This document shows positions 1 to 64,000 of a stretch of DNA of 64,000 nucleotides, piece by piece. The DNA is from Granulicella sp. L56 (GTDB taxonomy: Bacteria > Acidobacteriota > Terriglobia > Terriglobales > Acidobacteriaceae), in assembly GCF_009765835.1 (NCBI RefSeq), contig NZ_LMUS01000006.1:1322438-1386437 (forward strand). Reading direction: 5' to 3'. The notes under the pieces were generated by a model. The model saw only the letters and a program-made list of their open reading frames with translations, did not search any database and was not told the origin of the DNA. Within the stretch, counting starts at the first letter, position 1. Each line of letters opens with the position of its first letter. Both the position numbers and the translations under genes were made by a program.

Positions 1-2
1 TG

Positions 3-506
3 CGTCCCGGTGCTCTGCGCCGCGTTCTCATCTCGAACCTCGTCAGCTATAATTCATCCTCCATCGCCGCGCCCATCCTTTCCGGCATCCCCAACAACCT
101 CATCGAAGACGTCAAGATCAACAACTGCTACTTCGCCAACACCGGTCTGCCCACCACCCTCGGCTCTGGCGCAAACGTCAAGCCCTTCCCCGATTGGCAC
201 ACCATCCAGGTTCCCGAGATTGAAGAGGCCTATCCAGATCCCCGCCGCTTCGGCCCCACCCCCTCCAAGGGCCTCTTCATCCGCCACCTCAAGAACCTCG
301 AACTCTCCCACGTAGAGTTCGCCTCTTCCGCACCCGACCCGCGCCCCGCTCTCTGGCTCGAAGATGTCCACCGAGCCGACTTCTTTGCCGTCACCGCCCC
401 ACCGCAACCCAACTTCGTCCTGCGCAACGTCACTGATCTGCGGATTCTCTGGTCGCGCGCCGCTAAAGATACGACCATCGAGCAAGCTGCAACTCAAACC
501 GTTTAA
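3..506 (+). CDS. C-terminal part of a GH28-family (polygalacturonase-like) protein, cut by window edge
   Basis: Reading frame 3 is open from the first bases of the window to a TAA at 504-506, giving about 167 residues without a start codon. The text has the repetitive short beta-strand pattern of a right-handed beta-helix (for example SNLVSYNSSSIAAPILSGIP and IEDVKINNCYF). It also carries the tail pattern seen in the three complete GH28 proteins of this window: EVEEAYPDPRRFG-like text, here EIEEAYPDPRRFG, then a line about a ligand-exposed helix and a final strand. The catalytic NTD and DD motifs would lie upstream and are not visible. GH27 follows 21 bases downstream on the same strand, so the two are probably co-transcribed and act on the same wall polysaccharide. 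The family call comes from similarity to the neighbours; the exact substrate cannot be judged. Confidence 0.75.
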   Translation, partial: RPGALRRVLISNLVSYNSSSIAAPILSGIPNNLIEDVKINNCYFANTGLPTTLGSGANVKPFPDWHTIQVPEIEEAYPDPRRFGPTPSKGLFIRHLKNLELSHVEFASSAPDPRPALWLEDVHRADFFAVTAPPQPNFVLRNVTDLRILWSRAAKDTTIEQAATQTV

Positions 507-527
507 CGTTTAAGCAGAGGCTATGCA

Positions 528-2066
528 ATGAAGATCGAAAGAGGAATCATGATGAGAACAAGAGTAAGACGTGCGGTGATGAATTCGGGATTATCCATCT
601 TGTTTCTAATGTTTGGACTTCTTACTTTACCTGCCTGTGGACAGACAGTGACAGGTAAGTGGATGGCTCCCTATCGCGTGCTGGATAACGGCGAGAACGA
701 CCGAATGCTTCTGGATCTTCGCCAGATCGGCGCACAAGTGAACGGAACCGTAACGACAATCGGCCACGTCTTCCAGTTGGAAGGAACGATGACTGGGAAT
801 CACTTCGCAATGTTTACATCGAAACGTGATATCAAGCCGCGAATGGTAGGCGATGTAGCCGGCAATGAGCTGCACCTGACATGGGAGGGCCATCCTCTGG
901 TGGCTGTGCCGGCCAAACCTGGAGATGAATACCCGACGTTCGAGCATATCGAGCCCCCAGCCCTGCACAACGTGCCCTACAACGGGCTGGCCAAGACTCC
1001 GCCTATGGGGTGGAATAGCTGGAATCTGTTCCAAAGCACGATTGACGATAAGACCGTCCGTGAGATTGCAGATGCGATGGTCACAAGCGGCATGCGAGAC
1101 GCCGGTTATGTCTACGTGAACATCGACGACACCTGGCAGGGAGTGCGCGATGCGCAAGGCAATCTTCAGCCGAACAAAAAATTCCCGGACATGAAGGCGC
1201 TTGCAGATTATGTGCATTCAAAGGGCCTGAAGCTTGGCATTTATTCCTCGCCCGGGCCGCGCACCTGTGCAGACTACCCGGGTAGCTATGGCCATGAAGA
1301 GCAGGATGCGAAGACCTATGCAGCATGGGGGATCGACTACCTTAAGTATGACTGGTGCGGCGCTCGCATGATCTACAGCAACGATGTTCTGCAACCTGTC
1401 TATCAGAAGATGGGCGACGCTCTTCTCAAGGCCGGGCGGCCCATCGTTTATAGCCTCTGCGAGTACGGCAACGGCCATGTCGAGACGTGGGGAGCGAAGG
1501 TAGGTGGAAACCTCTGGCGCACAACAGGAGATATCACTGATACATGGGCCCACATGATCGCGAACATTGAGAAGCAGGTTCCAACCGCGCCCTATGCAGG
1601 TCCGGGGCATTGGAACGATCCGGATATGCTCGAGATCGGCAACGGCCACATGACCGACGAGGAGTACCGAACCCACATGAGCCTATGGGCGTTGAGTGCT
1701 GGTCCGCTACTCGCTGGCAATGACATCCGCAGCATGACACCGGCAATCAAGGAGATTTTACTGAACCGTGAAGTAATCGCGGTGGATCAGGATGCATTGG
1801 GCAGGCAGGCAACTCCGGTAAAGAATGGAGACTTGGAAACGTGGGTGAAGCCGCTTGCCAATGGCTCGGTTGCAGTTGGCGTTGTGAATATGAGCGCCGC
1901 CGAGACCACCGCCAGCGTCAAGGCGAGCGACCTTGGGCTTGGCAACAAGGTCAAGTCGGCACGCGATCTCTGGAGGCATACGAACGTAAAGTTCCGCAAC
2001 GGCGTGTATACGGCAAAGATCCCACCGCATGGAGTACTGATGCTTCGGGTCAGTGCGAAAAAATAA
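528..2066 (+). CDS. Secreted GH27 alpha-galactosidase
   Basis: Retaining alpha-galactosidase of family GH27, predicted to remove terminal alpha-galactosyl units outside the cytoplasm. Of 512 residues, 1-39 form a signal sequence with a lipobox-like LPAC (residues 34-37), then an extra beta-rich domain (about 40-145) precedes the (beta/alpha)8 barrel that begins with KTPPMGWNSWN. The nucleophile is D275 in YLKYDWCG and the acid/base is D335 in WRTTGDI; the later GHWNDPDM motif is also intact. A C-terminal beta-sandwich ends the protein. The start is ambiguous: ATG 528 has GCAGAGG 7 bases upstream, but AGAGGA at 540-545 also serves ATG 552, which would shorten the signal peptide by 8 residues. 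The gene follows the partial GH28 closely and converges on the DUF1080 gene. Confidence 0.93.
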   Translation: MKIERGIMMRTRVRRAVMNSGLSILFLMFGLLTLPACGQTVTGKWMAPYRVLDNGENDRMLLDLRQIGAQVNGTVTTIGHVFQLEGTMTGNHFAMFTSKRDIKPRMVGDVAGNELHLTWEGHPLVAVPAKPGDEYPTFEHIEPPALHNVPYNGLAKTPPMGWNSWNLFQSTIDDKTVREIADAMVTSGMRDAGYVYVNIDDTWQGVRDAQGNLQPNKKFPDMKALADYVHSKGLKLGIYSSPGPRTCADYPGSYGHEEQDAKTYAAWGIDYLKYDWCGARMIYSNDVLQPVYQKMGDALLKAGRPIVYSLCEYGNGHVETWGAKVGGNLWRTTGDITDTWAHMIANIEKQVPTAPYAGPGHWNDPDMLEIGNGHMTDEEYRTHMSLWALSAGPLLAGNDIRSMTPAIKEILLNREVIAVDQDALGRQATPVKNGDLETWVKPLANGSVAVGVVNMSAAETTASVKASDLGLGNKVKSARDLWRHTNVKFRNGVYTAKIPPHGVLMLRVSAKK

Positions 2067-2070
2067 GCAT

Positions 2071-2165
2071 CAGTCTTTTCGAAGACTGAGTATGTCACCG
2101 GTTCTAAATCTTCGGAGAACACGACACGATCCCAAGGCGGATACCTTCTGGCGCATCCGCCTTGG
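2071..2165. terminator. Two perfect hairpins between convergent genes
   Basis: A 7-bp stem CAGTCTT/AAGACTG with a TTCG tetraloop lies at 2071-2088, five bases after the GH27 stop codon. A second perfect stem of 11 bp, CCAAGGCGGAT/ATCCGCCTTGG with a 12-base loop, lies at 2132-2165, just past the end of the opposing DUF1080 gene (stop at 2197). Neither is followed by a clear T-run, so they may work as structural 3' ends or factor-dependent terminators, one for each convergent transcript. The structures are seen directly; the function is inferred from position. Confidence 0.55.
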
Positions 2166-2196
2166 CGCGTGTATCTCTCACGAGCGCACCACAGAA

Positions 2197-3285
2197 TCAC
2201 TTACCTTGCTTGGTCGTAATCAGGGCATCCTGTTTCGGATCGAACTCGATGCTGATGTCCTTGTACTCATCGAACAGGCCGGGATTATGCATCTGCCAGG
2301 CAATGGGTCCTGTTCTGCCAGCCGATGGATCTTTGAAGTCGACAAGTTCGATGCCTTTGCTTCCGGGTGGCTGGGCGATTGCCATTCGCGCCGTACCCTT
2401 CCCTGCATCCACTAAAAGTTCGACCTGGCTCCAGGCATGTCGATCGAACGAACTCTTGGTTATTGTCGTGAAGTACGAGTCTCCAGAATTGTTTTTGTCA
2501 GGGCGGTAGTCCCAATGCGAACCCATGGGTATCTGAAACTGGATTCCGCCAAGTGCATCAAGTGGCAGCTCGTCTCCCTCCGGACGCTTGCAAAAGATCA
2601 GAACGCCCGCCTGGTGGTCGGGATGTCCGAATACGTGTCGCACGCTGAAAATCAGACGGTAACTGGAATAGTCCTGAGCGGTGTAGATGACGCCGCGTCC
2701 TGCGCCCGTGCTTGCCATCGTGCCGTCCTTCACTATCCAACCCGTGTCCACGCTTCTTGCTATTTCGACAGGAAACGCATCCTCCAGCAACATTCTGTTC
2801 AGACGCCCCAGTTGCTCGCCGCCAGGGTTCTGCTGAAGCAACGCCTGCGTCTCCGGTCGAAGCTTGATTTCATGGAAGCGGTCTGCCGTAAAAATGGAAG
2901 GTCCAGCCACAACCTTGTTGATTTGTTTCACTACAGCCGAGAGCAGCGCCATGGCATTCGCATTCGATATGGCATACGTGCTCAGATCATTTTTCACCTG
3001 ATTATCGAATTGCCCACGCAGAAGCACGGACATTGAATCCTCTCCATGGGCAAGTCTCGCCGTGAAGGCGGCCGGATCGAGGATTGAGCTGTTGGAAAGG
3101 TTCGTAGCATTGTTCTCGATCTGTATCCAACCGTTCAAAGTCTTTCCGTCGAACAGATTCTCACTTGTCTTCGCTCGTTGTTTCTCTTGAGCAGACCACA
3201 CTCGGCGCACGAACAACGCGGAGATCGCTAAGGCGCCCATTCTGACGACCGCTCTTCGATTTAGAACTGCTGTTTTGCGAATCAT
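2197..3285 (-). CDS. Secreted DUF1080 (3-keto-disaccharide hydrolase-like) protein with a large insertion
   Basis: The product has 362 residues. The N-terminus carries a twin-arginine-like region and hydrophobic stretch (LNRRAVVRMGALAISALFV), so export is likely. The DUF1080 signature LFDGKTLNGW sits at residues 44-53, but the expected next element, W-x-V-x-DG, appears only at 183-188 (WIVKDG). About 130 residues rich in alpha-helix are inserted between them, including a LRPETQALLQQNP stretch and RLNRMLLEDAFP. The rest is a concanavalin-like sandwich. DUF1080 proteins bind or hydrolyse sugars in related bacteria; the exact substrate is unknown. The start chosen is ATG 3285 because GCAGGA lies 7 bases upstream; a GTG five codons earlier lacks such a site. 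It lies 72 bases downstream of a GH28 gene on the same strand, so it is probably in the same transcript. Confidence 0.78.
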   Translation of the reverse strand: MIRKTAVLNRRAVVRMGALAISALFVRRVWSAQEKQRAKTSENLFDGKTLNGWIQIENNATNLSNSSILDPAAFTARLAHGEDSMSVLLRGQFDNQVKNDLSTYAISNANAMALLSAVVKQINKVVAGPSIFTADRFHEIKLRPETQALLQQNPGGEQLGRLNRMLLEDAFPVEIARSVDTGWIVKDGTMASTGAGRGVIYTAQDYSSYRLIFSVRHVFGHPDHQAGVLIFCKRPEGDELPLDALGGIQFQIPMGSHWDYRPDKNNSGDSYFTTITKSSFDRHAWSQVELLVDAGKGTARMAIAQPPGSKGIELVDFKDPSAGRTGPIAWQMHNPGLFDEYKDISIEFDPKQDALITTKQGK

Positions 3286-3357
3286 TAAAATGTCCTGCAC
3301 TCAGTTTGGGGCTTAGTTCTCCGGAACGCTCAAATGACTAGAGCTCCCCAAGAGCAC

Positions 3358-5031
3358 TCACGAGACATTCTTGCTCAAAATATTGTTGGCAAGCGTCACG
3401 CTTGCCTGCGAGGCGTCCGCAGCTATGGTTACAGCCTGCTTCGCTCTCAGCAGGTCACACCCGCTCACCAGAATCTCAACCGAATCGGCACCGGCCACGC
3501 TAACCAGGCTGGGCGCGTCTTTCGGTGCCCGCCCGTCGCGGATCCACGCGTCCTTTGTCTGCCGCAGATCGATAACGGGAGATACGTTTCCTTGCATCGG
3601 AACACGCAACCCTGCAATCTCTAGAGACGTAACGTCGTCGCAGACCACGGCCGGTCGCTGCTCTGTCGTAGCGGATTCGAAGACGACATTATGCATGCGT
3701 ATACCGCGGGCGTGACGCACGTACATGCCGTACGCCGGTAGCCTGCCGAACATGCGCGCCTCTGGATAGGCCCGCGGCACCTCGGGAATCTCACGTTGCG
3801 TCCACTCGCGTTTGCCGGGTTCCTGGGTCTCCACATGAATGTTCGACAACGTGACATCCTCAACTGGCATGCCGGGCAAACCGGTGATGGAGTTTGTGAG
3901 AACAGCTTCCGTCGCGTAGACATCGCTAATCATCACTCCACGCATATAAGATTTACCGCCGTCGCGGGGAGGCGTTCGCGCGCCGAGACGCAGAAAGATC
4001 GGAGTGCGTGTGCGCTGCATGCAGATGCCTGTGATGACTACATTTTCGAGCCAGCCGCCATCGACCATTTCCAAACATATTCCTGAGATCACCCGTTCAC
4101 CGAGTTTGCTCTCCGCCGTATTATGAATCGTGGAGTTCGAGAAGACGATATTCTCGCAGCCGCCTTTTGTGGCTGTGCCGAACTTGAACCCATTGCAACA
4201 GGTGGTGAGCGTGCAATTTGTCACCGTGACATTGCGCATGGAAGGTATGGAATCGCCATACGGATTCTCGCTCTTTAGGCAGATCGCGTCGTCGCCGGTA
4301 TCGATCGAGCAGTTGGCAATGCGCACGTCGCTCGAGTTCGTGATATCCATGCCATCTGTGTTGGGACCGGTCACCGAATTCTTGATGTATATGCCGTCGA
4401 CGACCACGCCTACGCAGTTGAGCAAGCGCATCGTCCAGCCCGAAGCGCCCTCGATTCGAATCTGCTCCACATTTAGATGGCGACAGTTCACAAACTCCAG
4501 CATCGGAGAAACTTCGGATCGGTGTTTCAGGTAGAGCGACGCGACGTCGCCCCACTGCTCCTCGGGAGGAACGTTCTGCCGTCCCGACGGTACCCAGAAT
4601 GATGATCCCTGTCCATCAATCAGGCCTGCGCCGCAGAGAGTTACATTTTCGGCGTCCTGCGTAAGGATCAAGTGGCGCTTTTGTGAAAAGGAGTTTTGCC
4701 CAGGCTGCTGCTGATATTGCTTGATATCCTTACTGCCGAGAATCACCGCGCCAGCCTCTATATACAGTGTCACATTGCTCTTGAGGACAACGGTGCCACA
4801 AAGGTAGATGCCGGGGCTTAGATAAACCATCCCGCCACCCTGTCCGTGCGCACGGTCGATGGCCGCATTGATCGACGGCGAGTCCAGCGTGGTGCCGTCG
4901 ACCTTGGCGCCGAAGTCCTGCGGCCGAAGTAGAAGCTCTTTGGCCTGCGACTTGGAGAAAGGGCCAAGAGCAACACCGGCTTGAGCGATTCCGGCTGTGC
5001 CTAATAGTTGCAGGACAGTGCGACGATTCAT
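3358..5031 (-). CDS. GH28-family glycosidase (polygalacturonase/rhamnogalacturonan type)
   Basis: The 557-residue protein has an N-terminal RR-containing signal (MNRRTVLQLLGTAGIAQAG), suggesting Tat export. A right-handed beta-helix follows, opening with the family phrase DFGAKVDG...DSPSINAAID and SNVTLYIEAGAVILGS. The GH28 acid residues are present: N224-T225-D226 (NTDG) and D247-D248 (DTGDDAICLKS). The usual SHG motif is replaced by CCNGFKFGT (278-286), as in the rhamnogalacturonan/xylogalacturonan-like branch rather than classic endo-polygalacturonases. It is an inverting hydrolase of galacturonate-containing chains by family. ATG 5031 has TGGAG 6 bases upstream. It lies between a TonB-dependent receptor upstream and a DUF1080 gene downstream in one orientation, which suggests co-expression. 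The exact pectin fragment cleaved cannot be read from sequence. Confidence 0.88.
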   Translation of the reverse strand: MNRRTVLQLLGTAGIAQAGVALGPFSKSQAKELLLRPQDFGAKVDGTTLDSPSINAAIDRAHGQGGGMVYLSPGIYLCGTVVLKSNVTLYIEAGAVILGSKDIKQYQQQPGQNSFSQKRHLILTQDAENVTLCGAGLIDGQGSSFWVPSGRQNVPPEEQWGDVASLYLKHRSEVSPMLEFVNCRHLNVEQIRIEGASGWTMRLLNCVGVVVDGIYIKNSVTGPNTDGMDITNSSDVRIANCSIDTGDDAICLKSENPYGDSIPSMRNVTVTNCTLTTCCNGFKFGTATKGGCENIVFSNSTIHNTAESKLGERVISGICLEMVDGGWLENVVITGICMQRTRTPIFLRLGARTPPRDGGKSYMRGVMISDVYATEAVLTNSITGLPGMPVEDVTLSNIHVETQEPGKREWTQREIPEVPRAYPEARMFGRLPAYGMYVRHARGIRMHNVVFESATTEQRPAVVCDDVTSLEIAGLRVPMQGNVSPVIDLRQTKDAWIRDGRAPKDAPSLVSVAGADSVEILVSGCDLLRAKQAVTIAADASQASVTLANNILSKNVS

Positions 5032-5168
5032 CGTGAACTCCAGTTTCTTTTAGTTGGTAGAGGACGGTTTCATCAACAACGGACAGATTTTGATTCGCTC
5101 CACCATTGATATAGGGCCTGCGGAACACTCATCCAACAATCCTCAACAGGCTATGGAGATCTTCGAAG

Positions 5169-5196
5169 GCGATGAAGAAATTGCTTCCTTCATCGC
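5169..5196 (-). terminator. Intercistronic hairpin between TonB receptor and GH28
   Basis: A perfect 9-bp inverted repeat, GCGATGAAG/CTTCATCGC, with a 10-base loop lies in the 233-base gap between the receptor stop (5265) and the GH28 start (5031). No T-run follows on the minus strand. It could reduce read-through from the receptor into the enzyme genes or stabilise the receptor mRNA end. The structure is seen; the role is inferred. Confidence 0.4.
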
Positions 5197-5264
5197 TCTT
5201 CAAAGTAAGAATCAAACGCCTGAAAATTGCTCGTTGACTTTCGGCGCTTGTATCTCGATATCAC

Positions 5265-8200
5265 TCAGAAAGTGAATCTCCCTCCAAGCTCAACGGTGCG
5301 GGAGATGTAACCAGCGCCGGTGCCAGTTACTTGCCCAAACGTCGAGCTGCCGAATGATGTATTCGGTGTTGAATAATACGGTGTGTTGGTTAAGTTGAAT
5401 GCAGCCACATGGGCCGCTATTATCTTTCCCTCGCTGATCCGAAAATTCTTTTGCAAGGTCATATCGGGCCTGATGAACGCGCCTTGCCTGTCGGCCGCCT
5501 CAAAACGCCGGATATTTCCGATGGCGTTATAAGTGGGGCCAGTACCCGCAGGACAAGAAGTAGTGGAAGCAGTAGTAGAATTGGCAGCCCAGCAGGGAGT
5601 GCTAAATGCCGCCGTGTTGAACCAATTTGTAAGCGTCCGGTGAGCCGGACGAATAGCAGCCTCGCTCGTAACATTGGGACGCGATTCGCCAAACCCATAA
5701 CTGCCTATGGGATTGCTCGAGTCAGTGATCGAAATCGGAAATCCCTTGTTGAGAATGGTAACGGTTGAGAGCTGCCAACCGCCGACGAATGCATCGACGA
5801 CCCTGTTCATGTCTCCTCCGAATCGCATACCGCGCCCGAAGGGAAGTTTCCAGACCACCGCCGCGGTAAACTGCTGTGGCATATCGTGTCCGCTGACCGA
5901 ACGCTCCAGCGACAGGTTGTAGATATCCCGTGCACCGGAATCGTTGTTGTATCCAGTCTCCGAAGTATTATCCATCGCCTTGGAGTACTGATAATTGATG
6001 CTCGCTGACAAGCCCCCCGACATGCGCTGGCTATAGGAGACCAGAAGCGCGTTGTAACTGGAACTCGCTAATGTCTGATCTTGTGAAATGTTGACAGAGG
6101 TGAACTGCGGATAGGGCCGCAGCAATTGGTTATAGGCGATTTGGTTTGTGGCGCTAAACTGCCCCTGGCCTGCGAACGGGTTGTTCACTTTGTTGTTCAA
6201 GGTAGAAGCGCAAGTGGGTCCTGGGCAATGAGTCACCTGGGAATATAGATATTGAGTAGGCAATTGGTTCACGTTCTGGCCATAGCCGACCGGCAATCTG
6301 CGCCCCTGACTCCCCTGGTACCCGATCTCGACGACTCCATTGTTCGGAGTCTGATACTGAATACCGGCTGAGTACGTTTGCGTATAAGGGGTTGGACGGG
6401 CATAGTAGGCTGAACTTACGCTGTTTCCCACATCCTGCATCACTCCCAGTGAACTGCCGGTCGGCTGAACCAGCCCATTGGGGAATGGATTGCTGAGGCC
6501 GTCCTGTGGGGCCAATCCCGCATTGAGGTTCTGAGTAGCCTGGCCCGTCGTGTTGGACGAAAAACCATCGGAATTGCTGTTAGGGGCCTCGGAGGTGTTC
6601 TGCGAGTAGAAGATCCCGTAGCCAGCACGGGCGGTCATATTATTCCTTACCCGATACGAAAGCCCGATACGCGGAGCTGCATTGTTGAAGGTGGTTTTCC
6701 AAAGCCCGCGATTGTCACTGTTGGCAAAGACTAGACCACCTTTAACAGGGGAGCCGGTCAGCGCAGTTAGCGTAGGATTGATAACGGTCGGATCGAAATG
6801 GTTGTACCGGTTGTAACGGTCGGTACGCCCAAACTGGATCTCATACCGCAAGCCGTAGTTGAACGTTAGCCTATTGTTGACCTTCCAGGCATCCTCCGCA
6901 TACAAACTCACGTACTTCTGTGTGGCTGCGGGAACCACAGCGTAACCCGTCGACGAAGATGAGAGGGTGCCTAAAAGTAGTGAAGCGACGCCGTCGCCCG
7001 TTGTCGTACTACTCGTGGATGCCAGACATGTGCCTGTCCCGCAGTTCGCGGACGTCAAGTTGCGGTCAGTTCCGAAATTGGCGGAGTTTTGGTTGAAATC
7101 ATTCAACATCTGCACTGTCATCTGATAGCCGAATCGGATTGTATGGTTGTTCAGAGTCTTCGTGGCGTTGACCGAGAAGTCGTTATTGCGCAGGGTGTAA
7201 TAATACGACCGTCCTTGACCAAGCCCCTGATATCCACCGATGCCAAAATTCGCCGGGTTATTGATCGGGAATTGGCTGACAAGCCCAGGTGCAAAGCCAA
7301 AGACGGTTCCGTCTGCGCCTTCCAGTGCGCCTAGCGAGTAGCTATTCTGATGCCAGACGGATACTGCTCCGACAAGGTTGAGCACGAAAGTCGACGATGG
7401 AACGTAAGTCCCGCTCAACAGAATTCTATTCGTGGGGTTTTTTCCTACAGAGCCGGTATCCAGTCCATGGCCATAGTATTCGGCTCCTCCCGATACTGAA
7501 TACTGCCTCATCCAAGTGCCAAAGGCGGTAAATTTCTCGCTTGGAGACCAGTCAGCACGAAAGTCAAAACGCTCTTGCGTGTTGACTTTCTGAGCCGTGG
7601 CGGAATAATTATTTACGTTACTTTGTGGGGAACCATTGGCCGCCGCAGTAACAGCGGCTGGTGCCGCTGGAAACAATGAATAAAGCTTGCAAATTTTTTG
7701 GCCCTGGGGGTTAATCTTCGATTGCGGAATGAAGTTAGCAGGGTTGGAGGCGCCGGCTGGGAGATTCGTGTTACCTCCGTTCTCGGCAATGAAAGACGTA
7801 CGCGTATACGTGCCATTCGAGTTGGCGACTTGAGTCGTTGGATCGTAGAGGGTTGATAAAACATAGCTTGAACCCGACTTGGAGAAGACGTTCGAGAAAT
7901 CGCCGTTGCACTCTGCGGCCGTTGGAATGGACTGTAGTCCAGAGGATGCAGGCTGAGAGTTGCGACTTGCCTCGTAGTTGCCAAAAAAGTACATGTGCTT
8001 TGAGCGCCAGATAGGGCCGGCCAAGTGTCCGCCGTACAGGATGTTGTTATATGGGGTTTTCGGGGTGCCAGTACGATCATTGGTCCAGGAGTTGGCATTC
8101 AGCGTCTGTCCCTGGTAGTTAAAGTAGGTGGCCCCGTGGAAAGAGGGGCTGCCACCTCTGGTGGTAAGACTGAGAACCCCACCGTCGGTTTTCCCGTATT

Positions 8201-8897
8201 GAGTGTCATATGTATTCCGAAATGCGTGGGTTTCGTTTGTTGAATCGGCAGCAGGGGGTCCGATAGCGCCGCCCCAGTCGCCGGCCGTGAGGCTTATGCC
8301 GTCGACCAGGATTGCGGATTGCATATCGCGGCCGCCATCCATGGAGAACCGATCCTGTTGCTGATCGCCGGTGGTGGGAGAGTTACCGTTCATCCCGGTA
8401 TGGACCGAAACTACTCCGCCCGTTGCCCAGACAGAACCCAATGAGCTATGGCTGCTGATCGGCAAATCCTGTACTTGTTGAGTGGTCAAAGTCACATCAT
8501 GATTTGCATCCTCGGTATCGAGTAATGAAGGGGCAGAAGTAACAATCACCTCTTGCGATACCGATCCGATTGTCAGTTGCGCATTGAGTTCAAGCGCTTG
8601 GCTGGCCAACAGAGAGATGTTGCTTTGCTTATAAGTAGAAAACCCTGTTTTAGAGACAGTCAGGACATAGTCGCCAGGGATGAGTTGGGAGAAGGTATAC
8701 AAACCATCTTGAGTAGTTTGTGCGGTTCGCGTCGCCGATGTGGCGACGTTCGTAACGGTCACGGTCGCATCCGGAACATTTCTCTGGGCGGGATCACGAA
8801 CCTGACCATTAATAGAGCCGGCAGTAATCTGGGCATGAAGCGCGGCAGGGATGAACGTCACGAAAATGAACGCGACGCTAAGCAGCAGTCGGAGCAT
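5265..8897 (-). CDS. Oar-like TonB-dependent outer-membrane receptor with carboxypeptidase-regulatory-like domain
   Basis: Predicted outer-membrane transporter of 1210 residues. A signal peptide (MLRLLLSVAFIFVTFIPAALHAQ) is followed by a carboxypeptidase-regulatory-like beta domain (about 25-110: SINGQVRDPAQRNVPDATV...GLYTFSQLIPGDYVL). A plug-like segment (VIVTSAP..., LPISSHS) and a long beta-barrel rich in Y, N, S and G end in the aromatic GRFTF typical of barrel insertion. Such proteins are the usual large receptors of acidobacteria and take the place of SusC; no SusD partner is seen. The start is ATG 8897, directly at the signal peptide with GGAGTGG upstream; the open frame reaches back to 9116 but that text has no signal-like character. 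It heads the GH28-DUF1080 block, so uptake of oligosaccharides from pectin is the inferred role. Confidence 0.88.
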   Translation of the reverse strand: MLRLLLSVAFIFVTFIPAALHAQITAGSINGQVRDPAQRNVPDATVTVTNVATSATRTAQTTQDGLYTFSQLIPGDYVLTVSKTGFSTYKQSNISLLASQALELNAQLTIGSVSQEVIVTSAPSLLDTEDANHDVTLTTQQVQDLPISSHSSLGSVWATGGVVSVHTGMNGNSPTTGDQQQDRFSMDGGRDMQSAILVDGISLTAGDWGGAIGPPAADSTNETHAFRNTYDTQYGKTDGGVLSLTTRGGSPSFHGATYFNYQGQTLNANSWTNDRTGTPKTPYNNILYGGHLAGPIWRSKHMYFFGNYEASRNSQPASSGLQSIPTAAECNGDFSNVFSKSGSSYVLSTLYDPTTQVANSNGTYTRTSFIAENGGNTNLPAGASNPANFIPQSKINPQGQKICKLYSLFPAAPAAVTAAANGSPQSNVNNYSATAQKVNTQERFDFRADWSPSEKFTAFGTWMRQYSVSGGAEYYGHGLDTGSVGKNPTNRILLSGTYVPSSTFVLNLVGAVSVWHQNSYSLGALEGADGTVFGFAPGLVSQFPINNPANFGIGGYQGLGQGRSYYYTLRNNDFSVNATKTLNNHTIRFGYQMTVQMLNDFNQNSANFGTDRNLTSANCGTGTCLASTSSTTTGDGVASLLLGTLSSSSTGYAVVPAATQKYVSLYAEDAWKVNNRLTFNYGLRYEIQFGRTDRYNRYNHFDPTVINPTLTALTGSPVKGGLVFANSDNRGLWKTTFNNAAPRIGLSYRVRNNMTARAGYGIFYSQNTSEAPNSNSDGFSSNTTGQATQNLNAGLAPQDGLSNPFPNGLVQPTGSSLGVMQDVGNSVSSAYYARPTPYTQTYSAGIQYQTPNNGVVEIGYQGSQGRRLPVGYGQNVNQLPTQYLYSQVTHCPGPTCASTLNNKVNNPFAGQGQFSATNQIAYNQLLRPYPQFTSVNISQDQTLASSSYNALLVSYSQRMSGGLSASINYQYSKAMDNTSETGYNNDSGARDIYNLSLERSVSGHDMPQQFTAAVVWKLPFGRGMRFGGDMNRVVDAFVGGWQLSTVTILNKGFPISITDSSNPIGSYGFGESRPNVTSEAAIRPAHRTLTNWFNTAAFSTPCWAANSTTASTTSCPAGTGPTYNAIGNIRRFEAADRQGAFIRPDMTLQKNFRISEGKIIAAHVAAFNLTNTPYYSTPNTSFGSSTFGQVTGTGAGYISRTVELGGRFTF

Positions 8898-9683
8898 TCT
8901 AATACCACTCCGCTTTCGGTTGTCTTGAGTTGATACCGCAGAATGCTGACATGCAGCGAATGTATGCACAACTTGCCTCCAGAATTGAACAATCTTCCCG
9001 ACCTCAATTGGCCAGGCCAAAGCGTTTTGACTCAGAGAGCGAGAATCCCGTAGAGGTCTCGTTGTACCCATGCTTTGTATGGATCGAAGTTCCGGCATTG
9101 CTTGAAATAACTGCAAGGAGCGGCGGCTCCTTTATTGCAGTCTTATTTATAACCAGATAACCATTCCATTTTGTGACAGATGCAGAATTTTATCTCCTAC
9201 ATTAACGAGTTCGAATTGAGTATCACAACAAAGCAGAGCCAACTCGTGGATTTAAAAGCAAAGTTCAATTCAGACACTACGGACAAAATGTTCGCACTTA
9301 AGACTAAATTTCCAGTCGGCTTCGAATTTGGAACCTAGGTTGGGGGTGAGGTAGCCTCAATTACGCTAGTTTGGATGGAACATTGGCTCCTGACCTTATG
9401 CTGGCTGGCGTGACGATAATGCCGCATAGTCACTGCACGGAGACTCTGCCGATTGAATCAAGGCCGGCGGAAACCTTGGTTCGCAAATTGCCGGGCCAAC
9501 AATCGAGCACAAACTCGGCGGCGAAGACCGGCCATACGTTCTCGATCTTATGGGGATATGGGACCTGCCCTTCGGCCATTGTCCGTTTTCTACCGGGCAC
9601 CCTAGAGGCATGGAGATATTGAAGTTACCTGTACAGGGTTGCGCCCGGTCAAAATTTCCAGGGCCGCCGTGTTGATGAGAAAT
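8898..9683. other. Long non-coding stretch upstream of the receptor
   Basis: No convincing gene is seen. The part from about 9120 to 9340 is AT-richer and probably holds the promoter of the minus-strand receptor operon. A 49-codon minus-strand frame (9430-9579) reads VWPVFAAEFVLDCWPG and may be a remnant of a sugar-active protein, but it is too short to assign. Together with the lectin remnant at 9684-9863, it suggests a decayed gene here. Confidence 0.5.
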
Positions 9684-9863
9684 CTAGCTGAACTTCTGGT
9701 TGGTTTCACCGTTGGGATACCACTGGTCCAGTTGAGTTTCTCTGAAATCATCCGACACTTCGAGTGCCAGAGTAGTAGTACAGTTGTGGAACGAGTATGT
9801 TCCGTCCGAGTTTTCTACCGGCAGCCACTGGTCATCCGTTTCCCTGATCCTTCCATTTAAACG
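9684..9863 (-). pseudogene. Remnant of a ricin-type (CBM13) lectin domain
   Basis: Reading the minus strand from 9863 to a TAG at 9684-9686 gives about 59 residues with the ricin repeat pattern: LNGRIRETDDQW, then LPVENSDGTYSFHN, TLALEVSDD, LDQWYPNGETNQKFS. This matches the style of the intact lectin tail of the 16967-19057 protein (LNGQIQQKWTITNLGNDYY...TPNGNSTQQWKL). There is no start codon, signal or catalytic domain. It begins right behind the stop codon of the GH127 gene but in a different frame. It may be the frameshifted, shortened tail of that gene, or what is left of a separate GH28-lectin gene. The similarity was recognised by eye. Confidence 0.6.
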
Positions 9864-9867
9864 CCAC

Positions 9868-11937
9868 CTACGCCTTCACCGCCGGAAAGATCGTCACCCG
9901 CAATTCCGTCGATCCATAGGGAACCAGCGTCAGTTGCTCCATCGTCTGACTGACCTTGCTCGTGCTCAACTCCGGCAAGGGCGGCGTGAACTTCTGGGTC
10001 GAATTCTGCGGATTCGACTGCAACTCCCAGTCCTCGATCTTGCGGGCAAGAACGTTAAGCATGGTCGGTGGATTCTCCCACGGGTCTAGGTTCTCACTCG
10101 CCAGGTTCGGCTTCCGCGCGAAGTCGACACCCTTGGTCGGTTGCGCCGCATTCAATATCAGTCCGTAGTTCCAATCGCTGACCGGCGTTGCCTCCCAACT
10201 GGGATACTCCACCGTCGTGTACTTCTCCTCGACAATCGGCTTCCAGTTTGCTTTGATCGCCAAGGAGTAAACCAGAGGGCCATGCTCCAGCCCCACTCCG
10301 CCCTGCGGCCAATGCGTCACGGCCGTCCTCATCGGCAGCGTCAGCGTCAATACATCACCAGGCTTGAACGTACGCCGCAAAACCAGAAAGCCCTTCGTAG
10401 TTTGCTCGCCCATCGCAGCCACTCCATTCACCGTCAACCGCGGACTTTTGCACCACCCCGGAATTCGCAGCGATAGAGGAAATCTCACCGCCCGCCTCGC
10501 ATAAATCGTAAAGCGAATCTCCTCTTCAAATGGATAGTTCGTTGTCTGCTCAATTTCCACTAGCTCGTTCTCCGCGCCCACATTGGCCTTCACCTTCGAT
10601 GGCCCGTAGAGCACCGCTGCCAAGCCGCCATCCGCCGCCTGCATCCACATCCGGATCGCATAGTTGGGAAAGATGCGGTGCACATTCCCGCCGCAGCAGG
10701 CAATGCGCTTTCCAGGATTCGGCTGATAGGCCATCTTGAAACCTCCGCGCCCCTTCGGATGATGATCGGAGTTGAGCGTCGCCAGAAACTGATTCGGACA
10801 GGACATGTACTGTAGCGCCTTCCAATCCTTCTTGATCGCCCCCGGCGCGGCATTGAAGCTAGCCCGCTCAATGCGATCGGCCCACACCGAGTCGCCGGTG
10901 GCCATCAACTGGTAGCCCCACGACCATGTGTGGTCGGCGATGTCGCAGGTCTCGTGCAGGTCAAGCGAGGTGACTGTGCTATACCACTCCGAGGTCGATG
11001 GGATGCCGTCGATCAGCATGTGGTGATCGAAGATGCGCCGTTCGGCGGCCTCGGAGAACTTCAAATAATCCTCCTTGCCGGTATACAGATAGAGAATTGC
11101 CGGCAGCTTCATCGTCTCCGCATACGTCACCCCATGAGAGTTGATTGGCGTATCGGCATAAACGTGCATCGGGGACAAATCTCCTCGATCCTTATTGCCG
11201 GCGACCTTCATGTACTCCTGCCACGCATTCTCCGCGAGTGCGAGCAGACGCGCATCCCCCGTGCGTCCATAACACCAGAGGATCGATTCAACATTGGTAA
11301 TGTTTCGCTCTGGAGTACCATACGAGGCCTTATCGTTCAGGTAATGCTTCCGCATCGCATCGACGATGCCTTTGCCGGTCTCTCCCATCATGGGCGAAGG
11401 CGCCTCAGCGCAGGCCGTCAGGCTGCGAAAGAAGACGGCCTGCGGCCAGCGGTGATCGTCGCCCGTCGGATCCTTGAAAAGCTGAGGGCCAAGATATCCA
11501 TCCGTGTCCGCATGAGTCAGCGTGTAGCGGATCGTCGTCCACACCTGCTCCATCAGCGCCTCATCGTCCAGCACCATCGCCAGCCGCATTGCCCCATCGA
11601 TCCAGTAGCCCTTCTGCTCCCACGGGAACCACGATTGCCCGGGCTTTATCGATTCATCCTTCTCTTCGCCAGCCCAGTAGGCGCCGGTAAACGGCCATGA
11701 AATTTGCGGGAGCTTTGACCCCAGCTGAGCCGCCTGCTTCTCCAGCATTCCGCGCAGCCATCCCTCCGGCCGCACCGCGCCGGGAGCCAACTCGCGCAGT
11801 CGTGCGTGAGGGGTCAGCTGCTCCCCGTCCAGCATCGAACCAGTACCCATCAGCATTGCGGAACTGATGATCGCGAGCCGCAGAAACTCGCGGCGACTCA
11901 CTTCATTCGCTTCCACAGCAGCTTTGCTTTCCCCCAC
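9868..11937 (-). CDS. GH127-type beta-L-arabinofuranosidase (DUF1680)
   Basis: The 689-residue protein has a Tat-like N-terminus (SRREFLRLAIISSAMLMG) and an (alpha/alpha)6 barrel followed by beta-sandwich domains ending in LVPYGSTELRVTIFP. The residues known in GH127 to bind zinc and perform catalysis are present: E329 and C331 in HETCDI, and the adjacent pair C414-C415 in ACCGGNVHR, one of which is the expected cysteine nucleophile. The reaction expected is release of beta-L-arabinofuranose from arabinan or glycoprotein-like side chains. The related families GH142 and GH146 cannot be excluded. Start is GTG 11937 with AAAGGGAG just upstream. It lies 78 bases after a beta-propeller gene in the same direction, at the end of the arm headed by the 23139 receptor. 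Confidence 0.86.
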   Translation of the reverse strand: MGESKAAVEANEVSRREFLRLAIISSAMLMGTGSMLDGEQLTPHARLRELAPGAVRPEGWLRGMLEKQAAQLGSKLPQISWPFTGAYWAGEEKDESIKPGQSWFPWEQKGYWIDGAMRLAMVLDDEALMEQVWTTIRYTLTHADTDGYLGPQLFKDPTGDDHRWPQAVFFRSLTACAEAPSPMMGETGKGIVDAMRKHYLNDKASYGTPERNITNVESILWCYGRTGDARLLALAENAWQEYMKVAGNKDRGDLSPMHVYADTPINSHGVTYAETMKLPAILYLYTGKEDYLKFSEAAERRIFDHHMLIDGIPSTSEWYSTVTSLDLHETCDIADHTWSWGYQLMATGDSVWADRIERASFNAAPGAIKKDWKALQYMSCPNQFLATLNSDHHPKGRGGFKMAYQPNPGKRIACCGGNVHRIFPNYAIRMWMQAADGGLAAVLYGPSKVKANVGAENELVEIEQTTNYPFEEEIRFTIYARRAVRFPLSLRIPGWCKSPRLTVNGVAAMGEQTTKGFLVLRRTFKPGDVLTLTLPMRTAVTHWPQGGVGLEHGPLVYSLAIKANWKPIVEEKYTTVEYPSWEATPVSDWNYGLILNAAQPTKGVDFARKPNLASENLDPWENPPTMLNVLARKIEDWELQSNPQNSTQKFTPPLPELSTSKVSQTMEQLTLVPYGSTELRVTIFPAVKA

Positions 11938-12015
11938 AATCTCCCTTTCTGTCCAGACCTTGGTCGTACTTTGCCCGTAATTGGTTGCCCTTCACAGCGA
12001 CTGTAGGAATTGGGT

Positions 12016-13188
12016 TTAATGCAGAGAATCACCCGGGCGCTCAGGGTAGCCGGTGTCGTCGAGTATCTGGACGGCGGTGGCAGGGCCGTAGTGGGCCCAG
12101 TCCTGCATGACCCAGACAACCTTCTTATCGCGGGTTACTTCGACAAGTTGGGGACCGTGGTTGCTGCCGCCGCGGGAGCAGACGATGGTGTCGCCGTTGT
12201 CGAGGCGGGTAACGGACTGGGCGTTGCCGTACCAGTACTGCGGCGGGATGTCGTCCTTGGTGAGCTCCCAGACGGTCTCGCCCTTGGGGTTGACCTCGCG
12301 CTGGAGTACGGCCTGCTCGGAGGTAATGAGGGTATTGCCGTTCTTCAGGCGGATGGCGGCCCAGGGGTGGGGGATGTCGTAATGCCAGATTTCCTTGAAA
12401 TCCTTGCCGTATTCGACGACACGGCCCATCGAGAGGAAGGAGGCGAGGTAGGTCCCCTGCGCGGTGATGCGCATGCGGCGGAACTGGGGATGGATGGTCT
12501 TGGGGTCAGTGGAACTGGGGGAGGGCAGTTGGTGATCGACCTCGACTGCTTTGGTGTGGATGTTGACGATGAGTAGGCGCGGGCCGGGCAGGCCGTTGAG
12601 GACGAACATGACTTTATCGAAGCCGATGGGCTGGCAGGTGTGAATCTCGGTTCCGCGCGGGGCGTCGTAGCGCCAGACTATTTTTTTGTCGGGGGTGATC
12701 TCGGCGATGTAGTACATGCGGGTGAAGAGAACGTTGCCGTTGGAGAGGATCCAGGAGTCGTCATACTCGTTGCCGCCGCCGGTGGAGTAGCTCCAGACGG
12801 TCTTGCCGTGGTTGATGAGGTACATCTTGTTGTAGCCTTCGCCGAAGTAGAGCATGGGACGCTGCGAGGCGCCTTTGTCGGGCAGGCCGATGGGGGCGGG
12901 ATTTTTGGCGACGAGAGGGGCAACCGGCTCTTCTTCAGGGCCGAGGACTGGCACATTTGCTGCGCTGAAACGATGGAGTTGCTTGAGCAGAGGCTTGGTG
13001 TCCGAACCTGTGGTATGCACGACAGGCAGTGGCGAAGGATATGAATCCAGAATGGGCGCGGGAGGCGATGGGTGGGTGTTCGAACCACTCTGCGCCTGCG
13101 CGGGCAGAGCGAGAAGAGCAAGCAGGCCAAAGGAGGCGGCCGCGGTGAGGATTCGAACGGTCGATAGAGCAAATGTTTTTGGGAACAT
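12016..13188 (-). CDS. Secreted beta-propeller (PQQ-like/arylsulfotransferase-like) protein
   Basis: The 390-residue protein has a clear signal peptide (TAAASFGLLALLALPAQAQ) and repeated propeller blades of the form W-x-Y-x-...-NG-N-x-L, e.g. SWILSNGNVLFTRM, AAIRLKNGNTLITSEQ, SVTRLDNGDTIVCSR, each followed by a strand such as KKIVWRYD or KKVVWVMQD. This pattern occurs in PQQ-like and arylsulfotransferase-like propellers that bind sugars or act as scaffolds. No catalytic residues can be assigned. ATG 13188 is preceded by AGAGAGG. It lies between GH28 and GH127 genes on the same strand, so a role in binding or sensing cell-wall fragments is possible but inferred only from context. Confidence 0.6.
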   Translation of the reverse strand: MFPKTFALSTVRILTAAASFGLLALLALPAQAQSGSNTHPSPPAPILDSYPSPLPVVHTTGSDTKPLLKQLHRFSAANVPVLGPEEEPVAPLVAKNPAPIGLPDKGASQRPMLYFGEGYNKMYLINHGKTVWSYSTGGGNEYDDSWILSNGNVLFTRMYYIAEITPDKKIVWRYDAPRGTEIHTCQPIGFDKVMFVLNGLPGPRLLIVNIHTKAVEVDHQLPSPSSTDPKTIHPQFRRMRITAQGTYLASFLSMGRVVEYGKDFKEIWHYDIPHPWAAIRLKNGNTLITSEQAVLQREVNPKGETVWELTKDDIPPQYWYGNAQSVTRLDNGDTIVCSRGGSNHGPQLVEVTRDKKVVWVMQDWAHYGPATAVQILDDTGYPERPGDSLH

Positions 13189-13311
13189 GAGGTTTTCCTC
13201 TCTAAATGCGGCGATATCGAATTCAGTTGATAGACGGTGTTGGTGCGCTTCAGCAGGCGCTCGGCATCGAGAAGCGCTACGAAGCTTTGCATGATGTAAG
13301 TAGCAAACCCG

Positions 13312-14928
13312 CTATCGACTAATCATGTTGTACTCAGCGTGCATTCCATCCGTATCGCCTTCGGCTACGGCAGCACTGCCGCGAAGATCGCATCCCGAAA
13401 CAAGAATGTCTTTGGATGATTTTAATTTCAGAAGAGCGCGCGCACCTTTAGGGGCCTTGGTCTGGGACAACCACCCGCCATGGACGTCCTCCATCTGCAC
13501 CATGGGTTCTCCCTCGATCGTAGACGTGGACTGTAAGCCATCGCAACGCAGATCTTGCACGTCATCAAACAGCAAAGTGGGGCGCCACTCTTCCACCGGC
13601 GCTGAGAACGAGACATTACGCACGGAAAGACCACGGACGTGCCGAACATACAAACCGCTTGCGGGCAGCCACCCAAACATACGCGCCTGAGGGTAATCGG
13701 CTGGGACCTCAGGGACCGGATGGGCAACCCACTCGAGCTTGCCCGGCATGATGGTTGCAATCCGGATATCCGAAAGGCGAACATCCTCTACATTCAAGCC
13801 CGGTAACCCGGTAATGGAACTGGTCAGGATTGCATCTGTGGCATGCAAGCCTTCAATGACAACACCACGCAGGCCGTTCTGTGGTGCAACGTTGTCCGTA
13901 TGTCGCGTGCCTCGGCGAATACAAATGGGCGACCGCACACGCCGCATCTGGATCCCACTGATGACGACTCCGTCTACCCAGCCGCCATCAACGGCGCTCA
14001 GTTGGATGCCTGCGATCATGCGTGACGGCAAGGGCACATCGTCGTTGTAGATGACTGAGTTCGAGAAGGTAATGTTTTCAAAGCCACCGAACGTAGGCGT
14101 ACCGAATTTGAAACCGTTACAGCAGCCGCTAAGAATACAGTTGGTGACAACGATATTCTTGGTCAAGCGAGCGGGTGCGCCGTTGAGCGGCTCGCTCTTA
14201 ATGCAGATAGCATCGTCTCCGGTTTCTATAATGCAATCCGAGATCACCAGATCCTGGCAGCCGGTGGGATCTATACCGTCCGAATTGGGACTATAAACCG
14301 GATTATTAATAACAATCCCGCGGATCTGGACACGGTCGCAATTAAACGGCCTGAGAGTCCATCCCGGAGAGTTGCAGAGGAAGACGTCTGTAATACGAAC
14401 ATCGGTGCAGCTTTCGAATTCAACCATAGGCGAGGGACACTTCTTGCGAGTCCAATCGAGGTGGATGGCGTCGCTCCACACTTGGCTTTCCGGTACCGGT
14501 GGGCGGTCACGGTGTACCCAGAATGCCGAGCCCTGTCCGTCAATCTTGCCCGGCCCCGCCAGTCCCACGTTCTCTGCACCGTTAGCGTAAATAAGATGCT
14601 TTGGCTGGTAGTCATTGATGTCGCCGCTGCCGAGCAGCACAGCGCCTGCCTCGAGATAAAGCGTGACGTTGGATTTGAGGACGACGGTGCCGCAGAGATA
14701 AGTGCCTGGGCCCAGATACACAATACCTCCGCCGCCCGCCGTGCACGCGTCGATCGCACGCTGAACCGAGGGAGAATCCTTTGCACGACCGTCTCCAACC
14801 GCACCGAACGAACGGGGATCGAAAATGGCCGGACGTGTGCCATCACTTTTTAAAGGGGCCCCGTGTGCAACTCCCACCGTAGATGCCGCAAAACCGGCAA
14901 TAGCCGAAAGCATTTCTCTGCGATTCAT
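13312..14928 (-). CDS. GH28-family glycosidase
   Basis: The 538-residue product has a Tat-like signal (MNRREMLSAIAGFAASTVGVAHG). The beta-helix has the same layout as its two relatives in this window: FGAVGDGRAKDSPSVQRAID, SNVTLYLEAGAVLLGS, then N215-S216-D217 (PNSDGID) and D238-D239 (ETGDDAICIKS), then CCNGFKFGT. NTD is replaced by NSD, a conservative variation found in this branch. The open frame continues 16 codons upstream to 14976, but ATG 14928 begins exactly at the signal peptide, with AGGAG 13 bases before it (a long spacing). It follows the GH28 at 15109-16794 and precedes the propeller gene. The product likely cleaves galacturonate-rich backbones; whether exo- or endo-acting is not visible. 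Confidence 0.87.
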   Translation of the reverse strand: MNRREMLSAIAGFAASTVGVAHGAPLKSDGTRPAIFDPRSFGAVGDGRAKDSPSVQRAIDACTAGGGGIVYLGPGTYLCGTVVLKSNVTLYLEAGAVLLGSGDINDYQPKHLIYANGAENVGLAGPGKIDGQGSAFWVHRDRPPVPESQVWSDAIHLDWTRKKCPSPMVEFESCTDVRITDVFLCNSPGWTLRPFNCDRVQIRGIVINNPVYSPNSDGIDPTGCQDLVISDCIIETGDDAICIKSEPLNGAPARLTKNIVVTNCILSGCCNGFKFGTPTFGGFENITFSNSVIYNDDVPLPSRMIAGIQLSAVDGGWVDGVVISGIQMRRVRSPICIRRGTRHTDNVAPQNGLRGVVIEGLHATDAILTSSITGLPGLNVEDVRLSDIRIATIMPGKLEWVAHPVPEVPADYPQARMFGWLPASGLYVRHVRGLSVRNVSFSAPVEEWRPTLLFDDVQDLRCDGLQSTSTIEGEPMVQMEDVHGGWLSQTKAPKGARALLKLKSSKDILVSGCDLRGSAAVAEGDTDGMHAEYNMISR

Positions 14929-15108
14929 AAAGTTCTTAGGTCTCCTGGGCTTTTGACCCGGTGCTGCGCGGGACAAATGGTGAACTGCAAACTCTCACGA
15001 CACAAGATGGAATTTGCGTTGCGCGTGCGTCAGTCTCCCAAATACTATGGAATTCGAGATTGAGACTGAACTTTGAGCGACGAAATTAAATTGCGCGGTT
15101 GCATCAGT

Positions 15109-16794
15109 TCAGCCTTCTCCCTTAGCAATGTTGAACTCTCCCCGAACGACACCTGCATTCACTTCGCCGGATATGTCAGCCAATTTTGCAGCGCCACGAA
15201 TGTCACAACCTGAGATCAGGAGATTGGCTGACTGGTTCCCTTCAACTCTCGCCAAGGCGGTTGAATTCATAGGAGTGGCCGCACCAGAGATCCATACGTC
15301 GCGTGTGTTGGTCAGTAGAAGGGGCGGCACACCGCCAATCGCTGAGGTCGACCTAAATCTATCAAGATTCAGTTGACGGACGTCATCGAAGACCATGGTG
15401 TTGCGCCATTCGTGAGCGGGTGCGGTGAAGGTGACGTCTCTCAAACTCAAGCCGCGCACGTGCCGGCAGTATAGGCCGGACGCAGGCAGCCACCCGAACA
15501 TGCGCGATTCAGGATATCCGGCGGGAACTTCGGGCACCGAGGGTTTGAGCCACTCCTTCTCTCCAGGCATAACGGTATCAACATGGAAATTAGCGAGCCT
15601 CACGTCCTCGACATCCATCCCGGGAATCCCCGTGATGGAACTTGTCAAAATAGCACCGGTGGCATGGACTCCATCGATCAGCACGCCTCGGAGACCTGCT
15701 TTGTCAGTGGCAAAACGATTGGCTCTATTTCCTCTTCGGATGAAGAGAGGCGCACGAGCGTCCTGAATCTGAATGCCGGAGATCACAAGACCATCGATCC
15801 ATCCACCATCGACCATCTCAATGGCGATCCCGGCGATCATACGAGACGCAAGATCGGGATCGCTGCTGACGATGGTTGAGTTGGAAAAGGTGATGTTCTC
15901 AAAGCCACCCTGCGAAGCTGTTCCAATCTTGAAGGCGTTTGTACTGCTGGTCAGGATGCAATTGGTTACGGTGATATCTCGTGAAAGCCGCGGAGCTTCG
16001 CCGTAGGGATTCTCGCTCTTCAAACAAATTGCATCGTCGCCTGTGTCGATGAGACAGTCCGAGATGGTCACCTGCTGGCAGCCAGTCAAGTCGATGCCGT
16101 CGGTGTTGGGGCCTATCGCCGGATTCTTGATAATAATTCCGTGAATGAACACTCGGGTGCAATTGATCGGACGGAGCGTCCAGCCAGATGCACCCACAAT
16201 TTCGATCGACTCGAGGCGCAGGTTGGTGCAGTTAATCAATTCGATCATCGGGGAGATTCTGGCGTGGGGCTTCCAGTCAAAGTGCCGCCTGTCGGTCCAC
16301 TTCTGCGAATCCGGCACGGGTTTCCGATTCGATGGCACCCAAAAGCTTCGCCCCTGCCCATCGATCTTTCCAGGCCCAACCACGCTCACGTTCTCGATAT
16401 CGCGTGCATAAATCAGGTGCCCCTGTCCTGCGTCAGAGTTCGGATCAGGCCCAGGCTTCGGTGTATATTGCTTCACATTCGTGCTGCCTAGAATGACTGC
16501 TCCCGCCTCTAAGTAGAGAGTGACGTTACTTTTCAGCTCTACCGTACCGCACAGGTACTTGCCAGGCGAACAGTAAACGACACCGCCTCCCGCTTTGCTA
16601 CAGGTATCAATGGCCGCATTGATCGCAGGCGAATCCAAGGTCTTCCCGTCACCGATTGCTCCAAATTGACGCGGACTAAAAACGCTGTTGGCCAGATTGC
16701 TTTGTGGGCTGTTCCTCTGGTCGGCTGCATAAACGTGTCCGATCGGAAACGTGGTTGAAGCGGCGATCAGGGTGAGCGCTTCTCTACGATTCAT
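15109..16794 (-). CDS. GH28-family glycosidase
   Basis: The 561-residue protein has signal MNRREALTLIAASTTFPIGHVYA, followed by the GH28 beta-helix. Active-site motifs are N230-T231-D232 (PNTDGID) and D253-D254 (DTGDDAICLKS). In place of CCNGFKFGT it has STNAFKIGT, so this paralogue differs at the third active-site loop and may have another substrate preference. ATG 16794 has AAAGGA 5 bases upstream. It is a tandem relative of the gene at 13312-14928 (180 bases apart); the two plus 3358-5031 clearly share ancestry along their full length. Genes are all in one orientation behind the TonB receptor, consistent with an extracellular or periplasmic pectin-cleaving set. Confidence 0.87.
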   Translation of the reverse strand: MNRREALTLIAASTTFPIGHVYAADQRNSPQSNLANSVFSPRQFGAIGDGKTLDSPAINAAIDTCSKAGGGVVYCSPGKYLCGTVELKSNVTLYLEAGAVILGSTNVKQYTPKPGPDPNSDAGQGHLIYARDIENVSVVGPGKIDGQGRSFWVPSNRKPVPDSQKWTDRRHFDWKPHARISPMIELINCTNLRLESIEIVGASGWTLRPINCTRVFIHGIIIKNPAIGPNTDGIDLTGCQQVTISDCLIDTGDDAICLKSENPYGEAPRLSRDITVTNCILTSSTNAFKIGTASQGGFENITFSNSTIVSSDPDLASRMIAGIAIEMVDGGWIDGLVISGIQIQDARAPLFIRRGNRANRFATDKAGLRGVLIDGVHATGAILTSSITGIPGMDVEDVRLANFHVDTVMPGEKEWLKPSVPEVPAGYPESRMFGWLPASGLYCRHVRGLSLRDVTFTAPAHEWRNTMVFDDVRQLNLDRFRSTSAIGGVPPLLLTNTRDVWISGAATPMNSTALARVEGNQSANLLISGCDIRGAAKLADISGEVNAGVVRGEFNIAKGEG

Positions 16795-16966
16795 TCAATT
16801 CCTTTCATAGCTATAACTACGGTTGTCAATTCCAGTACAACTTCACAATTCAATCCAACGAGCTTCCACTCCGCGACAATCTCGCTGCTACAAGACCTAA
16901 GTGAAGATGGGTGCCTCCGGCGGAGCTACGAAAAGGCCACGTCTTTCTGGATTAATCAGACGAAGA

Positions 16967-19057
16967 CTACTGCATCGTCAGCTTCCATTGCTGCGTGCTA
17001 TTGCCGTTGGGAGTGAACTGCACCACCTGGGTATTGGTGCTCTCGGTGTTAGGAGGCACGTTATCGTCATCCAAAGCCTCACCGCTTTGGGTGCTGATCA
17101 CCTTGTAGTAGTCATTGCCGAGGTTGGTGATCGTCCACTTCTGCTGAATCTGCCCATTCAGCGTCGATTGCAGCAGTCCGAATGGCGACAGGTTTGAGCT
17201 GGAGTTATCCAGCGCGCACCCGCTCTTTTGGCTCACGATCGTGTAGATGTTGGTGCCAACCGAGGTCAATTGCCACTTCTGTGAGGACGTCTCCGGAAGG
17301 TTGATCGGCCATTGGATCACCGGGTTGTCGCAGGTCGTTACGTTGCCATTGTCCATGGCCAGATCGTTATGCTGACTGGCGAAACTGTAAATCCCGCCGG
17401 AAACGAGACCAAAGTTCAGACCGCTCACGTTGGTCCCGACGTCGATCTTCGATGAGTAATTGCTGCTCGTTATGGTCGTCCCATCGATCGACACATCCTG
17501 CAAGGTGACGTTGGAAACGGTGCCAGCCGAATTCGTACCCTGAATTTTGCTTGCAAATCCGCGGCTGTCATCCACTGTGACCCGGGACAAACTAACGTTG
17601 TCTACGGGCCCATCTCCGCCGCCCAGTGTCCAGATCACAATAGGAGCCACGAGGAATTCTCCCGATGAGGACGATCCTTCGAGGTTTTCCATGTGGATGT
17701 CGTTGAAGTGGATGCCGCTATAACCGGCCGTCCCCTCGTCATGGGATACGCTCACCGCCCGTTGCCCTGCGACAACCTGGATGTTGCTGAATACGATGTT
17801 GCTCGCGGTGCCCTTTGCCTGAACGCCCACCTTGGTACCGTCACCCTCCCAGCTATAGCCCACGTCGTTGCTGTAGGTGACGTTGCTGACTGGGTTGGTA
17901 TCGCCAGCCTTCGCGTCGAAGGTGTCGTCGCCCGTTACACCCAGGCAGTTGTCGATGGTGGCATTGTTGGTGGAAACGATGTCGTAGCCATCGCTGTGGA
18001 CCCATTTGAAATCGTCCAGCATCTTCACGTTCTGGATCGTCACATTCTGCTCATCGCCAATATCGAAGGTCCAGGTGGTCGCATCCTTGACGGTGATGCC
18101 GATAATCTTGAGTCCATTGGGTCGATTTCCATTGCTGTCTGCGCCGCTCTGAATAATTCCTTTGCGATAATTGCCAAAACCATTGATGGAGCCCCCCGTA
18201 CTCGACGGCGTCACCAATACGGTGGAATTGGCATCGATCACGCCTCTGCCCGTGAAGGCGACATTGTTGACTGCGCCGGTAATGACGAAGTTCTGCGGCC
18301 CCTGTTCCGGCTGACCGTTCTGCAGCGTGCCGCTGGTATTCCAGGTGTAATCGTTGCGGTTGGACGAGCCGTGGATGAACGCACCCGCCGCCAGATACAT
18401 CGTGACATTGCTCTTCATCTGAATGTTGTTGGAGATCTCGTAGACACCCGCCGGGAAGTAAATGGTGCCTCCGCCGCTGGAACTCACGGTATCGATCGCA
18501 TTTTGAATGGTGGTATTCAGCAGCGTGTCGCCAGTCTTATCCGCGTTGTAGGGTGGGGCGGTGATGTCGTACACATTGCCGCCGATAGTCGGAATATTAG
18601 TCTCCTGCGGATCGCCCGCAATCACCATCGGCTCCAGCGCTCCGGAGGCAGTGCTGACATTGATAATCAAGTAGGTAGACTGGCCTTGAGTGACCGAAAG
18701 CGTTAGATGCGAGCCGCTTACGCTTCCTGTGATTCCAAAATCATGCGGGCTGATGTTATAGCTCGTGATCGCCGCGCCGTTTCTGGTCGACAGGACAAAC
18801 GTAGTCGTGCCTTCAAAGGCGAGATGACCGAAGCTGTAGCGGCCGCCGTAATAGGCCGTGACCGGGATCGTTGTACTGTCGGCCTTCAAGGTGTAGGTGC
18901 CGCTCGCACCGTCATAGGGCGCCGCCGGATACGCCAGCATATAGGTAGCTGCAGCATGGGCCTGAAGCTGTATCGTGGCGATGACCAACAAGACGGTCGC
19001 GGCCTTGGTCAATCCGCTTAGAAATTTTGTTCCAACCGTATAGTGAAATAGACGCAT
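16967..19057 (-). CDS. Beta-helix glycosidase (GH28/GH49-like) with C-terminal ricin-type CBM13
   Basis: The product has 696 residues. A signal peptide ends near AHAAA (about residue 37). A beta-sandwich N-terminal domain (about 38-160) is followed by a right-handed beta-helix (about 165-550) with SNVTMYLAAGAFIHGS, an active-site-like S355-D356-G357 (HSDGYDI) and D377-D378 (GDDTFDAK). The sandwich-plus-helix layout is also typical of GH49 dextranases, so GH28 versus GH49 is open. Residues from about 556 form a ricin beta-trefoil with three QxW repeats (QKW 593, QKW 639, QQW 689), a carbohydrate-binding module. ATG 19057 is preceded by AGGAGG. It is the first gene behind the receptor at 19354-23139 on the minus strand and lies 172 bases before GH28. 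Confidence 0.82.
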   Translation of the reverse strand: MRLFHYTVGTKFLSGLTKAATVLLVIATIQLQAHAAATYMLAYPAAPYDGASGTYTLKADSTTIPVTAYYGGRYSFGHLAFEGTTTFVLSTRNGAAITSYNISPHDFGITGSVSGSHLTLSVTQGQSTYLIINVSTASGALEPMVIAGDPQETNIPTIGGNVYDITAPPYNADKTGDTLLNTTIQNAIDTVSSSGGGTIYFPAGVYEISNNIQMKSNVTMYLAAGAFIHGSSNRNDYTWNTSGTLQNGQPEQGPQNFVITGAVNNVAFTGRGVIDANSTVLVTPSSTGGSINGFGNYRKGIIQSGADSNGNRPNGLKIIGITVKDATTWTFDIGDEQNVTIQNVKMLDDFKWVHSDGYDIVSTNNATIDNCLGVTGDDTFDAKAGDTNPVSNVTYSNDVGYSWEGDGTKVGVQAKGTASNIVFSNIQVVAGQRAVSVSHDEGTAGYSGIHFNDIHMENLEGSSSSGEFLVAPIVIWTLGGGDGPVDNVSLSRVTVDDSRGFASKIQGTNSAGTVSNVTLQDVSIDGTTITSSNYSSKIDVGTNVSGLNFGLVSGGIYSFASQHNDLAMDNGNVTTCDNPVIQWPINLPETSSQKWQLTSVGTNIYTIVSQKSGCALDNSSSNLSPFGLLQSTLNGQIQQKWTITNLGNDYYKVISTQSGEALDDDNVPPNTESTNTQVVQFTPNGNSTQQWKLTMQ

Positions 19058-19280
19058 TGCACCTCCTTAGATTGGCTACCTGAATCGATCTGTTGCCTCT
19101 TTGCTTGCGAGGGGGAAAAGCGGGCTTGCTTGCTCAACGCTCTCGATGCGGTGGCCAGTGGCTCCCGCAATCGCCGTTCACCGTAGAAAGCCGAGGTACC
19201 CGGAATACCGCGCCTAAACGTTCCAAGTGAGATAAGCCTCCTTCGGTAGATCGGTAAATACTTGTGCGTCGAAAATAACG

Positions 19281-19330
19281 ATCGCAGCGCAGTCCAGCTA
19301 TACGAAAGTAACGATGTTCTGCGCTGCGAT
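19281..19330 (-). terminator. 12-bp perfect hairpin after the TonB receptor gene
   Basis: ATCGCAGCGCAG at 19281-19292 and CTGCGCTGCGAT at 19319-19330 form a perfect 12-bp stem with a 26-base loop, 23 bases past the receptor stop codon. On the minus strand it is followed by CGTTATTTTCG, a weak T-run. A partial terminator separating a strongly expressed receptor from the enzyme genes is likely; an mRNA-stabilising end is the alternative. Confidence 0.5.
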
Positions 19331-19353
19331 TGAGACGTGTCATTGGGCTTGGC

Positions 19354-22300
19354 TCAGAATTCGATACGGGCCGAAAGCTGCGCCTGACGCGGATTGTTGT
19401 TTTGCGTCGTCGGAGTGCCGAAGTTGGAGCTGCCCAGCGTGGTGACGATATTGCCGAACTGCACAAAATTAGTCACGTTATATAGGTCAGCCTGCAGGTT
19501 CAGCTTCGTCTTTTCGGAGAGGTGCAGAGGAAAGCTTCGCCGCAGACTGATATCCATACCGAAGAAGCCAGGCCCGGTGAGACCATACGCTGCCGTGCGA
19601 GGAGCATTGCCAAACGTGTATGCCGGCATGTACGCCGAGTTGGCCAGAGTCGGTGAAATGAATGGCCCAGTAGGAGCGACCGTTGCACTGCCAACACTTG
19701 GCGCTATGTTCGGGCCGAAGCCGCTCCAGTGCTTCGTAATACGCGCGCTGCCGGTAAACGCCGGATTCAGGGTTGGCATACATGTCGCCTGCGCGGGGTT
19801 AGTCTGACACGAGGTGGCCGTGATAGCGAGCGGCGAACCGGAATAGATCTGCACGATTTGCGAGAACTCGAAGCCGCCAAACAAAGCTCGCGTCCAGGCG
19901 TGCTCGCCACCGAAACTACCGCTGCCGAAGGGAAGATGCTCCACTCCGGTAAAGACAAAGTGGTGGGCCTGGTTGGTTACGGATACGGTACGCTCGATGG
20001 CATCTGCCGCATACGAACGACCTGTGTTGGAGTACGCTGCCGGGATTGCGTAACCGGTACGGAACGTGCCGCCGTCGTCGATTGAGCGCCCCCATGTGTA
20101 ACTCGTCATGATCGTCACGCCACGCGAGACGCGCAGGTTTGCAACAGTTTGGAGCCCGTTATAATGCGCATTGGAAACCTGGCCATAGTTGTCGCTGACG
20201 GCGTATTGCGGGAATGGTTTTAGAGCAACCGAAAGTTGCTGCGAGGTATTGAACCAGGCCGGAACCGCGGCTCCAGACTGCTGGACTGCAGTCTGGCAAT
20301 TGACCCCGGCGGCGTTCTTGGTGGTGGCCAGCTTCGAGACAGCGGTGGTAAGACAGGGCCCAAGGTTCAGATATTTTGGATCCAGTTGATCGGACCAGTA
20401 ACCACGCGCGTTGCCGCCATCGGACATTAGAAAATGCGCCTGCGAGCCGACATAGCTTATCGAGGTTGTGAAAGCGTTAGTCCACTGGTGTTGTAAGCCA
20501 AACGTGTAGTTGATGAACTGCGGTGCCCGGCCACCGTAGTAGGGGTCGCCGTAGGTGGCAGACGAGGGCGAGCCTGTATAGCCGGGGGTCTTCGTGTAAC
20601 CCGTGCCAAATTGCGGGCCAGAGGCAATCCCGGCGGCAGGAGCATAGGCCGGTACACCAGAATCAAGCGGAGCCGTAGTGAGGTAGGTGCTCGAGTTCGC
20701 ACTAAAGTTCGGCGAGGCCGAGAACCCAAGTGTTTTCGTGCCTTGAGCCGACGCAGACGAGCCGGCCACGCCGTTCCCGTGCGAATAGACCACATCATAG
20801 CTTGCGCGTACGACAGTCTGCGGATCGATCTGGTACGCCAATCCAAGACGGGGACCGATGTTCTTAAAATAATTTTTAACCGGAGTGTCGCAGTTACAGG
20901 TGCCTGCTCCATGGCCCGCGAAGTTGAGCGCCCCGCCAACACCGGTCACTGGATTCAGTAGGTTGGGGTCGAAGTAACTCATCTGATCGTGAGCTTCTTT
21001 GTATGTGGGATAAAAGTCATAGCGCAAACCCAGATCAAGCGTAAGCTTGTCGCTAACCCGCCACGTATCCTGAATATAAGGGGACATTGGCCGAAATTGG
21101 GCATGAGTCGAATTGATCAGATTCTGCGTGAAGCTTACATTGTCGGGCTGTCCAAGCAGAAAGCTGGCGTAGCCTGCGCCGGTCGAGCCAATGAGTGAGC
21201 CATTGCTTAGGATGCCTGCCGTTTCCGTAACCGCGTTGCTGATGGTCACCGGCGTGGATCCCCCCGAAGCTGAGGTGTAGTTGTACCCCAACCAACTGAT
21301 CATTCCGCCGAGTGTCAGAGAGTGCTTGCCGAGTGTCCATTGCACGTTATCGAGCAGTTCGTATGAGTTCGCGATTCCAATGACAGCGTTATAGCCCGCG
21401 AAGGCGGTCGGCGCGTCGACGCCGCTGAACTTCACATTCGGGAATGATCCCGCAGCCTGGCCCGCAGGGGCTCCGTTATAGCCGTAAGCCGTCGCCGCAT
21501 ATTGCGGAGTCTGGTTTGCGTTGTAGTCCAGAGAGGCGTACCGAGCGAAGCCGGCGTTGAATTGATTGATTACATGAGGGCTGAATTCATGGGTCTCTTC
21601 GATGACCCCCACGTATGTCTTCGGCGCGTAGGCCTGCCCATAGTTATAGGGCTGTGGGCCTTGATTGTTCGTTGTACTGGTCGAGCCAACCGGACTATTA
21701 CTCACCTGCCGGCCGTAAGCGCCGGTTAGGGTCAGCACATCCTTTGCAGAGGCGATGAAATCGATACGGTGCGTCGTAGAATAGTTGTTTAGCCCCTTCA
21801 AGTTAGGAGCGACGAAGTTGTTGGTGGGATTGGTGTTGATCAACTGCGAATTGGGAAGGCCTGCCTGCAACGCCAGCGCGACCTGACTCATCTCGCTCGT
21901 CGGGATCACGTCAATGGGCTGGCCATTGACTACCTGGGCGCTGGTTTGACCCGCACCGTGCGTGTAGCCATATCGGTACCGGCATTGATACCCGTAGAAC
22001 GCCGTACAACCACCTTGCGTATTCGGGTCATAAATGGGCGCAATGCCTTGGAAGTTACCTTGCTGTTCGGCCACGGATGGGTAACTCTGGATGATCGGGT
22101 GGGTAGAGGAGCTGCGGAATCCAGTGTAATTGCCGAAGTAGAACAGCTTTTCACGCCAGGATCCGAACGGAAGCAAGGGGCCGCCAATATCGATACCGAA
22201 TTCGCTTTGATGTTCAATCGGCTTTTGCGGGAGACCCGTGTATGGATTATTGCCCTTAACAAAGCCCCACGAATCGAGCGCGGTGTTGCGGAAAAACTCG

Positions 22301-23139
22301 TACACGGAGCCGTGGAATGCATTGCCACCCTGCTTCACGTTGTAGTTCTGCACGCCCTCGCCCTCATACATAGCCGAGTAGCCCGAGGTCTGCACCTGAA
22401 ATTGACCTACGGCATCCACCGAGATCGCCGACCAAACAAATCGTGGGTCGCCTTCGCCAGATATATTCGTGAACGGCACACCATTGACGTAGATCGCAAT
22501 TGCGCCGCCGCGCGCCCCAACACCGTTCACAAGGCCCGAGTTGGTTGTCGTTCCGCCGCTGGTCTGATTGCCCTGTACGCCAGGCAGCAAATATGCGAAA
22601 TCGGTCGCGCGGCGCTGGTCCTGTGAACCGAACGCACCCATTTCAACGGGAAGGGCGGAGTACATATCCCCTTCAAGGGTACTGCCCAGCGTGGCGTTTG
22701 TTGTTTGCAGTTGTGGCGGCGCGGTGGAGACAGTCACAGTCTGGGAGCTCGAGCCGATCGTCAACTTCGGACTATATGTTGTCGTTTCTAAAGCATTCAC
22801 ATTGACGTTTTGTTGCTGCTGGATCTGAAAGCCCTGGGCTTCCACCTTGATTGTGTAGTCACCGGGATCTAGTGTGGGAAACGTATAGTCGCCTGCATCG
22901 GTCGAGTTCATCGTCACGCTGACACCTGTGGCCGTGTTGGTAACGGTGATCTTCGCTTTTGGGATTACTGCGCCTGTTGAGTCTTGAATGTTTCCACTGA
23001 CCGCACCCTTCCCGGCCAATTGCGCAAGCATGGCCGTCCCCGGCAGCAAACAGGCGAAGACTATGAGTTGTAGTAGAGGACGAACAAAAAACCGGCGGAT
23101 TCGACCGCTCATAATGAATTTCTGTGTAGCAACTTGCAT
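19354..23139 (-). CDS. Oar-like TonB-dependent outer-membrane receptor
   Basis: Predicted outer-membrane protein of 1261 residues. After a signal peptide (LLQLIVFACLLPGTAMLAQ) comes a carboxypeptidase-regulatory-like domain (about 45-130: GAVSGNIQDSTGAVIPKAKI...AGDYTFPTLDPGDYTIKV). A plug with VTVSTAPPQLQTTNATLG and a long barrel ending in the aromatic ARIEF follow. It shares the architecture of the 5265-8897 receptor, but the two are only distantly alike, so they probably take up different ligands. ATG 23139 has GGGAGG 4 bases upstream. It heads the run of GH28, propeller and GH127 genes and stands head-to-head with the membrane regulator at 23343, whose divergent position suggests control of this operon. 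Confidence 0.88.
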   Translation of the reverse strand: MQVATQKFIMSGRIRRFFVRPLLQLIVFACLLPGTAMLAQLAGKGAVSGNIQDSTGAVIPKAKITVTNTATGVSVTMNSTDAGDYTFPTLDPGDYTIKVEAQGFQIQQQQNVNVNALETTTYSPKLTIGSSSQTVTVSTAPPQLQTTNATLGSTLEGDMYSALPVEMGAFGSQDQRRATDFAYLLPGVQGNQTSGGTTTNSGLVNGVGARGGAIAIYVNGVPFTNISGEGDPRFVWSAISVDAVGQFQVQTSGYSAMYEGEGVQNYNVKQGGNAFHGSVYEFFRNTALDSWGFVKGNNPYTGLPQKPIEHQSEFGIDIGGPLLPFGSWREKLFYFGNYTGFRSSSTHPIIQSYPSVAEQQGNFQGIAPIYDPNTQGGCTAFYGYQCRYRYGYTHGAGQTSAQVVNGQPIDVIPTSEMSQVALALQAGLPNSQLINTNPTNNFVAPNLKGLNNYSTTHRIDFIASAKDVLTLTGAYGRQVSNSPVGSTSTTNNQGPQPYNYGQAYAPKTYVGVIEETHEFSPHVINQFNAGFARYASLDYNANQTPQYAATAYGYNGAPAGQAAGSFPNVKFSGVDAPTAFAGYNAVIGIANSYELLDNVQWTLGKHSLTLGGMISWLGYNYTSASGGSTPVTISNAVTETAGILSNGSLIGSTGAGYASFLLGQPDNVSFTQNLINSTHAQFRPMSPYIQDTWRVSDKLTLDLGLRYDFYPTYKEAHDQMSYFDPNLLNPVTGVGGALNFAGHGAGTCNCDTPVKNYFKNIGPRLGLAYQIDPQTVVRASYDVVYSHGNGVAGSSASAQGTKTLGFSASPNFSANSSTYLTTAPLDSGVPAYAPAAGIASGPQFGTGYTKTPGYTGSPSSATYGDPYYGGRAPQFINYTFGLQHQWTNAFTTSISYVGSQAHFLMSDGGNARGYWSDQLDPKYLNLGPCLTTAVSKLATTKNAAGVNCQTAVQQSGAAVPAWFNTSQQLSVALKPFPQYAVSDNYGQVSNAHYNGLQTVANLRVSRGVTIMTSYTWGRSIDDGGTFRTGYAIPAAYSNTGRSYAADAIERTVSVTNQAHHFVFTGVEHLPFGSGSFGGEHAWTRALFGGFEFSQIVQIYSGSPLAITATSCQTNPAQATCMPTLNPAFTGSARITKHWSGFGPNIAPSVGSATVAPTGPFISPTLANSAYMPAYTFGNAPRTAAYGLTGPGFFGMDISLRRSFPLHLSEKTKLNLQADLYNVTNFVQFGNIVTTLGSSNFGTPTTQNNNPRQAQLSARIEF

Positions 23140-23308
23140 GAAACCTCCCTGAAATGTATGGCATCCGGTTGCCTTTGGCGAACGCGGCGAAGCACTAGAT
23201 AGTGACGAGCCTTGATACGCTATCTCAGGAACGTGGTAACGTGTGACACAGTTTCTTACCGTAAGAAATCGCGCTAAACCATTGTTTCTATTGCTCTAAT
23301 GCCCTGCA

Positions 23309-23336
23309 TTGCTCTGCCCGGACGACAGGGTATAAT
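23309..23336 (+). promoter_or_regulatory. Promoter placing transcription start on the GTG start codon
   Basis: A perfect -10 box TATAAT lies at 23331-23336, with TTGCTC at 23309-23314 (16-base spacing) as a -35 candidate. The expected start point, 7 bases past the -10 box, is base 23343, the G of the GTG start codon of the next gene. The purine AGGG upstream is too far (12 bases) for a normal ribosome site. A leaderless mRNA is therefore predicted. Confidence 0.6.
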
Positions 23337-23342
23337 TCTGGC

Positions 23343-24809
23343 GTGTTCAAAGAGCCCCCCTTGGATGATCGAAGCGACCTGCCTGCCCGTGGCCGGGAAG
23401 AGGATCCGCTAGCACCAGCGCTCGTTCGAGAAGAGCTGCACCGCATCCTGACCAGTCGACATTTCCGAACCAGCCGGCGAGGTAAGGAGTTCCTCCAATA
23501 TGTTGTCGATCAGAAGATCGGCGGTAACGACGAGTTGCTCAAGGAACGGCTCATTGGGATACAAATCTTCGGGCGAAAGCCGGACTACCCCACCGGCGAG
23601 GATCCGGTCGTCCGCGTACAAGCTGGCGACGTACGGAGACGTCTGGAGAGCTACCACGCCGACCCCGATGTTCAATCAGAGATCCTCATCCAAATTCCGA
23701 TTGGATCGTATGCGCCTGTCTTTCTATTAAGGAGAGGCCGCCGACCCTACGAGACGTCGCCCGGAACCATAGCCCCGCCGGCACCTGCCAAAACTGAAGC
23801 TTCAGGAGCCACCGACGCATCTTCGACGGAGGCCAACAGGACGAATGGGTCAAGTCCCACCGAGCCCCTGTCAGTCCCATCCAATCCGTTGCCTGCATTG
23901 GAATGGCGCGACCGTCAGCCGGAGGCCGCACTCAGCTCTGCAAGAAAGCGCGGAAGTTGGCGCGACACCAACCGTTGGCTTCTGACAATACTCGCTCTCG
24001 CCTGCGTTGCCCTCGCGGTTTACCTCGTCATCCCGTATACCCACAAATCTCCTGCACGGACCCTGAAAGCTTTCTGGTTGCCTGCTTCCCTATCAACAAA
24101 GCCCGTATTGATTTGTTTATCCCGGCCGATCGTTTACAGGCCTTCCGAGATGCTATATGACAAGTACGAAGCGTTACACCCTAACGCTTTCGATACCCGC
24201 GAAGCACGTCGTGATCAGATTCTTCCGCTCGCCCCCACCGACACCATCCAGTGGGGCGATATGGTTGCGGTTCGCAATTCTGGCCCCGGCATCGGATCAA
24301 TCATTGCTGCTGTGAACGTCGGCAAGCTGCTCGCCCAGCAGGGCATCCCGTTCGAATTGCGGTTTGGAGAAGAGGCCACTTACGTTGACATGCTGAACTC
24401 TCCTGTAGTGATCGTGGGAGGCATCAATACCGCCTGGGCAACACAGCTGACCTCAGGATCGGATTTTGTTTTCGATGAAACACGCGGGGCGCCGAACATC
24501 CATGAGACGGCGGGCGCGAAGCGTGTTTGGAAGATGGAAAGTAAGGACGGCAACATCACCCGGGATTACGGCTTGATTACGCGGCAATTGTCAGGAAAAG
24601 CCGGCCAATTTCTGGTGCAGGTCGCAGGTATTTCTCATTTCGGAACCGCAGCCGCAAGTGAATTCCTGGCCAACGAGAAGGAATTGACCAACGCGCTGCA
24701 TTCAGAATCGATTGATCTCCGGAAACAGAACTTTCAAATCGTTGTCTCAACCGACGTCATGGCTGGAAGGGCCGGGCCACCTCGTGTTGTGGCTGTCAGT
24801 AGTTGGTAA
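23343..24809 (+). CDS. Membrane-anchored regulator-like protein of unknown function
   Basis: The 488-residue product starts with a conserved cytosolic domain (about 25-130) containing FLQYVVDQKIGG, RLIGIQIFGRKPDYPTGEDP, VVRVQAGDVRRRL and ILIQIPIGSYAPVF. This region is familiar from many acidobacterial proteins, where it precedes various other parts; it has a winged-helix-like feel but I cannot name a family. A low-complexity proline/serine/threonine linker (130-200) leads to one transmembrane segment (211-231), then a 255-residue extracytoplasmic domain with no recognised motif (VVIVGGINTAWATQL, SHFGTAAASEFLA). The layout, DNA- or protein-binding head inside and sensor outside, resembles ToxR/CadC-type regulators. 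It is divergent from the TonB receptor at 23139, so I infer signal-dependent control of the pectin locus. No direct evidence of DNA binding exists. Confidence 0.7.
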   Translation: MFKEPPLDDRSDLPARGREEDPLAPALVREELHRILTSRHFRTSRRGKEFLQYVVDQKIGGNDELLKERLIGIQIFGRKPDYPTGEDPVVRVQAGDVRRRLESYHADPDVQSEILIQIPIGSYAPVFLLRRGRRPYETSPGTIAPPAPAKTEASGATDASSTEANRTNGSSPTEPLSVPSNPLPALEWRDRQPEAALSSARKRGSWRDTNRWLLTILALACVALAVYLVIPYTHKSPARTLKAFWLPASLSTKPVLICLSRPIVYRPSEMLYDKYEALHPNAFDTREARRDQILPLAPTDTIQWGDMVAVRNSGPGIGSIIAAVNVGKLLAQQGIPFELRFGEEATYVDMLNSPVVIVGGINTAWATQLTSGSDFVFDETRGAPNIHETAGAKRVWKMESKDGNITRDYGLITRQLSGKAGQFLVQVAGISHFGTAAASEFLANEKELTNALHSESIDLRKQNFQIVVSTDVMAGRAGPPRVVAVSSW

Positions 24810-24852
24810 TTCGCAACAATAAAAGGTACAAAAGGCCATTCGATACCGGTCA

Positions 24853-26527
24853 GTGACATGGCTGTCATTGATAGTAGAATCCGTCCATGAATGTCGTCCT
24901 GTGCACGCGACTCTTGCCGCCGTAGCACTTTTCGCAATCTCTGCTCTTTCCGCCCAGAATCTCACAGAGAATGTTCCGGAGCCTCCATCGCGGACCCTGG
25001 CTCCGGTTGCCAACCAGTCTGCCATGGTCAAGGAGCGCTATGCTCGTTTCACGGTGCTGACACCGGAACTGATTAGGATGGAGTGGGCTGAAGATAACCA
25101 GTTCGAGGACCATCCTTCCTTGATCTTCCTGAACCGCAACTTGCCCGTGCCACCGTTTAGCATGACGCAAAAGGGTGGAACGCTCACGATCCATACCGGC
25201 AAATTGCAATTGGTTTACTCCTAGCGAGCAAAGCCACTGGCTTCACACCGGGCAATCTGGCAATCACGCTAACGATGAATGGTAGGCCTGTCGTTTGCAT
25301 CCGGGTATACCCTCTACCGGCAATCTCGAGGGCACGACGCAACCCTGGACGGCGCGACGGGAGCCGAGCACCTGAAAGAACCGATCGGGCCGGGGCTCAT
25401 CTCACGCGACGGATGGGTTGTGGTTGACGACTCCGGCGCGCTCTTCGACTCTTCTAACTTCGACTTCAGCCACGGCGATCCCATGAGCCAACCATGGGTA
25501 CTTCCGCGACCATCCGGCACACGCGAGGACCTGTACTTCTTCGGCTACGGTCACGACTACAAGCAGGCGCTGGGCGATTATGTACGCGTCGCCGGCCGCA
25601 TCCCGCTGCCCCCGCGCTATGCCTTTGGAGCCTGGTGGTCCCGCTATTGGGCCTACAGTGATCAGGAACTGCGCGACCTCGTCACCGGCTTCCATGAGGA
25701 TAATGTACCGCTAGATGTGCTGGTGATCGACATGGACTGGCATAAGACCTTCGGCCGCCACTTCGAGATGAAGGATGCTTCGGGACATCGCAGGGGCTGG
25801 AGCGGATATTCCTGGGACACGGCGCTCTTCCCGGACCCCAAGGATTTCCTGTCCGAGTTGCATGAAGAAGGCCTGAAGGTAACGCTGGATCTTCATCCGG
25901 CCAGCGGCGTGCAGCCATGGGAAGATGCCTATCCGGAGTTCGCACGCAACATGGGAATCGATCCTGCGACCAAGCAATACATCCCATTCGATCTGACCAA
26001 TCGCAAGTTTGCGAAGAACTATATCGATCTGCTGCATCATCCGTTGGAAGCGCAGGGAGTGGACTTCTGGTGGCTCGACTGGCAGCAGCAGAACAACACG
26101 AAGACGGCTGGAGTGAACCCGACGTGGTGGTTGAACTACATTCACTTTACCGACCAGGAGCATGAGGACAAGCGCCCCCTGCTGTTCCATCGCTGGGGCG
26201 GCCTCGGCAACCATCGCTACCAGATCGGCTTCTCCGGAGACACGGTCTCCACCTGGGACTCTTTGGCATTTCAGCCATGGTTCACAGCCACCGCGGCCAA
26301 TGTAGGTTATGCCTTCTGGTCACATGACATAGGAAGCCACATGCCCGGCGTGGTCGCGCCGGAGCTCTACACGCGCTGGATCCAGTTCGGTATCTTCAGT
26401 CCTATTCTGCGCACGCACACTACCAAGAACGCTGAGTCCGAGCGCCGCATCTGGGCTTATCCGGAACCGTACAGCGACATCATGCGTACCGACTTCCAGC
26501 TTCGCTATGCCATGGAACCGTACATAT
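24853..26527 (+). pseudogene. Broken GH31 glycosidase gene: three frameshifts and 3' truncation
   Basis: The conceptual protein has an N-terminal signal-like stretch (ATLAAVALFAISALSAQ), a GH31 N-domain, and a barrel with LDVLVIDMDWH, the nucleophile region VDFWWLDWQQQ and the acid/base region FSGDTVSTWD. Continuity needs three one-base corrections: near 25222 (TCC-TAG, should continue YSxASKATGF), near 25289 (TTTG-CAT, restoring VWHPGIPSTGNLEG) and near 25339 (CGCA-ACC, restoring TLDGATGAEHL). The alignment to GH31 ends at QLRYAMEPYI (about 26527), where YT and a C-terminal sandwich are expected. From there the DNA is antisense to a truncated conjugation ATPase gene. The start is also unclear (GTG 24853 or GTG 24901). 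Three frameshifts within 120 bases could be decay or sequencing error; the truncation is not explained by read error. Confidence 0.85.
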
Positions 26528-27453
26528 GCCTCTTTACTAATGCCGATATAGCTGGTAGTGCTGAAACGGCTGCCGATTTCAGTCAGTATCTCTTCCAGCC
26601 TGCCGGCACTGATGACGGTCCGGAAGAGACCGACCATCGTGAGGTATCCATCGCGGATGCGATGGAGCAGGATCATGTACCGGACTAAATCTGTATAGCT
26701 TTGCTGCCAGAACGGTTCCTTGCCCTTGCCCCAGATCGACGTGATGATGGATGCAATGTTCAACGCCTGCGCATAGGCGTCGAGCGAGTTGTTTAGCGGG
26801 TTGTAGCGAATATTGCCGTCGAGCGAGACCTCGACATAATCTTGTTCCCGTCCACACCATTTAAGGATGCGCTGAAGCTGACGGCAGAGATCGCCTTTGA
26901 CTTCGAGCACGATGCCGGAGAGTCTGCGTGCGGGATCATCGGCGCGATACGCGAATAGCTGGCGCATGGCTGGCAGGATCAACCCATAGGTCTTCCCACT
27001 CCCGATTGAACCAAACGAAGCGATGCCGGTGTAGAGGCCGCGCTCGGGTATAGAAAGCCACTGCGGAGTTGGGCTTGGCTTCGGCACGAGCTGGCGATGG
27101 ACCTCCCCGAGTACCAGGGAAAGTTCTGTCCGGATATGCGGATCGGGATATGGAGGCAGGAATCCGACTGCCAGTTCCTTCTCACTCCTATATAGATGGA
27201 CATATAACAGAGAGAAGATCATGGAGCAGAGCAGAAATGGCGTCGAATACAGGAAGAGGCTAAAGCTCCAGACGACGGCGTGAAAAACCGGAGGCCGCTG
27301 TAGTGCGATCAAACGGAGCAGAGGATTCGTTGCGTCGATCGGAAACATACCATTCAGGACGATGCCGCAGGCTATGCTCAACCCCAGCGAGAGCAGGATG
27401 CGGTACTCGACCAGCGGGCGAATGAGTTTTTGGAGATGCGGGTGTTGACGCAC
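26528..27453 (-). pseudogene. Truncated type IV coupling ATPase (TraG/VirD4/TraD-like)
   Basis: The protein begins MRQHPHLQKL and has two hydrophobic segments (about 18-38 and 58-85), then a P-loop ATPase domain with Walker A GSIGSGKTYG (residues 148-157) and IVLEVKGDLCRQL. The family normally runs past 550 residues. Here recognisable sequence stops near residue 308 (TSYIGISKEAY), before Walker B and the all-alpha domain, and the frame continues into antisense of the GH31 remnant. It is a coupling protein by family, bringing relaxosome DNA to a type IV secretion channel, but in this state it cannot be active. GTG 27453 has GAGGAGG 10 bases upstream. It marks the left limit of the element. Confidence 0.8.
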
Positions 27454-27469
27454 GATGGGTATGCCTCCT

Positions 27470-27775
27470 CTAAGCGTGGACTGCCGAAGTATCAGGCTTC
27501 GATGCGGTTTCGTCTGAGGGTTTGATCGGCGTTGGCGCGGATTTCGTGCCGCTGGTAGTCTGCGCCGCAGTCGGAGTGAGACTGGCTTTGTACTTCAGGA
27601 AGTCCTCTTCCTGTGTCAGCGCGAAGCGGAGCAGTTCGTTGACGATGTATTTGCGGTCATTGCTCGACCAGGAGGCCAGCAGATCGATGTCCTGCGAGAT
27701 GGTGTCCTCAATGTTGGTCTTGAGCAGAACGAGGTTGACCTTGCTGGCTCCGTGTTCGATTCTGAATTTACTCAT
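27470..27775 (-). CDS. Small element-encoded protein, possibly ribbon-helix-helix DNA-binding
   Basis: The product has 101 residues. The first 60 (SKVNLVLLKTNIEDTISQ, then NDRKYIVNELLRFALTQEEDF) show a strand followed by two amphipathic helices, compatible with a ribbon-helix-helix fold, but no family is recognised with certainty. The last 40 residues are a low-complexity threonine/serine/proline tail. ATG 27775 has GAGGAAA 7 bases upstream. The gene sits between the coupling ATPase (16 bases downstream) and the GTAC repeat array (29 bases upstream), so an accessory factor that binds the repeats, for the relaxosome or for autoregulation, is a reasonable inference. Confidence 0.6.
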   Translation of the reverse strand: MSKFRIEHGASKVNLVLLKTNIEDTISQDIDLLASWSSNDRKYIVNELLRFALTQEEDFLKYKASLTPTAAQTTSGTKSAPTPIKPSDETASKPDTSAVHA

Positions 27776-27803
27776 CGGCGGTTTCCTCTCTGGCCGCGGT
27801 TGC

Positions 27804-27943
27804 GGCCTTTCTTGTACTTGTTTCGGGCCAACTTAGGTACCGGCTAAGGTCCATATCAAGTACTCACTTTGGCCAGGTCAGGTACAAGCTTTGGGCCGGA
27901 TGAGGTACCGAACTTAGACCTGACTCGGTACCAGATTTGAGTC
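27804..27943. repeat. Six GTAC-centred iterons, 22-23 bp period
   Basis: GTAC occurs at 27814, 27837, 27860, 27882, 27905 and 27928, i.e. at intervals of 23, 23, 22, 23 and 23 bp. Each GTAC is preceded at 10-11 bases by GGCC or a one-base variant (27804, 27826, 27849, 27871, 27894, 27917). Between repeats a CTT/TTT-containing segment recurs. The unit is about 23 bp, two helical turns, and not a multiple of three, so it is not a protein repeat. Arrays like this are typical of plasmid-type replication origins or multi-site operators. The array lies between the RHH-like gene and the replication-relaxation genes. Confidence 0.8.
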
Positions 27944-27950
27944 AATGGCG

Positions 27951-28027
27951 TGCCGGGGGTGGGAGTGACCAGCGCGGCGGAGCCGACGCGGAAGTGCGGA
28001 GCACTGGGGTCGCTCCCACCCCCGGCA
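27951..28027. repeat. 20-bp-stem inverted repeat adjoining the iterons
   Basis: Bases 27951-27970 (TGCCGGGGGTGGGAG...) pair with 28008-28027 (...CTCCCACCCCCGGCA) over 20 positions with a single G-T type mismatch. The loop is 37 bases (27971-28007) and very GC-rich, with possible internal structure. It begins 8 bases beyond the last repeat unit and ends 51 bases before the stop of the replication-relaxation gene. It could be an origin structure, an oriT-like nick hairpin or a strong transcription end. No T-run is present, which argues against an ordinary intrinsic terminator. Confidence 0.75.
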
Positions 28028-28078
28028 CATACCCCTCCCTGACCCCACCTACTTGCGCAACTCCTTGTATTTGCATGA

Positions 28079-29119
28079 CTAAACCTCTTCCTCTTGTGTC
28101 TGCTCGCGTGTCTGCTGACGTGTCTGTTCACCCTGCTGCGATGGCTTGGTCTGCCGGAGGCTGTAGATGGGATAGCTGTACGGAAGGACACGGGTGGTGA
28201 AGCTGACACGCGGGGAGTTCTGCAAAAATCGCTGCCGGATCCTGTCGGCGTTAGTGCTCTTGATCTCCCATGCCGCCTGAAGCGCCCTGTGTTCCAGTGA
28301 CGTATAAAGATGCTCTCCCTCGCGCAGCACCTCGAGATCGCGGGCAGTGCTGACGCTGCCTTTGGTGTCATACCGCTGGCTGGCGGCAAGGTATTCGAGA
28401 AAGTGATCGACACCGAGAGGCGTCATGGACGTAACACCACGCAAGCGGTCCGGAGGAAGAAAGCGGTTGAAGGAAGCCTTCGCCCGCGCCGAGTTGCTCT
28501 CTGTATCGGCGAGATAGATGAGTTCAAACTCACCGAGCGCCTCGAACAGCGGCTGGTACTGTTCGAGATAGCGTTCGAAGCGCGTGGCAGTGACCTGGCC
28601 TTCGTCGAAGAAGGTAAAGCGCGGGATGCCGGTATTGGAGACGAGGATGGGGAACCCATCGGAGAAGTACATCAACCGCCCGGCGTAGCTTCGGGGCAAC
28701 AACTCGGAACGGATGCCGCATTGGGTGGTGAAAAAATCGATCTTGCTGGCCTCATCTTCGAGCAGGTTGGTGTTTAAATTTGCGAGGATGAAGTCGAACA
28801 CCATGAGCCGTGACTTAATGTGTGCGTCGCCCTTGATACGGCGGTTCTGGGAATCGCGGCGACCCAATGCGGTATAGACCGGCTTCGAGGTCAGGTGATA
28901 GATATGGTGACCCCGGCCACACTCGATCACGCGGATGTGACGAAGGCGCGTCGCTTTTTCGAGAAAGCGTGTAGACAGAGCACCGCTCTCCCACTTCACA
29001 AAGTGACGGAACTGGCGACTCAGGAAATAACCGGAGTGAACGGCTATGAGATACAGGAAAGATGCCTCGCGTTCTAGATAGCCGACCGATTCGAGAGATG
29101 TTATTGGATCGTAATCCAT
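28079..29119 (-). CDS. Replication-relaxation-like protein (winged helix), copy 2
   Basis: The 346-residue protein opens with a winged-helix-like region (about 12-85): REASFLYLIAVHSGYFLSRQFRHFV, RFLEKATRLRHIRVIECGRGHHIYHLTSKPVY. The pattern of a first helix, an 'R-L-x-L' recognition region and a short wing fits the Replic_Relax family of plasmid and conjugative elements. The middle (100-215) alternates strands and helices like a nuclease-type core (GFPILVSNTGIPRFTFFDEGQVT). The end is a glutamine-rich tail (QQGEQTRQQTREQTQEEE). It starts 2 bases after the stop of the neighbouring gene of the same class, so the pair is translationally coupled. A role in replication or mobilisation is a family-level inference; there is no recognised HUH relaxase motif. 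Confidence 0.6.
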   Translation of the reverse strand: MDYDPITSLESVGYLEREASFLYLIAVHSGYFLSRQFRHFVKWESGALSTRFLEKATRLRHIRVIECGRGHHIYHLTSKPVYTALGRRDSQNRRIKGDAHIKSRLMVFDFILANLNTNLLEDEASKIDFFTTQCGIRSELLPRSYAGRLMYFSDGFPILVSNTGIPRFTFFDEGQVTATRFERYLEQYQPLFEALGEFELIYLADTESNSARAKASFNRFLPPDRLRGVTSMTPLGVDHFLEYLAASQRYDTKGSVSTARDLEVLREGEHLYTSLEHRALQAAWEIKSTNADRIRQRFLQNSPRVSFTTRVLPYSYPIYSLRQTKPSQQGEQTRQQTREQTQEEEV

Positions 29120-29121
29120 AG

Positions 29122-30162
29122 CTATAGCTCCAGAATGTTCTCCATGAGGTGGGAATCGTCCTCGATCTTCGCGGTGAGGGTGGCGCGGTCGGAGGCCGAG
29201 GCATAGTTGCGGAAACCGGCCTGAGCCTTCGAGCGCAGGTGCCCGGCATGATAGGCAGCGGTCAAAACTTCGATGTCCTCGTGCCCGGTGCGTGAACCCT
29301 GATCTATATCCTGACTCGCTTCGCGGGGCAGGTCGTAGTCGATGCGGGCATCGGGGATCTGAATCTTTCCATCGACAAACGGCAGCTCGAACCGCTCGGC
29401 AATCTGCTGCTTGATCTCAGCCATGTCACGCTTCGGGTCGGCCTTACGCTCGGCGTAGATGGCTTTCTGGACTTGAGACTTAATCTCGTAGTCGAGCTTT
29501 ACTCGGAGATTGCTGCCGCCGTTGCCCTCAATGCGCTCCGCCTCTTTCCGGTAGGCACGGTAAATCTGCGAATCGTGTTCGATCTCGCGCGGCTTGACCA
29601 GACCGGCGTAGACCTTCTGGCCTGGAGGTAGGTCGCCCTGCTTGATCAGCAGGCTGCGACCGACCTTCGTGAGCGTGGCCACTTCTACACGCTCGATGGT
29701 GCGGCGCCGCCCATCGCGGCGTAGGTTGACGGGGGCTGTTTCGACAAGCCCCTTGTCGCGGAGGTACTTCAGATCGTTCTCCAGCGGACGGGCTTTACCG
29801 TTGTAAAGCGTCTCGCGAAGGTCCGCTGTGCGGACGACGCGGAAGCGTCCAGCTTCACGCAGGAGATGCTTTTCCTCCGGGCGCAGTTCCAGACCGACGA
29901 TGTTGCTGGCGGTCCGAGCCGGACGGCGCGGGTCCGGCGAAACAACAGGACGGCGGCGCTCGCGCGGCACGTCCTGCGTGGGTTCATTGCGTCTGCGCTC
30001 AGTAGGCAACTGGGCTCTGCGGCCGTCGGTGGAACGCTTCTCCAGAGACTTTAGGCGATGGAGAATGGGATTGTCGGGCAATTTGCGCCCAGGAGTCCGC
30101 GCATCAGCGGGGACGGGTTCGTCGCGGCGACGAGGAATGTCCTGAGGAATATCCAGCCTCAT
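29122..30162 (-). CDS. Replication-relaxation-like protein (winged helix), copy 1
   Basis: The 346-residue product has a basic, arginine/proline-rich unstructured N-terminus (1-85). A winged helix follows at about 95-185 (EEKHLLREAGRFRVVRTADL, NDLKYLRDKGLVETA). The C-terminal region contains IEHDSQIYRAYRKEAERIE, IPDARIDYDL and the conserved-looking EVLTAAYHAGHLRSKAQAGF, which recall the restriction-endonuclease-like part of Replic_Relax proteins (PDA acid, then E, then K). It lies 2 bases upstream of the second copy. Possible jobs are origin binding with the iterons at 27804 or DNA processing at oriT. The family link is by pattern recognition, so moderately sure; the enzymatic activity is unproven. 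Confidence 0.58.
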   Translation of the reverse strand: MRLDIPQDIPRRRDEPVPADARTPGRKLPDNPILHRLKSLEKRSTDGRRAQLPTERRRNEPTQDVPRERRRPVVSPDPRRPARTASNIVGLELRPEEKHLLREAGRFRVVRTADLRETLYNGKARPLENDLKYLRDKGLVETAPVNLRRDGRRRTIERVEVATLTKVGRSLLIKQGDLPPGQKVYAGLVKPREIEHDSQIYRAYRKEAERIEGNGGSNLRVKLDYEIKSQVQKAIYAERKADPKRDMAEIKQQIAERFELPFVDGKIQIPDARIDYDLPREASQDIDQGSRTGHEDIEVLTAAYHAGHLRSKAQAGFRNYASASDRATLTAKIEDDSHLMENILEL

Positions 30163-30164
30163 GC

Positions 30165-30455
30165 TTACTCTCCACCTTGTCCAGGTTCCGCAGGAGTGGT
30201 CGTAAACTCCATCGAGGTCTGAGTCGTCACGGGCTTTGCGGCAGACTTTTTCGGTCGCTCCACGGCAGGGGAAGGCAAGACGGTTTCGTCAGAAACCGGA
30301 AGAGGCTTCGGTCCGTGGCCGACGACACGACGCACGTAGTAGTCGGCCACGCATGTGAAGCGGTTCATCTCTTTCTCGGCGGCCTCCCGCAACTTGCGGA
30401 TCTTTGTGGCAAGGTCGGGTGTGCGCTCCATATATTGGTCCTCGCTCTGCATCAT
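30165..30455 (-). CDS. Small hypothetical element protein
   Basis: The 96-residue product begins MMQSEDQYMERTPDLATKIRKLREAAEKEMNR. The first 60 residues are mostly helical with charged heptad-like spacing (short coiled coil), followed by FTCVADYYVRRVVGHG and a disordered proline/threonine tail. No family recognised. ATG 30455 overlaps the stop of the upstream membrane protein gene by one base (TAATG) and has GAGGAGG 8 bases upstream, so translation is coupled. It lies 2 bases before the first replication-relaxation gene and belongs to the same operon. Confidence 0.6.
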   Translation of the reverse strand: MMQSEDQYMERTPDLATKIRKLREAAEKEMNRFTCVADYYVRRVVGHGPKPLPVSDETVLPSPAVERPKKSAAKPVTTQTSMEFTTTPAEPGQGGE

Positions 30456-30760
30456 TACTGTTCCTCCTCTTCTCCGAATTGTTTGAGGATCTCTTCGGAC
30501 AACTCGCTCTGACCGGTGTGAATCTCCTGGTCGAGATGGCGGAGCTTGCGTCCTGTATCGCGGAGAAAGAACTTGCGCTCGATCCAGACGGTGAGGCCGA
30601 GCAGATTTGCAAAGAGCAGAGCGCAATAAAGCGCGATGCTCTGAAGCTCGTTGTGGAGGATGAAGCTGCGCCACGGAGTGAGGAAGCGCAGCGCATGGCT
30701 CAACCAGAAGCCGAGCGCGAGAAAGATCAGTGTGGCGACGAAGACGGCGTTGGCGATCAT
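30455..30760 (-). CDS. Small two-helix membrane protein of the element
   Basis: The 101-residue product has two predicted transmembrane segments (about 4-24, IANAVFVATLIFLALGFWL, and 40-60, SIALYCALLFANLLGLTVW). An intracellular coiled-coil-like, very acidic tail ends in QFGEEEEQ. No family recognised; small proteins of this kind occur in conjugation operons. ATG 30760 has AAAGGAA 4 bases upstream. It is followed without gap by the 96-residue gene. Confidence 0.6.
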   Translation of the reverse strand: MIANAVFVATLIFLALGFWLSHALRFLTPWRSFILHNELQSIALYCALLFANLLGLTVWIERKFFLRDTGRKLRHLDQEIHTGQSELSEEILKQFGEEEEQ

Positions 30761-30848
30761 CAGTTTCCTTTCTGCCGCGTGGAAGAGCGGCCTGTCAGAA
30801 CAAAGAGCGGAGAGGCGTTAGCCTCTCCGCAAAAGAGGACGAATGGCT

Positions 30849-31247
30849 TTAGCCGTCCTCGCCCTCGTCGACGCCAACCGAGGGACAATCCATCCTGCGG
30901 ACCTGTGTCGCATGAACCTCGTATGCAGGGTGCTTGTCTGTGATCGTCTTGCCCGCAACGACTACCGGCCGATCGTAGTGCGAGATATGCAACTGGCCTT
31001 CGATCTCGACATAGTCACCCTGCTTCATTCCTCTGGTGTAGCCGCAGAAGAAAGGGCCGGGGCAGATGATTCGGTACCAGGCCGTCCAGGGACGCCACTC
31101 ATTGGCGGCTTTCCTCCAGATGCCGGACTCGATGCATAGCGTTAATACAGCGAAGGCATCATTCGTGATTCCGTCCGAGGAGGGGACTTCGGCATCGCTG
31201 CCAAGGAAGCCTCTAAGTTTAAGTGTGTTCTCAAAGAGTGCGCTCAT
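30849..31247 (-). CDS. Single-stranded DNA-binding protein-like (SSB paralogue)
   Basis: The 132-residue protein shows the OB-fold outline of SSB: FENTLKLRGFLGSDAEV at the start, FAVLTLCIES (strand 2), WYRIICPGPF in place of WHRIVAFGK, and KQGDYVEIEGQLHISHYD, the strand corresponding to KGDYVEIEGEL in the neighbouring SSB. The acidic tail (SVGVDEGEDG) is short and lacks a DDDIPF tip. ATG 31247 has GGGAGG 7 bases upstream; longer open sequence before it overlaps the next gene. It is 31 bases downstream of a second, more typical ssb. Element-borne SSBs protect single strands made in transfer or replication. Confidence 0.75.
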   Translation of the reverse strand: MSALFENTLKLRGFLGSDAEVPSSDGITNDAFAVLTLCIESGIWRKAANEWRPWTAWYRIICPGPFFCGYTRGMKQGDYVEIEGQLHISHYDRPVVVAGKTITDKHPAYEVHATQVRRMDCPSVGVDEGEDG

Positions 31248-31278
31248 CGTTGCACCTCCCGAGGGAGGACAACGCGGC

Positions 31279-31692
31279 CTAAGCCGCGTCATCCTCCGTG
31301 ATGGGCTCGGCGTCGAGGTTCTCGGGCCGTGAGTTCTCAGGCTGAGCCAGCTTCCTGACGATGCTGGCGCGTATCTCCCAGCCCCGGCGCTTGACGGTCG
31401 CTTTCTTCTTGTCGTCGCCGACCTCAGCATCGAACTCGGTGCTGCGCAGCTCGCCTTCGATCTCGACGTAGTCGCCCTTCCTGAGGTTCTTTGCGTAGTC
31501 GGCGGCTTTGCCGAAGGCGACGATGCGGTGCCACTCGGTGTGGTTCACCCACTGCTGCGTCTGCTTGTCCTTGTAACCGGACTTGGTGGCCAGTGACAGG
31601 ACGGTGAAGGTATTCTGCTGTTTGGTTGCGAAGCTCTCGGCGTCCTTGCCGGTGAAGCCTTTCAGAGTGACTTTGTTTTCGTAGAGTGCCAT
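31279..31692 (-). CDS. ssb: Single-stranded DNA-binding protein
   Basis: The 137-residue product contains an OB-fold typical of SSB: NKVTLKGFTGKDAES, NTFTVLSLATKSGYKD, EWHRIVAFGKAADYAKN and KGDYVEIEGELRSTEFD, ending in an acidic tail ITEDDAA. The usual DDDIPF protein-interaction tip is missing. It binds ssDNA, probably in replication or conjugative transfer of the element rather than as the chromosomal SSB. ATG 31692 has CAAGGAG 6 bases upstream. It directly follows leader copy 1 (31730-31950), a sequence repeated ahead of the DNA methylase gene. Confidence 0.88.
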   Translation of the reverse strand: MALYENKVTLKGFTGKDAESFATKQQNTFTVLSLATKSGYKDKQTQQWVNHTEWHRIVAFGKAADYAKNLRKGDYVEIEGELRSTEFDAEVGDDKKKATVKRRGWEIRASIVRKLAQPENSRPENLDAEPITEDDAA

Positions 31693-31729
31693 GGTGTTTC
31701 TCCTTGTTTGTATTTGCCCGGATTGCCCT

Positions 31730-31950
31730 CGGGACACTCCTGCGCGAAGCGACGCGAGGTGCCCCGCTCCCAAGTGCCGAGATGTGCTTTCTGCGGAGGC
31801 TCCGAAGAAAAAATCTCGCCCGTAATTTGGGCCGCAGCCGCAGGGAGATTTTTTCTTTGGAAACCCAGACCCGCAGGGCGCACGCAGGGCGAAGCAGAAC
31901 ATCGACGTGCCGCAGGGCGCGGGACAAGCACCGAAGCGAGTGACCGAGGG
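31730..31950 (-). promoter_or_regulatory. Repeated leader, copy 1 (ahead of ssb)
   Basis: This 220-base stretch resembles 34037-34235. Shared blocks in the same order on the plus strand include CGGGACAC, CGCGAAGCGACGCGAGG (one base differs), CTCCCAAG, a TGTGC-TT segment, a hairpin, then AAACCC, CCGC-AGGGCG, GAAGCAGAAC, CCGCAGGGCG and CCGAAGC. In this copy the hairpin is GAAAAAATCTC (31807-31817) with GAGATTTTTTC (31845-31855), a perfect 11-bp stem whose T-run would act as a terminator in the minus direction. This suggests an attenuation or antitermination leader common to two genes of the element. Confidence 0.65.
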
Positions 31951-32281
31951 TGAGGAGGGAAAATACGGGAGAGGTGGCGCTTTACGGAAACACCTGCCTG
32001 AAGGGCATCTATATAAGATAAGGATGCCGTCGCAATCAGGAGACACCCCACCCTTGCTCTGCCATGGTTCCGGCGGCAAAAGCAGAGAGGGGATGACCAT
32101 GTTGCCGGATGGTCCGCATCGTCTTCCGTGCTCCGCCATGCGAAGGACCTGTCTTTGGAAGACGGAGTCCAAGGCGATATGTACCGTTCCAGTTCGGAGG
32201 CGGTCTGGGGAAGAAGTAGATCAGCTCCTATATATAGTTGGGAAGTATGCGTCAGTATCGTCTGAGCACCTGCCTGCTGGC
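31951..32281. other. Non-coding stretch with AT-rich promoter-like sites
   Basis: No gene is supported in either strand. Two AT-rich patches, CTATATAAGATAAGG (about 32009-32023) and CTATATATAG (about 32229-32238), are possible -10 regions for minus-strand transcription of the ssb operon, which starts with leader copy 1. Nothing else is recognisable. Confidence 0.45.
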
Positions 32282-32620
32282 TCATCGGAAACTCCCGTTG
32301 CCGAGCGCCTTGTAACGGGGACCATCGGCGGCCAGCTTGCCGCGATACTCGACCAGGGTGTAATCGTCAGGAAATCCCTGAAGTCGCTCGCACTCACGCG
32401 GCGTCAATCGACGCACGGCCATCTGAGATGTCATCACACCATCGATACGTCCGCCTTCGCCTCCGCGTTGCAGGATTCCCGTTATATCGGTACAAGCAGT
32501 AAGTTCTTCAGGCCACGCGACGGCCTGATCTTGCAAAGCTCCAGTAGTCGAGCCGTCGTCTGCCATCCGTGTCCTCCTCTCTGCCTGTTCGGTATAGTGT
32601 GGTGGTTGGGCCTGCCGCAA
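32282..32620 (-). pseudogene. C-terminal fragment of a C5-cytosine DNA methyltransferase
   Basis: The frame contains RRLTPRECERLQGFPDDYT and RYKALGN, matching methyltransferase motifs IX-X (target recognition border and the final GNS motif). Catalytic motifs I (FxGxG), IV (PCQ) and VI (ENV) are missing. The frame ends in GNGSFR instead of GNSMAVP and opens at a TTG without ribosome site. About 110 of the usual 350-400 residues are left. It is a remnant of an element-borne dcm-type enzyme and not expected to work, lying directly downstream of the pilin gene. Confidence 0.78.
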
Positions 32621-32625
32621 GAGGA

Positions 32626-32958
32626 CTACGACGGGAATAGCCAGGCCATGAAGTTAACCGCGCCGATCGCCATGCCGATGCCGAAGACGATGCCGGCGAG
32701 GGTCTTCTTCGATTGGCCCTCGCCGTAGGCGAACATCAGACCGCCGACCACAATCGCCACCAGGCTGAGCCCTTGCGCGATCGTGCCGGTAAAGGCGGTC
32801 TTGAGGACGCCCACGGCGTTGTCCCATGGATCGCTGCCGGTGCTTTGTGCGTAGACAGGCAATGCCGCGAGGAACATCAACGGTGGTACCGCCCATCTCC
32901 GGTACCGCATGAACACTCGCCGGAGAGGTGGTCTTTTGGTGGGAAGAATGAATTGCAT
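32626..32958 (-). CDS. VirB2/TrbC-like conjugative pilin subunit
   Basis: The 110-residue protein has a long signal (FMRYRRWAVPPLMFLAALPVYAQ) followed by two hydrophobic segments (about 60-82 and 86-108: LSLVAIVVGGLMFAYGEG, LAGIVFGIGMAIGAVNFMAWLF). The glycine-rich hairpin with polar SKKT turn is the VirB2/TrbC pilin pattern. The mature pilin would start near residue 40 and assemble in the inner membrane. ATG 32958 has AAAGGAG 6 bases upstream. It is the only other recognised mating-channel gene in the window besides the broken coupling ATPase; the genes that normally follow (VirB3, VirB4 and so on) are not present. Confidence 0.75.
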   Translation of the reverse strand: MQFILPTKRPPLRRVFMRYRRWAVPPLMFLAALPVYAQSTGSDPWDNAVGVLKTAFTGTIAQGLSLVAIVVGGLMFAYGEGQSKKTLAGIVFGIGMAIGAVNFMAWLFPS

Positions 32959-33039
32959 AATCTGCTCCTTTCGTTTTTCCGGCGAGTAGGTACTCCCCGT
33001 TCGAACCTCTGGAGCGAAGGTAAGCGAGAAATGAGGGGT

Positions 33040-33102
33040 CGATTATTGCTTTTTTTGACCGATCATTGCATCCAGAGCAATAATCCAGAGCCACAGTTTG
33101 TG
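33040..33102. repeat. Operator-like sequence, inverted copy A
   Basis: About 63 bases nearly identical, in opposite orientation, to 34866-34928. The core holds GATTATTGCT, TTTTTTGACC, GATCATTGCATCCAG and AGCAATAATC; the two outer 10-mers are perfect inverted repeats of each other (33041-33050 and 33076-33085). A further shared part at the far end contains TTTGTGG. It lies 80 bases upstream of the pilin gene, so it may hold its promoter and a repressor site. Confidence 0.75.
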
Positions 33103-33281
33103 GCGCTTGAGGCACAGGTGGGGAGCAGAAGTTCATGCGTGTTTATCGCGCCATCAGGCGCAGAGATGGGCATTCCAACCATGATGGGCAAAGAATCCGC
33201 GGGCACGCCGTGGGTCAAGGCCGGAGTATTACGACTCAGAGCAATGGCTCGCCTTGAGGCACTGCGGGGATGCGGGCAACA

Positions 33282-33995
33282 TCACACCCGCGTGGGAATG
33301 CCGGAAGATCGCTTTTGAGCGACCCTCTGGTGGACTCTTATTAAGCGATCACTGGCGTGCTGGAAATATGCATCGTCCATCTCTATGCCGATGTACTTGC
33401 GGCCTGTGAGCGCTGCAGCGGCACATGTGCTTCCGCTTCCCGCGAACGGATCGAGTACGGTCTCACCTTGAAGAGTGAAGGTGCGAATGAGTGGTACCAG
33501 TGCCGGTATCGGCTTTTGCGTGGGATGGAGCTTATTGCCGCTGTAGGACATCTCCATCACATCGCCAAGCGGCTGCTTCGGCAGTGGCGGCCTGCCCTTG
33601 GCCAGCAGGAATGCCTGCTCGTGCTGATAGCGGAGGAACCTGCTCTTCGAGCTGTAGCTCTTACGAAAGACAATGTGTCCGACCGGATGAAAACCAGCTT
33701 TGCGCCACGCTGCGAAGAAGGCATCGATCTTCGTCCACCCGTAGAACATCACAGCTATGCGATCCTGCTTGAGTACCCGATACGCTTCTGCCATCGCGGG
33801 TTTGAGCCAGGTGTCATCGACATCGTTCTGAATCGTGCGTCCTGTGCGGTCGCGATAGTTCACGAGATACGGTGGGTCGGTGAGGATGAAATCGACGCTG
33901 TTCGCTGGCATCTGCCGCATCACGTCAATGCAGTTGCCATGAACGATCTGGTTGGTTAACTTGCTTTGTGTAGAAACTACGTTCGTGGTTGCCAT
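33282..33995 (-). CDS. DNA adenine/cytosine-N4 methyltransferase, beta-class
   Basis: The 237-residue protein has motif IV DPPY (residues 41-44 region, ILTDPPYLVNY) ahead of motif I (LDPFAGSGSTCAAAALTGRKYIGIE, near the C-terminus), the beta-class order found in N6-adenine and N4-cytosine enzymes such as CcrM and many phage or plasmid orphan methylases. A loop HEQAFLLAKGRP precedes HPTQKP, also family-typical. No restriction endonuclease partner is adjacent, so it is likely an orphan protecting or marking the element. ATG 33995 has AAAGGAG 9 bases upstream; extending the frame into leader copy 2 gives non-conserved text. The recognised base cannot be predicted. Confidence 0.88.
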   Translation of the reverse strand: MATTNVVSTQSKLTNQIVHGNCIDVMRQMPANSVDFILTDPPYLVNYRDRTGRTIQNDVDDTWLKPAMAEAYRVLKQDRIAVMFYGWTKIDAFFAAWRKAGFHPVGHIVFRKSYSSKSRFLRYQHEQAFLLAKGRPPLPKQPLGDVMEMSYSGNKLHPTQKPIPALVPLIRTFTLQGETVLDPFAGSGSTCAAAALTGRKYIGIEMDDAYFQHASDRLIRVHQRVAQKRSSGIPTRV

Positions 33996-34036
33996 CTCTG
34001 AAATCTCCTTTTTGGTCCCATGTCTCTGAAGGCGAC

Positions 34037-34235
34037 CGGGACACACCACGCGAAGCGATGCGAGGGGTCCGCCTCCCAAGGCAAGCGTGTGCATTTTCGG
34101 AAGGTTCGGGAAATCTTTTGCGTTCGTTGCATAAAGATTTACTGAAAGCCGAAACCCGCGAGGGCGGCTGTCAAGCCGAAGCAGAACCCGCGCAGTCCGC
34201 AGGGCGGCGGTTAAGACCCGAAGCAGTGTCCGGAC
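34037..34235 (-). promoter_or_regulatory. Repeated leader, copy 2 (ahead of DNA methylase)
   Basis: This segment is the second copy of the leader at 31730-31950, with CGGGACAC, CGCGAAGCGATGCGAGG, CTCCCAAG, then hairpin AAATCTTT (34111-34118)/AAAGATTT (34133-34140), then AAACCCGCG, AGGGCGG, GCCGAAGCAGAACCC, CCGCAGGGCGG, ACCCGAAGC. The stem differs in sequence from copy 1 but keeps position and A/T character, so structure seems to be maintained. It lies 42 bases upstream of the methylase start, like copy 1 before ssb (38 bases). Confidence 0.65.
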
Positions 34236-34349
34236 GATGAAAGAGCGGTGGGATCATCAACTCGAGATAAGAGCGGAAATCACGGGAGGTATATCACAGA
34301 GAACTTTGCGCTGATGATTTATGACGTGAATCGGATGGGGCTGATGTCG

Positions 34350-34793
34350 CTATTGAATGGTGCTGGCTCCTCCGCCGCGTAACATGGCTGCGACTGCAGT
34401 AACCTGGCGGATGACATCCTCTGGCAGCACTCGCGCGATGGGCTGGGCAGCTTCGATCTCTTCCTGAGGGGGAACTAAAATTTCCTCATCTTCGCAGTCG
34501 CTCACATCATTTGATCGCAGCAAATCGAGAAAGTCAGCTTTGTCCTCTGGAGAGGAGAAGGAGAACAGCAACTCGTAGGCGTTCGCTTCCGGGTCGCCTA
34601 TAAGTGCCAGCATGCGTGTATCGGTCATTTGGGCATATGCGAAGAGGTAGCCGATGGACTCGGTTGCCCGAGCATAATCCTCCGGATCATCCCTGCGCAG
34701 GAATTCGATGAGAACGATCCAGTCATCTTCGTCTTGCCAGTAAGGCGGGACTGGAGGTGTACTGCCTGGCGGCGGTATGGGTGTGCTGCTCAT
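34350..34793 (-). CDS. Acidic hypothetical protein
   Basis: The 147-residue protein opens with a proline-rich stretch (PIPPPGSTPPVPPYW), then about 90 residues of alpha/beta text with many acidic residues (WIVLIEFLRRDDPEDYARATES, ALIGDPEANAYELLFSF, DVSDCEDEEILVPPQEEIEAA) and a helix at the end. Net charge is strongly negative, like DNA mimics or chaperone-type element proteins, but no family is recognised. The start has no clear ribosome site upstream; the leader contains the operator-like copy B about 75 bases before it. It lies between the methylase and the excisionase-like gene (divergent). Confidence 0.55.
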   Translation of the reverse strand: MSSTPIPPPGSTPPVPPYWQDEDDWIVLIEFLRRDDPEDYARATESIGYLFAYAQMTDTRMLALIGDPEANAYELLFSFSSPEDKADFLDLLRSNDVSDCEDEEILVPPQEEIEAAQPIARVLPEDVIRQVTAVAAMLRGGGASTIQ

Positions 34794-34865
34794 CGGTTGA
34801 GACGATCATCGCGCAGAGCCCTCCCGCAATCAAGCAGTCTGGTTCAAAAAGTGTGGCTGGGATGC

Positions 34866-34928
34866 GACAAAAGTGTGGTTCGGATTATTGCTCTGGATGG
34901 AATGATCGGTCAAAAAAAGCAATAATCG
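34866..34928. repeat. Operator-like sequence, inverted copy B
   Basis: Reverse complement of 33040-33102 with few changes: TGTGGTTCGGATTATTGCT, CTGGATGGAATGATCGG, TCAAAAAAAGCAATAATCG. The 10-mers GATTATTGCT and AGCAATAATC are again a perfect inverted pair inside the copy. A direct pair AAAAGTGTGG (about 34848 and 34870) lies just beside or within it. It sits between the divergent genes 34793 (minus) and 35036 (plus), a natural spot for a shared operator. Confidence 0.75.
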
Positions 34929-35035
34929 GACCCTGAATTTCGACCTATCGTCTGGCTATAGGCACTACGAAGTGCGATTGACCGCAGTTCTAACTCGCAC
35001 GAATGCCAGAAAGATGTGCCGATAGGAGGCGGTGA

Positions 35036-35245
35036 ATGCAGCCACAAGATGACGATCAGATGAAAAGGGCCGAGATCTTCGAACCTTTACTGGACAGCCA
35101 GCAGGCTGCGGAACTGATGCATGTGCATCCGGAGACAGTAAAGCGGCGGGCGCGGCGGGGAGAGATCCCCGGCCTGAAATTCGGGAAGCTGTGGCGTTTC
35201 CGCGCCTCCGGCCTGGAGCAATACGTGCGCAATTTAATGCAATAA
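35036..35245 (+). CDS. Excisionase-family helix-turn-helix protein
   Basis: The 69-residue protein contains the HTH_17/excisionase pattern LLDSQQAAELMHVHPETVKRRARRGEIPGLKFGKLWRF, i.e. a winged helix with recognition segment PETVKRRAR and a wing GLKFGKLWRF. Such small proteins bend DNA at att sites or regulate integrases. ATG 35036 has AGGAGG 7 bases upstream. It is followed by the integrase gene on the same strand after 74 bases, a usual xis-int pairing. A regulator of transfer genes is the alternative. Confidence 0.82.
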   Translation: MQPQDDDQMKRAEIFEPLLDSQQAAELMHVHPETVKRRARRGEIPGLKFGKLWRFRASGLEQYVRNLMQ

Positions 35246-35319
35246 TTCGCGACCTCAGCCGCTGAAAATATGGCACCATCAAACTCAGCGGTCTGTGGCC
35301 AACGAAACGGGAGGAATTC

Positions 35320-36552
35320 ATGTTTCGAAGGACACGATATCAACAAGGAATGATCGACCGCGTAAAGAGGAAGCAAGGTCCCGACTGCTGGATCTTCCGC
35401 TGGCGTGAGATGGATGCCAGCGGGAAACGGGTTCGCCGCAAGGTGGTTCTCGGAACGATCGAGAAGTATCCCACCGAGTCGAGCGCCCTGAAGGCTGCCG
35501 AGTCTTTACGTGTCACCGTCAACGAGGAGCAGCCCCGGTTCCCTCAGCAGCCGATTTCGGTGGCCGCTCTGATCACACACTTCAAGCACCATGAGCTGGG
35601 TCCCATGCAGGAAGATGATGAAGGCCGGGCATACTCCACGCGGGTCGTCTACAAGGACGTTCTCCGGTTGTATGTTGAGCCGAAGTGGGGCGACGCCGGG
35701 CTGCGAGAGGTGCGGGCAGTAGCCGTGGAGAAGTGGCTCCGCACGTTGCCGCTGGCCAAGGGCACCAAAGCGAAGGTTCGCAATATTATGAGCGTTCTGT
35801 TCAATCACGCCATCCGTCACGAGTTCCTGCCGCAGGGCGCGAACCCGATCACGATGGTGCGGCAGAGCGCGAAGCGGGTGTCTGTCCCGGACATCCTTGA
35901 TGTTGCGGAGATAGTGGCGTTATTCGAGGAACTCTCGCACCGGGAACGGGTGATGGTGTTGCTCGACGCACTGACTGGACTTCGTCGCGGAGAGCTGATG
36001 GCGCTGAAGTGGCAGGATGTCAATTTCAAGGAACTGGAGCTTTCCGTCACGCGTTCGATCTACCGGAAGGTTGTGGGACCATGCAAGACGGAGGCATCGC
36101 AGAAGCCGGTTCCTCTCGATCCCTGGATCGCCGAGGAACTGCTGACCTGGAGACGGGCCACTCCCTACAACCAGTCGGAGGACTGGATCTTCGCCAGTAC
36201 GCGAATGAAGGGAAAGCAGCCCTACAGCCCCGACACCATCCTGATGCGGTGTATCCGTCCTGCGGCGACGCGGGCGAAGATCACCAAGCGCATCGGATGG
36301 CACACCTTCCGGCGTACCCTCTCGACCTTGCTGAAGGCCAATGGAGAGGACGTCAAGGTGGTACAGGAGCTGTTGCGTCACGCGAGCGCGAAGATCACGC
36401 TCGATGTTTACGCGCAGGCGGTGACGCCGGACAAGCGGCGAGCGCAGTCGAAGGTAGCGGAGATGCTGCGGGCGGGAAGCGGGACGAAGGAAAAATCCTT
36501 ATTGGACCCTTCTGGACCCTCGGCCATTTCTGAAGAGGCTGTAAGTGATTGA
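35320..36552 (+). CDS. Tyrosine recombinase/integrase of the element
   Basis: The 410-residue protein has an N-terminal SAM-like core-binding region (about 75-180: EVRAVAVEKWLRTLPL) and a catalytic domain with R in TGLRRGELMALKW, H-x-x-R in HTFRRTLSTLL, H in VQELLRHASAKITLDVY and the tyrosine Y in LDVYAQAV. All four signature residues are seen, so it should be active. It cuts and rejoins DNA at att sites. ATG 35320 has GGGAGGAA upstream. Its stop is 5 bases from the 3' end of tRNA-Val, pointing at the gene, the typical arrangement for integration into a tRNA 3' end. Confidence 0.9.
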   Translation: MFRRTRYQQGMIDRVKRKQGPDCWIFRWREMDASGKRVRRKVVLGTIEKYPTESSALKAAESLRVTVNEEQPRFPQQPISVAALITHFKHHELGPMQEDDEGRAYSTRVVYKDVLRLYVEPKWGDAGLREVRAVAVEKWLRTLPLAKGTKAKVRNIMSVLFNHAIRHEFLPQGANPITMVRQSAKRVSVPDILDVAEIVALFEELSHRERVMVLLDALTGLRRGELMALKWQDVNFKELELSVTRSIYRKVVGPCKTEASQKPVPLDPWIAEELLTWRRATPYNQSEDWIFASTRMKGKQPYSPDTILMRCIRPAATRAKITKRIGWHTFRRTLSTLLKANGEDVKVVQELLRHASAKITLDVYAQAVTPDKRRAQSKVAEMLRAGSGTKEKSLLDPSGPSAISEEAVSD

Positions 36553-36557
36553 AAATA

Positions 36558-36634
36558 TGGTAGGCACGAGGAGACTCGAACTCCTGACCTCTACCGTGTC
36601 AAGGTAGCGCTCTAACCAACTGAGCTACGCGCCT
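36558..36634 (-). tRNA. tRNA-Val (GAC anticodon)
   Basis: Read on the minus strand from 36634 to 36558 the sequence folds as a tRNA: acceptor AGGCGCG with CGTGCCT (one G-T pair), D-arm GCTCAGTTGGTTAGAGC, anticodon loop CTTGACA with anticodon GAC (valine), T-arm AGGAGTTCGAGTCTCCT, and encoded ACCA end at 36558-36561. It is the likely attachment site of the integrase at 35320-36552, since that gene ends 5 bases from the tRNA 3' end. A second copy of the 3' half that would mark the far end of the element was not found in this window. Confidence 0.95.
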
Positions 36635-36706
36635 GAATGCGTTTTTTTAGTCTAAATGGAGTGAGACGGTTAGGGCAACAACGCGCTTGATATAGGCTAA
36701 GATTGA

Positions 36707-37288
36707 TTGACCAACGTGCCATTTCTGAAGCAATTTCGCGCCGCACCGAACCTGCTTACGATGTTGCGGCTGTTCATTATCCCTTTTCTAATCATAGAGA
36801 TCATGGATGCGCAGTATGCTGGGGCGTTGGCTTTGTTTGTTTTAGCCGGGATCAGCGACGCGCTCGATGGCCTGCTGGCGCGGTGGTTGAGCCAGAAAAC
36901 TACGCTGGGGCAGTATCTTGATCCCATTGCCGATAAATTATTGCTAAGTACTTTATTTGTCGTATTTACTCACATTGGCCTGATGCCGCGCTATGTCACG
37001 GTTCTGGTTTTCAGCCGAGACCTGGGGATTCTGCTAATTGCGACACTGCTGTTTGCTACCGGAACTTTGCGGGATTTTCGGCCAAGCTGGTTCGGCAAGC
37101 TGAACACGCTGATGCAGATCATCGCGCTGCTATCAGTGCTTTGCCAGAAAGTCTTTGCCTGGCATCACCTTGCGGCCATGAGGGATGGATTGCTCGAGAT
37201 CATCGCGGTGATGGCCCCGCTTTCGGCAGCCCAATATGCCTGGATTGTCTTTCGGCGAATGAATGCGCAGCAGCCTACTACGGTCTAG
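36707..37288 (+). CDS. CDP-alcohol phosphatidyltransferase family protein (PgsA-like)
   Basis: The 193-residue membrane protein contains the family signature D-G-x2-A-R-x8-G-x3-D-x3-D as SDALDGLLARWLSQ then LGQYLDPIADKLL. It has about six hydrophobic segments. Members transfer a phosphatidyl group from CDP-diacylglycerol to an alcohol; glycerol-3-phosphate (PgsA, giving phosphatidylglycerol phosphate) is the most likely substrate, but cardiolipin- or inositol-type synthases share the motif. Start is TTG 36707 or GTG 36716; neither has a strong ribosome site. It stands just outside the integrated element beside tRNA-Val and converges with a small acidic gene 5 bases downstream. Confidence 0.82.
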   Translation: MTNVPFLKQFRAAPNLLTMLRLFIIPFLIIEIMDAQYAGALALFVLAGISDALDGLLARWLSQKTTLGQYLDPIADKLLLSTLFVVFTHIGLMPRYVTVLVFSRDLGILLIATLLFATGTLRDFRPSWFGKLNTLMQIIALLSVLCQKVFAWHHLAAMRDGLLEIIAVMAPLSAAQYAWIVFRRMNAQQPTTV

Positions 37289-37293
37289 TCTTC

Positions 37294-37458
37294 CTAATCG
37301 TCGGCTGGAGTTTCATCACCGGTTTCGGCCTCTTCGATAGCGATATCGTTAAACTCTGCAGAATCAAATACTTCTCCGCAGTTTTGGCACTCGACAAATT
37401 CTGCATCGTCCTCGCGGGCGACAACTTTTACGATGGGATGTTTGCACTTTGGGGTCAT
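37294..37458 (-). CDS. Small acidic zinc-ribbon-like protein
   Basis: A 54-residue frame: MTPKCKHPIVKVVAREDDAE, FVECQNCGEVFDSAEFNDIA and an acidic tail ending TPADD. Cysteine pairs CxH (C5, H7) and CxxC (C24, C27) form a plausible metal site. Composition bias towards amino acids typical of real proteins and the GC pattern support coding, although no clear ribosome site precedes ATG 37458 (a leaderless start is possible). It fills the gap between pgsA and iscR. No family name can be given. Confidence 0.6.
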   Translation of the reverse strand: MTPKCKHPIVKVVAREDDAEFVECQNCGEVFDSAEFNDIAIEEAETGDETPADD

Positions 37459-37607
37459 GAATGAAGAGAGCGAATGGTATGGATTCTGCCCGTCTCGAAG
37501 CGGCTTGTCAAGACACCTTTCTCTGATTTTCAGTGAAATTTGTAACCTGCCGGATCAACCTGCGCCGGGTAAAACCGGTTGCATGGCATACGTTGTGGAC
37601 GTACACT

Positions 37608-37631
37608 ATCTAGGACTGGAATTGTCGGTAT
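37608..37631 (+). promoter_or_regulatory. Candidate IscR/Rrf2-type operator upstream of iscR
   Basis: ATCTAGGACTGGAATTGTCGGTAT has the arrangement AT-x4-GACT-x6-GTC-x3-AT, close to the type-1 IscR pattern (ATA-x-C-x-GACT-x5-6-GTC). It ends 22 bases before the iscR start codon, so bound protein would block transcription or translation start. Autorepression of the isc cluster through this site is the usual mode in the family; here it is inferred from sequence only. Confidence 0.45.
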
Positions 37632-37653
37632 TCTGTCTGAGAGCAAGGTTGCG

Positions 37654-38121
37654 ATGCTTCGTCTGACCAAAAAAGCGGATTACGGTCTGATGGCCCTGAA
37701 GTATCTGGCCGAGCAGGCGAATGGCACGGCGCGCAGCGCCAAGGACATCGCGGAGGCGTATCACATCCCCCCGCAGCTCCTGGCGAAGATTCTGCAGACG
37801 CTGGCCAAGGGCGGACTTCTGGTCTCTCATGCAGGGACGAACGGCGGCTATGCGCTGGCGCGGCCTGCCGCCGACATATCGGCGTTTGAGGTGATTCGCA
37901 CGATCGACGGGCCGCTTTTCATTACGAGCTGCATTACGATTCACGGAGCTTGCGACCTGACGAGCACTTGCACCATCAAAGAACCACTGCGCAAGGTAAA
38001 CGACAGCATCAAAGATCTGCTGAGCGGCATCCATATCGCAGACCTGGTCGAAGCCACGGATGGGGAGCAGCCTCAAACAAGCGCTCCGGTGGGCGGCGGT
38101 CTGGTGAGCATCGCACTTTAG
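37654..38121 (+). CDS. iscR: Rrf2-family iron-sulfur regulator IscR
   Basis: The 155-residue protein has the Rrf2 winged helix (MLRLTKKADYGLMALKYLAE, IPPQLLAKILQTLAKGGLLVS, GTNGGYALARP). Three cysteines, ITSCITIHGACDLTSTCTI (C-x6-C-x5-C), bind the Fe-S cluster that senses cluster demand. The open frame extends upstream to 37579, but ATG 37654 matches the family start and has AAGG 5 bases upstream. It heads the isc cluster, with iscS 51 bases downstream, and probably represses it when loaded with a [2Fe-2S] cluster. The putative operator at 37608 supports autoregulation. Confidence 0.85.
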   Translation: MLRLTKKADYGLMALKYLAEQANGTARSAKDIAEAYHIPPQLLAKILQTLAKGGLLVSHAGTNGGYALARPAADISAFEVIRTIDGPLFITSCITIHGACDLTSTCTIKEPLRKVNDSIKDLLSGIHIADLVEATDGEQPQTSAPVGGGLVSIAL

Positions 38122-38172
38122 CGACGAGACAAGCACGGCGACAGTACAACCAGATTTTTAGAGACAAGAAAG

Positions 38173-39453
38173 ATGAGCAACGATATGAGCGATAACGGGA
38201 TGATAGTGACAGAGTCTGCGACACCACTGCCGGCGGGCGTGCATCTGCCGATTTACATGGACAACCATGCAACGACGCCGCTGGACCCCCGGATTCTAGA
38301 GGCAATGATGCCTTACTTTGGGGCGAAGTTCGGCAACGCGGCGAGCCGCAATCACTCGTTCGGCTGGGAAGCCGAGCAGGCGGTGGACAAGGCGCGCGAG
38401 CAAATCGCCAAACTGATTGGCGCGACCTCCAAAGAGATCATCTTCACCAGCGGCGCGACCGAGTCGAACAATCTTGCGCTGAAGGGCATCGCCGAGATGT
38501 ATCGCGAGCGCGGCAACCACATCATCACCCAGGTAACCGAGCACAAGGCAATTCTGGACACATGCAAGAAGCTGGAGAAGCAGGGCTTCCGCGTGACGTA
38601 CCTGCCGGTGCAGGCCGATGGCCTGATCGACCTCGAAGACTTGAAGCGGGCGATGGACGACAAGACCATCCTGGTCTCGATCATGTATGCGAATAACGAG
38701 ATTGGCGTGATTCAGCCGATCCAGGAGATCGGCAAGCTGTGCCACGAGAAGGGCATCATCTTCCATACCGACGCGGTGCAAGCCGTAGGTAAGGTTCCGG
38801 TCAATGTGATTGCCGACAACATCGACGTGCTTTCGCTCTCGGGCCACAAGATTTATGGACCGAAGGGTGTGGGCGCGCTGTATGTTCGCCGCCGCAACCC
38901 GCGTGTTCAGATCTCGGAGCAGATCAACGGTGGCGGCCATGAGCGCGGGATGCGTTCGGGCACGCTGAACGTCCCCGGCATCGTCGGTTTGGGCGCGGCA
39001 TGCGAGATTTGCAGCAACGAGATGGAAGCCGAAGGTAAGCGTGAGGCTGAGCTTCGCGACTATCTACGGACAAAGTTCGAGAAGGCGCTCGACTACATCC
39101 ATGTGAACGGCAATATGGAGCACCATCTGCCGGGCAACCTCAACATGAGCTTCGTTCACGTCGAGGGCGAGAGCCTGCTGATGGGAATCAACGACATCGC
39201 GGTTTCTTCGGGTTCGGCCTGCACTTCGGCGACGCTGGAGCCATCTTATGTATTGAAAGCTTTGGGACTGGGCGACGATGTGGCGCACAGTTCGATCCGG
39301 TTTGGGCTTGGACGCTTCAACACCAAGGCTGAAGTGGATTACGTTTCGGACAAGGTGATCGACGTGGTATCGAAGCTGCGTGAACTGTCGCCCTTGTACG
39401 AGATGGTGAAAGAAGGCATCGACCTTACCAAGATTGAATGGGCGGCGCACTAA
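38173..39453 (+). CDS. iscS: Cysteine desulfurase IscS
   Basis: The 426-residue PLP enzyme releases sulfur from cysteine and passes it to IscU. Visible are the N-terminal [16 protein letters not shown]-binding lysine K226 in [12 protein letters not shown], and the active-site cysteine C350 in [17 protein letters not shown], on the loop length characteristic of the IscS (group I) type. The first 25 residues are an extra N-terminal extension compared with E. coli IscS. It is the second gene of the cluster after iscR; iscU follows after one small membrane gene. Function secure. Confidence 0.95.
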
Positions 39454-39471
39454 GGCAAGACAGAGATTGTT

Positions 39472-39729
39472 ATGCAAAACAAGCCTATTCAATTCGGTCG
39501 GTTCGTTTTATTACTTGCCGTTTATATCTGCTTCTACATGGCATACGGCGTCGTCATGCATAAGCAAAAGTATTTCTGGGGAAACTGGGTTCAATTAGGC
39601 TCTCTTTTTGCCGCTGCTTTTATCTCTGGCACTGTATTTACGGTTGTTACGGGATTTTGGGATCGGCATCGACGGCGGACGGTTGCATCGACTGACGCAT
39701 CTGAACGCGCAAAGCTATCATCTAAATAA
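39472..39729 (+). CDS. Small membrane protein within the isc cluster
   Basis: The 85-residue product has two hydrophobic segments (about 11-29, FVLLLAVYICFYMAYGVVM, and 42-60, LGSLFAAAFISGTVFTVVTG), with a basic loop (HKQKYFWGNW) and a charged tail. No family recognised. It lies 18 bases after iscS and 17 bases before iscU on the same strand, so it is in the operon; a link to Fe-S assembly is a guess from position only. Confidence 0.6.
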   Translation: MQNKPIQFGRFVLLLAVYICFYMAYGVVMHKQKYFWGNWVQLGSLFAAAFISGTVFTVVTGFWDRHRRRTVASTDASERAKLSSK

Positions 39730-39746
39730 GTGACGAGGAGTACATC

Positions 39747-40166
39747 ATGGCATACAGCGATAAGGTAATTGATCACTACAACAATCCGCGGAACGTTGGA
39801 CAGATGGACAAGGCTTCCGATGAAGTTGGTACCGGACTTGTCGGCGCGCCGGAGTGCGGCGACGTCATGCGGCTGCAGATTCGCGTGAACCCTGAGACCC
39901 AGGTGATCGAAGACGCGAAGTTCAAGACCTTCGGCTGCGGTTCGGCGATTGCCTCTTCCTCGCTCGCGACCGAGTGGGTAAAGGGCAAGACGGTCGCCGA
40001 GGCGCTCACGATTACGAATACGGACATCGTGAAGGAGCTGGCGCTTCCCCCGGTCAAGATCCACTGCTCGGTACTCGCAGAAGACGCGATCCGCGCGGCG
40101 ATTGGCGACTGGAAGAAGAAAAACAATGTTGCTGAGACAGCGGCTGCGACGGCTGCGGCTCACTAA
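39747..40166 (+). CDS. iscU: Fe-S cluster scaffold protein IscU
   Basis: The 139-residue protein has the three cluster-ligand cysteines C37 (APECGDVM), C64 (TFGCGSAIASSS) and C107 (IHCSVLAEDAI), and D39. The motif LPPVK at 100-104 is the known binding site for the chaperone HscA, matching the hscA and hscB genes 4-5 kb downstream. The C-terminus has an extra alanine-rich tail (AETAAATAAAH). ATG 39747 has GTGACGAGGAG upstream. It receives sulfur from IscS and passes clusters on. Confidence 0.95.
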   Translation: MAYSDKVIDHYNNPRNVGQMDKASDEVGTGLVGAPECGDVMRLQIRVNPETQVIEDAKFKTFGCGSAIASSSLATEWVKGKTVAEALTITNTDIVKELALPPVKIHCSVLAEDAIRAAIGDWKKKNNVAETAAATAAAH

Positions 40167-40279
40167 GAACATCATCGACCGCGGATAAGTGCGGATGAGC
40201 ACGGATTGGACGATCAGGCAGTAGCGTTCCCCTCCGTGCGAATCTGCTATCCGTGGTCGCTTGCTTAAGGGCGTGAACG

Positions 40280-40777
40280 ATGGCGATGGTGACTTTACAA
40301 ACCGAGACGGACAGGTCGGCCCACGCGGCGGCTCCCGGTGGCCCGGCAAAAGACCCGCTGGCGGGAATGACGGTGCTGACGGCTGAAGGGCAGGAGCCGG
40401 CACAAAAGGGCATCCAGATTACCGAGAAGGCGCTGAAGCGAATTCGCGTGGCTATGGCAAAGGAAGGCGTGTCGCCAGAGCAGGGCGGTCTGCGCGTTGG
40501 CATTCAGGGCGGTGGCTGCTCGGGCCTGAGCTACAACATCCGGTTCGATTCGCAGCCTCGCGAGCGCGACCGCGTCTACACCTTCGGCGCTGGCATCGAG
40601 ACGGTGGGCGATCCTTCGAACGGCGCGCCCATTCGTCTGTTTGTCGATCCCAAGAGCTTTATCTACCTGCACGGCATGGTGCTGGACTTTGAAGAGACGC
40701 TGATGCGGCAGGGATTCAACTTCATCAATCCGAACTCGACCAAGAGCTGCGGGTGCGGATCGAGCTTTACCGCTTAG
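40280..40777 (+). CDS. iscA: A-type Fe-S carrier (IscA/ErpA family) with N-terminal extension
   Basis: The 165-residue product contains the A-type ligands C80 in GGGCSGL, and C157 and C159 in SCGCGSSF. The conserved domain begins near residue 43 (GIQITEKALKRI); the preceding 42 residues are a low-complexity extension absent from E. coli IscA (about 107 residues). ATG 40280 has AAGGG 8 bases upstream, supporting the long form. It takes clusters from IscU and delivers them to target proteins. IscA versus ErpA cannot be decided. Confidence 0.87.
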   Translation: MAMVTLQTETDRSAHAAAPGGPAKDPLAGMTVLTAEGQEPAQKGIQITEKALKRIRVAMAKEGVSPEQGGLRVGIQGGGCSGLSYNIRFDSQPRERDRVYTFGAGIETVGDPSNGAPIRLFVDPKSFIYLHGMVLDFEETLMRQGFNFINPNSTKSCGCGSSFTA

Positions 40778-40937
40778 TAAGTAATTAGATACAGACAGAC
40801 CTCCTTGGCTTTCCTTCAATTCCTTTTGATTGATCCCCAGAGATGGTGTGAATTGCTCTGTTCGATTAGTATTGCGGCGGCGGGTCTTCAGAGACGCTGA
40901 GGAAATTCAAGCCCGACTCATCAGTATTGGCCGACAG

Positions 40938-41819
40938 ATGATGTTCGTTCCGTGTATCCGGAAAAAGCTCCTGCGAGTAGCCGTTTTTCTGAGCATCGCG
41001 ACTACGGCTGCATTGAGCCTCACGCCGGTTTCGGCGACAGCTCAACAGCCAACGACAAACATTCCTGAGTTTGAAGTTGCGACCATAAAACCGGGCGATG
41101 CTACCGCTCCTTCATCCAATCTCGGATTCAACAGGCGCGACCACTTTGTAACCTCAAACGTAACCCTGCAGTTCATTCTTCAATTTGCGTATGACCTAAA
41201 TAGCGGCTCCGATCGACAGATTATTGGTGGGCCGGGGTGGATCGGCTCTTCGAGGTTCACTATCGATGCACAGCCAGATGAAGCCGTGGAAGCAGAGCTT
41301 AAGAAGCTTCCCCTCGATCAACGTCAGCAACGGCAGAAGTTGATGATCCAGAGATTATTGGCGGATCGATTCAAATTAGTTCTGCATCACGAGACCCGCG
41401 AATTCCTGGTCAATGCACTAACGATTGCGAAGGGCGGTGCAAAGCTTACCCCGGTGTCGATCCCAGCCATCGATTTTGCTAAAACGCCTCTTCCTCCTGA
41501 CAGTTGGATGGGACTGCACAATCCCAGACCGGGACTAACTGAGGGACGTGCAGCGACCATCAAGATGCTGGTCGATACCCTCAACCACCAACCGGAACTT
41601 AGCGGCCGTTTGATCGTCGATGCTACAGGGCTTCAAGGCAGCTACAACTTTAAGCTGAGTTGGACTCCGGATCGAGATTTGGAAACGGCACCCGCAGAAA
41701 CTGTCGGACCCTCGCTATTTACGGCATTACAGGAACAGTTGGGACTAAAAATCGAGTCCAGAAAAGCTCCTGTAAATTGCATCGTAATCGACCATGTCGA
41801 ACAGCCTTCGGCGAATTGA
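40938..41819 (+). CDS. Secreted TIGR03435-family protein
   Basis: The 293-residue protein opens with a signal peptide (LLRVAVFLSIATTAALSLTPVSATAQ). It continues with PEFEVATIKPGD, LQFILQFAYDL...QIIGGPGWI, RFTIDAQPDEAVEAELKKL, MIQRLLADRFKLVLHHETREF and GRLIVDATGLQGSYNFKLSWTPD, the pattern of TIGR03435, a family found widely in soil acidobacteria. Its molecular role is not established. The frame reaches 36 codons further upstream, but ATG 40938 or the next ATG start the signal peptide. It is on the same strand as the isc genes but unrelated in function, an insertion into the cluster. Confidence 0.75.
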   Translation: MMFVPCIRKKLLRVAVFLSIATTAALSLTPVSATAQQPTTNIPEFEVATIKPGDATAPSSNLGFNRRDHFVTSNVTLQFILQFAYDLNSGSDRQIIGGPGWIGSSRFTIDAQPDEAVEAELKKLPLDQRQQRQKLMIQRLLADRFKLVLHHETREFLVNALTIAKGGAKLTPVSIPAIDFAKTPLPPDSWMGLHNPRPGLTEGRAATIKMLVDTLNHQPELSGRLIVDATGLQGSYNFKLSWTPDRDLETAPAETVGPSLFTALQEQLGLKIESRKAPVNCIVIDHVEQPSAN

Positions 41820-41844
41820 TCCCTGTCCTAGCGAAGTGTTTAGA

Positions 41845-42573
41845 TTATTTTTGCGTTGATGGGGTAGCGCTTATGATGGCATTGCCCGCCTTCACGTGAT
41901 AGATCTGCGACAGCATCTGCTTGTAGACATCCATCGGCGGCAGCAACGCTCGGGCTCGTATGCGATCAAGGCCACCGGGATCTTCGACGCCGAACATGGC
42001 CATCTCTCCATTGACGAATTTGAACTGCGTGCCGTAGCGCTGTAACTTCCCTTCCGATACCAACTCCTTATCGACTACGAGAGCGAGGCTGGAAGCATCG
42101 ATTCTGCTGGCGTCGGCGAGCTGTTCGAGCTGAGGCAGAAGCTTCGCCTGCCACGCGTGATCGGCGCTGTGCGTGAGGACGAGCATGGCTCCGTTGGAGG
42201 CTTCGATGCCGACGAGCGAGATGGTCGGCCAGCCCTTCTGATCGACGATCTGCTTGAGCTCGCTCGTAAGTTCGGCATCGGTCGCAGGCATCTTCGCGAG
42301 CATGTCGGGCGTCATGCCGGAGACTTGCTTGCCGCCAGCAAAACCACGTACTGCCTGATCTTTATCGCGCATGGTGAGCAACTGGTTGCGCAGTGCGGCG
42401 TCGGTGCCGGGACCGTTTTGCTGGATGAGCTGTTCGCGGCGAGCTTTGATGGCTGCCTGCCAGGAGGACTCCGATTCGGCGGTGGGAGACTTTGCGGCTT
42501 GCTGTGCTGGCAGTGAGGCAGGAAGTGCAACAAGAATGGCGGCGAGGAGCATAAGGAGAGACTTCGAGGGCAT
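41845..42573 (-). CDS. Secreted hypothetical protein (DUF6624-like)
   Basis: The 242-residue product has a signal peptide (LLMLLAAILVALPASLPAQ). The phrases LKQIVDQKGWPTISLVGIEASNGAMLVLTHSADHAWQAKLL and KELVSEGKLQRYGTQFKFVNGEM fit the DUF6624 pattern (a domain with HSADHA and GKLQRYGTQ). No enzymatic role is known. It lies on the opposite strand from the isc genes, between the TIGR03435 gene and hscB, and its start codon is divergent from and overlaps the 5' region of hscB. It is therefore an inserted, independently transcribed gene. Confidence 0.65.
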   Translation of the reverse strand: MPSKSLLMLLAAILVALPASLPAQQAAKSPTAESESSWQAAIKARREQLIQQNGPGTDAALRNQLLTMRDKDQAVRGFAGGKQVSGMTPDMLAKMPATDAELTSELKQIVDQKGWPTISLVGIEASNGAMLVLTHSADHAWQAKLLPQLEQLADASRIDASSLALVVDKELVSEGKLQRYGTQFKFVNGEMAMFGVEDPGGLDRIRARALLPPMDVYKQMLSQIYHVKAGNAIISATPSTQK

Positions 42574-42623
42574 TGCCGTATTCTAAATCTGTCCTCTCTA
42601 TGAGGACGGAGAGATGTTTGCTT

Positions 42624-43235
42624 ATGTCGAATTACTTCGAGGTCTTCGTCCTTCCCGCCAAATTGCAGATTGATACAGCGGCGCTGGAGAAGCAGTTCTA
42701 TACGCTCTCGCGCAAGCTGCACCCGGACCGCTTTGCTTCGAGGCCGGTGGTGGAGCAGGAGGCTGCGTTGGCTGAGTCCTCTCAGTTGAACGATGCTTAC
42801 CGCACATTGAAAGATCCCGTGCTGCGTACGCAGTATCTGCTGAAGCTGCAGGGCGTGGAGCTGGAGGAGCAGTCCAAGGCGGCGACGGATGCGGCTCGGG
42901 CAACGGGTGGGCAGAAGAAACAGATTGTTCCGCCGGAGCTGCTGGAAGAGGTGTTTGAGCTGAACATGCAGCTTCAGGAGATGCGCGCGGCAAAGCAGAT
43001 GGGCGAGGACGAGCCGGAGCTGCGTCGGGACCTGATGACGGCCAAGGACTCATTCGACGCGAAGATGGTGGAGACGCAGGCAGAGCTTGAGGGGCTGTGG
43101 GCGCGGTGGGATGAGGCTCTCGATGCCGACGATGAAGCCGGAAAGGCTGCTGCGCGGGATGCGATGGTGACTCTGCTGAACAAGCGGAGCTATCTAAGAA
43201 ATCTTGTCCGCGATGTGAATGAGGCTTTGGAATAG
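42624..43235 (+). CDS. hscB: J-domain co-chaperone HscB
   Basis: The 203-residue protein begins MSNYFEVFVLPAKLQIDTAAL, with the J-domain motif HPD in SRKLHPDRFASRP and DAYRTLKDPVLRTQYLLKL. A C-terminal three-helix domain follows that in this family binds IscU (LNMQLQEMR...LRRDLMTAKDSFDAKM). It stimulates the ATPase of HscA, encoded downstream. The open frame goes back to 42573, but ATG 42624 is the family start, with GGAGAG 10 bases before it. It is separated from hscA by two opposite-strand genes, a break in the usual hscB-hscA pair. Confidence 0.88.
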   Translation: MSNYFEVFVLPAKLQIDTAALEKQFYTLSRKLHPDRFASRPVVEQEAALAESSQLNDAYRTLKDPVLRTQYLLKLQGVELEEQSKAATDAARATGGQKKQIVPPELLEEVFELNMQLQEMRAAKQMGEDEPELRRDLMTAKDSFDAKMVETQAELEGLWARWDEALDADDEAGKAAARDAMVTLLNKRSYLRNLVRDVNEALE

Positions 43236-43239
43236 CTGC

Positions 43240-43719
43240 TTAGATTGCACCGAGCCGTTCGATCTGCTGCAGGTGGTTGATGTCGTGGCCAGCCATGGTT
43301 TCGACCAGCGTCCAGAAGGTCATGGTGCCGCGTTCGGGGTGGGTCGTGGGGCGGTGACGGTCTTCTTCGGAGACGGTGGTGAGTAGCCGGAGGTTCCAGT
43401 TGCGGGCGGACTTGAAGAGGGCCAGCGCGGAGTCGAAATCGTAGGCGGCGTAGCGCGTGGCCCATGCCTCCTGATCGAAGGGGCGGATGAGCGCGTGTTT
43501 CTGGCTGAGGGTCTGGCGCAGGCGAAAGCTGAAGACGAGTTCGCAGTCGGCGAGGTGGGCGGCGATCTCGCGGATGCTCCATCTACCCGGAGCCGGAGCG
43601 CGGTCGATCTGCGCGCCGGAGAGTGGAGCGGTGAGCGCGGCGAGGTGATCGGCGGTGGACGTAAGGACGGGAATTGGTTCCTGACCGACCAGGAATTTCT
43701 CGTAGGGGTTGAGTTCCAT
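43240..43719 (-). CDS. DinB-superfamily protein
   Basis: The 159-residue product is a likely four-helix bundle, with APGRWSIREIAAHLADCELVFSFRLRQ and, near the end, TLVETMAGHDINHLQQIERL. The histidines H (AHLADCE) and H/H (GHDINH) are the putative divalent-metal ligands of DinB-like proteins, which include thiol-dependent transferases and unknowns. Substrate unknown. It lies on the minus strand between hscB and hscA, convergent with hscB by 4 bases. Confidence 0.78.
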   Translation of the reverse strand: MELNPYEKFLVGQEPIPVLTSTADHLAALTAPLSGAQIDRAPAPGRWSIREIAAHLADCELVFSFRLRQTLSQKHALIRPFDQEAWATRYAAYDFDSALALFKSARNWNLRLLTTVSEEDRHRPTTHPERGTMTFWTLVETMAGHDINHLQQIERLGAI

Positions 43720-43759
43720 GGAGAGACGGTATCACGGCTCGGCGATGGATTGAAGCGCT

Positions 43760-44203
43760 TTAAGCCTGGGGCTCGGGTTGCCAGGGATCATAGGTCCCGA
43801 TGCTCCAGAGATGGCCTTCGAGATCGCGGCAGGTGAAGGCGCGGCCACCATAATCCATGTCCGCAATATCGACGACGATGGTTGCACCGGAAGCTTTTGC
43901 CGTCGCATAAAGAGCATCCGCGTCAGGGACGACAAGATAGGGGTGCTGTGTCTCGCGAAGACTAATCTCTTCGGGTTGAACGATATTTTTACCGTATTCG
44001 CTGCCGTTATCCACCGAGCCGAGCATGATCATTCCGCCGCCAAAGGTGAGTTGGGCATGGGCGACCGTATTGTTTTGCCCCAGGTACACAGCATTTTTCT
44101 GAAACCCGAAGGCGCTGCCCAGCCAGTCGATGGCGGCGACGGCATCGCGATAGCGGAGACAGGGGATGAGTGTGGAAGAGCCGCTCTTAACTTGATCGCT
44201 CAT
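43760..44203 (-). CDS. VOC/glyoxalase-bleomycin-resistance family protein
   Basis: The 147-residue protein has the paired beta-alpha-beta3 modules of the vicinal-oxygen-chelate superfamily: TLIPCLRYRDAVAAIDWLGSAFGFQK, VAHAQLTFGGGMIML, HPYLVVPDADALYATAKASGATIV and YGGRAFTCRDLEGHLWSIGTY. Similar proteins are annotated as glyoxalase-like or 'PhnB-like'; the substrate is not predictable. ATG 44203 starts the family sequence, while the frame opens 25 codons earlier. It precedes the DinB-like gene (41 bases) in the same direction, possibly a two-gene unit interrupting the isc genes. Confidence 0.82.
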   Translation of the reverse strand: MSDQVKSGSSTLIPCLRYRDAVAAIDWLGSAFGFQKNAVYLGQNNTVAHAQLTFGGGMIMLGSVDNGSEYGKNIVQPEEISLRETQHPYLVVPDADALYATAKASGATIVVDIADMDYGGRAFTCRDLEGHLWSIGTYDPWQPEPQA

Positions 44204-44359
44204 GCCTGAAAGGATGCCACTGCAATTGAAGAGGTTGTCATAGAAAATGCGGTAAAAGGATGTTCGCCGAGGTCGCATCTAAAACAACCGGGGCATACCG
44301 TCGCCGCTGTTTGTAGGACAATAGAGATAAGGCATTGAACGATAGAGGATTTGCAGGTT

Positions 44360-46366
44360 ATGGCTGAGCAACGCGTTGTAGGGATTGATCTGGGGACGAC
44401 GAATTCGCTGGTGGCGTTTATGGAGGGGGATACGCCGGTCGTCATTCCGGGCGAGGACGGCGAACGGCTGGTGCCGTCGGTCGTGGCATGGACCGACGAG
44501 GGGGTCGCTGTGGGGAATGCCGCACGCGGGACCCTGCTGTCGGATTCGGCAAGTGCTGTCTACTCGGCCAAGCGGCTGATGGGGCGCGACCTTGCCGATG
44601 TGCAGGAAGAGTTGAAGCTGTTCCCCTTCAAGCTGGCCGAAGGATTGCAACCCGGTGAGGTGCTGCGGCTGAATGTGGGCGGCCTGACGATGACGCCGCC
44701 GGAGATTTCGGCCTACGTCCTGATGCAGTTGAAGAAGAATGCAGAGCGGTTTTTTGGCGGCCCAGTGACGAAGGCAGTGATTACGGTTCCTGCCTACTTC
44801 AATGACGCCCAGCGGCAGGCTACGAAGGACGCAGGACGGATTGCCGGGCTGGAGGTTTTGCGGCTGGTGAATGAGCCGACGGCCGCGGCCCTGGCTTATG
44901 GCCTGAACAAGAATAAAGATGGCCTGATCGCTGTTTATGACTTTGGCGGCGGCACCTTCGATATCTCGATCCTGAAGCTGCATGAGGGGATCTTCGAGGT
45001 GATTGCTACGGGTGGAGATACTCACCTTGGCGGCGACGATATCGACAATCTGCTGATTGCGATTGCGCTGGACGATATTGCCGGTGATCTGGGCGAGGAT
45101 GTGCGCGGCAATGGCGAGGCCGTGCAGGAGATTCGCAAGGCGGTGATTGAGGCAAAGATCCTGCTGTCGGTGACTGAGACCGCGATGCTGAATGTGTTGT
45201 TGCCCAGCGGGAAGCGATATTTGCGGGAGATTACGCGCGCGCAGTTTGAGGAGCTTTCAGCCAGTGTGATTGCGCGAACGGCTGGCCCATGCAAACAGGC
45301 TTTGAAGGACGCAGGTTTGTCGGTGGAACAGATCGACGAGGTCGTGCTGGTGGGCGGGTCGACGCGTATTCCTGCGGTGCGGCGGCTGGTGGATGAGCTG
45401 TTCGGGCTGGGGGCGCGTGGGAAAAAGCCGCATACGGAGTTGAATCCGGATGAGGTCGTGGCTCTGGGTGCGGCGGTGCAGGCGCAGATTCTGGCTGGTG
45501 GTTCGGCAGCCACAGAAGATCTGCTGCTGCTCGATGTGACTCCGCTTTCGCTGGGAATTGAGGCACTGGGTGGCGTGGTCGCGAAGATCATTCAACGCAA
45601 CTCGACCATTCCAGCAAGCGCGACCGAACACTTTACGACAGGTGTCGATGGGCAGACGAATGTGGCGATCCATGTCGTGCAGGGAGAGCGAGAGCTGGCG
45701 AAGGATTGCCGGTCACTGGCCCGATTCGATCTGAAGGGGATTCCGCCGATGGTGGCGGGGCTGCCGCGCATCGAGGTGAAGTTTCTCATCGACGCGAATG
45801 GCATTCTGCATGTAAGCGCGCGCGAGCAGCGCAGCGGCAAAGAGGCCGAGGTTGAGGTGAAGCCGACCTATGGGCTTACCGATGAGCAGGTGGAATCGAT
45901 GATTCTGGCTTCGTTCGACTTTGCCGAGCAGGATATTCAGGAACGACAGGTCATCGAGGCAAAGAACGAGGCCGAGACTATTCTGACGGCGGTAGAAAAG
46001 GGCAAAGTTCACGAGGCCTGGCAGCAGTTGACCTCCGACGAGATTGCGAAGATCGAACAGGGCGTCAATGAGCTGAAGGCCTCGATACAGGGTGGAGATT
46101 ACAAGCTCATCCGGCGGTCGATTGAAGGGCTGGATAAGGCGACGCGACGGTTCGCGGAGCTGATGATGGACACTGCCGTCTCCGGCGCCATGAAGGGAAA
46201 GACGATGGGAGCGGCGGGCGAGAGCATGGGCGAGGGGCCGACGGCACCGCATCCCTTTGCCAAGGCGCAGGTGCTGGATTCGCGGTCTGAAGCCGAGGCT
46301 GAGACCAGAAAAATTGAAGATTCTATCAACGATGAGGCTACGGCCGGAGAGTCAACGGAAGATTGA
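44360..46366 (+). CDS. hscA: Hsp70-type chaperone HscA
   Basis: The 668-residue chaperone of the Fe-S pathway binds the LPPVK motif of IscU. The ATPase domain shows VVGIDLGTTNSLVAF, VITVPAYFNDAQRQATKDAGRIAG, RLVNEPTAAALAYGL, AVYDFGGGTFDISILKL and VVLVGGSTRIPAVRRLV. The peptide-binding domain follows at LLLDVTPLSLGIEALGGVV. ATG 44360 starts MAEQRVVGIDL; a TTG three codons before it is less likely. The next gene is the isc ferredoxin, 2 bases later. Classification as HscA rather than DnaK rests on the isc neighbourhood; a divergent DnaK cannot be excluded by sequence alone. Confidence 0.85.
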   Translation: MAEQRVVGIDLGTTNSLVAFMEGDTPVVIPGEDGERLVPSVVAWTDEGVAVGNAARGTLLSDSASAVYSAKRLMGRDLADVQEELKLFPFKLAEGLQPGEVLRLNVGGLTMTPPEISAYVLMQLKKNAERFFGGPVTKAVITVPAYFNDAQRQATKDAGRIAGLEVLRLVNEPTAAALAYGLNKNKDGLIAVYDFGGGTFDISILKLHEGIFEVIATGGDTHLGGDDIDNLLIAIALDDIAGDLGEDVRGNGEAVQEIRKAVIEAKILLSVTETAMLNVLLPSGKRYLREITRAQFEELSASVIARTAGPCKQALKDAGLSVEQIDEVVLVGGSTRIPAVRRLVDELFGLGARGKKPHTELNPDEVVALGAAVQAQILAGGSAATEDLLLLDVTPLSLGIEALGGVVAKIIQRNSTIPASATEHFTTGVDGQTNVAIHVVQGERELAKDCRSLARFDLKGIPPMVAGLPRIEVKFLIDANGILHVSAREQRSGKEAEVEVKPTYGLTDEQVESMILASFDFAEQDIQERQVIEAKNEAETILTAVEKGKVHEAWQQLTSDEIAKIEQGVNELKASIQGGDYKLIRRSIEGLDKATRRFAELMMDTAVSGAMKGKTMGAAGESMGEGPTAPHPFAKAQVLDSRSEAEAETRKIEDSINDEATAGESTED

Positions 46367-46368
46367 TT

Positions 46369-46803
46369 ATGTCTAAAAACAATAAAAATGAAGTTGTCGA
46401 TTTGTCGAAGCCTGCAGGCGAAGGAATGGTCCGGGTCACGTTTGAGCCCGAGGGACGGACGGTGGAGTTTCCGTTCGACTCGCTGCCGTATGAAGGACAC
46501 GGGCAGCCGATGTCGTTTCTCGATGTCGCGGAGAATTATGACATCTTTCTCGATCACGCCTGCGGCGGAGTCTGTGCTTGTACGACCTGCCATCTTTGGG
46601 TGAAAGAAGGGATGCAGGGGGTAAGCGAGCCGGAAGATTTAGAGCTGGATCGTATGGAGACGGCTGCCGATATCCAGTTGAATTCTCGGCTTGGCTGCCA
46701 GGCAGTGATCGAGAAGCCGGGGACTTATGTGGTCGAGATTCCAAAGTGGAACCGGAATTATGTGCAGGAAGGCAAGCCCCGGCATGGGCCCGGAAGCGAG
46801 TAG
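46369..46803 (+). CDS. fdx: ISC-type [2Fe-2S] ferredoxin
   Basis: The 144-residue product has the adrenodoxin-type ligand pattern C65-x5-C71-x2-C74 (HACGGVCACTTCHLWV) and C110 (SRLGCQAV). It supplies electrons for cluster assembly on IscU. It is longer than E. coli Fdx (111) at both ends, with a 20-residue N-terminal extension and a GKPRHGPGSE tail. It begins 2 bases after hscA stops, so translation is coupled. A TTG/ATG ambiguity of two codons exists at the start; ATG 46369 is chosen. Confidence 0.9.
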   Translation: MSKNNKNEVVDLSKPAGEGMVRVTFEPEGRTVEFPFDSLPYEGHGQPMSFLDVAENYDIFLDHACGGVCACTTCHLWVKEGMQGVSEPEDLELDRMETAADIQLNSRLGCQAVIEKPGTYVVEIPKWNRNYVQEGKPRHGPGSE

Positions 46804-46815
46804 CAAATTCTAAAG

Positions 46816-48306
46816 TTACAGTGCCAGAAGTACCACAACTACCACGGCTAGCCCGAGGAGCAGGCTGCGCCGGTCGGTAATGGCGTAGACGACAGGATCT
46901 TCGTCGAGTTCGCCGCGCGAGGCACGCAGCCAGAGAAGACTTATCCAGAGCAGGAGTACTGGCACCAGCAGCCAAAGCCGGTTGGTGTGGTGATACAGCT
47001 CTACCGCGTTGAGGTTAGAGATATAGAGGGTGAGAACAGCAACCGAGACGTAGCCGCTGGCCGAGCCGAAGCTGCGAAGCTGTTCAATATCAGAGACATG
47101 GTAGCCACGTCCCCCAGCGGTCACACCGCCGCGCTCGCGCAGATTTTCGAGCTCGGCATAGCGCTTGACGAAGGCCAGCGACAGGAAGAAGAAGATGCTG
47201 AAGCTGGCGAGCCAGGTCGAGACCGCTACTCCTGTGGCCGCTGAACCGGCCAGAATACGAATCGTGTAAAGCCCTGAAAGAACAATGACATCGACCATGA
47301 CCGCCCGCTTGAGACGAAGCGAGTAGGCCAGCGTGGTCACCGCGTAGATTCCGAGCCATTCAAGGAAGTGGTATGGACGAATGAGCGCGAGCGAAGGCGT
47401 GATGAGATTCACCACGTAGGGCAAAAGGAGGGCGAGGCAGACGGACGCGGCTAGGAAGAGCGCGATGACGAAGACGCCGCTGATCGCCGACAGGTCTCCC
47501 GAGGCGAATGGACGGCGGCGTTTGCGGGGATGCTGGCGATCGGCCTCTAAATCCAATAGATCGTTGACAATGTAGGTAGCAGACGCGCAGAGGCCAAAGC
47601 TGAGAAAGGCGATAAAAGCGGCGGCGAAGAGAGCTTTGTCCCAGGCGTGGGCGAGCAGAAGCGGCAGAAAGATCAGGGTGTTCTTTGCCCATTGATGGAT
47701 GCGGATGGCTTTAGGCCACGCACGGAGCGGAGTGACGCGCTCGTCGAAGGAGCGGACGGGAACAATTTTGTTGGCGCGGAGTGCCGAGCGCAGGCCTGCC
47801 GTGGGATTGGCGACCATTGGCTCTTTGCAATTCTGGAGAAGAGTGAGGTCGGGACGAGCGTTGCCGATGTAAGTGAAGTCGTCGCCAAAGCTCTTCCGGA
47901 ACGCGGCTAGCTTGTTGGAGCCTGCGAGATTGGTCTCGCCGTCGGAGGCGAGCACACCTGTAAAGAGATTGAGGTGGTCGGCGATGCGGTGGGCCAGCGC
48001 AGAGTCGGCTGCGGTGGCGAGATAGATGGAGCGTCCGGCGGCCTTTTGCTGCTCCAGATATTGCAGAAGCTCACGATTGTAGGGCAGATGAGCGACATCC
48101 AGCTCTACATTGCTGGTGATATGGCGCTTCAAAGCGGCTTTGCCCTGTGCCAGCCAGCGCGGAAGCTGGAGAAGTGCGGCAGGATGTTGGCGCGCGAGGG
48201 CGAGGGTCGAGTCAACGAGGGTGTCCGATTTGACCAGGGTACCGTCAAGATCGACGCAGAGCGCGGGGAGCGACGCGGTGCCGGGAGCGGAGATAGACAA
48301 AGACAT
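46816..48306 (-). CDS. HAD hydrolase-UbiA prenyltransferase fusion protein
   Basis: The 496-residue protein has an N-terminal HAD phosphatase-like domain (1-190) with DLDGTLVKSDTL (residues 19-30) and LATAADSALAHRIA. It is fused to a UbiA-type membrane prenyltransferase (about 195-496) with about eight transmembrane segments and the prenyl-diphosphate motif NDLLDLEADRQHPRKRRRP (D249, D252, D256). UbiA proteins of this kind resemble decaprenyl-phosphate 5-phosphoribose synthases, whose product needs a phosphatase to continue to an arabinose donor; a fused HAD could supply that step. The pairing is a known but still functionally uncertain fusion. It converges with the isc ferredoxin (12 bases). 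Confidence 0.8.
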   Translation of the reverse strand: MSLSISAPGTASLPALCVDLDGTLVKSDTLVDSTLALARQHPAALLQLPRWLAQGKAALKRHITSNVELDVAHLPYNRELLQYLEQQKAAGRSIYLATAADSALAHRIADHLNLFTGVLASDGETNLAGSNKLAAFRKSFGDDFTYIGNARPDLTLLQNCKEPMVANPTAGLRSALRANKIVPVRSFDERVTPLRAWPKAIRIHQWAKNTLIFLPLLLAHAWDKALFAAAFIAFLSFGLCASATYIVNDLLDLEADRQHPRKRRRPFASGDLSAISGVFVIALFLAASVCLALLLPYVVNLITPSLALIRPYHFLEWLGIYAVTTLAYSLRLKRAVMVDVIVLSGLYTIRILAGSAATGVAVSTWLASFSIFFFLSLAFVKRYAELENLRERGGVTAGGRGYHVSDIEQLRSFGSASGYVSVAVLTLYISNLNAVELYHHTNRLWLLVPVLLLWISLLWLRASRGELDEDPVVYAITDRRSLLLGLAVVVVVLLAL

Positions 48307-48421
48307 TCCTTCGATAGAGGAGTTTACGATGACCAGTCTTATTTATACGAGTTTAGATGCCAAAATTCGTTAAACTGCGGGCTTTAGCGCATGGGAGAGA
48401 AATATTGCGGCATTTCGCAAA

Positions 48422-48467
48422 AAAGGCTAAACACTGAACAGCCACGCCCTATGACCTTAGCGTGGCT
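48422..48467 (-). terminator. Terminator-like hairpins behind the phosphorylase gene
   Basis: On the minus strand, AGCCACGC/GCGTGGCT (8-bp stem, 12-base loop, 48440-48467) is followed by GGCT-11-AGCC and then TTTTTT (about 48419-48424). The last stem with its T-run is an intrinsic terminator arrangement, about 35-80 bases past the stop of the phosphorylase gene (48502). Confidence 0.55.
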
Positions 48468-48501
48468 GAAATTGGAGGAATAAAAGCTGAAAAGAAAGGC
48501 G

Positions 48502-50298
48502 CTAGGCTAACGCTGGTTCGTCAAGAAGAGATTGAACAGCGGGCTCGTTTACCGGAGGCGTAGGTGAGGCCGCGTCGGCGAGGTGAGGAAAGGGGAAGTA
48601 GGCGTTCCGGAAGTACTGCATGACCATGCGGTGGGTGTTGAAGAAGCTGCCGTTGATGGCGATGCAATGCTGCTGCATCCGCGACCAGGCGGCTGGGTTG
48701 GCGTACATGGGAGCGATGTGCTTTTCGAGCTTTTCGTAAAGACTTGTGGCTTCGCCTGCTTCGGTTTCGGCGTCTTCGATGGCCCAGCCAGTGACGTTCT
48801 CGGCACAGCCCTCGATCCACCAGCCGTCGAGAACGGAGAGTGAAGGCACACCGTTGAGAGCGGCCTTCATGCCGGAGGTTCCCGAGGCCTCGTAGGGGCG
48901 GCGGGGAGTATTGACCCAGACGTCTACACCCTGCGTGAGCAGCGCGCCCAGCTCCCAGTCGTAGTTTTCGAGATAGTGGATCTTGAGGGCGCTCGAGTTG
49001 AGATGGGCGGCGGCGGTATAGACGTCGCGAATGAGGCTCTTACCGGCGTTGTCGGCGGGATGGGCTTTGCCTGCGTAGAGAATCTGGAGGCCGCCGATCT
49101 TTTCGGCGATAGCGACGAGGCGGGCGGCGTCTTCGAGCAAAAGGCTTGCTCTCTTATAGGTTGCTACGCGGCGTGCGAATCCCAAAGTAAGTACGGAGGG
49201 ATTAAAGTGATGGCCGGTACGCTTGGCCACAACGTCGAAGAGGCGCTGCTTGCCTTTGAAGTGACAGGCTGAGATACGTGCCGGATCGATGCCGTAGACG
49301 GAGCGGAAGTACTGGTTATCGGTGCGCCAGTTGGAGATCTCGGCGTCGAGCAGCTCCTGAAAGTGGGGGGAGACCCAGGTAGCAGCGTGTACCCCGTTGG
49401 TGATGGAGTGGACTTTATAGTCGGGGAACATGAGCTGCGAGACCTTGCCGTGCTGCATGGCGACCCCGTTGACGTAGCGGGAGAAGCGCAGGGCGATGTA
49501 GGTCATGTTCATGAGGCCGTTGTGCAGGCAGCCCGCGTGCTCGATGGCCGCGGCGCGGTCGTGGCCGAGCACCTGGTACATCTGGTCGAGGCCGAACTGA
49601 TCGTGACCGGCGGGGACTGGCGTGTGCGTGGTGAAGACGCACTGGCGACGGACGGCTTCGAGGTCGATCTCCTGCGCTTCGCGGAGAGGATTACCGGCGA
49701 GATGTTCTTCGAGGAGGCCGATGCTGAGGAGGGCGGCATGGCCCTCGTTCATGTGATAAACGGTGGGTTTACAACCCAGCGCGCGGAGCAGGGCAACGCC
49801 GCCAAGGCCAAGAACGGTCTCCTGACAGAGGCGATAGTAGGTGTCGCCGCCGTAGAGATGGTCGGTGAGATGGCGGTCCCACTCGTCGTTGCCTTCAACG
49901 TCGGTGTCGAGTAGAAAGACGGGGATGATGTGGCCGGTAACGCCGACGACATCGAAGCGCCACGCGCGGACGAGGACCTGACGGCCCTGCATTGTCAGAG
50001 CGATGACCTGGTTGGCGCTGGGAAGTGTGGCCTCTGGCGACCACGGTACATCAGCTTCGGTCTGCTGGCCCTGAGGGTCGAGAATCTGGCGGAAGTAGCC
50101 GCGGCGGTGCGCCAGGGAGATGGCAACCATGGGGCGGCAGGTGTCTGCCGCGGAGCGAAGGGTATCGCCTGCCAACATGCCCAGACCACCGGAGTAGGTG
50201 GGAAGGGAGGGAGAAAGGGCAATCTCCATGGAGAAGTAGGCGATGCTGCGTGAGGAGAGGTCGGGAGAAGCGGTAGCGAGCGCGTTGGAAAGGCTCAA
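48502..50298 (-). CDS. glgP: Alpha-glucan phosphorylase (short GlgP type)
   Basis: PLP-dependent phosphorylase that releases glucose-1-phosphate from glycogen or maltodextrin. The 598-residue protein contains IAYFSMEIALSPSLPTYSGGLGMLAGD, HMNEGHAALLSI, FGFARR-like LGFARRVATYKRA, and the PLP lysine in NTPRRPYEASGTSGMKAALNGVPSLSVLDGWW. It belongs to the shorter bacterial type rather than the 800-residue muscle-like enzymes. The start chosen is TTG 50298, with AAAAGGA 8 bases upstream; a GTG at 50385 would add 29 residues but its GGAGG is only 2 bases away. The end GPDLVAD-like tail is not conserved. It is followed by terminator-like hairpins. Confidence 0.85.
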   Translation of the reverse strand: MSLSNALATASPDLSSRSIAYFSMEIALSPSLPTYSGGLGMLAGDTLRSAADTCRPMVAISLAHRRGYFRQILDPQGQQTEADVPWSPEATLPSANQVIALTMQGRQVLVRAWRFDVVGVTGHIIPVFLLDTDVEGNDEWDRHLTDHLYGGDTYYRLCQETVLGLGGVALLRALGCKPTVYHMNEGHAALLSIGLLEEHLAGNPLREAQEIDLEAVRRQCVFTTHTPVPAGHDQFGLDQMYQVLGHDRAAAIEHAGCLHNGLMNMTYIALRFSRYVNGVAMQHGKVSQLMFPDYKVHSITNGVHAATWVSPHFQELLDAEISNWRTDNQYFRSVYGIDPARISACHFKGKQRLFDVVAKRTGHHFNPSVLTLGFARRVATYKRASLLLEDAARLVAIAEKIGGLQILYAGKAHPADNAGKSLIRDVYTAAAHLNSSALKIHYLENYDWELGALLTQGVDVWVNTPRRPYEASGTSGMKAALNGVPSLSVLDGWWIEGCAENVTGWAIEDAETEAGEATSLYEKLEKHIAPMYANPAAWSRMQQHCIAINGSFFNTHRMVMQYFRNAYFPFPHLADAASPTPPVNEPAVQSLLDEPALA

Positions 50299-50459
50299 GT
50301 GGTATTTCCTTTTCTCATCCGAGCGGCGGCGGATGGGACCGGGTGCCAGGTTAACGCTTACTATCGGCGGAGTCGTTGAGAACACGACCTCCGGGGATGG
50401 AAGAATCGTAACCCCGAATAGCGGTTAGTTTACCAAAGAAGCAACGTGGAAAAGAGGAT

Positions 50460-51845
50460 TCATCTTGGTACAGGGGTGGTATTGACTGTCGCTACAGCGG
50501 TTACCGATGCAACCAGGCGCTTCCAGATCTCGTCGATCCAGGCCAGGTGCTCGGGCTTCATCAGGACCGAGCGGAGACAGGTAACGTTCCCTGATTGTTC
50601 AGCTTGTGGCCAGGTCGCCGGAGGAAAGAAGCGGGTGGGGAGAGTGGCCAGTGCAAGGTGGAGATCTTGCCGGGCGGCCTCGTCGAAGATCTTCTGGGCG
50701 AGGGCGGAAGAAAGTTCAAGAGTGGGCGATTTTGCTGTCCAGAAGACGATATCGAGCGCTGGCGCAAAGGCGGGAGTGACAAAGTGAGGGCTCACGCCGA
50801 GAAAGCGGTGAAGCTCGAGGGCTGCCTGATGGCTTGCTTCGAGATTTTGCGCGAAGGTACCGCCGGGGATATAGGGGAGGAGTTGCTGGGTGGCCCAGAG
50901 GGCGACCGCCGAGGCTCCGGCGCGCGAACACTCTAACGAAATCTCGCCCAGGTGAAGGTCTTTGGAGGAGAAGTAGGTGTAGGGGGAGTCGTGCTTGTAG
51001 AAACGGCCTACGGTGGGGTCGCGGAAGAGAATGCAGCCGCAACCGTAGGGCTGGAGGCCGTGCTTGTGTGGGTCGATGACGATGGAATCGGCCTGCGCGA
51101 TGGCGGCGTAGGCGGCTCGGGTTTCGGTGGAAAGATTCGCGGCGAGCGTGAAGTAGCCACCGTAGGCGGCGTCGAGGTGGATGCGGAAGTTGTGGCGCTC
51201 GCGGAGCTTCAGGATTTCGTCGAGAGGATCGATAGAGCCGATGGCAGTGGTGCCGAGGGTGACGACTACGGTGCCGATGGTTTGTGTTTCGAGGAGGGCC
51301 TCAAGGGCGTGGAGGTCGATGCAGCCAGTATTGTCGGATGGGATTTTTACGAAAGGAAGGCCGAGGACTGCCGAGATGCGACTGTGCGTGTAGTGGGCCT
51401 GATCGGAAGCGGCGATGGATTTGCCGGGGGCAAGCTGACCAGCGATCCAGAGGGCTTCGAGGTTGGCGAAGGTGCCTCCGCTGGTGAGGTGGCCGAGATG
51501 TTGCGGCCAGCCGAACATCTTTGCGATGGCGGCGACGGCTTCGATCTCCATCGCAGAGCTGGCGCGGCCACCGTCGAGGGCATGGTTGTTGGGATTGACC
51601 GCCATGGCCAGCGTATAGGCAGCGCGGGCGATGGGGTGGGGCGGCTTGAGCATCTGCCCGGCGTAGAGCGGGTGAGCGTAGGGATAGTTGTCGTGGAGCC
51701 TGGTCGCCACTTGGTTGAGGATGGCGGCGGCAGCTTCGTCGAGCGGCGGCGCGGGACTTGCCGGCAGGTGAGCGGACGAGTCATCGAGACGGCGTTGCGC
51801 TTCAGCGAGGTGCTGGAAGAAGTCGCCTAAGGGTTCGTCCGCCAT
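50460..51845 (-). CDS. PLP-dependent (group II) amino-acid decarboxylase
   Basis: The 461-residue protein belongs to the group II decarboxylases (aromatic amino acid, glutamate or diaminobutyrate type). Visible are LTSGGTFANLEALWIAG, HYTHSRISAVLGL, GTTAIGSIDPLDEI, HLDAAYGGYF and the PLP-binding lysine K261 in VIDPHKHGLQPYGCG. The C-terminal domain begins near residue 360. The substrate is unclear; the short N-terminal region and DAAYGG resemble tyrosine/aromatic or L-2,4-diaminobutyrate decarboxylases. It begins 3 bases from the stop of the small membrane gene at 51849 (same strand), so the two are co-transcribed. Confidence 0.85.
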   Translation of the reverse strand: MADEPLGDFFQHLAEAQRRLDDSSAHLPASPAPPLDEAAAAILNQVATRLHDNYPYAHPLYAGQMLKPPHPIARAAYTLAMAVNPNNHALDGGRASSAMEIEAVAAIAKMFGWPQHLGHLTSGGTFANLEALWIAGQLAPGKSIAASDQAHYTHSRISAVLGLPFVKIPSDNTGCIDLHALEALLETQTIGTVVVTLGTTAIGSIDPLDEILKLRERHNFRIHLDAAYGGYFTLAANLSTETRAAYAAIAQADSIVIDPHKHGLQPYGCGCILFRDPTVGRFYKHDSPYTYFSSKDLHLGEISLECSRAGASAVALWATQQLLPYIPGGTFAQNLEASHQAALELHRFLGVSPHFVTPAFAPALDIVFWTAKSPTLELSSALAQKIFDEAARQDLHLALATLPTRFFPPATWPQAEQSGNVTCLRSVLMKPEHLAWIDEIWKRLVASVTAVATVNTTPVPR

Positions 51846-51848
51846 TGG

Positions 51849-52142
51849 CTAAAACTCATGGGTGATGAAGCCGAACTTCATGACGTAGCCGAGGACCATG
51901 GCAAGGAGAAAGGCGATGGTGGTCCAAGTGATCTGGCAGCGGCGCTTCATCAGGGTTTCGCCCAGGACGATGACTATATAGAGGGCCAATGCGATCAGGA
52001 GGCCATCCAGAATAAAAGTGTGAGTATAGGTCGGAGTCGAGGCGACGACGCGCTGGATGTGGAAGGGCGGAAACAAGGAGCCAATGGCGTAGACAAGGAG
52101 GAACATGACGAACTGAAGAACAGTGGACAGTAGCTTTTTCAT
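51849..52142 (-). CDS. Small membrane protein, unknown function
   Basis: The 97-residue product has three predicted transmembrane segments (about 5-25, LLSTVLQFVMFLLVYAIGSL; 45-65, LDGLLIALALYIVIVLGE; 75-92, ITWTTIAFLLAMVLGYVM). No family is recognised. It lies upstream of the decarboxylase by 3 bases and downstream of the esterase gene by 33 bases, so may be in one operon. Its role may be structural or transport-related, but nothing in the sequence says which. Confidence 0.6.
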   Translation of the reverse strand: MKKLLSTVLQFVMFLLVYAIGSLFPPFHIQRVVASTPTYTHTFILDGLLIALALYIVIVLGETLMKRRCQITWTTIAFLLAMVLGYVMKFGFITHEF

Positions 52143-52175
52143 AGTCTCTCTCGTAGTGAGTTTAGCGCGGACGAG

Positions 52176-53084
52176 TTATGGCTTGGGCGATACAGTTGGG
52201 CCACCGAGGACGTGGATGGTGTGGAACCAGGTTTCAGCCAGCGCGGGCCAGTGGGTGATGGGAAGATTCGTCGGACGGAGGCCGTAGCCGTGGCCGCCCT
52301 GGGCGAAGATATGCAGTTCGGCTGGGACCTTTGCCTCCTTCAATGCCTGGAAGTAGATCAGCGAGTTTTCTTCGTGGACGGGATCGTCTTCGGCCTGGAG
52401 CAGGAAGGTGGGGGGAGTGTTCGAGGTGGGATCGATGCCGCGGGAGAGCTTGTTGAGGGCGGGCGCGTCGGAGAGGTAGCCGGGGTAGATGATGAGGGCG
52501 AAGTCGGGGCGGGCGCTGGGCTCGTTCGCAGGTTCGCCGGGACGCTTGTAGTCGGCATGGTTGCTGAGGACGGCGGCGAGATGCGCACCGGCGGAGAAGC
52601 CGAGGACGCCGATGCGGTTGGGGTCGATGTGCCACTCGGCGGCGTGGGCGCGGGTGATGCGCATGGCCTGCTGCGCGTCTTCGAGATCGGCCGTGTTCTC
52701 GGGATAATGGTTGGCGAAGGGGACGCGATACTTGACCAGAACGCAGGTTACGCCGATGGAGTTGAGCCAGGTGCAGACCTCGGTGCCTTCGAGGTCGTAG
52801 GCGAGGATGCGGTAGCCTCCGCCGGGAAAGACGAGGACTGCTGCACCGGTGTTCGCTGTGGCGGGCGGATAGACGGCGAGGCTCGGCTTGCTGATGTTGG
52901 TGAGATGCATCAGCTTCTTTCCGGCTACGAGCGCGTCGGTGGGCTTGGTGATATCGGTCTCGGGGCCGCTGATCTGCGTGGTTTCTGGCGCGCCGTTTGG
53001 CCAGAGGGGAAGGGTTACTTTTTGCGCGAAGGCGATGGGCGTGGCAGCGAGTAGAGCGAGGGTGAGGATGAGGGATGTGCGCAC
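52176..53084 (-). CDS. Secreted alpha/beta-hydrolase (carbohydrate esterase/BD-FAE-like)
   Basis: The 302-residue protein has a signal peptide (LILTLALLAATPIAFAQ) and an alpha/beta-hydrolase fold. The oxyanion region is VLVFPGGGYRILAYD, the nucleophile serine is in GVLGFSAGAHLAAVL (G-x-S-x-G), the acid is near QAEDDPVHEENSL and the histidine in GGHGYGLRP. Close relatives act as acetylxylan/feruloyl esterases or pectin acetylesterases; the substrate is not certain. Starting at the GTG of the signal peptide (53084); the frame is open 16 codons further. It stands divergent to the alpha-xylosidase gene at 53323, suggesting a hemicellulose role. Confidence 0.75.
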   Translation of the reverse strand: MRTSLILTLALLAATPIAFAQKVTLPLWPNGAPETTQISGPETDITKPTDALVAGKKLMHLTNISKPSLAVYPPATANTGAAVLVFPGGGYRILAYDLEGTEVCTWLNSIGVTCVLVKYRVPFANHYPENTADLEDAQQAMRITRAHAAEWHIDPNRIGVLGFSAGAHLAAVLSNHADYKRPGEPANEPSARPDFALIIYPGYLSDAPALNKLSRGIDPTSNTPPTFLLQAEDDPVHEENSLIYFQALKEAKVPAELHIFAQGGHGYGLRPTNLPITHWPALAETWFHTIHVLGGPTVSPKP

Positions 53085-53201
53085 GGAAACATGGTACTGC
53101 CTTTGCGGGGCAGGCGACGACAAAACAGCCACGGGTGCTTCGACCTCGGCTGCGCCTTTGCTCAGGATGACAGGTTTGTGGAGGGAGAGAGGAGAGGCAG
53201 A

Positions 53202-53234
53202 AGCAGGTCCTCCGCTTCGCGAAGGATGACAAGG
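53202..53234. repeat. Dispersed repeat element, copy A
   Basis: AGCAGGTCCTCCGC, then TTCGCGAAGGATGACAAGG. A nearly identical segment (one substitution and a two-base insertion) lies at 55750-55784, so the two flank the GH31 gene in the same orientation. The GCGAAGGATGACA type of sequence is seen dispersed through acidobacterial genomes. Another related end, CTCAGGATGACAGG, occurs at 53161-53174. Confidence 0.7.
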
Positions 53235-53322
53235 TTAATTAAATAGGTGGTAATAGGTGATACCAGGTGCGACGAGGGCGGTGTCGTACATAATGGATGG
53301 CGCGTTGCATTTGAGGAGAACG

Positions 53323-55704
53323 ATGCTTTCAATGACTTGCTCATCTATAAACCATAGGAACCGGGCTGGCCGGTATCTCTTGCTCGCTGGAATTTTGGCT
53401 GGTGGCGCTTCCCTTTCGACTGCCTTTGCACAATTCAATCCGGGCAACCATGGCTTGCCTGCGATTTCGGTGGAGCAGACGGCACATGGCTTTGCGGCAA
53501 AGATTGGCGACGAGAGTCTGCACGTCACGGTGTGTGGCGATGACGTGATTCATGTGGTGGCTGGGCCGGGCGATCCGACAGCGAGTTCGCCGGTGCAGCC
53601 GTGGATGCTGGAGGAGAGCAAGTCGTGTCCGGGGGCAAGCTTTCATTTTGCGCAGGATGATAGAGAAGCGATCTTGACGACTGCCGCGCTGAAGGTGGAG
53701 TTTTCGCTGAAGAACGGCAACCTTGCCTATCGCGATCTACAAGGTAAATCGCTATTGCGGGAGAGCAGCAACGAACCGCGCACCTACGAAAAGGCCGAGG
53801 TGAACGGCGAGACGACTTACCACGTGACGGACCGTTTTTCTCCGGACAAGGTGGAAGGGTTGTATGGTCTGGGCCAGCACCAGAACGGAATGTTCAACTA
53901 TCGCGGGGCAACGATTGAGCTGGGCCAGAACAATACCGATGTAGCGATTCCACTGCTGGTTTCGAGCAAGGGCTATGCCGTGATGTGGAATACGGCTTCG
54001 TTGACCTATGTGGACAACCGCTTCCCTACCGAGCTTTCGTTCAGGACGATGGCGGGTGACGCAGTGGATTACTACCTGATCTATGGGCCGGAGCTGGATG
54101 AGGTAATGCATCAGTACCGCAATTTGACGGGGCATACACCGCTGTTTCCGAAGTGGGCTTATGGATTTTTTCAGTCGAAGGACCGCTATGTTTCGCAGCA
54201 GGAGGTTCTGGATGTAGCGAAGCGATATCGCGCGGAGCATATTCCTATCGACGGGATTGTGCAGGACTGGTTCTGGTGGCAGAAGGAGGGCGATCCGGTC
54301 TTCAATAAGAATTTTCCCGATGTGCGCGGCGAGTTGAAGACGCTGCATGATGAACATGTTCATGCCATGCTTTCAGTGTGGGGATTGTTCGATCCGGATT
54401 CGGAGAACTTCAAGAAGATTTCAGCGAAGCACTTCGATATTTATAACGCGCATGTTTACGACGCGACCAATCCTGCGGCGCGGGACTTTTACTGGAACAA
54501 CCTTGCGGGCAAGTTGTTCGACATGGGCTGGGATGCGTTCTGGCTGGACAGCGCGGAGCCGGAGGAGTCGTGGCCGCATGTGGGCGATGCGATTTTGCAG
54601 AACAAACATCTGTCGATTGGCAGCGGAGCGCGGTATACGAATATCTTTCCGCTGGTGCATACGGGGGGAGTTCAGGAGCACTGGAAGGAGACGAACGATC
54701 AGAAGCGCGTATTCCTGCTGACGCGCTCGGCGTTTCTGGGACAGCAGCGGAATGGCGCGACGACGTGGTCGGGCGATATCTACAGCACCTATATGAATCT
54801 GCAGCGGCAGGTGCCGGCTGGGCTGAACTTTGCGCTGTCGGGGAACCCTTATTGGACAACCGATATCGGCGGGTACTTTCAGCCGTTTGATAGGCCTGCG
54901 AATGATCCCGAGTATCAGAAACTTTATGCGCGATGGTTTGAGTTTGGCGCGTTCTGTCCGGTATTTCGCACGCATGGGCATCGCGACCATAACGAGATGT
55001 GGACGTATGACCAGGTCGAGCCGATTCTGCTGAAGTATGACAAGTTGCGGTATCGGCTGATGCCTTATATCTACTCGCTGGCGTGGCGGGTGACGAATGA
55101 GGATTACACCATTCAAAGACCGCTGGTGATGGATTGGCGCGGGGATGAGAAGACGTGGGACATCGGCGACCAGTTTATGTTTGGGCCCGCGCTGATGGTG
55201 AATCCTGTGATGAGAGAGGGAGCTACGCGGAGAGATGTGTATCTGCCTGCTTCGCCGGTCTGGTATGACTTCTGGACGGGCGATGCCGTTGCCGGACGAG
55301 GATGGATTGAGGCCGAGGCTCCGCTGGATCATATCCCGTTGTATGTGCGAGCGGGATCGATTGTGCCGATGGGACCGGAGATTGAGTATGCCGATGAAAA
55401 TCCTGATGGGCCAATTGAGCTGCGCGTGTACACGGGCGCGGATGGGAGCTTCAACCTCTACAACGATGAGGGGAATAACTACGACTACAAGAAGGGGCTG
55501 CATAGCGTGGTTCCGATTCGTTGGGACGAGACGGCGAAGACGCTGACGATTGGAGCGCGCGAGGGAGAGTATCCGGGGATGCCGAAGGAGCGGACCTTTA
55601 ATATTGTCTGGGTTGGGAGCGAGCAGGGCGCGGGAGAGGCACTCGTTTCGCGGCCGGATAAGACGGTTCGCTATTCGGGGGCTGAGGTTGTGGTGAAGAG
55701 ATAG
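53323..55704 (+). CDS. GH31 alpha-xylosidase-type glycosidase
   Basis: The 793-residue secreted protein (signal MLSMTCSS..., hydrophobic YLLLAGILAGGASLSTAFA) has the GH31 N-terminal sandwich and a barrel with GIVQDWFWWQ. The nucleophile is D409 in WDAFWLDSAEPEESW and the acid/base D485 in TWSGDIYSTYMN. A proximal and a DUF5110-like C-terminal sandwich (IELRVYTGADGSFNLYND) follow. The FWLDSAEPE motif resembles alpha-xylosidases active on xyloglucan, although alpha-glucosidase activity cannot be excluded. ATG 53323 has GAGGAG 4 bases upstream; longer frame text before it is not conserved. It is intact, unlike the GH31 at 24853-26527. Dispersed repeats lie on both sides. Confidence 0.88.
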   Translation: MLSMTCSSINHRNRAGRYLLLAGILAGGASLSTAFAQFNPGNHGLPAISVEQTAHGFAAKIGDESLHVTVCGDDVIHVVAGPGDPTASSPVQPWMLEESKSCPGASFHFAQDDREAILTTAALKVEFSLKNGNLAYRDLQGKSLLRESSNEPRTYEKAEVNGETTYHVTDRFSPDKVEGLYGLGQHQNGMFNYRGATIELGQNNTDVAIPLLVSSKGYAVMWNTASLTYVDNRFPTELSFRTMAGDAVDYYLIYGPELDEVMHQYRNLTGHTPLFPKWAYGFFQSKDRYVSQQEVLDVAKRYRAEHIPIDGIVQDWFWWQKEGDPVFNKNFPDVRGELKTLHDEHVHAMLSVWGLFDPDSENFKKISAKHFDIYNAHVYDATNPAARDFYWNNLAGKLFDMGWDAFWLDSAEPEESWPHVGDAILQNKHLSIGSGARYTNIFPLVHTGGVQEHWKETNDQKRVFLLTRSAFLGQQRNGATTWSGDIYSTYMNLQRQVPAGLNFALSGNPYWTTDIGGYFQPFDRPANDPEYQKLYARWFEFGAFCPVFRTHGHRDHNEMWTYDQVEPILLKYDKLRYRLMPYIYSLAWRVTNEDYTIQRPLVMDWRGDEKTWDIGDQFMFGPALMVNPVMREGATRRDVYLPASPVWYDFWTGDAVAGRGWIEAEAPLDHIPLYVRAGSIVPMGPEIEYADENPDGPIELRVYTGADGSFNLYNDEGNNYDYKKGLHSVVPIRWDETAKTLTIGAREGEYPGMPKERTFNIVWVGSEQGAGEALVSRPDKTVRYSGAEVVVKR

Positions 55705-55749
55705 ATGCTGTAATTAATTGTTACAAACAGAACTGGCTGCCTGATGAAA

Positions 55750-55784
55750 AGCAGATCCTCCGCCTGCGGCGAAGGATGACAAGG
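55750..55784. repeat. Dispersed repeat element, copy B
   Basis: AGCAGATCCTCCGCCTGCGG followed by CGAAGGATGACAAGG, the counterpart of 53202-53234 on the other side of the GH31 gene. Both are direct repeats of about 33 bases, with the palindromic CCTCCGC...GCGAAGG at their centre, compatible with a REP-like element. Confidence 0.7.
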
Positions 55785-55846
55785 CTTGTGGTCGCCAGCT
55801 TCATGTGGGCTGACAAAACTTGGGATGCGAACTTCTCAGCTTTGTT

Positions 55847-57481
55847 CTAACGCAGCGTGGACTCGAAAACTTCGTAGCGGTGCTCGAGTTGCCATTGCTC
55901 GGTTGCCTTTTCGCTGACTTGGAGAAATGCTGCGCATTTGGTGGTTGGCTTGTCTGCTCCGAGAGGCTGCGCGGCGCAGGGTGCATTGACTCGGATGAAG
56001 TTGTCGGGCTGCTGCCAGAGGCTGGGACCGGGAAGAAAGCTGTGTTCGAGCGAGGTGCGGGCCATGGCCTTTAGATCGGCGTAGGTGAGATTGAAGTCGC
56101 GGGCCGCGCGAACGTACTCGTTGGTGAGGTCGATGCGGGAGACGCCTTCATCGTCGGTGGAGAGAGCGACAGGGACGTGCGCGGCGCGGTAGATCGGTAA
56201 TGGATGGTGAGCGGGGTCGATGCCGAGGATGACATCGTTCGAGGTGAGGTTGATTTCGACCATGATGTGATGGGTCGCCATCTCTTTTAAAAGCGCCTGG
56301 GGATGTTCTTCGTACATGATGTCGACGCCGTGGCCGATGCGTTCGGCGTGACCAAGCTCGATGGCTTCGCGGATATGGAAGCGGAGGCCGGCGGGTGGGA
56401 CGAGCCCGGGCGCGAGTTCTCCGGCGTGGAGGGTGATGTGGACCGTCGGATAAACGCTGTGGAGATAGTCGAGCATCCGCATCTGGCGATGGTATTCGGA
56501 CATGGAGTAGAAGGCGTCTTCGGGCTGGACGAAGTTGATGCCGACGACGTCGGGATCTTGTGATGCGAGTTCGAAGCCAAGCAGTGTTTGTGCGAAGACC
56601 TGTTGCGGAGGGAAGGCGCGGAGGACTTGATAGAGGAAGCGGATTTTGACGGAGCAGGCGCGGGTGGCGTTGGGCTGACCGCAGTGCTCTATGCGATTAC
56701 GAGATTCGAAAGCGTCACTGAGCTGTTTGCGATCAATCGCAACTTCGTCGCGGAGGCCGCCCGCGAGAAGAGCGGCGCGGAGATGAGCGAGGTCGGAGGG
56801 CGTGGTTCCGGTGGCATCACCGGTTCGGCTGTCGGCGGGATCGACAGGCGTCGTTGGCCAAGGGATCGTTGCGCTGAGCTTGGCTACATCGCCGAAGGCG
56901 GGCGTGCTCATAATTTCGAGGTACTGTTCGTTTTGGGTGGCAGCGCGGGTGGTCACTTCGTCGAGCCATTCGCCATAGTGCGAGTCGCTGATGTTGCCGA
57001 AGCGATCGAAGGTATTGAAGAACTGATCGTGGCCACTGCTGCCTGCGCTGGGGACGAAGCTGCGCATCGAGAAAGAGTCGATCAGCGCGTCATAGAGGTG
57101 TTGATTGGTAAAAACGTTATCAGCGCGGACGTCGCCCTTGGCACAGACGGGCTGTGGGGGCAGACTGCGGGTTGTGCCTATATTTTTTGTGAGGCTAAGA
57201 GGGGCGGGGTTTACGCAAAGGAGATCAGTAGCGGCATCTTTAAGAAAGGTCTCGGCGTAAACTGCACCGGACAGATGCATATGGAGATCAGCTCCCTTCG
57301 GCATTTGAACGAGGAAGGCCCGGAGTTGTAAGGAATTTTTCTTAGCGGCGTTGAAGGCTTGAATGGCTCTCTGCCCCTGCCGCGCCCGCGATAATTTTGG
57401 AGTCGTTGCCTGGGCTGTAACGGCAGCGAGAAGGCAGAGGACGATAACAAGGACGTACCGTTGTTGAAGACGACTCAGCAT
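55847..57481 (-). CDS. Secreted adenosine deaminase-family protein
   Basis: The 544-residue metal-dependent hydrolase has a signal peptide (RYVLVIVLCLLAAVTAQA). The zinc ligands are H67 and H69 in ADLHMHLSG. Further active-site motifs are TLHAGELAPG, ERIGHGVDIMYE and STDDEGVSRI. The size and export signal fit the secreted ADGF/CECR1-like group rather than the 330-residue cytosolic Add. It would deaminate extracellular or periplasmic adenosine. ATG 57481 has TTAAGGAAA 8 bases before it. It is transcribed away from tRNA-Phe; no operon partner is obvious. Confidence 0.85.
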   Translation of the reverse strand: MLSRLQQRYVLVIVLCLLAAVTAQATTPKLSRARQGQRAIQAFNAAKKNSLQLRAFLVQMPKGADLHMHLSGAVYAETFLKDAATDLLCVNPAPLSLTKNIGTTRSLPPQPVCAKGDVRADNVFTNQHLYDALIDSFSMRSFVPSAGSSGHDQFFNTFDRFGNISDSHYGEWLDEVTTRAATQNEQYLEIMSTPAFGDVAKLSATIPWPTTPVDPADSRTGDATGTTPSDLAHLRAALLAGGLRDEVAIDRKQLSDAFESRNRIEHCGQPNATRACSVKIRFLYQVLRAFPPQQVFAQTLLGFELASQDPDVVGINFVQPEDAFYSMSEYHRQMRMLDYLHSVYPTVHITLHAGELAPGLVPPAGLRFHIREAIELGHAERIGHGVDIMYEEHPQALLKEMATHHIMVEINLTSNDVILGIDPAHHPLPIYRAAHVPVALSTDDEGVSRIDLTNEYVRAARDFNLTYADLKAMARTSLEHSFLPGPSLWQQPDNFIRVNAPCAAQPLGADKPTTKCAAFLQVSEKATEQWQLEHRYEVFESTLR

Positions 57482-57686
57482 GGAAGGCTTTCCTTAAGAT
57501 TGCAGGATGAGAAAGGATAGCGCGAGGAGGAAGTTGGCGGTATGGTCAAGGGTTGCTATACTGAAAATGCGTTTACGTCACTAGTTCCCTGCTGGCGACA
57601 TGCTCCCCTGAGAAGGCTGGGGCAACAGACGTAGATTCTGCGCACGGGCGTTCTTGGCGATCCCCGATAGAGGCGTTAGATGCCAA

Positions 57687-57761
57687 GGCCAGATAGCTCA
57701 GTGGTAGAGCGCGGCCCTGAAAAGGCCGGCGTCGGCGGTTCGATCCCGTCTCTGGCCACCA
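57687..57761 (+). tRNA. tRNA-Phe (GAA anticodon)
   Basis: GGCCAGA pairs with TCTGGCC at the acceptor; the D-arm is GCTCAGTGGTAGAGC; the anticodon loop CTGAAAA gives anticodon GAA (phenylalanine); the T-arm is CGGCGGTTCGATCCCGTC; ACCA is encoded. Downstream the DNA turns AT-rich for about 240 bases with no gene, then a truncated galactose mutarotase fragment follows. Confidence 0.95.
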
Positions 57762-58001
57762 TTTAGAATCAATAACTTAGAAGCTCTAACGATCTCATCT
57801 CCATTGTTCCGAAGGTCAAGAATTTTCGGATAAAGTATTTATATTCAGCAATATATGGAATCAGAGGATTTTAGCCGTAAAAAGGCTGGCGTCGATCATT
57901 ATCCAACCAGATCTATATCATTCTAAATAACTTACAGTAATGAAAAAGTTGGATGCAAACGCACGACCAATACACGACCATTGAAAAATCTGGAAAATTG
58001 A

Positions 58002-58412
58002 TTATTGTGCCGTTAGTGTCCACGTGGTTGTGCTGCGATAAGGCGTGCCGGGATGCAGTTCGCTGCTCGGGAAGTCCTTATGGTTAGGTGAGTCGGGATA
58101 ATGTTGGGCCTCGAGGGCCAGGCCACCAAACTTTCCGTAGGCCACTCCGCTCTTACCGATGAGGGTTGCGTCGAAATACTGACCACTATTGAACTGGATG
58201 CCGGGCTCCGTTGTTTGGATCAGGAGAATGCGCCCGCTGGCTAGATCAAACAACCGTGCGGCGGGTCGTAGCGTGCCTGCCGGGCCACGCAGAACCCAGT
58301 TGTGATCGAAGCCGCCGATGCGCTTGAGTTGCGCGTCGTTCTGCGGGGTATGTTCGCCGATCATACCCTCTCGGGTGAAGTCGTACGGGAAAGGAAGGAG
58401 TTTTCTGCCATT
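58002..58412 (-). pseudogene. C-terminal fragment of aldose 1-epimerase (galactose mutarotase)
   Basis: The visible text, LPFPYDFTREGMIGEHTPQ, IGGFDHNWVLRGP, LLIQTTEPGIQFNSGQYFD and EAQHYPDSPNHKDFPSSELHPGTPYRSTTTWTL, is the last third of a GalM-type mutarotase (HNW, TTEPG and YPDSPNH motifs). The frame is preceded by a stop codon (near 58412), so the N-terminal two thirds including the catalytic His of the usual 340-380 residues are missing. It lies between tRNA-Phe and the GH35 gene, and the AT-rich 57762-58001 segment beside it holds nothing recognisable. Presumably a leftover from the galactoside operon that follows. Confidence 0.8.
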
Positions 58413-58667
58413 CTACGCAGCGGAAAGGGAGGGTCTCGAATCCGCATAGAATAGTACTTCTCCGCCTCTTAAGAGACCTGCTCTTGTCGTGATGAAAGCT
58501 GCACTGAGTGTTTCAACGACAATTTGACTATCCATTCTGGACTCCAAGCATAACGATATTTTTCGAACCCGCGCTCATCGCGACAACTCAATTAGAAAAT
58601 TTGATAGTGCACTACCCATAGTAAAGAGCGAGAATCATTGGCTGGTGATCTCATTCAAGTAGCATTC

Positions 58668-60692
58668 TCAGCCTTTCCAGTCATAAACATTGTCTAATTT
58701 GAGTAGAGAAATATCCCTAGCTTGTGTCGCAAATAAATCAAAGATAACTCCGCGATTTACTCCTCTTCTTAGCCATACCCCCGGACAGTTCAAAGCGAAC
58801 TGAGGGCCAATACGTGCCCCTTTCTCAGCGCTGCAGTAGTAATTTCCCAGTCGTCTCCCATTTATCCATGCAGCACCAATCGTCCATTGAGAGACATCAA
58901 TATAAGTCTCTCCTCTCTGCTCGATTTCAAAAGTAAACTCAAAAAACATCCTCGGCTCCTTACCGGGTTTTGCGTTTGCATTCGTCGTCAGAGTTTTCAA
59001 TGAAGATAGATATTCAGAATCCATCGGCAATGGGTATATATCCCACGTATCGAGACTCGTATTGTTCAGCGTGACAGAACCAATAATTCCTTTTCGATCA
59101 TCTAACATGCTCTTCCATGAACTATGGCCGAACGTGTAGACGAATATATCCAACACGCACTCTCCACTTGGCAAAACCATGAGATCAAGGCTTCTGGCGA
59201 CCGAGCTCTCTTTATTGAAAGCAGAATGATCGATACTCCCTCGGTACTGCCCGTTCACAAAGACCGTGGCAATATCGGCAACCCGGTCAATCACAAGAAT
59301 GTTCTTAGCTGTTCCCGTCGATCTGACTGTGGTTCGGTAGAGAACGCCACAACCATGAAACCGTCCCACGTCTTTGTGTTCACACGGCAGCGGTATCGAA
59401 TTTGTTACGACTGCCCTTGGAAGGTTTCCATCCCAAATAGATGCAAAGGGCCTAACCTTAACCTGAGATGCGGGAAGCTCTATTCTCAACGGCTGAACAG
59501 GGATTATGGGCAGTTCTTTCCCGTTCGCCCTGCCCACCACATCTCGGATCGCATAAAACGTATCTCTCACTCTTCCTTGCTCATTAATCGGAGCCAGATA
59601 GTCATACGATGCTCCGATAGGTTGAAACCTAAAATTCCCTGCATCAGTGCTGCCACCCGGCCCGAAGTTGCTCCCTCCATGCGCAACATACATAGAGAAC
59701 GAGACTCCACGGCTAAGATACGCATCGATTACACCGGCAATCTGACCGGCGTTCTCCATTGCATCCTTCAACTTGCCCCCTGCCAACGCGTCCCACCCCG
59801 AATAGGTCTCAGAGCTGAACACAGGCACCGACGGATACTTTGCACGCAACGCCAACAGATCGCCTACCTCCAACGGGTCGAACCCGATCGGCTGTTCAGG
59901 GAGGCCACACGATGGATGATCCGCCAATTGAGACTCTCCATTGTTCGTCGAAAATACGCTTGTCAGGCCATGTTTCACCCACAACTGCCGCAGATCCTCA
60001 ACATGACGCGGGTCAATACTGTAGTCTCCCCGATCTACGTTTATGCCTTGTCCATGAAAGGAGCCATACTCGTTTTCTACCTGAACCATCAAGATCGGAC
60101 CGCCGTTGTGCACCAAGTGTGGCTTGATGATGGACGAAAGCTTAGAGATATAGCTTTCCACAGACGCCATGTATCGAACATCGCTGCTGTTCCTCAGCTT
60201 GATATCGTCGTATTGCAAGAGGTAGGCCGGAATACCACCCAGATCCCAGAAGGCATTCACATAAGGCCCGGGTCGCAGATAGATCCACATCCCATGCTTG
60301 TGGCAGAGTTGGATGAATCCCTCCAGGTTGCGGTTCTCTGTAACAAAGTCAAACTCGCCCTGCTTTGTCTCAAAATAGTTCCAGAACAAATAGGCTGAGA
60401 CCGTATTGAAGCCCATTGCCTTCACCATCTGTATCCGATGCTCCCAATACTCAACCGGAATGCGTGCTGGATGCAGTTCCCCTGCTGTCATCACAAACGG
60501 CTTCTTATCGAGCATAAACTGCCCATCTTTAAATCCAAACGTATGGAGAGGGAGGCCCCTCGAAGGCTCCTGCTCCAGGTCTTCTTCTTGCACCATAGGC
60601 TTGTTTCGCAATGCGACGAGACCAAAACCCCTGCAAGCAGGAATAATCGGAGCCACCAGCCCATAAGCAATTACTTTTCTACGTGTGATCAT
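58668..60692 (-). CDS. GH35 beta-galactosidase
   Basis: The 674-residue protein starts with a signal and lipobox-like IPAC (residues 17-20), suggesting an envelope-anchored enzyme. The GH35 barrel shows GELHPARIPVEYWEHRI and FNTVSAYLFWNYFE, acid/base E208 in QVENEYG and nucleophile E295 in SSETYSGWD. The C-terminal part contains beta-sandwich domains (jelly-roll). By family it cleaves terminal beta-D-galactosyl residues. ATG 60692 is used. It is the last gene of a minus-strand set with a sodium symporter, SDR dehydrogenase and RraA-like protein, 130 bases after the symporter. Confidence 0.9.
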   Translation of the reverse strand: MITRRKVIAYGLVAPIIPACRGFGLVALRNKPMVQEEDLEQEPSRGLPLHTFGFKDGQFMLDKKPFVMTAGELHPARIPVEYWEHRIQMVKAMGFNTVSAYLFWNYFETKQGEFDFVTENRNLEGFIQLCHKHGMWIYLRPGPYVNAFWDLGGIPAYLLQYDDIKLRNSSDVRYMASVESYISKLSSIIKPHLVHNGGPILMVQVENEYGSFHGQGINVDRGDYSIDPRHVEDLRQLWVKHGLTSVFSTNNGESQLADHPSCGLPEQPIGFDPLEVGDLLALRAKYPSVPVFSSETYSGWDALAGGKLKDAMENAGQIAGVIDAYLSRGVSFSMYVAHGGSNFGPGGSTDAGNFRFQPIGASYDYLAPINEQGRVRDTFYAIRDVVGRANGKELPIIPVQPLRIELPASQVKVRPFASIWDGNLPRAVVTNSIPLPCEHKDVGRFHGCGVLYRTTVRSTGTAKNILVIDRVADIATVFVNGQYRGSIDHSAFNKESSVARSLDLMVLPSGECVLDIFVYTFGHSSWKSMLDDRKGIIGSVTLNNTSLDTWDIYPLPMDSEYLSSLKTLTTNANAKPGKEPRMFFEFTFEIEQRGETYIDVSQWTIGAAWINGRRLGNYYCSAEKGARIGPQFALNCPGVWLRRGVNRGVIFDLFATQARDISLLKLDNVYDWKG

Positions 60693-60822
60693 CTGAAGCC
60701 TTCGCTTTCAATCAAAACGTTCGTTCGTAGTGCAATACAACCTGCTCAAGCGACAAACGGTATTCGCCGCGGCACGCGGCGAACTTTCCTGTCCGGGCTC
60801 TCGTCCTTGTTGATGTGCATCA

Positions 60823-62607
60823 TCAGAAGAACCAGAGGTTGAGCGCAAGCACCGCGAGAAGGACGCCGCCAGCGAGAGCCTCGGGCTGACGATACCATCC
60901 CAGGCTACGAACCTGCAGCCGCGGAGTAAGGGAATACACCAGACCTGCCAGAGCTGGTTCGTCCCTGGGCGTCGTCAGCAGGCTGACAACAATCGTGACG
61001 ACAACACATGTGATAAACGCAACGATTGCCGTCCAAAATGCCTGTGCAAGATCGCTTGCGTAGATAATGTGAATCCCGAAGAAGCCACCATGAATTCCTG
61101 GCAGGCTTCCTTGTGGCAGGCTGATGCCGTGGTGAACGCAGGCTGCGCCCATACCCGAAAGCAAACCAATGAAGGCGCCATGCCCGGTCGTTCGCTTCCA
61201 GAACATCCCCAGCGCAAAAGTTGCAAATAGCGGCGCGTTCACGAAAGCGAAGACAAGTTGCAGCAAATCCATGATGTTGTTGAACGATGCGGCAAGATAA
61301 GCGGCACCTATTGAGAGCGCGATACCTACGGCCGTGGTGACACGCCCAATCATCACATAGTGCGCATCGCTGGCCGTCGGCTTGAGGTAGGCCTGATATA
61401 GATCGTAGGTCCAAACGGTGTTGAATGCCGTGACGTTGCCCGCCATTCCGGACATAAACGATGCCAGAAGCGCTGTGAGTCCAAGCCCGAGCAGTCCTTC
61501 CGGATAGTAGTGGATCAGCATCATCGGAGTCGCGAGATCGTAGTCGAGGATCACATGTCCCTGCGCATCATGCTCCACGGTGCCGGCGGTCGACAGCTTC
61601 ACCGGAAGGATGCCAGTCGAAGAGCCTGCAGCAGCCGAAATCTGACGGGCGGATCCATGCGAAAGTACCACTGGAGCAACCACAGCGATCATGCCTGGCA
61701 GAATGACCAGCAATGGAAAGAGCATCTTCGGGATTGAGGCGACCAGTGGTACTAGCCGCGCGCGCTCCTGCGACTTGGCCGACATGGCACGTTGCACGAC
61801 GAGGAAGTCTGTACACCAGTACCCGAACGACAGCACGAAGCCGAGTCCCATACCGAGTCCGATCCACTCCACCCCGATCGGGTTCTGGTGCGCAGTACCG
61901 AGGTAACGCCATGCGTGCGCGTATGCTCCGGGAGCGTAGCCGTGAGCCGCCGAAACTACAGCCAGCCTTTGCTTCAGCCCTGCCCACCCGCCGACGGAAC
62001 GTAGTCCCATCCAGGTGAGAGGCGCAAGACCGATCACAATGAGAAAGAACTGCAACACCTCGTTGTAGATCGCACTCGTCAATCCGCCAAGGGAGACATA
62101 GCTCAGAACGATTACAGCCGCAACCAGCACACTGATGTTGAAGTTCCAGCCGAGAAGCAGATAGAACAACTTGCCCATAGCGTACATGGAGACGCCCGAC
62201 GAAAAAATGGTCATAATCGCGAAGGTGATTGCATTCAGGGCTCGAGTCTTCTCATCGAAACGCAGGCGAAGATATTCCGGCACAGAACGCGCGCGTGAGC
62301 CGTAGTAGAACGGCATCATGTAGAGTCCCGCGAAGACCATCGCAGGCACGGCGAGCCAGTAAAAATGACAGGTGGCGAGACCATACTTCGCACCCGAGGC
62401 GCCCATGCCGATCACCTCCTGAGCGCCGAGATTGGCGGAGATAAATGCGATGGCTGCGATCCAGGTTGGCATTGCGCGTCCAGCCATGAAGTAGTCATTG
62501 GACGTATGCACCCGGCGCTTGACGATAAAGCCTATCGCTACCGTAAGGGTGAAGTACACTGCCATGACCAGGCAGTCGATCCAACTTAGATGAATGAGGC
62601 GGCTCAA
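60823..62607 (-). CDS. Sodium:solute symporter (SSS family)
   Basis: The 594-residue product has about 13 transmembrane segments and the SSS pattern (FISANLGAQEVIGMGASGAKYGLATCHFYW, VLSYVSLGGLTSAIYNEVLQF, YPEGLLGLGLTALLASFMSGMAGNVTAFNT). It imports a sugar or organic ion together with sodium; the neighbourhood of GH35 points to galactose-type sugars. Start is TTG 62607, preceded by AAGGAG 5 bases upstream; no better ATG is near. It lies 21 bases after SDR and 130 bases before GH35. Confidence 0.87.
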   Translation of the reverse strand: MSRLIHLSWIDCLVMAVYFTLTVAIGFIVKRRVHTSNDYFMAGRAMPTWIAAIAFISANLGAQEVIGMGASGAKYGLATCHFYWLAVPAMVFAGLYMMPFYYGSRARSVPEYLRLRFDEKTRALNAITFAIMTIFSSGVSMYAMGKLFYLLLGWNFNISVLVAAVIVLSYVSLGGLTSAIYNEVLQFFLIVIGLAPLTWMGLRSVGGWAGLKQRLAVVSAAHGYAPGAYAHAWRYLGTAHQNPIGVEWIGLGMGLGFVLSFGYWCTDFLVVQRAMSAKSQERARLVPLVASIPKMLFPLLVILPGMIAVVAPVVLSHGSARQISAAAGSSTGILPVKLSTAGTVEHDAQGHVILDYDLATPMMLIHYYPEGLLGLGLTALLASFMSGMAGNVTAFNTVWTYDLYQAYLKPTASDAHYVMIGRVTTAVGIALSIGAAYLAASFNNIMDLLQLVFAFVNAPLFATFALGMFWKRTTGHGAFIGLLSGMGAACVHHGISLPQGSLPGIHGGFFGIHIIYASDLAQAFWTAIVAFITCVVVTIVVSLLTTPRDEPALAGLVYSLTPRLQVRSLGWYRQPEALAGGVLLAVLALNLWFF

Positions 62608-62628
62608 ACCTGCTCCTTGCTTGCGCAG

Positions 62629-63462
62629 TTATTCAAAGTCTCCACCTGTTCCGGTGAGCTGAAACGCTGTTCCGCCGCAAGGTACGAGTTGGCCACCGTC
62701 TACTACAATCGAGGCTCCGGTGACATAGGAAGCCATGTCGCTGAGCAGAAACACGATCACGTTCGCGACTTCTTCTGCTGTGCCCATCCGCCCAAGCAAT
62801 GCAAGTGAATGACATGCATCGAGGACTTTTTGCGGGTCGGGCTCGCGGCTTGCACCCCAACGAATCATCGGCGTGTCGATTGCTCCCGGAAGGACGCAGT
62901 TCGCACGCACCCCGGCCCGAGCGAAGTCCAGTGCGATCGAGCGCATCAACCCCACAATAGCGTGCTTGCCGGTAACATATGCGGCGGAATTACGATGGGC
63001 CACCAGCGATTGTGTTGAACCGGTGAGCACGATTGAAGAGCCGCCGCGCCGCTGCATATGCGGAAGCACCGAGCGGGTTATATAGAATGCGCTATCCAGG
63101 TCGATAGCTAGGGTTCGCTCCCATGCGTCTACGGATGTGGTCACAGCACTGCCGTAGCTCTGCACTCCCGCGCAGTGTGCGAGCAGGTCGATTCCTCCTA
63201 ATTTTTGGGAGATCTCGCTTACAACTCTTTCGACCGCATCCGCAAAGGCTAGATCGACCTTATCAAAGAGTGCACACTCTGCCCGCATTGCGTTCAACTC
63301 TTCGGCGAGTTGCTCCCCCAATTCGACATTGCGATCCAGGATAGCCACCCGCGCTCCTCGGTTTGCCAAGGCAATTGCAGTAGCGCGCCCTATACCACTT
63401 GCTGCCCCGGTAACGATTGCAACCTTACCTTCAAACCGAAGATCGCGAGACACACAATCCAT
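62629..63462 (-). CDS. Short-chain dehydrogenase/reductase (SDR)
   Basis: The 277-residue protein has the NAD(P) motif TGAASGIGRAT, the NNAG-related AHCAGVQ, the catalytic serine in VLTGSTQSL and the Y-x3-K pair in AAYVTGKHAIVGLM, then PGAIDTPM. It is a classic oxidoreductase; sugar or sugar-acid dehydrogenation is suggested by the operon but not proven. ATG 63462 overlaps the RraA stop by one base (TGATG); a GTG one codon earlier is possible. Translation is coupled with its neighbour. Confidence 0.88.
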   Translation of the reverse strand: MDCVSRDLRFEGKVAIVTGAASGIGRATAIALANRGARVAILDRNVELGEQLAEELNAMRAECALFDKVDLAFADAVERVVSEISQKLGGIDLLAHCAGVQSYGSAVTTSVDAWERTLAIDLDSAFYITRSVLPHMQRRGGSSIVLTGSTQSLVAHRNSAAYVTGKHAIVGLMRSIALDFARAGVRANCVLPGAIDTPMIRWGASREPDPQKVLDACHSLALLGRMGTAEEVANVIVFLLSDMASYVTGASIVVDGGQLVPCGGTAFQLTGTGGDFE

Positions 63463-64000
63463 CACAACACGCCCGTTTCTGTAAATACATCGTGTGCTCG
63501 TGCTCCGTTTAACAGCATGGTACGTGCGGTCTTCTCCTTACGAGCCTGGTCGAGCGCTCGGCTCACAACCGTTTCCTCCATCTCGCGTGGCAGTACAACG
63601 ACACCATCTACGTCGCCCATGAGAATATCTCCGGGCATAACTCGTACTCCCTCGATCTCGAGCGGTACTCGATAATCAATGACCTGCCCACGGCCTCGCT
63701 GGTCTTTTCCATAGCTTCCATAACAGAAAGTTGGAAAATCGATCGAGCGTATCCGATTAATGTCTCTTGCATAACCAGCGAGCACCGCACCCGCAGCACC
63801 TCTCCCTTTTGCCGCAATAGACATCAATTCCCCCCAGAGCGCGTATCGCGGAGCGCAGCCGGCAGCAATATAGACTTCGTGGCGCTGCAGTGAATCGAGT
63901 GCTTCCAGCATCTTGCCGAAAGGCGGGGTTGGCAAATGAAATACATCAGCCTCTAGCACTGTCATCGCCCGGCCCACCACCACCATATGGGGTAAGAGCG
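63462..64000 (-). CDS. RraA-like/HMG-aldolase family protein, 5' end outside window
   Basis: The frame is open to the right window edge, with LLPHMVVVGRAMTVLEAD as its first visible text, so the true start lies beyond 64000. About 178 residues are seen: GKMLEALDSLQRHEVYIAAG, GELMSIAAKGRGAAGAVLAGYARDINRI, RVMPGDILMGDVDGVVVLPRE. This is the RraA-like fold that includes 4-hydroxy-4-methyl-2-oxoglutarate aldolases and dehydratase-like enzymes. The metal-binding GD-x-DG motif is intact (MGDVDGVVV). Role in the operon: likely cleavage or processing of an oxidised sugar acid, inferred from neighbours SDR and symporter. Confidence 0.85.
   Translation of the reverse strand, partial: LLPHMVVVGRAMTVLEADVFHLPTPPFGKMLEALDSLQRHEVYIAAGCAPRYALWGELMSIAAKGRGAAGAVLAGYARDINRIRSIDFPTFCYGSYGKDQRGRGQVIDYRVPLEIEGVRVMPGDILMGDVDGVVVLPREMEETVVSRALDQARKEKTARTMLLNGARAHDVFTETGVL

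Follow-up and report, generated by a model that had tools for sequence, protein, structure and literature searches.

A probable origin of transfer, composed of a branched hairpin and an 11-bp box array, in an integrative conjugative element family of Acidobacteriaceae

The window analyzed in the present work, i.e., a stretch of 64,000 nt from contig NZ_LMUS01000006.1 of Granulicella sp. L56 (the source genome, hereafter the own genome), harbors on its minus strand a branched hairpin and an array of short boxes, which together probably represent an oriT, the site at which the relaxosome assembles, in a family of Acidobacteriaceae integrative conjugative elements (ICEs) of the VirB/VirD4 type. 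The site sits in a decayed ICE, of which the window copy is a remnant. Sequence comparison establishes the gene order around it, the covariation of the hairpin, the 11-bp lattice of the boxes, a box type that tracks residue 19 of an RHH-like protein, and RHH-less copies carrying two box types. The first-pass annotation of this region had left open a replication origin, an oriT, or an operator; the comparative evidence points to an oriT, with an operator as a likely second role, and yielded no positive evidence for a replication origin.

On the minus strand of the window, the genes follow one another in the order N6/N4 DNA methyltransferase (33282–34094), VirB2/TrbC pilin (32626–32958), an ORF with an SSB domain (31279–32172), P0003 (29122–30162), P0002 (28079–29119), the hairpin, the array, P0001 (27470–27775), and a truncated VirD4-like coupling protein gene (26320–27453). 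The latter encodes 377 residues (678 in intact relatives) and was assigned through NCBIfam and sequence identity: the match to conju_CD1115 (4.9e-8) is far under the model cut-off, the N-terminal part shows 82% identity, and an intact homologue matches TraG-D_C. The remnant lacks virB3 to virB8, absent beside the pilin gene, as well as the second half of virD4 and virB11. A GH31 glycosidase ORF (25279–26688, with a TIM-barrel domain; region 24853–26688) runs into the end of the truncated virD4-like gene and overlaps it, which looks as though a deletion had removed the end of the element. The element had been described as integrated at tRNA-Val. The tyrosine integrase gene (35320–36552, plus strand) abuts the tRNA-Val gene (36558–36634), but a search of the window for another copy of the end of this tRNA gave nothing longer than 13 bp, and the element is decayed. 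The small ORF adjoining the integrase gene (34965–35321, minus strand) has no Pfam match and might encode an excisionase, judging from its position.

The own genome harbors a second copy of the ICE (OWN2; G000:C6 near 2.585 Mb, region 2565001–2605000; L044 and L045), which looks complete; 16 bp separate the end of its integrase from a tRNA-Ala gene. The ICE of the cultured strain Edaphobacter lichenicola M8US30 (L066) also looks complete. In intact relatives, Pfam recognized VirB2, VirB3, VirB4, VirB6 (TrbL), VirB8, VirB9 (CagX), VirB10 (TrbI), VirB11, and a VirD4 of 678 aa, with an ORF of about 300 aa and no Pfam match at the place of VirB5. Because of these matches, the elements form a family of ICEs that are equipped with a secretion system of the VirB/VirD4 type, and the fact that they carry a coupling protein and a T4SS supports the oriT reading. 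The protein scan was carried out on a composite of OWN2, G012, and G034 and covered the same-strand ORFs, very short ones excepted; none of these proteins matched a Pfam relaxase family, nor was PF03432 found in the own genome. The ICEs of G012 (L050) and OWN2 (L045) encode both an N6/N4 and a Dcm-type methyltransferase, possibly for anti-restriction.

In intact relatives, the gene order is P0003, P0002, hairpin, array, RHH-like gene, virD4, and virB11. A tblastn search retrieved homologues of P0003, P0002, RHH, and VirD4 together in 41 out of 46 named loci, all from Acidobacteria or genera thereof, and VirB11 as well in 37 of these 41. The loci without the full set are one where the contig ends (L070), one in which VirD4 was not found (L110), a degraded one (L111), and two RHH-less ones (L100 and L105). 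Probing 72,556 plasmid records for P0003 relatives did not retrieve any match at E 1e-3.

The array (27804–27931, minus strand) lies directly 5' of the P0001 gene and consists of 12 boxes on a lattice of about 11.4 bp, six of them GTAC (27814–27928) and six GG[A/C/T]C in the minus-strand reading. The six GTAC tetranucleotides first noticed at intervals of 22–23 bp are exactly where they had been reported (27814, 27837, 27860, 27882, 27905, and 27928). Six GTAC boxes chained at 22/23 bp occurred in none of 20,000 dinucleotide shuffles of region 27776–28078, the longest shuffled chain being of three, once, and was absent from the rest of the 64-kb window. The boxes described as GGCC-like and lying ahead of each GTAC are GG[A/C/T]C boxes that alternate with it; each occupies the middle of a GTAC interval, so that the real period is halved to about 11 bp (about 11.4 bp here and 11 bp in those relatives that have Gln at residue 19 of the RHH-like protein, the Q class). 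The array and its spacing, which the first-pass annotation had proposed to look for in related elements, are kept as an 11-bp-phased array in near relatives, along with the hairpin and the gene order, and GATC is often the box sequence. Autocorrelation, restricted to arrays longer than 75 bp, gave peaks at lags 11, 22, and 33 in the Q/H class (28 of 29 arrays, z 17–22) and at lags 11/12, 23, and 34 in the K class (10 of 13 arrays, z 6.6–9.6). On account of these peaks across relatives, the unit of the array is about 11 bp, that is, one helical turn.

P0001 (101 aa) appears RHH-like from its residue pattern and is proposed to be an array-binding relaxosome accessory factor and an autorepressor. 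It has no Pfam match; its positional counterparts in distant ICEs gave sub-cut-off matches to RHH_1 (E 0.014) and RepB-RCR_reg (E 0.0024). A search by sequence for PDB relatives of the RHH-like protein gave only designed or unrelated proteins. Residue 19, a Lys in P0001, would lie in the DNA-reading strand according to the RHH pattern. An RHH start is present in 42 loci (40 named loci, the window, and OWN2), 13 of which have K at this residue, the other 29 having Q or H. GTAC is found in the array of all 13 K loci (1–6 boxes) and in that of one Q/H locus out of 29 (L099, one box), while GATC is found in all 29 Q/H arrays and is missing from eight of the 13 K ones. Lys goes with GTAC and Gln/His with GATC in 42 out of 42 loci, counting one tie (L094, with one GTAC and one GATC) that was scored as GTAC.

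On the P0003 tree, the K/Q label changes seven times, with at least four of the changes being imposed by supported branches, where all four independent pairs agree (sign test, p 0.125); on the RHH tree, a single change suffices. Because of this difference between the two trees, the array and the RHH gene seem to be exchanged among ICE backbones as a unit. Pairwise distances were compared over 37 loci: array distances went with those of RHH given P0003 (0.74) and little with those of P0003/P0002 given RHH (0.12–0.13, with 43 and 22 of 1000 permutations as high, respectively), whereas hairpin distances went with those of P0002 given RHH (0.50) and not with those of RHH given P0002 (−0.03). The divergence of the hairpin would hence track P0002/P0003 and that of the array RHH; this is support and not proof, since physical linkage alone could produce such a pattern. 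If the code holds, the intact ICE of the own genome (OWN2, Q-class) should not recognize the array of the window remnant (K-class), and the family would offer a natural protein–DNA specificity code, with one residue class, two box types, and repeated switches.

RHH proteins of the ParR/ParG/omega type bind phased repeats 5' of their own gene, and the array might in principle be a partition centromere bound by the RHH-like protein. We consider this very improbable: no ParA/ParM-type match was found among the scanned ICE proteins, and the genes that come next are virD4 and virB11.

The second part of the probable oriT is the hairpin (27950–28028, minus strand), a conserved branched structure with a 21-bp outer stem, whose core is GGGAGCGACC/GGTCACTCCC, and two inner hairpins; it is the proposed site of relaxase action. 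The single mismatch and the 37-nt loop of the original description stand; the arms (27950–27970 and 28008–28028) are of 21 nt instead of 20, and the loop holds two small hairpins, judged from the aligned relatives, which makes the structure branched. Region 27936–28078 (minus strand, as RNA) folds better than 200 of 200 shuffles (z −3.5). The hairpin is intact in 42 of the 46 named loci, the exceptions being two with an insert (L072 and L083), one whose contig ends before the hairpin (L070), and a degraded one that keeps the core with a changed loop (L111).

The insert of L072 and L083 lies in the P0002–RHH intergenic region and presumably carries an IS110-like transposase; the two ICEs are different, yet the hairpin is interrupted at an identical point. 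Its own left end can refold a hairpin with the same core, and a similar loop is found in L111.

The hairpin comparison embedded the 42 intact named loci, the window, and OWN2 (44 in all; G028, the same as L100, was omitted). The alignment (A3) has 42 of these 44 rows, L079 (nearly equal to L076) and L099 (the sole Q locus with a GTAC box) having been left out by hand. In these 42 rows, 93.2% of the pair cells are paired and 13 pairs are changed on both sides; for the second inner hairpin, the alignment count is 92.7% of cells paired and three pairs changed on both sides. The covariation score is 0.299, versus 0.109 for column shuffles and 0.045–0.085 for slid partners. Furthermore, G.T and A.C each occupy 15 of the 796 cells of the outer stem, with no G-U preference; since an RNA under selection should favor G-U over A-C, the hairpin looks like a DNA-level structure.

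Other identities were tried for the hairpin and rejected. An Rfam search retrieved only microRNA families, far under their gathering scores, and at gathering score the window contains tRNAs only. A plain intrinsic terminator was discarded, because the coding strand lacks a T-run downstream of the 3' arm; the terminator scan, whose loop limit of 8 makes it blind to this hairpin, was empty there. A genome-wide REP-like repeat was ruled out, since the two ICE loci are the sole places of the own genome where the hairpin occurs; this result was also set against the concern that the repeats might be scattered over the genome.

A covariance model detected the hairpin in 52 of the 399 genomes of the class (E <= 0.01) and, at E <= 1e-4, in 29 of the 300 genomes of the family. 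Out of the 25 hairpin places with E <= 1e-10 (best strand), 24 adjoin P0002 and/or RHH homologues, G003 being the exception. Four weak matches were read with 20 kb around them: two from the same family (L158 and L159) and two from other families (L161 and L162) have a GGGAGCGACC-type hairpin between divergent P0003/P0002 relatives and a small RHH-like gene, after which VirD4 and VirB11 relatives come (identities of 33–37% for P0003, 33–35% for P0002, 42–44% for VirD4, and 40–47% for VirB11). In these four loci, the hairpin is present and no array is visible by eye. For this reason, the hairpin may be the older part of the site and the array a later elaboration.

Five further weak matches of the class scan, in other families (L132, L133, L136, L139, and L141) are GGGAGCGACCC-type hairpins, within 1.5 kb of which none of the P0003, P0002, and VirD4 query genes was recognized; L136 has two such hairpins 434 bp apart.

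Copies of the element without an RHH gene were also found. In L100 (Acidobacteriaceae bacterium TAA 166), L105 (Granulicella sp. dw_53), and L153, there is no RHH or VirD4 homologue in about 21, 21, and 14 kb, respectively. L100 harbors an integrase, an HTH_17 protein, a 387-aa protein, P0003, P0002, the hairpin, and the boxes, followed by type III restriction genes, with a VirB4-like gene and further ORFs beyond the integrase; L153 is without P0003. Within 230 bp after the hairpin, the boxes are four GTAC and six GATC in L100, three and seven in L105, and two and two in L153, and 23 of these 24 boxes fall within four neighboring positions of the 11-bp phase. At least two boxes of both types are present in these three copies versus one of 42 RHH loci (L090), the count being made over 230-bp stretches in the former and arrays of 47–173 bp in the latter; in random 230-bp stretches of the same loci, 71–119 of 2000 hold at least two of each box when phase is ignored. 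The RHH-less locus L160 and the remnant L146 stand outside this two-box count. By analogy, we read the RHH-less copies as putative mobilizable elements that would address both ICE types; the VirB4-like gene of L100, the lack of P0003 in L153, and the count in random stretches speak against this reading. The site offers a route to find mobilizable elements in Acidobacteriota.

As regards the 387-aa protein (L063:13905–15065; L198–L217), it has no Pfam match and is present in 33 of 398 family genomes. It adjoins integrases in several of the 20 loci, with P0003/P0002 within 1.5 kb only in G028, and a fragment of it adjoins a weak hairpin match in G248.

These data bear on the possibility that the region is a control region only, in which the array would serve the RHH-like protein to repress the operon that encodes it, while the hairpin would act in the P0002–RHH intercistronic mRNA through attenuation, processing, or termination. 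The array indeed immediately precedes the 5' end of the RHH gene, and co-directional genes flank the hairpin; moreover, according to PMC8136818, several RHH accessory factors repress their own promoter. Nevertheless, the stem has no G-U preference, the coding strand has no T-run after the 3' arm, the hairpin and the boxes are retained in the RHH-less copies, downstream of which no RHH gene was found, and the divergence of the hairpin tracks P0002/P0003 and not RHH, so that we regard control alone as unlikely.

The candidates for action at the hairpin are the products of the two genes that precede it. P0002 (346 aa) is a conserved protein of a family without name and a candidate relaxosome component, whereas P0003, the candidate relaxase, has a winged helix (residues ~92–177) followed by an alpha/beta domain; no homology was found between the two. 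The 3' end of P0002 contains a 12-bp tandem repeat in three copies (28096–28131), coding for a Q/T/R-rich tail. In nine sequences down to 30% identity, the invariant residues of P0003 are H196, D197, D224, E226, K228, P270, D271, R273, E298, and K312. The winged helix is MarR-like (VIA Z 11.1 over 77 residues, rmsd 1.8 Å), and it is the only part matched when the full-length protein is probed with Foldseek and VIA. The C-terminal domain (model pLDDT 86.7) gave only weak VIA rows, headed by XisH (5.0), BsaWI (Z 5.0), PaqCI (4.9), EcoT38I (4.6), and YaeQ (4.6), with MspJI later (4.1) and an unrelated protein at rank 10; no relaxase was among the VIA matches listed, and the best Foldseek E was 0.30, also weak. 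Most of the best rows are folds of the restriction-endonuclease type, XisH and YaeQ included, and the modeled domain weakly resembles the PD-(D/E)XK type.

The first-pass annotation had called these two genes replication-relaxation-like, which the Pfam family does not support: PF13814 (Replic_Relax), the family of MOBC relaxases (PMC5357655), matched none of 12 P0003 members and none of 10 distant or near P0003/P0002 proteins, and a weak similarity is confined to the winged helix of P0003. The family has no match over cut-off in the own genome and is over cut-off in 11 of 247 phylum genomes. Aligning P0003 with nine acidobacterial Replic_Relax-match proteins by hhalign involved the winged-helix part only (probability 50%; 0.1% for the C-terminal part alone). 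Since P0003 fails the PF13814 sequence test, we would say by analogy that it may work like MOBC, not that it is MOBC. The relaxase may also be another, unrecognized protein that is encoded elsewhere or supplied in trans.

Iteron-like arrays and hairpins occur at plasmid origins, and the region might likewise be the replication origin of the excised element, with initiator-bound iterons or a rolling-circle double-strand origin at the hairpin. The SSB genes of the element would fit, and the two roles may coincide, as in ICEBs1, where a single relaxase works in transfer and also in replication (PMC5357655). However, no initiator family was found beside the array or among the scanned ICE proteins, no AT-rich stretch stands out in 500-bp steps, and the array covaries with an RHH-like protein of about 100 aa adjoining virD4; a replication origin is, therefore, improbable, somewhat more so than a control region.

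On the oriT reading, binding, nicking, the identity of the relaxase, repression, and transfer are what we infer, and the following scenario can be depicted. P0001 would fill the 11-bp-phased boxes cooperatively along one helix face; its occupancy would mark the element as its own and would repress the RHH–virD4–virB11 operon. The array is probably a set of phased sites for an RHH accessory factor which also represses its own operon. P0003, P0002, or both would be recruited by P0001 to the branched hairpin; there, P0003 might use its C-terminal domain to nick one strand in or near the conserved core, and the RHH–DNA complex would pass the strand to VirD4 for export. A bolder and tentative proposal, to which we give somewhat less than an even chance, is that P0003 (with P0002) represents a new class of conjugative relaxase, with a winged helix and a PD-(D/E)XK-like domain, outside the known MOB families and acting at a class-wide branched-hairpin oriT; ICEs would swap an array-plus-RHH "address" cassette (Lys–GTAC or Gln–GATC), and RHH-less elements would carry both addresses in one 11-bp lattice to ride either ICE type.

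An oriT is an already known kind of site. A relaxase candidate that goes unrecognized, combined with a branched hairpin found across the class, an 11-bp lattice whose box type switches with one residue, and two-address copies, was not met in the openly licensed literature, among the matches listed; there, again among the matches listed, no title describes an acidobacterial ICE or its oriT. Conjugation seems to be little studied in Acidobacteriota, an abundant soil phylum, and the site provides a testable candidate oriT for ICEs without a recognized relaxase. If P0003 does nick, tools seeking the known MOB families miss these ICEs.

As for known systems, the order in R388 is oriT, trwA (RHH), trwB (coupling protein), and then the HUH relaxase TrwC. 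Here too, the probable oriT is followed by the RHH-like gene and the coupling protein gene; unlike R388, VirB11 comes next and no HUH relaxase was found among the proteins scanned.

MOBC relaxases are PD-(D/E)XK-like and related to restriction endonucleases; in pAD1, the binding site of TraX consists of five direct repeats located about 70–120 bp from nic (PMC12857230). The array and the distant hairpin described here resemble that arrangement of repeats and a distant nic; unlike MOBC, P0003 and P0002 miss PF13814, and the repeats track the RHH-like protein rather than the relaxase candidate.

A further close likeness is with the pWBG749 family (PMC8136818). In this family, the RHH factor SmpO is encoded beside the oriT and recognizes 5'-GNNNNC-3' sites, a single residue switches its specificity (F7K), the oriT type is incongruent with the backbone phylogeny, and a branched ssDNA hairpin is possible. 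The acidobacterial elements share an RHH-like gene beside the site, boxes (GGTACC and GGATCC) that fit 5'-GNNNNC-3', a residue-linked switch, an incongruent backbone tree, and a branched hairpin. They differ in that SmpO binds two sites, versus a lattice of about 12 boxes here, and in that the staphylococcal plasmids encode a putative relaxase, SmpP, downstream of SmpO. Finally, in the same source, non-conjugative staphylococcal plasmids carry two or three oriT mimics, mostly of different subtypes; the RHH-less copies with several box types are comparable to them, with the difference that L100 and L105 keep P0003/P0002 and have both box types in one array.
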